Source: an uncultured Clostridia bacterium
GTDB lineage: Bacteria; Bacillota; Clostridia; Monoglobales; Monoglobaceae
Length of the DNA: 15,689 nucleotides
Direction: 5' to 3'
Assembly: GCA_945878965.1 (NCBI GenBank)
Contig: CAMCUJ010000006.1
Coordinates: 1 to 15,689 of the forward strand
The notes under the pieces are model-generated. The model ran no database searches. It saw nothing but the letters and a program-made list of their open reading frames with translations, and was not told where the DNA came from. Both the position numbers and the translations under genes were made by a program. Below are positions 1 to 15,689 of the stretch, piece after piece; the first letter of the stretch is position 1, and every line of letters begins with the position of its first letter.

Positions 1-896
1 CCGTTAAATATTCTTGGTTTCATAATATCCATATCAAGTCCGGCATTAACTATCATCCTCGATTCATTGCCATAATACATTCCTTTAGTGTATTTGGGAA
101 ATAATTCATTTCTGTCAGGCGATAATATTCCTCCGATAAAAGGTAAACGTATAACTCCGCCGTGGATATGTCCGGATAAAACCAAGTCATATCCGAAATC
201 ATCAATATAATCAAAAAGATTTGCTCTATGTACAAGCATAATATTAAATCCGTCTTCTACAACTTCATTTCTTTTTCTTTCAAGAAGACTCTTAAAATAA
301 TCATCCATCTTATCAAGTTCCTTATCATCAAGGCAGGAATAATCCAGTATTGAATGAATATACAAGGACTGCTGTCTTTCTTCTTTGGTCATATCCGAGG
401 TCTTCTTCTTGTTATAAGCGTCAGCAGGAACTATAGTTCCATCACTGTTTATTGTAATCGGTGAATTATTATTATATATCATTGTGACGCCTCTGTCTTC
501 AAGCTCAGAAATAAATCCTCTTCCGTCTGTATTCATAGACTCATGATTACCTGTCACAAAATATATAGGTGCAATTTCCTTAAGTCCATCTATCAATGCA
601 AACGTATTTTTCTTATCGGAATTTCCGATTGTTATCATATCTCCGCCAAGTAATATAATATTAGGCGCCTGTGCCTGAACTTTTTTTATTACCTGATCAT
701 AATAATAGGAATTATGAAAATCCGTTATAAATGCTATAGTATAATTATTGAAGTCCTTTGAATACTTTTTACTGTAAATTTCATATTCATTTACGCTAAC
801 AGTGTTGTCGTCAATTACTATATAACCTACTAAAAATACAAGTATAAAAAGGATAGCTAAACTCTTTTTCAAAAAACCTCGCATATCAATAACCAT
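1..896 (-). CDS. Membrane-anchored calcineurin-like metallophosphoesterase (3' end cut by window edge)
   Basis: The minus strand reads open from an ATG at 896 to the window edge (298 codons, no stop reached). Residues about 12-28 form one hydrophobic helix with basic residues before it, so the enzyme is probably anchored with its catalytic domain outside the cytoplasm. The metallophosphoesterase motifs appear in order: D-x-H (D59, H61), GGD (D86), GNHE (N117, H118), a VHR histidine (H223) and GHIHGG (H243, H245). These build the two-metal site of the calcineurin-like family, and the sequence after GHIHGG resembles YkuE/YaeI-type members. Between GNHE and H223 lies a hydrophilic insertion of roughly 70 residues. 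A second in-frame ATG at 884 is possible. AGAAAGG sits 2 bases before the 896 ATG and 14 before the 884 ATG, so neither spacing is ideal. It is the last visible gene of the polysaccharide cluster. Its substrate is unknown; a role in lipid-linked or cell-surface phosphate chemistry is an inference. Confidence 0.88.
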   Translation of the reverse strand, partial: MVIDMRGFLKKSLAILFILVFLVGYIVIDDNTVSVNEYEIYSKKYSKDFNNYTIAFITDFHNSYYYDQVIKKVQAQAPNIILLGGDMITIGNSDKKNTFALIDGLKEIAPIYFVTGNHESMNTDGRGFISELEDRGVTMIYNNNSPITINSDGTIVPADAYNKKKTSDMTKEERQQSLYIHSILDYSCLDDKELDKMDDYFKSLLERKRNEVVEDGFNIMLVHRANLFDYIDDFGYDLVLSGHIHGGVIRLPFIGGILSPDRNELFPKYTKGMYYGNESRMIVNAGLDMDIMKPRIFN

Positions 897-897
897 A

Positions 898-958
898 GCC
901 TTTCTGCCCACAAATTACAGTTTCAAATTTTCATAGCCTTATCGTGGGCAGATAAGGC
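898..958 (-). promoter_or_regulatory. Candidate RNA switch: competing hairpins that cover the phosphoesterase RBS
   Basis: Read on the minus strand, three segments compete. Segment A (958 to 944, GCCTTATCTGCCCAC) can pair through its first 8 bases with segment B (943 to 936, GATAAGGC), giving an 8-bp hairpin with a 7-base loop. A can instead pair along its full length with segment C (911 to 898, GTGGGCAGAAAGGC), giving a 14-bp stem with one bulged base. Segment C contains AGAAAGG, the only good ribosome binding site for the phosphoesterase gene. A-C pairing would bury it and A-B pairing would free it. The loop of the A-B hairpin also complements the first part of C, so a tight pseudoknot is a third option. 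No U-run follows, so it is not an intrinsic terminator. I do not recognise a known riboswitch class. The pairings are seen directly; the regulatory role is inferred. Confidence 0.5.
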
Positions 959-987
959 ATTATCAGCCATCATAATACCTGCTGGCA

Positions 988-3204
988 TTAACTGTTTTTC
1001 TGCTTTTCACTCTCTCTGTTCTTCTTAAGCGACTCTATAAACAAATCCTTACCCATAGGTCTTGAATAATAGTATCCCTGCTGGAAATCGACATTAAGAG
1101 CATTTACAATGCTTGCAGCCTTTGCATTTTCTATTCCTTCGGCACTTACCTTAAAGCCTAAGTTATGACTTACATCAACAACATCTCTTATAAATTCTCT
1201 GTCACCAAGACCCTTATCAATATTCGATGTATATCGCTTTCCTATCTTAACAATATCAACAGGAAGCTTATGAAGTGAATCAAGCTTTTTATTGGCTGAA
1301 CCAAAATTATCAATCGCTACCTTAATTCCAAACGTCTTAATTGCAATAAGCTTCTTTGATATGAAGTCTACATCTTCAATTTCACCGTTTCCGGATATCT
1401 CAAGAACAATATTTGAAGGATTAACCTTACTTTCATCAAGAGTATGAAGAACATCATCCATAAATATCTTTCCGCCTATCTGATTTAATGTGAAATTAAT
1501 ACAAATGAATATGCTTTCGGAAATACTGCGGTTACAAGTTCTGCAAGTTGCACACGCTTCCTTTGTAATCCATTTTCCTATTATCTCCATTATATCATAC
1601 TTCTCAGCAATTTCAATCAGCTTACTTGCATCAACCATTCCATACTCGGCACTGTCCCATCTTAAGAACGCCTCTGCACCTATCCATAGTCCCTCGGAAT
1701 CAACAATAGGCTGATAGTGAAGAGAAAATTCACTGAAATCATTTGCTATCGCATTAAAGAGTGCTCTGTGAAGCGGCGGCAGCTTATCAAGATTAACAGG
1801 AAGCACACCCTGCTCAAGAAGTGCTATTTTGTTCTTCTTGTCCTCAAGTAATGAATCTTCCTTTATTTTCTTGATAATCTCTATCGCAAGAATTAATACT
1901 ACAGCAAGACATATGCCAAACATTACCGCAAATACAGTAACTGTTCCTCTTGAAAGTGTAGGAGCAGTTCCGACTGATGATAAATACGATAAATATTGTG
2001 TACCCTTATAATAATTATAATCTGTTATTGTTACATTTGCAAGCTCTGTATACTCACTTATCGCCTTGCCGAGCTTTTCAATAAGTAAATCTGCCTGTCT
2101 TGAATATATAACCTTATCTTCAAGCGACACAGAATCATTCATATATGAATCTATTAAAAGCTTGTAATAATCACTCTCGTTTTCAGCATTTTTTGCTGCG
2201 ACCTCACTATCAACATATCCCATTATGATTTCATCATAAGTAGTAAGCATTTTTGAATAATTATCCTGCTGGATTATATCCATATTGATGCTTGCTTTGT
2301 TATCAAGTGAACTGTCCAATGAACTCTTAGTTTCTCCATTGTTATATTTAGCATAAAAATTACGCATAAGATCAAATGAAAGCTTTGCTTCTTCCGATTT
2401 CTTATTAAACAAGAGCTGATTTTCTTCAATCTTATAATTATAATTTTTTATCAAAACCTCGCTGTTTTTAGACAGACAACCAACTCTCACAACAGAGTAA
2501 AGCTTCATATAATCTATATCATGGAGATTTTGAAAATACTTTTGTAAGTCATTAAATGTAAGTCCGGTTTTAGCCGAACGGAAATTTTTATCTGTTTCAC
2601 TCCACGTAGCAACCGCACTTATGCCCGAATTAATCTGCTTTTCAAGCATATCGCATATTTCCATATAATCATAGTCGGAATAATTTTTATCCTCGAATAT
2701 ATTTGCAATTTTGCTGTGATTAGTATAATTTTCACGTATAAAGCTATCATATTCCTCAAGAATTTTATTAAGTACCTTAACTCCGTATTTTTCGCCGAGT
2801 TTTCCGCTGTATTTATAGCTTACTGTATACTCGGTCGGATAATACTCAAAATCCTCACCTTTTTCAGCAAGTGCCTGCATCTTCTGCTTTGTTGTGGCAT
2901 CAATAAGAGGTGAAATAGTTATAGCACTTCTTATCTGTTCAACACTTACATTTAATTTTAAAGATGATATTACCTTCTCTATTACCGCCGGAGATATCAT
3001 TTCATTTACATCTAATTTTCCGCCCTTTATATTAAGACCCTTTTCTGCATTTTCAAATGTATACTTAAGCGTCATACTCGCAACATAGGTCTGATTTTGA
3101 GCAACATAAACCTGACCTAAAAGTGCCGCTATAATTACAAATACTATAATCAGCCTTGTATGCCGTTTCAAATATTCAATTATTTCAACTACAGATATAT
3201 TCAA
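988..3204 (-). CDS. Wzz-like polysaccharide co-polymerase fused to a degenerate EAL (c-di-GMP) domain
   Basis: The 738-residue protein starts at TTG (3202-3204), with GGGGTG six bases upstream and no better ATG nearby. Transmembrane helix 1 spans about 17-36. A large, mostly helical extracytoplasmic region follows to about 418, then transmembrane helix 2 at about 421-444. This is the layout of Wzz/chain-length-determinant proteins and would place the C-terminus in the cytoplasm. Residues about 480-727 form an EAL domain. The signature reads AEAFLRW (E511), with N570, E602, K653, E689, E692 and QQG (708-710) in register. However, the DDFG motif is DNFG (632-635), the KID motif is KIG (653-655), and the LEITES segment is LEISGNG. 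Loss of these metal/loop-6 positions suggests a c-di-GMP-binding receptor rather than an active phosphodiesterase. The extracytoplasmic part is related to that of the upstream neighbour, 18 bases away. The likely role is adjusting polymer length or export in response to c-di-GMP. The domain calls are firm; the output is inferred. Confidence 0.85.
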   Translation of the reverse strand: MNISVVEIIEYLKRHTRLIIVFVIIAALLGQVYVAQNQTYVASMTLKYTFENAEKGLNIKGGKLDVNEMISPAVIEKVISSLKLNVSVEQIRSAITISPLIDATTKQKMQALAEKGEDFEYYPTEYTVSYKYSGKLGEKYGVKVLNKILEEYDSFIRENYTNHSKIANIFEDKNYSDYDYMEICDMLEKQINSGISAVATWSETDKNFRSAKTGLTFNDLQKYFQNLHDIDYMKLYSVVRVGCLSKNSEVLIKNYNYKIEENQLLFNKKSEEAKLSFDLMRNFYAKYNNGETKSSLDSSLDNKASINMDIIQQDNYSKMLTTYDEIIMGYVDSEVAAKNAENESDYYKLLIDSYMNDSVSLEDKVIYSRQADLLIEKLGKAISEYTELANVTITDYNYYKGTQYLSYLSSVGTAPTLSRGTVTVFAVMFGICLAVVLILAIEIIKKIKEDSLLEDKKNKIALLEQGVLPVNLDKLPPLHRALFNAIANDFSEFSLHYQPIVDSEGLWIGAEAFLRWDSAEYGMVDASKLIEIAEKYDIMEIIGKWITKEACATCRTCNRSISESIFICINFTLNQIGGKIFMDDVLHTLDESKVNPSNIVLEISGNGEIEDVDFISKKLIAIKTFGIKVAIDNFGSANKKLDSLHKLPVDIVKIGKRYTSNIDKGLGDREFIRDVVDVSHNLGFKVSAEGIENAKAASIVNALNVDFQQGYYYSRPMGKDLFIESLKKNRESEKQKNS

Positions 3205-3212
3205 TTATTTCA
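3172..3212. repeat. 16-base direct repeat straddling the TTG start of the EAL gene
   Basis: ATATTCAATTATTTCA (plus-strand reading) occurs perfectly at 3172-3187 and 3197-3212 with a 9-base spacer, a 25-base period. The copy at 3197-3212 overlaps the ribosome binding site/start region. The other encodes residues about 6-11 of the Wzz-EAL protein. Each copy contains a TTG in minus-strand sense, but the 25-base offset puts the second one out of frame. It could be a local duplication or a paired regulator-binding site; nothing in the sequence decides this. Confidence 0.6.
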
Positions 3213-3222
3213 CCCCGCTTAA

Positions 3223-5595
3223 TCAACGATTTTCAGAATTTTCCTGATCTATGCCCCCAAATAAATCATCTGTCTTATTTCCTTTTAAGAGTTCATCTAT
3301 AACAGAGTCTTCACTGCTTAAAATCTCATCAATTTTATGACGCATTCCGCCCAAAACACCATTATCCGTAAACTCGATAAACTTAGGCTCTTTAGCTGCA
3401 TCCATTTCTGTATATGAAATATCGTATATTCCTGCATCTCTAACTATTTTATCGGATACATTTAAATCAACAGCTTTATCTTCGACCGTATCATCAGCTT
3501 TAGCGTCCTCTTCTTCATTGTCAATATAGTCTATCGGATAATAATCATCATATAAGCTGTTATAGATATCATCATAAATATCATCCTCTTCATAGCCGTC
3601 GTACATTTCGTCATCGTCTTCATAGCTGTGACTTTCCTCAAGATTTTCAATATCCGATCTATCAGAATAATCAACTGTTTCCGGTTTAATTTCATTTTCG
3701 GCAATAAGTTCTTCGGTATCAGATTTCAAATCAGCACTATCATAAGGCAAAGCTTTGCTGTAAAGAAGCTCCGTTATCTCCTCCGGCTGAACATCGGATA
3801 AAACAGAAAACTCATTCTGTATTGAGCCGCTGTCGATATTTGAGGATTTCTCATTATTTACATCTAAAATGCTGTAATCGTTGTCCGAACCGGCTTCATT
3901 ATTATGAACGTTTTCTTCCTTACCCGAAGTATCAAAAATAAGCTCAACTTGTTTTTTATTCTTTTTCTTTTTTGCCCTTTTTTCCTCTTCTTTTTCAAGC
4001 ATTTTCTTCAGCTTAAGTTTACGTTTATTTTCTCGTTCCTCAAAAAATCTTTCAATATATCCCTTGGAATTCGGAACCGACTCCGACTGAGTGCCCGACT
4101 TCAAATCTTCTGCATTGGCATTTTTATAAGCACTTTTCCTTACTCTCTTTTCTCGTTGAATTATAAGCTTATTCTCAAGCTTAATAAGCATATCAACTAT
4201 AATCTTACGTTTTGAAATCTTTATTCCAAGTATCTCTGTAATCTCCTGAACACCCGGCTTTTTATCCTTATCAAATAAATACAAATAAAGTATCGCACCG
4301 AATATTGCAAGCAGAAGAATTATAGCCATCTTTAAAAGAAGATTCATACTGAAATATGACTTTCCCGCATAAGTAAATCTTACATAATCACTGCATCTTG
4401 AATCAAGATAATCAGCTATTGTTTCATCTGCAAGTGCAACCAAACGTTCGCTTTCCTGCTCAATTTCAAGAACAAGCCTGTCCGCAACATTGGACAGCCT
4501 TGTTTGCGACTCAGGACTCATAACAGTATTGGCATACTCATTTATAAGTCTGTTATTCTCTTCAATATCTTTAAGCACTGCCTGTGCAGAAACACCTACA
4601 TCAAGCGCTCGTTTTGTTATGGTGTCATACGCCGTTTTTGGTCTTGCCTGATATAATCCGACTTCCTCATTCTGACCTGTTATTACTATGTTTTCAACAT
4701 AGCTGTGATCATACTCATTCATAGCGGTTCTTGCAGCCTCTGCCTCATCTGCAAGCTTATTATAATAAAGATTATAGCTTTCGTTCTGAACTCTAAGCTT
4801 ATTTATAAACTCCTCAGGATTCTTTGCAAGCTTACTTGAAGATACAAACGACCTAAGATTCTTAACCTTAATTTCATTAAGATTTTTAAACTCGGCAATA
4901 AGATCATTAAAACTTTTTCCGGTATTCTTTGAGCTGTATGAGCCGTTTTCTCTTAGCTTGCTTTCAAGATATGTAATATACATATTAATTCTTGTTTCAA
5001 ATACATCCGCAATTTCAACATAGTCATATCCATCATAGCTTATATTCTGAGTAATCTTTGGAATTATGTTCATCTCTGCGTGAGAGTCCATAAAATACCT
5101 CGTGTAACTCTTATAAAGTGACTCAATAAGAAATTTATTATCTATATCGGGAATAATTCCGAACAAATTCTTAAAGCTTCTCTTATACACGCCCTGTATC
5201 GGGGAAACGGTAACTCTGTACTCATTTGCAAAATACGAATAATCCTGACCAAGATTTCTCGCATTCTGAACCTTAGTCTGAATCCCATACGGTGTTATTT
5301 CATCTATAACTATAGCATTTTCAATATCCGATAATTTTATAGGGATTTTACCGGTTTTCTCATTGTAAATGTTAACAGTTCCCAAAAGAACTTCTTCGGA
5401 CATCAAATCATAAATATTAAAGCGTGTTCCGTCCGGATATCTTCCATTTTCCGAATCCGGATATATGAACGATATAGTACCTATTTCAGAATAATATATA
5501 TAAAAACAATTTACTCCATAATAAATAAGTGTAACTAAAACAGCTACTATAGCTATAAATTTTCTTTTTCTCCATATATATTTTAAAAGATCCAT
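3223..5595 (-). CDS. Wzz-like membrane protein with long charged, Tyr-rich acidic cytoplasmic tail
   Basis: The 790-residue protein starts at ATG 5595, with AGAAAGG nine bases upstream. It has a short basic N-terminus, transmembrane helix 1 at about 12-34, a helical extracytoplasmic region to about 412 and transmembrane helix 2 at about 415-441. The rest, about 350 residues, should be cytoplasmic. That tail has a Lys/Arg/Glu-rich stretch (about 476-548) likely to be a charged helix, then a low-complexity Asp/Glu/Tyr/Ser region (about 555-705, densest at 657-697) and a more ordered end (about 710-790). The ectodomain aligns by eye with the downstream EAL protein: YDYVEIADVFETRIN (191-205) matches YDYMEICDMLEKQIN (177-191), and TGKSFNDL (225-232) matches TGLTFNDL (213-220). 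The two are therefore paralogues. The role is probably chain-length control or co-polymerase function beside the Wzy-like polymerase encoded just upstream. No BY-kinase domain is attached. The tail is far longer than in ordinary Wzz/CpsC proteins, and its function is unknown. Confidence 0.75.
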   Translation of the reverse strand: MDLLKYIWRKRKFIAIVAVLVTLIYYGVNCFYIYYSEIGTISFIYPDSENGRYPDGTRFNIYDLMSEEVLLGTVNIYNEKTGKIPIKLSDIENAIVIDEITPYGIQTKVQNARNLGQDYSYFANEYRVTVSPIQGVYKRSFKNLFGIIPDIDNKFLIESLYKSYTRYFMDSHAEMNIIPKITQNISYDGYDYVEIADVFETRINMYITYLESKLRENGSYSSKNTGKSFNDLIAEFKNLNEIKVKNLRSFVSSSKLAKNPEEFINKLRVQNESYNLYYNKLADEAEAARTAMNEYDHSYVENIVITGQNEEVGLYQARPKTAYDTITKRALDVGVSAQAVLKDIEENNRLINEYANTVMSPESQTRLSNVADRLVLEIEQESERLVALADETIADYLDSRCSDYVRFTYAGKSYFSMNLLLKMAIILLLAIFGAILYLYLFDKDKKPGVQEITEILGIKISKRKIIVDMLIKLENKLIIQREKRVRKSAYKNANAEDLKSGTQSESVPNSKGYIERFFEERENKRKLKLKKMLEKEEEKRAKKKKNKKQVELIFDTSGKEENVHNNEAGSDNDYSILDVNNEKSSNIDSGSIQNEFSVLSDVQPEEITELLYSKALPYDSADLKSDTEELIAENEIKPETVDYSDRSDIENLEESHSYEDDDEMYDGYEEDDIYDDIYNSLYDDYYPIDYIDNEEEDAKADDTVEDKAVDLNVSDKIVRDAGIYDISYTEMDAAKEPKFIEFTDNGVLGGMRHKIDEILSSEDSVIDELLKGNKTDDLFGGIDQENSENR

Positions 5596-5611
5596 AACAA
5601 ACAGCCTTTCT

Positions 5612-5639
5612 TTATTTTACTTTACAAGAAGTAAAATAA
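5612..5639 (-). repeat. AT-rich hairpin overlapping the polymerase stop codon, just upstream of the next RBS
   Basis: TTATTTTACTT (5612-5622) and AAGTAAAATAA (5629-5639) are perfect 11-base inverted repeats with a 6-base loop. On the minus-strand transcript the stem covers the last codons and TAA of the polymerase gene. It ends directly before the AGAAAGG of the Wzz-like gene. No U-run follows, so it is unlikely to terminate transcription. It could affect mRNA processing or translational coupling. Confidence 0.45.
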
Positions 5640-7025
5640 CATAAATCTCCAATCCGCAAAATAATCAAAACCAAATCCATAAAACGTCCATATAAACGAA
5701 CATATAAAGAGCAATAAATAATAATCATCCTTGTATTTAAAATAGCTTACAAGATTCACACCGGTTTTAATTGCAAAACTAAGCAGAAACAAAAACGTTC
5801 CTACCGCTCCGAAGCAAAGCAGAAAACCAATATATGCCTGATGAGCAACATTTCCGAAATTCTCTGTAAAATAAGGATCAATCGCCGCAGTCATATGGAT
5901 ATTTCCCCCAAATAGCTTTTTAACCGTGTCTTGATTTTTATAATAATCCATATACTGAATCCAATGCGTTTCTCTTCCGCTGGTCACAGTATCCATAGAG
6001 GACGAATCGGAAGAAGAAAACTGGCTTTCAACTCTTGTAAGCATACTCTGAACTATCCCCATATTCCTCAGTTGCGGAACATTAAGCACTAAAAATACCG
6101 CAAGTATCATAGCTGCACCGGATATAAATAAAACCTTTACAGACTTCATTCTGTACCTTAAAATTATGTATGCAACCATTCCGCAAACATTAAACAATAT
6201 TCCCGAAATACTTCCCGACGCAACAAGAAAATAATACAGCATTATAAGTACAACCGTTCTTATAATCTTATTTTTAAATTCAGGAACCTTAATTGTAAAA
6301 AATATAGCAAGATTCATAAAAAAGCCTGTATAATTTGGGTCATTGAAGCTGCCCATATATCTGTCAACACCAAAAAGCTCTCCTGAATTTGTATAACCTA
6401 ATACATAGTTATAAATATTATTTGCTCTGAAACCATAAATCCCCGAAGCTAATGCACATATAACTATATAAAAACAAAATCTCTGAAACAGTTTTTTGTC
6501 TACTTGAAACTTACTTGTTAAAAATATAAGGAATGCAAAATCGACTATGTATTTAAATATCCATTTTGCATTAAGAACAAAGCTTGACGGAGGCTCAATA
6601 CCCTTTGCGATATATTCACGTATAGTAATTGAGTTATCAGCATTCGGAAGTGCAAATATGGCATACATTGCAAGAACCAAAATAGCCGGTATTAAAAACA
6701 CATTAAGCTTACGTTTAGACTTATCAAATAAAATAGCCTTTACAATAAGCATAATAGTGAACATTCTTGCAATAGGAACGCCTATAACAACGACAAGCTG
6801 TTCTCCGAAAAACAAGAAAACTGCCGTAAGCAAATAAAATTCATCATAAAAAAACAGCCATATCATAAGCGGTGCTATAAGTAATGCCGCATACATATTT
6901 ATACTCGGAAATATCGACATCGCAAATATAACAGCAAAAATTACATACCATATATATTCACAAACCTTATTTCCTTTTGTGTTAAGCTGTTTTCCAAAGC
7001 TTGTATCAACAATAGTATCTGACAA
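5622..7025 (-). CDS. Wzy/O-antigen-ligase-like polysaccharide polymerase
   Basis: This 467-residue polytopic membrane protein has about 10-12 hydrophobic segments, for example near 24-42, 44-60, 62-82, 104-126, 155-171, 181-196, 232-246, 256-290, 297-314, 396-420 and 436-452. Family-typical polar motifs sit in the loops: SFNDPNYTGFF (226-236), SGRETHWIQY (349-358) and HQAYIG (395-400). These match the conserved Asn/Asp-Pro-Asn, Arg and His positions of Wzy_C/O-antigen ligase family enzymes, which join undecaprenyl-linked repeat units on the outer face of the membrane. The start is TTG (7023-7025) with AGGTGG about four bases upstream. The only nearby upstream ATG runs straight into TAG, so TTG is the best choice. 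The gene lies between glycosyltransferases and the two Wzz-like genes, the normal neighbourhood for a polymerase. Polymerase rather than ligase is favoured by the Wzz-like neighbours, but the family alone cannot separate the two. Confidence 0.8.
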   Translation of the reverse strand: MSDTIVDTSFGKQLNTKGNKVCEYIWYVIFAVIFAMSIFPSINMYAALLIAPLMIWLFFYDEFYLLTAVFLFFGEQLVVVIGVPIARMFTIMLIVKAILFDKSKRKLNVFLIPAILVLAMYAIFALPNADNSITIREYIAKGIEPPSSFVLNAKWIFKYIVDFAFLIFLTSKFQVDKKLFQRFCFYIVICALASGIYGFRANNIYNYVLGYTNSGELFGVDRYMGSFNDPNYTGFFMNLAIFFTIKVPEFKNKIIRTVVLIMLYYFLVASGSISGILFNVCGMVAYIILRYRMKSVKVLFISGAAMILAVFLVLNVPQLRNMGIVQSMLTRVESQFSSSDSSSMDTVTSGRETHWIQYMDYYKNQDTVKKLFGGNIHMTAAIDPYFTENFGNVAHQAYIGFLLCFGAVGTFLFLLSFAIKTGVNLVSYFKYKDDYYLLLFICSFIWTFYGFGFDYFADWRFMLFYFL

Positions 7026-7079
7026 GCTACCACCTACATTCCAAAAAACTTTCTTTAAACGTAACCAAAATTCATCCTC

Positions 7080-8276
7080 TTAATTTATTCCCCATAACTT
7101 CTCAAGGTTTTTTTCAGGCAATAACTCATCAAAATTCCGCATTTCAAGATTTCTTCTAAGCTCCCCCAAAACCCCTTTGTTTTTTAACAAATATATAATT
7201 TTATTATATATCAATTCATCACAGTTGTCAACAACAATTCCATCCACATTATGCTTTATTTGCTCTCTTGCACCTGCGTATTCCGTAGCTAAAACAGGTA
7301 TTCCGAGAATCTGAGCCTCAGTAACCGCTATAGGCTTTCCCTCATATTTTGAGGTTAAAACAAACAAATCACATTTCTTTATATAAGGATAGACATTACT
7401 TCGTGAGCCCATAAGAATAAACTCATTCTCAACACCGTTTTCCTTAATAAGCCGCTCAATTTCCGCTCTGTCCTCGCCCTCACCGAATACATACCATCTA
7501 ACATTATTAAATCCGTTATCCTTAAGCTTTTTCATGGCAAGCACCCCTCTGTATATCGCCTTATGGGAATTATTAAGTCTTGCCGCCGTAACGATATTAA
7601 AACAGCTCTTATCCGGATTAAAATCCGTCACTTCCTCCTTTGCAAGCTCACGCACCCTATCAATCTCCACAAAATTCTCTATGGCAATCGAACGCTCACT
7701 ATATTCCGGAAACAAAGCATCAAATGAGCGCTTACATTCATTTGAAACAAGTACAATTCTGTCAAATTCGCCGAGCATTTTACGGTCAATTTTCGGATTC
7801 AATCCGGCTAAAATGAAATCAACGTGAATATAAGCTATCTTTTTTTCGGAATTAACCCGCTTTGCAATATAATTATCGGGAAACCCCTCCATATATCCGA
7901 CAGCAATATCGTATTTCTTTTCAAGCTTCCTTGAAACCGATGTAAGCGCCTGCCCCGACATAATCTGAAACCAACCGTTTTTATAACGCTTTTTCTTATA
8001 AATATCATACATAAATGCTCTGAAAAGATAACCTCTGAAAAAATAAACTATCAGCTTTTTAAGCTTTGCCAGATAATAATTTTTTTCCGTTACCGCCTGA
8101 TTAAGTATATTCACCTGACTTGGAATTCTATCAAGGTATTCACCCTCGGTTCTTGACATTATAAGGTCAACGTCATATTTATCATAATCAATATTTCTGA
8201 GCAGTGCCAAAAGACTGCTTGTAACACCGCCCGTTTCAAGAGCAGAGGTGGCAATAAGAATTTGTTTCTTTTTCAT
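7080..8276 (-). CDS. GT4-family (GT-B fold) glycosyltransferase
   Basis: The 398-residue cytoplasmic enzyme starts at ATG 8276, preceded by GAGG at 4 bases. The N-terminal Rossmann half begins with a beta strand and the glycine loop SALETGGVTSSLLALL (11-26), typical of GT4 acceptor-side domains. A basic, aromatic stretch (about 70-103) probably touches the membrane or its lipid-linked acceptor. The C-terminal half (about 225-398) has VFGEGEDR (263-270), then KKCDLFVLTSKYEGKPIAVTEA (300-321) holding the E-x7-E pair E312/E320 that binds the nucleotide-sugar ribose and phosphates. The GIPVLATEYAG segment (325-335) follows. It should add one sugar to the growing lipid-linked repeat unit, with retention of configuration as is usual for GT4; donor and acceptor cannot be read from sequence. 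It is separated from the preceding glycosyltransferase gene by 167 bases of hairpin-rich DNA, and from the polymerase by 54 bases. Confidence 0.88.
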   Translation of the reverse strand: MKKKQILIATSALETGGVTSSLLALLRNIDYDKYDVDLIMSRTEGEYLDRIPSQVNILNQAVTEKNYYLAKLKKLIVYFFRGYLFRAFMYDIYKKKRYKNGWFQIMSGQALTSVSRKLEKKYDIAVGYMEGFPDNYIAKRVNSEKKIAYIHVDFILAGLNPKIDRKMLGEFDRIVLVSNECKRSFDALFPEYSERSIAIENFVEIDRVRELAKEEVTDFNPDKSCFNIVTAARLNNSHKAIYRGVLAMKKLKDNGFNNVRWYVFGEGEDRAEIERLIKENGVENEFILMGSRSNVYPYIKKCDLFVLTSKYEGKPIAVTEAQILGIPVLATEYAGAREQIKHNVDGIVVDNCDELIYNKIIYLLKNKGVLGELRRNLEMRNFDELLPEKNLEKLWGIN

Positions 8277-8301
8277 AATTCCTCATTTCTTCTTTTTTAC
8301 C

Positions 8302-8437
8302 GGCGGTTTACGAACCGCCTTATGATTTATTCTCGGTCGGCTTCGCCGACAAAACCTTGAGGCTCTGCCTAAAACTCTCCGCAACTGCTGTTGCCGTCGT
8401 GCAAAAGCGACCGCCGTCGCCGCTGTCGCCGCTTACG
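8302..8437. repeat. GC-rich, hairpin-dense intergenic element
   Basis: This stretch between the two GT4 genes is much richer in G and C than its surroundings and packs successive short dyads. They are GGCGGTT/AACCGCC (8302-8308/8313-8319), GTCGGC/GCCGAC (8336-8341/8345-8350), AGGC/GCCT (8360-8363/8367-8370) and GCAAC/GTTGC (8381-8385/8390-8394). A perfect 9-base tandem repeat GTCGCCGCT follows at 8416-8424 and 8425-8433. It does not end in a U-run on the minus strand and lies inside the operon, so it is not a simple terminator. It resembles a REP/MITE-like intergenic repeat, possibly affecting mRNA stability or partial polarity. Multi-copy status cannot be tested here. Confidence 0.55.
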
Positions 8438-8439
8438 TA

Positions 8440-8461
8440 TTGACTAATGCTTGACTAATGC
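8440..8461. repeat. Perfect 11-base tandem duplication at the 3' end of a GT4 gene
   Basis: TTGACTAATGC is present twice with no gap (8440-8450 and 8451-8461). In minus-strand sense the duplication covers the last codons and the TAG stop of the upstream GT4 gene. Because 11 is not a multiple of 3, it changes the reading frame at the end. With a single copy the protein would end ...LALVNT with a TAA at 8433-8435, instead of ...LALVKH. It may be replication slippage or a target-site-like duplication linked to the adjacent GC-rich element. Confidence 0.75.
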
Positions 8462-9712
8462 AAGTATTTTTTCAGCCTGAGCCACATTATTTTTATTCTC
8501 AACAACAAAATTTCTGCCTCTTGTTCCCATTTCCTTAAGGCTTTCCTCGTCACACTCGCAAAGCCTTATAATATCCTTTGCCATATTATTTATATTTTCG
8601 CTGTCAAAATAATTAAGATAACCGTCATATTCCTCGGGAAACGCCGGAAGCCTGAAGCAGAGTACCGGACGCCCCGACATCATATATTCAATAATCTTTG
8701 AAGGAAAAGAATACTTTGTATAATCCCCGTCAGCCGTTCTCGGATTTACAAGAATTGTTGCTTTGGACTGAATTTTAACCGCCTCATCTCTTGTTACGGC
8801 TCCGGTATATATTATTCTTTTATCTCTCTTTGCCGCCTCCGTCACTTCTTTTTCCGCTTCTCCCGCTCCGCATAAAATCAAACGGTAATTCGGATTTTCT
8901 ATAAGCTCAAACGCTTTAAGAAGCTTAAGTATCCCGTATTTCTTTGTAAAGCTTCCTGTGTACGCTATACTTTTTATACCCTTTTCAAAAACACCCTCAA
9001 AAAGCTTCGGATTTTTAAACTCAGTTTTTAAAAGCTCGTTATATTCCTTAGGATTACTTATTCCCTCCATAACAATATACGGTCTTTCGCCTTCAAAATA
9101 ATCCTTCATAGCCTCTGCAAGATAAACAAAACAGTCAACCTCAGACTGATATTTTTTTATCCGCCTTACTCTTAATTTACGTATTATATCAAAAAGAATT
9201 TTCCCCTCTTTGTCTATATCGGTATATTCGGGAAGGTCGGGAACTATAAGGCACACCCTGTTGTTTTCCGAATACTTTCTGAAAATTTTCGCCGCCTTTA
9301 AATACATAGGAAGCACACTGTAAATTATAAGCACACGTCCTTTTTTTGTTCCCTGCTTAAGCTCTTTTTTGATATGCCTAAGCACCGCTCTTTCACAAAA
9401 CCATTTCTTTAAAAGAGTGAGATTACAGTAGCCTATGTTTATATCATCCGCACCTTTTGTATGCGAAAACTCAAATTCCTTTATAAATAAATCCCTGTAC
9501 CGCTTCGGAAATGAACCGACAGGCAGAACATTAAATATCTTAACAGGTTTTCTCAAATTCTCATCAAGACCCTTTATTATGCTTCCAAGATGAGCATTAG
9601 CCGCAAAAGGAAGCGTCGCACTGCTTTTTTCAAGAACCTCTTTTTCCATACCTTTTGGAAAAATTCCTCCAAGTACTATAACCTCTGTTTCTCTTTCCCC
9701 ATTCACTCCCAT
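8444..9712 (-). CDS. GT4-like (GT-B fold) glycosyltransferase
   Basis: The 422-residue protein has ATG at 9712, 14 bases after the upstream GT2 gene ends. The nearest purine-rich site is GGGG about 11 bases upstream, so initiation may rely on translational coupling. The N-terminal half (about 9-230) is divergent but begins with VIVLGGIFPKG and contains a strand-helix-strand pattern around 125-160. The C-terminal nucleotide-sugar half is clear: SIAYTGSFTKKYGILKLLKA (248-267), YRLILCGAGE (276-285), IYTGAVTRDEAVKIQSKATI (301-320), and LVNPRTADGDYTKYSFPSKI (321-340) leading to EYMMSGRPV (342-350). This is the usual GT4 donor site, with one acidic partner at E342. No membrane helix is apparent, so it should act at the inner face of the membrane. 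The C-terminus has been altered by an 11-base tandem duplication. Sugar specificity is not readable. Confidence 0.83.
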   Translation of the reverse strand: MGVNGERETEVIVLGGIFPKGMEKEVLEKSSATLPFAANAHLGSIIKGLDENLRKPVKIFNVLPVGSFPKRYRDLFIKEFEFSHTKGADDINIGYCNLTLLKKWFCERAVLRHIKKELKQGTKKGRVLIIYSVLPMYLKAAKIFRKYSENNRVCLIVPDLPEYTDIDKEGKILFDIIRKLRVRRIKKYQSEVDCFVYLAEAMKDYFEGERPYIVMEGISNPKEYNELLKTEFKNPKLFEGVFEKGIKSIAYTGSFTKKYGILKLLKAFELIENPNYRLILCGAGEAEKEVTEAAKRDKRIIYTGAVTRDEAVKIQSKATILVNPRTADGDYTKYSFPSKIIEYMMSGRPVLCFRLPAFPEEYDGYLNYFDSENINNMAKDIIRLCECDEESLKEMGTRGRNFVVENKNNVAQAEKILALVKH

Positions 9713-9726
9713 ATTTTAAAATACCC

Positions 9727-10635
9727 CTATCTTTTAATTTTACTGAGCATATCAAACATTTCGACAATAAAATCGACAGGTGATATAAAGAACGCCTTTA
9801 TAAGCGACACGAACGCTTTGGGATAATTATGATTTCTCTTGAAATAGAAAACCAAAACTGCGTTTCGCCTGAATTTTATATATCGTATTTCACGCTTCGT
9901 CAGCCTGTCAAAATACTGCTCCTTAATACGCATCATCTCCTCGTCGCCTTTCATTTTATCAACGCTCTGAGATATACGTGCCTTATTATGTATATACTGA
10001 ATTGCGGTTATTTTGTTATAATAGCCTATCTTAAGTCCCTTTTCTATACTTTCAAGCATAAGAATGTATTCTTCACCTATAACCGCTCCGGGTTTAAATC
10101 CGCTCGTCTTGTTATATCCGCTGCGGCTGAACATATATACATCAGTAGGAGTCAGATGATGCATCAAATGTGCTTTAAGCAAGCTTTCTTTATCCGTATT
10201 CTTTACATATCTTGAATTTATTCTTGCATCAACCTGTCTGTCATTATCGTCATACATTTTTATGTCACTGAATGAAAGTTCAAGGTCATTTTCCGTCATA
10301 AATTTAAGCTGACCCTCTATTTTATCCGGAAGATACACATCGTCATCGTCCAAAAAGCAAATATAATCACCGCTTGAATACTCAATTCCGTTATTTCTCG
10401 AAACAGCCGCACCCGAATTTTTTTTATTTTTTATATATTTTATACGTTCATCATCGCCAAACACATTCTTTAAGCTTTGCTCGGTTTTTATCTGGTCGTC
10501 CGTTCCCTCTCCGTTATCATCAACTATAACTATTTCTATGTTTTTATAGCTTTGCTTTAAAACCGACTCAATCGCCCTTTGCAAAAATTCACTTCTTCTA
10601 TAAGTAGGAATAATTACACTAACCTTTAAATCCAT
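9727..10635 (-). CDS. GT2-family (GT-A fold) glycosyltransferase
   Basis: This 302-residue enzyme is first in the minus-strand operon; ATG 10635 lies about 52 bases below the predicted transcription start. It opens with the GT2 hallmark VSVIIPTYRR (5-14) and AIESVLKQSYKNIEIVIVDD (21-40), where D39/D40 contact the nucleotide. The metal-binding D-x-D region is FLDDDD (94-99), within YICFLDDDDVYLPDKIEGQL (91-110). GEEY (187-190) lies where the catalytic-base acidic motif is expected in inverting GT2 enzymes. The last 50 residues hold amphipathic or hydrophobic segments (about 259-266, 273-285 and 287-298) that may dock on the membrane. It would add one sugar to a lipid-linked polysaccharide repeat unit. 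The family is certain; the sugar is not known. Confidence 0.9.
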   Translation of the reverse strand: MDLKVSVIIPTYRRSEFLQRAIESVLKQSYKNIEIVIVDDNGEGTDDQIKTEQSLKNVFGDDERIKYIKNKKNSGAAVSRNNGIEYSSGDYICFLDDDDVYLPDKIEGQLKFMTENDLELSFSDIKMYDDNDRQVDARINSRYVKNTDKESLLKAHLMHHLTPTDVYMFSRSGYNKTSGFKPGAVIGEEYILMLESIEKGLKIGYYNKITAIQYIHNKARISQSVDKMKGDEEMMRIKEQYFDRLTKREIRYIKFRRNAVLVFYFKRNHNYPKAFVSLIKAFFISPVDFIVEMFDMLSKIKR

Positions 10636-10693
10636 ACTTCTATCCCACCCTTACAATATACAAAAACTTTTCATCTCCTGTTAGCTTAGTATT

Positions 10694-10722
10694 ATGATAC
10701 CATAAAATACGCTCTCCGTCAA
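10694..10722 (-). promoter_or_regulatory. Sigma-A-type promoter for the polysaccharide cluster
   Basis: On the minus strand a -35 box TTGACG (10722-10717) and a -10 box TATCAT (10699-10694) are separated by exactly 17 bases. Transcription would start near 10687, leaving about 52 bases of leader before the GT2 ATG. The GT2 start has only a weak purine-rich site (AAGGGTGGG). All genes from here to the left edge run the same way with mostly short gaps, so this promoter could serve the whole cluster. Confidence 0.65.
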
Positions 10723-10834
10723 TGTTATAACCTATATTTTAAGAAAATCAATTTCTGATTGGTATTCAATCTGTAGATGCTAACTGTGTTCGCCGTCATT
10801 TGATTATATCCGATCCCTGCCGCATAAAAATTTA

Positions 10835-10863
10835 TTGCATTAAAAAAATATATGTGTTATTAT
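10835..10863 (+). promoter_or_regulatory. Extended -10 promoter of the aldo-keto reductase gene
   Basis: TTGCAT (10835-10840) and TATTAT (10858-10863) are 17 bases apart, with TG one base before the -10 hexamer (10855-10856). The start site would be near 10870. This lies downstream of an in-frame ATG at 10852 and supports the later ATG at 10903 as the true start. It is divergent from the polysaccharide promoter about 115 bases away, so the two could share regulation. Confidence 0.6.
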
Positions 10864-10902
10864 AAATTAAAAGTATTAAAAACAAGGAGTGAAAATTTTA
10901 AT

Positions 10903-11730
10903 ATGAACAATCAACTTAAAAGCCATAAGGACACATATATATTATCAAACGGAGTAAAAATTCCATGTATAGGCTTTGGAACATATCTTATGACGGGAAA
11001 CTTAGCCGAAGATTCTATAATTGAAGCATTGAACTTAGACTATCGCCATATTGACACCGCCTCACTTTACAAAAATGAATCCGATGTCGGACAGGCAATA
11101 AAAAACAGCGGTATACCACGAGATGAAATATTCGTAACCGGAAAGCTTTGGAATACCGATCAAGGCTATAATTCCACACTTAAGGCATTTGATGAATGTC
11201 TTAATCGTTTGGGCTTTGATTATCTTGATATGTATCTTATCCATTGGCCTGTTCCCGAGGGTCACGAGGACGATTTTGAGGAATTGAATCTTGAAACGTG
11301 GAGAGCATTTGAAAAGCTTTATAAAGAAAAGAAATTACGTGCCATAGGTGTAAGCAACTTTAAACCAAAGCACTTAAAGCCGCTTATGAAAAACGCTGAA
11401 ATTATGCCTATGGTAAATCAGCTTGAAATTCACCCCTGCCACAATCAAACCGAAACAGTGGAATTTTGCAAAGAAAACAATATACAGGTTGAAGCTTGGG
11501 GTCCTCTTATGCGGGGTAAAGCTCTCGGATTTACCGAGCTTAAAAAAATAGCTGATGCACATTCCAAAAGCATTGCTCAAATTTGCTTAAGATGGCTTAT
11601 TCAGCAGGATATAATTCCTCTTCCGAAATCACAGACGCCAAGCCGAATTAAAGAAAATACACAGATATTCGATTTCACATTAACAGATGAGGAAATGAAG
11701 ATTATAAATAACATCAAATTATCGGAATAA
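10903..11730 (+). CDS. Aldo-keto reductase (AKR family, 2,5-diketogluconate-reductase-like)
   Basis: This cytoplasmic NAD(P)H-dependent reductase of 275 residues is a normal length for bacterial AKR5-type enzymes. The chosen ATG (10903) follows AAGGAG at 10884-10889. An in-frame ATG at 10852 would add 17 residues but lies upstream of the predicted transcription start and has no clear binding site. The catalytic tetrad is complete: D51 (RHIDTA), Y56 (SLYKNE), K81 (VTGKLW) and H114 (YLIHWP). The phosphate/cofactor-binding end is also present: PLPKSQTPSRIKENTQIFDF near the C-terminus (Lys-Ser and Arg positions) and GVSNFK in the barrel. It reduces carbonyls such as keto-sugars or aldehydes to alcohols. 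The exact substrate cannot be stated. The gene is monocistronic: divergent from the polysaccharide operon and closed by a terminator, so there is no strong contextual link to polysaccharide synthesis. Confidence 0.92.
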   Translation: MNNQLKSHKDTYILSNGVKIPCIGFGTYLMTGNLAEDSIIEALNLDYRHIDTASLYKNESDVGQAIKNSGIPRDEIFVTGKLWNTDQGYNSTLKAFDECLNRLGFDYLDMYLIHWPVPEGHEDDFEELNLETWRAFEKLYKEKKLRAIGVSNFKPKHLKPLMKNAEIMPMVNQLEIHPCHNQTETVEFCKENNIQVEAWGPLMRGKALGFTELKKIADAHSKSIAQICLRWLIQQDIIPLPKSQTPSRIKENTQIFDFTLTDEEMKIINNIKLSE

Positions 11731-11747
11731 CAGCATCAAAAAATAAG

Positions 11748-11787
11748 AACCGCATACATTTGGGATAAACCCAAAATATGCGGTTTT
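11748..11787. terminator. Bidirectional intrinsic terminator between convergent genes
   Basis: AACCGCATA (11748-11756) pairs with TATGCGGTT (11777-11785). An inner TTTGGG/CCCAAA stem (11759-11764/11770-11775) closes a five-base loop after a small internal loop. A T-rich run follows on the plus strand (from 11784), and on the minus strand the hairpin leads into TTCTTATTTTTTG. It therefore can stop both the aldo-keto reductase transcript and the opposing Na/phosphate transporter transcript, whose stop codons flank it by 17 and 11 bases. Confidence 0.9.
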
Positions 11788-11798
11788 AATTTTAATAT

Positions 11799-13580
11799 TT
11801 ATTCTGCCTTCGGAAGTGCATACTTTTCTTTAAAGTGCATATAATCCTTTCTGTAGCGATCCGGCATTTCTTTATGAATTTTCTTCAAATACTCGTGAGT
11901 ATTAAAGTTCGGAGTTTCACATTTGTTCTGAATTATAGCTACTCCGACATTTGAACAGTGATCGGCAATTCTCTCAAGGTTGCTCAGTATCTCAAGAAAT
12001 ACAACGCCTGCCTCAACCGAACAGACCTTCTGCTTAAGTCTGTCAAGATGCTCTTTTTCAAGATTTTCCTTAATATCATCTATAACTTCCTCAAGCGGCT
12101 CAATTCTCTCGGCAAGCTCTGTACTGTTGGCTTCAAATGCCTGAACCGTAAGGTCTGTTATATGTTCAACCGCATCAAAAAATATAGAAAGTCCCTTTTT
12201 GCCGTAATCGGTAAACTTTATCTTCTGACTTACCATAAGACCAATACTTGAACCTATATTATCACAATAATCACCTATACGCTCAATATCATTTACGGTA
12301 TGAAAATATCCCGATACAAGCTTGTTTTCTTCCGCATTAAGCGGAGTATCCGCAATTTCCGTCAAATAATTTGTAAGAAGTATTTCAAGCTGGTCAAGCG
12401 TATTCTCGTTCTCTTTCATATTGTCAATATAATTAGTATTCTCATCCTTTATCATATCAAGGCAATACTGAACATTCTGTCTTGCAGTTTTAGCCATCTC
12501 AACCATAGCCTTTGTTGTGTTGGAAATGGCAACAGCCGGTTTTGAAAGGAAACGCTTGTCAAGAAGTGCTCCGGGTCCGGTAACCTCCTCAGCCGATGAA
12601 CGGATTGTTAAATTCGCAAGCTTTACCAAGACTCCTGCAAACGGCAAAAGTATAAGTGTATTTACAACGTTGAATATTGTATGGAAATTAGCTATGTCAC
12701 CCTTATAAATAGACGAATCCCAAAACGGAATAAACGGTCTTAACGCATAAATTACAACGAGGAATATAATTGTTCCTATAACGTTAAAATATAAATGCAC
12801 ACAAGCTGCACGCTTTGCGTTCTTGCTTGCACCGATACTTGATAAAATAGCGGTTATACAAGTACCTATATTCTGACCCATAATAATCGGAACAGCCGCT
12901 GCAAATGTTATAGCTCCCGTTGTCGCAACAGCCTGCAAAATACCGATTGACGCCGAACTTGACTGTATAAGTGCTGTAACACCGGCACCCGATAAAATTC
13001 CAAGTACAGGATTTGTCATCGAAGCGAACAAATTTTGGAACTGTTGCTCATATGTTTCCTTTAATGCCGTTACTGAGCCCTCCATATTTTGCATACCGAT
13101 AAATAAGATACCAAAACCTATTATTATCTCACCAACACATTTAAGCTTTTCTTTTTTACCGGCAGTAAATATAAGAACAGCTCCGACAATTAACGCAACA
13201 GGCGCAAGTATGTCCGGCTTAAATATAAGAAGATACCAAGGCGTTCCTGCCGCCGCATTTCCGCTGAGTCTTAAAATCTGAGCCGTAATGGTGGTACCTA
13301 TATTTGCACCCATTATAATTCCAACGCCCTGTCTTAATGTCATCATTCCGGCATTAATAAATCCTATGACCATTACAGTTGTAGCACTGCTGCTCTGCGT
13401 TAATGCCGCAACAACCGCACCGACAATAACCGACTTAATAAGGTTGCTTGTAAGGCTTTCTATAATACTCTTCATTTTGTCGCCCGTAGATTTCTCAAGA
13501 CCCTCACTCATTATCTTCATTCCGAACAGGAACATTCCAAGTCCGCCGAGCATCCCAATAGCACTGCTAAAAATATCCAT
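11799..13580 (-). CDS. Na+/phosphate cotransporter (NptA/SLC34-like) with PhoU-like C-terminal domain
   Basis: The 593-residue protein has ATG at 13580, with GGAGG seven bases upstream. Residues 1 to about 325 are a membrane domain of roughly 8-9 helices holding the family's inverted repeat. The paired signatures are TQSSSATT (61-68) and IQSSSAS (205-211), each followed by a glycine-rich loop, GANIGTT (91-97) and GQNIGT (235-240). The QSSS motifs form the Na+/Pi site in the SLC34/NptA family. Residues about 345-575 are a soluble helical domain with PhoU-like features, including NDIERIGDYCDNIG and LERIADHCSNVG, the two E/D-rich helix motifs that bind metal in PhoU proteins. Known or proposed roles are sodium-driven phosphate (or other anion) uptake or efflux; some relatives have unclear transport function. 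It is monocistronic: its own promoter lies upstream and the shared terminator downstream. Confidence 0.92.
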   Translation of the reverse strand: MDIFSSAIGMLGGLGMFLFGMKIMSEGLEKSTGDKMKSIIESLTSNLIKSVIVGAVVAALTQSSSATTVMVIGFINAGMMTLRQGVGIIMGANIGTTITAQILRLSGNAAAGTPWYLLIFKPDILAPVALIVGAVLIFTAGKKEKLKCVGEIIIGFGILFIGMQNMEGSVTALKETYEQQFQNLFASMTNPVLGILSGAGVTALIQSSSASIGILQAVATTGAITFAAAVPIIMGQNIGTCITAILSSIGASKNAKRAACVHLYFNVIGTIIFLVVIYALRPFIPFWDSSIYKGDIANFHTIFNVVNTLILLPFAGVLVKLANLTIRSSAEEVTGPGALLDKRFLSKPAVAISNTTKAMVEMAKTARQNVQYCLDMIKDENTNYIDNMKENENTLDQLEILLTNYLTEIADTPLNAEENKLVSGYFHTVNDIERIGDYCDNIGSSIGLMVSQKIKFTDYGKKGLSIFFDAVEHITDLTVQAFEANSTELAERIEPLEEVIDDIKENLEKEHLDRLKQKVCSVEAGVVFLEILSNLERIADHCSNVGVAIIQNKCETPNFNTHEYLKKIHKEMPDRYRKDYMHFKEKYALPKAE

Positions 13581-13635
13581 ACTTTAGCCTCCGTCATTTT
13601 TCGTTTTTACTTAATTATAAATAACATACATTTTA

Positions 13636-13664
13636 ATTTTACTATACATATTACAACTTGACAA
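13636..13664 (-). promoter_or_regulatory. Promoter of the Na/phosphate transporter gene
   Basis: On the minus strand TTGTCA (13664-13659) and TAAAAT (13641-13636) lie 17 bases apart, with a predicted start near 13629 and about 48 bases of leader before the ATG. The -35 box sits inside a small dyad (ACTTG-A-CAAGT) that could serve as an operator. Confidence 0.5.
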
Positions 13665-13889
13665 GTCCTAAATTTTTTATAAAAAATCCGTCTTTTTCTT
13701 ATGATATTTTGTCAAAATACATTTATTTTTCACAAAAATAAATCCTTTTTATAGAATAAAACTATTATTTAGGATTGTAAGTTCTAATTCTTCCTTAATA
13801 AATTTTTAACATTTTTAAATGAAAATTATACAATAACTTCACAAAGCAAGCCTTAAACAAAAAGTTATATTTAATTGTACAAAAATGTA

Positions 13890-13918
13890 TTGCAAGCATT
13901 TAATAAATATGATACAAT
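13890..13918 (+). promoter_or_regulatory. Promoter of xylB
   Basis: TTGCAA (13890-13895) and TACAAT (13913-13918) are separated by 17 bases, and TG at 13910-13911 gives an extended -10. Transcription would start near 13925, about 164 bases before the xylB start. No clear CcpA (cre) or XylR operator can be recognised by eye around it. Confidence 0.6.
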
Positions 13919-14088
13919 AATATTATATATACTTTAGCCGTATATTTTAAATTTTCGGTTATTTATAGATAAAGGACTGCCGCATTGAGTGAATAATTCA
14001 TAAATACAGCAGCCGATTTAATTTCTTAATTTATTAAGATAGAAATTACATAACATTACTACTAAATTTACTGAAAGGGGATTAAAAA

Positions 14089-15612
14089 ATGAGTTTTTTA
14101 GTCGGAGTTGATATCGGAACAAGCGGAACCAAAACCGTTTTGTTTGATGAAAAGGGTAATTCTGTCGCAAGTCATCTGGAGGAATATCCGTTATATCAAG
14201 AAAAGATAGGCTGGGCAGAGCAGGAACCTCTTGATTGGTGGAATGCTACAGCAAACAGCATTAAAGCAGTTCTTCACAAATCGGGCGTAAATCCCGAGGA
14301 CGTTAAGGGCGTTGGTCTTTCGGGTCAGATGCACGGTCTTGTTCTTCTTGACAAGGGCGGAAACGTACTAAGAAAATCTATTATATGGTGCGACCAGAGA
14401 ACAGGTCAGGAATGTATTGAAATCACAAACAAAATAGGTGCTGAGCGTCTTATTGAGATTACGGCGAATCCTGCTCTTACCGGCTTTACCGCATCAAAAA
14501 TTATGTGGGTTAAGAACCACGAGCCTGAAATATATGAAAAGGTAGATAAAATCCTTTTACCAAAGGATTATGTAAGATATATGCTTACAGGCGAATTTGC
14601 AACCGAGGTATCGGACGGCAGCGGTATGCAGCTTATGGATATTAAGAACAGATGCTGGTCTGACGAGGTTCTTGAAAAGCTTGAAATTGACAAGAGCTTC
14701 CTTGGCAAGATGTATGAGTCCTGTGAGGTTACGGGAACAATCACAAAGTCAGCGGCAGAGGCTACAGGTCTTAAGGTCGGAACAATTGTAGTAGGCGGTG
14801 CCGGCGACCAGGCAGCATGTGCGGTTGGAAACGGTATTGTAAAATCCGGTATAATTTCTTCAACAATCGGAACATCGGGTGTTGTTTTCGCTCATATGGA
14901 CAATGTAGAAATAGATAAGCTTGGCAGAGTACATACATTCTGTCACGCAGTTCCGGGCAAATGGCACGTTATGGGCGTAACTCAGGGTGCCGGTCTTTCA
15001 TTGAAATGGTACAGAGATAATTTCTGCCGTGCTGAGATGGAAACTGCGGACGGTATGGGCGTTGACCCTTATTACCTTATGGATAAGCAGGCAGAGAGAA
15101 TTCCTGCCGGCTGTGACGGTTTAATGTATCTTCCGTATCTTATGGGTGAGAGAACTCCTCATCTTGACGCTAACGCAAAGGGTGTATTCTTCGGACTTTC
15201 CGCAAAGCACGACAAAACTTCAATGCTTCGTGCGGTAATGGAGGGTGTTTCATACAGCCTTAAGGATTGTATGGAAATCATAAAGGAAATGGGAATTACA
15301 GCATCTGAGGTAAGAGCATCAGGCGGCGGCGGAAAGAGTAAGCTATGGCGTCAAATGCAGGCTGATATGTTCGGCTGCAACATAAATACCATTAACTCAT
15401 CAGAAGGCGGAGCATTAGGTGTTGCAATCCTTGCCGGAGTCGGTGCAGGTATATACAGCAGTGTTCCTGAGGCTTGCGATATGGCAATTTCAGTTACATC
15501 TTCTATGCCTCCAATCGAAGAAAATGTTAAGACATATGAGAAATATTATCAGGTTTATAAGAACCTCTATCCGGCACTTAAACCTCAGTTCGAGGCTATT
15601 GCACAAAACTAA
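14089..15612 (+). CDS. xylB: Xylulokinase
   Basis: This 507-residue cytoplasmic FGGY-family sugar kinase phosphorylates D-xylulose to xylulose 5-phosphate using ATP, feeding the pentose phosphate pathway. The start ATG follows AAAGGGG at about eight bases. The N-terminal ATPase lobe opens with VGVDIGTSGTKTVLFD (5-20), the phosphate-1 motif. Xylulokinase-type substrate motifs follow: GLSGQMHGL (76-84) and WCDQRT (100-105). The expected catalytic base is D240 in GGAGDQAA (236-243). The second lobe has IGTSGVV (260-266), LMGERTPHLD (351-360) and ASGGGGKSKLWRQMQADMFG (410-429), the adenosine-site signature, then EGGALGVA (439-446). Length and motif order fit XylB better than glycerol, gluconate or rhamnulose kinases. 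No xylose isomerase, transporter or XylR is in the window, so either the gene stands alone or partners lie further right. Coding appears complete. Confidence 0.93.
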   Translation: MSFLVGVDIGTSGTKTVLFDEKGNSVASHLEEYPLYQEKIGWAEQEPLDWWNATANSIKAVLHKSGVNPEDVKGVGLSGQMHGLVLLDKGGNVLRKSIIWCDQRTGQECIEITNKIGAERLIEITANPALTGFTASKIMWVKNHEPEIYEKVDKILLPKDYVRYMLTGEFATEVSDGSGMQLMDIKNRCWSDEVLEKLEIDKSFLGKMYESCEVTGTITKSAAEATGLKVGTIVVGGAGDQAACAVGNGIVKSGIISSTIGTSGVVFAHMDNVEIDKLGRVHTFCHAVPGKWHVMGVTQGAGLSLKWYRDNFCRAEMETADGMGVDPYYLMDKQAERIPAGCDGLMYLPYLMGERTPHLDANAKGVFFGLSAKHDKTSMLRAVMEGVSYSLKDCMEIIKEMGITASEVRASGGGGKSKLWRQMQADMFGCNINTINSSEGGALGVAILAGVGAGIYSSVPEACDMAISVTSSMPPIEENVKTYEKYYQVYKNLYPALKPQFEAIAQN

Positions 15613-15640
15613 ATTCAATGAATAATTAATAATTAAAAAA

Positions 15641-15689
15641 GGCTCTTTGTCAATAGTGGGGGTCAAAAATATAATGGAATTAAGATGGT
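15641..15689. mobile_element. Possible left end of an insertion sequence (ISL3-like terminal repeat), cut by window edge
   Basis: Directly after an A-run 28 bases past xylB, the sequence GGCTCTTTGTCAATAGTGGG (15641-15660) begins. From memory of the family, ISL3-type elements have terminal inverted repeats starting GG(C/G)TCTTTGTCAA. No transposase reading frame fits in the remaining bases, and neither the other end nor a target-site duplication can be seen, so this is a resemblance only. It also means no typical hairpin terminator for xylB is visible before the window ends. Confidence 0.35.

Follow-up and report, generated by a model that had tools for sequence, protein, structure and literature searches.

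Introduction

To our knowledge, c-di-GMP controls polymer machines through PilZ or I-site receptors, mostly in synthase-dependent systems. BcsA and Alg44 carry a PilZ receptor for c-di-GMP inside the machine that makes their synthase-dependent polymers, and Pss is synthase-dependent as well. In excerpts of the published accounts, the PilZ domain of BcsA is mentioned in PMC4125290, PelD (PMC7112168) and PssE (PMC4125290) are described as binding c-di-GMP via a GGDEF I-site, and Pel is classed as synthase-dependent (PMC7112168). LapD, as excerpted in PMC3032553, is a catalytically dead EAL receptor that binds c-di-GMP and couples the EAL domain across the membrane by a helix, the Glu of EAL being Lys in this protein, and FimX, as excerpted in PMC3527489, keeps four of ten essential residues, yet binds c-di-GMP. 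Co-polymerases of the Wzy pathway are described, in excerpts of a review (PMC12220298), as governed by tyrosine phosphorylation; in the PCP-2 systems, whether the octamer is open or closed, and how long the chains become, is determined by the phosphorylation state of a C-terminal kinase (PMC12220298).

The window (the whole stretch of 15,689 nucleotides analysed here) is a single contig, C6, of the draft genome G000 (1.52 Mb, 79% complete). The initial annotation, made from its letters, knew of no described Gram-positive system in which an EAL domain is fused to a Wzz-like co-polymerase, and none was found among the papers listed from the open-licence literature; neither a Wzz/PCP-EAL nor a PCP-GGDEF fusion was described there, as judged from titles and the beginnings of abstracts. 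Papers pairing GGDEF, Wzz and chain length determinant, and likewise PMC8669469, had these as separate genes with no fusion in the parts of the texts available.

Locus organization and domain architecture

The apparent operon on the minus strand runs from a family 2 glycosyltransferase through two family 4 glycosyltransferases, a Wzy-like protein, PCP-A and the fusion protein PCP-B-EAL to a calcineurin-like phosphoesterase (Table 1), and the window contains no unfused EAL partner gene. PCP-B-EAL is a co-polymerase encoded beside Wzy-like and glycosyltransferase genes; the adjacency to a Wzy-like gene had been pointed out from the start and stands, though this protein reaches 26.5 bits against Pfam Wzy_C, under the cut-off of 31.7. 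PCP-A scores 165 and 143 bits against two co-polymerase profiles. Its cytoplasmic tail has about 350 residues, mostly charged, and most other PCP-As total 450-525 aa. The phosphoesterase matches the YaeI and LpxG profiles, both below threshold.

Table 1 Features of the window, with positions counted from its first letter
Feature	Position	Strand	Details
Calcineurin-like phosphoesterase	3..911	-	next after PCP-B, truncated by contig end
PCP-B-EAL, co-polymerase with degenerate EAL domain	988..3204	-	738 aa, TTG start
Degenerate EAL domain of PCP-B-EAL	1057..1764	-	residues 481-716
N633 codon (AAT), replacing second metal-binding Asp	1306..1308	-	
Transmembrane helix 2 of PCP-B-EAL	1876..1944	-	residues about 421-443, hydropathy
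Extracytoplasmic Wzz/PCP-like domain of PCP-B-EAL	1951..3093	-	residues 38-418, model and fold comparison
Transmembrane helix 1 of PCP-B-EAL	3097..3153	-	residues about 18-36, hydropathy; model helix 16-37
PCP-A, partner co-polymerase without EAL, long charged cytoplasmic tail	3223..5595	-	790 aa
Wzy-like polymerase or O-antigen-ligase-type protein	5622..7025	-	467 aa
Glycosyltransferase family 4	7080..8276	-	
Glycosyltransferase family 4	8444..9712	-	
Glycosyltransferase family 2	9727..10635	-	apparent first gene of the operon

Hydropathy and the structural model both support the annotated arrangement of two membrane helices around a Wzz-like ectodomain, and hydropathy and charge predict that the termini, including the EAL domain, are cytoplasmic. 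In the model, the second membrane helix is one helix of residues 419-464 that extends into the cytoplasmic linker. Of the profiles proposed for the two parts of the protein, Pfam EAL matched residues 481-716 with an E-value of 1.5e-52, and Pfam Wzz matched residues 2-77 (E 3.4e-4) at 21.3 bits, under its cut-off of 25.5. PF02706 is precomputed on two relatives (P0021 and P0023). All 38 matches from a PDB sequence search fell on the EAL domain and none on the ectodomain. Since the 50 matches listed by Foldseek for the full-length model all contained EAL domains, the ectodomain was folded separately. The modelled ectodomain has the PCP fold, as the initial annotation had led us to expect, and resembles Wzc, KpsE, FepE and WzzE most; its top VIA Z of 14.3 is a value that mostly helical models typically reach. 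This fold and the neighbouring genes suggest a role of PCP-B-EAL in setting chain length.

A family of fusions with differing modules

One search yielded 33 full-length relatives of PCP-B-EAL, with 27-98% identity, before EAL-only similarity begins, and together with the PCP-like fold they confirm the annotated fusion of a Wzz-like co-polymerase to a degenerate EAL domain. A chimera or mis-assembly as the source of the fusion was ruled out by the many relatives on separate contigs. The C-terminal module of PCP-B varies within the family, being an EAL domain of type I (as in the window), a divergent EAL domain of type II, a degenerate GGDEF domain of either of two motif types, or absent (bare type). 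EAL was present in 116 of the best 120 of 135 relatives in the type II search, and GGDEF in 119 of the best 120 of 1170 proteins in the GGDEF-type search. Six-frame searches with the co-polymerase part had matches, at E <= 1e-25, in 16 of 51 genomes from the order and in 5 of 398 sampled from the phylum, and, at E <= 1e-20, in 50 of 391 sampled from the class. The five from the phylum comprise G000 and G209 within the class of the window and three weaker matches outside it. Around G153, 5 of 16 genomes matched, and no further EAL-type genome was among them, all five being already known. Where the source gives names, these are 'EAL domain-containing protein' or, for the GGDEF type (Clostridia bacterium), 'diguanylate cyclase', of which the latter is probably misleading. 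The PCP-GGDEF proteins of L045 (10678-13320) and L046 (7981-10515) have an extra tail with about 250 low-complexity residues.

The ectodomains of 59 PCP-Bs, without L044, L048 and L049 (cut by contig ends), were placed in a maximum-likelihood tree with six PCP-As as the root. The 13 EAL-bearing PCP-Bs form a clade of their own (100/99), as do the 24 with GGDEF (100/99), and the 22 labelled bare lie at the base of the tree and next to the GGDEF clade. One of the latter, L131 (G172), lies on a contig that stops before the module, so that its type is unreadable, and sits among the bare rows; L048, labelled bare in the count of gene neighbourhoods given below, holds the front portion of the EAL-type gene that is cut in G032. 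The two separate clades indicate that c-di-GMP-type domains were most simply acquired twice in the same place, and losses of the module in bare lineages may be an alternative history. A single clade of EAL- and GGDEF-bearing proteins, a group named after the tree was seen, was rejected (p-AU 0.0003).

The residues GGDEF themselves are gone from the GGDEF branch, and the motif YNGNGSF was found in 114 of the best 120 of 1170 relatives; L041, with GSGSF, belongs to the first motif group and was placed in the second by the motif rule. In the alignment of GGDEF-type PCP-Bs, the Arg of the RxxD I-site is absent from all 25 proteins and the Asp from 22 of them. Given the absence of the I-site Arg and the GGDEF residues, this parallel is no proof of c-di-GMP sensing in that branch, whose domain may, to judge by its motifs, sense GTP or nothing. 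GGDEF matches occur in 56 of 60 genomes, including all 13 EAL-type genomes; of the other four, G172 has a cut PCP-B, and the PCP-B of G033, G035 and G154 is bare. The sole GGDEF match of G024 seems to be its own PCP-B.

Gene neighbourhood and BY-kinases

Among 14 EAL-type loci, the gene next upstream of PCP-B is PCP-A in 11, which are all that the script could read: one of the other three is cut, and two (L106 and L107) were scored as displaced, an antisense frame having been picked, though their fusion itself was read. The same position holds in 19 of 20 GGDEF-type loci and in 13 of 21 labelled bare (L048 and L131 included). The phosphoesterase is present in 12/14, 18/20 and 5/21 of these groups, respectively. 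A relative of the Wzy-like protein of the window was recognised in most EAL-type clusters and not in the GGDEF-type ones, which contain several genes with no assignment.

BY-kinases (TIGR01007) above cut-off were found in 46 of 60 genomes, and none in G000 (79% complete). In none of the 60 genomes did the PCP-B contig carry one within 20 kb of that gene, either fused or alongside as in PCP-2b systems, with the reservation that many of these contigs stop short of this distance, so that a kinase gene farther off could be missed. The nearest lie about 23 kb (G107) and 25 kb (G074) from PCP-Bs that have neither EAL nor GGDEF.

Several clusters include further unusual proteins. In the GGDEF-type I clusters (L039-L044, L109, L111 and L116-L118), an EAL protein of about 455 aa is encoded six genes from PCP-B, and that of L039 has canonical EAL residues and a very weak GGDEF match. 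The PCP-A of L125 (10636-13041, 801 aa) starts like a family 2 glycosyltransferase and is perhaps a fusion. L100, L101, L103, L104 and L049 each encode a partly GT4-like protein, about 653 aa long, whose start in L100, L101 and L104 looks similar to YdjC-type deacetylases.

Riboswitches for c-di-GMP at fusion loci

At the Rfam gathering thresholds, and with L047, L050, L118, L120 and L138 left out of the scan, a c-di-GMP-I riboswitch was called in 7 of 14 EAL-type loci, in 2 of 17 of the bare type and in 0 of 18 of the GGDEF type; among the EAL-type loci, L005 and the pieces of G032 are truncated close to the operon. Six of the EAL-type cases (L038, L100, L101, L102, L104 and L108) have the aptamer on the strand of the fusion gene, 3.7-4.4 kb upstream of it, and the genes that follow the aptamer directly run through PCP-A into PCP-B-EAL; in L102, the cluster has two glycosyltransferase genes ahead of the aptamer. 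The seventh aptamer, in L099, precedes a separate gene behind the cluster. Under stricter filters, the 13 EAL-type genomes contained 11 c-di-GMP-I riboswitches, of which 7 were at most 10 kb from the fusion, against 0.09 expected from random placement, for which the nominal P of 1e-12 is overstated owing to rounded genome lengths, a distance window chosen afterwards and related genomes. The riboswitch counts, like the residue counts given below, stem from related sequences and not from independent events.

Among the GGDEF-type loci, a c-di-GMP-II riboswitch lies on the PCP-B strand of L114, 5.0 kb upstream of that gene, and in the GGDEF-type genomes G109 and G160 the distance between PCP-B and a c-di-GMP-I riboswitch is 12-13 kb. 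The leader of the window (10600-11000) had no Rfam match at E <= 10, and the 79% complete G000 yielded no c-di-GMP-I riboswitch; no c-di-GMP-II riboswitch was found in it either, in a search in which the control genomes likewise gave no match. The c-di-GMP-I riboswitches at L121 1343-1422, L125 18724-18806 and L099 5634-5719 lie beside clusters and are followed by genes for large proteins with starts like signal peptides.

Residues kept and lost in the fused EAL domains

The residue comparison covered 34 type I fused, 123 type II fused and 92 unfused EAL domains, the unfused set being leftovers of the relatives search together with own-genome and cluster EALs and thus biased towards canonical ones. 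Redundancy was kept, so that several near-copies are included (P0001 and the window protein share 98% identity, and P0030 and L051, both from contigs of 49,561, are probably the same protein); the partial P0032 was left out of A1. RocR residue numbers are background values, taken in part from the papers cited. According to excerpts of the respective papers, D302 and D303 of BlrP1 bind metal, N239 positions metal 1 and K323 is the proposed water activator (PMC3989770), and loop 6 of EAL domains mediates dimerisation and is needed for activity (PMC12943098).

The residues that had been singled out as kept in the window protein (E511, N570, E602, D632, K653, E692 and the QG pair, Q709 and G710) proved, with R515, invariant in all three sets. 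Those that belong to the c-di-GMP pocket and metal site 1 (E511, R515, N570, E602, D632, K653 and Q709) are accordingly kept in 157 of 157 fused domains, despite a mean pairwise identity of 0.52 and 0.56 within the two fused groups. This retention, like the riboswitch linkage to fusion loci, argues against the view that the EAL domain is a mere protein-contact module that binds no nucleotide, comparable to CsrD or BluF. We regard that alternative as unlikely, while acknowledging that the degenerate EAL domains of BluF (PMC3509220) and CsrD (PMC3032553) act without catalysis, as excerpts of these papers state, and that the parallel GGDEF branch without I-site suggests that contacts at the level of the fold may suffice.

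Losses among the columns that are at least 95% conserved in the unfused set concern mostly loop 6, the second metal site and the base, and a few structural columns have also changed in type II, such as the L of EAL (kept in 4/123) and one Phe (1/123). The Glu that stabilises loop 6 is present in 0/34 type I, 0/123 type II and 92/92 unfused domains, the second metal Asp in 6/34, 1/123 and 92/92, and the base Glu of EGxE in 29/34, 0/123 and 92/92. The type II base Glu is Cys in 122/123, an unusually uniform swap. For the window, the annotated degeneracy was borne out by N633, G605 and an altered loop 6, at which the domain lacks the residues of active phosphodiesterases. Fused EALs hence show the pattern of degenerate-EAL receptors, in which pocket residues are kept and catalytic ones lost, and it appears quite unlikely that the domain has remained an active phosphodiesterase, held at the polymer machine so as to lower c-di-GMP locally: in the window both the second metal Asp and the loop-6 Glu are replaced, the latter is gone from all 157 fused domains, and type II has lost its base throughout while the binding residues remain invariant. 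Nevertheless, the window keeps the base E689 as well as K653 and all metal-1 ligands, and the G076 protein (L089/L102) carries DDFG and KID; with E689 kept here and the second Asp kept in six type I domains, weak hydrolysis may occur. The own genome G000 encodes two canonical EALs and, on C64, one canonical GGDEF protein.

It is very improbable that the GGDEF and EAL tails serve the PCP rings as allosteric GTP modules or for dimerisation, with c-di-GMP acting only on transcription via the riboswitch, since this leaves unexplained why the EAL branch keeps exactly the c-di-GMP pocket, even if the GGDEF branch without I-site, the c-di-GMP-I riboswitches also found beside two bare-type clusters and the degenerate GGDEF of C. 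crescentus that senses GTP (excerpts of PMC12943098) would agree with it.

Proposed control of the co-polymerase by c-di-GMP

The link to c-di-GMP goes beyond what the initial annotation had in view, with the ligand residues kept in every fused EAL (157/157), riboswitches before sister gene runs and the separate acquisition of a GGDEF domain. Judging from these sequence features, the protein is probably the PCP-B of a clostridial Wzy-dependent operon, whose EAL domain, no longer efficiently hydrolysing, has been kept as a receptor of c-di-GMP (and metal), with ligand control replacing the cycle of tyrosine phosphorylation. On this reading of a receptor-type EAL domain, c-di-GMP would bind the cytoplasmic EAL of PCP-B with little or no cleavage. 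Occupancy by the ligand would alter either EAL-EAL contacts under the membrane, as in LapD, or contacts between EAL and PCP-A, and the altered contacts could shift the assembly state of PCP-A and PCP-B and, in turn, polymer length or release. The ligand switch would stand in for the tyrosine phosphorylation cycle of PCP-2 proteins. More tentatively, a whole class of clostridial Wzy-pathway co-polymerases might operate in this manner, with c-di-GMP on a ring of damaged EAL domains setting the open or closed state of PCP-A/PCP-B, the riboswitch on many of the runs setting the dose, and a sister lineage having separately done likewise with a dead GGDEF.

If true, fusion of a receptor to the co-polymerase would amount to a third route of control, beside PilZ or I-site receptors and tyrosine phosphorylation; it would explain how clostridial clusters run without a local kinase, and c-di-GMP could give the cell direct control of its slime coat. 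It also gives a test of the part that the cytoplasmic side of PCPs plays in chain length, in which a small ligand is added or removed, as opposed to the tracking of phosphorylation. One scaffold gained EAL and GGDEF domains separately, and both decayed.

Comparison with known systems

The PCP-2a and PCP-2b systems (Wzc; CapA-CapB and CpsC-CpsD) are alike in having two membrane helices and an ectodomain of similar fold, in being encoded beside Wzy and glycosyltransferases, and in placing a cytoplasmic regulatory module after helix 2 or in a separate partner; however, that module is a BY-kinase there, whereas a degenerate EAL (or GGDEF) domain and tandem PCPs are found here. As in LapD and FimX, in the parts of their descriptions available, an EAL domain without the full catalytic set would serve as the receptor, but the output here is a co-polymerase, the Glu of EAL is kept, and neither GGDEF nor HAMP stands in front. 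PelD of the Gram-positive Pel operon and PssE of Listeria likewise use a degenerate domain of c-di-GMP turnover as receptor in an exopolysaccharide operon; the present locus differs from them in its Wzy-type cluster, its EAL pocket and the direct fusion to the co-polymerase. BcsA and Alg44 share with it a built-in receptor, which in their case is PilZ and belongs to synthase-dependent systems.
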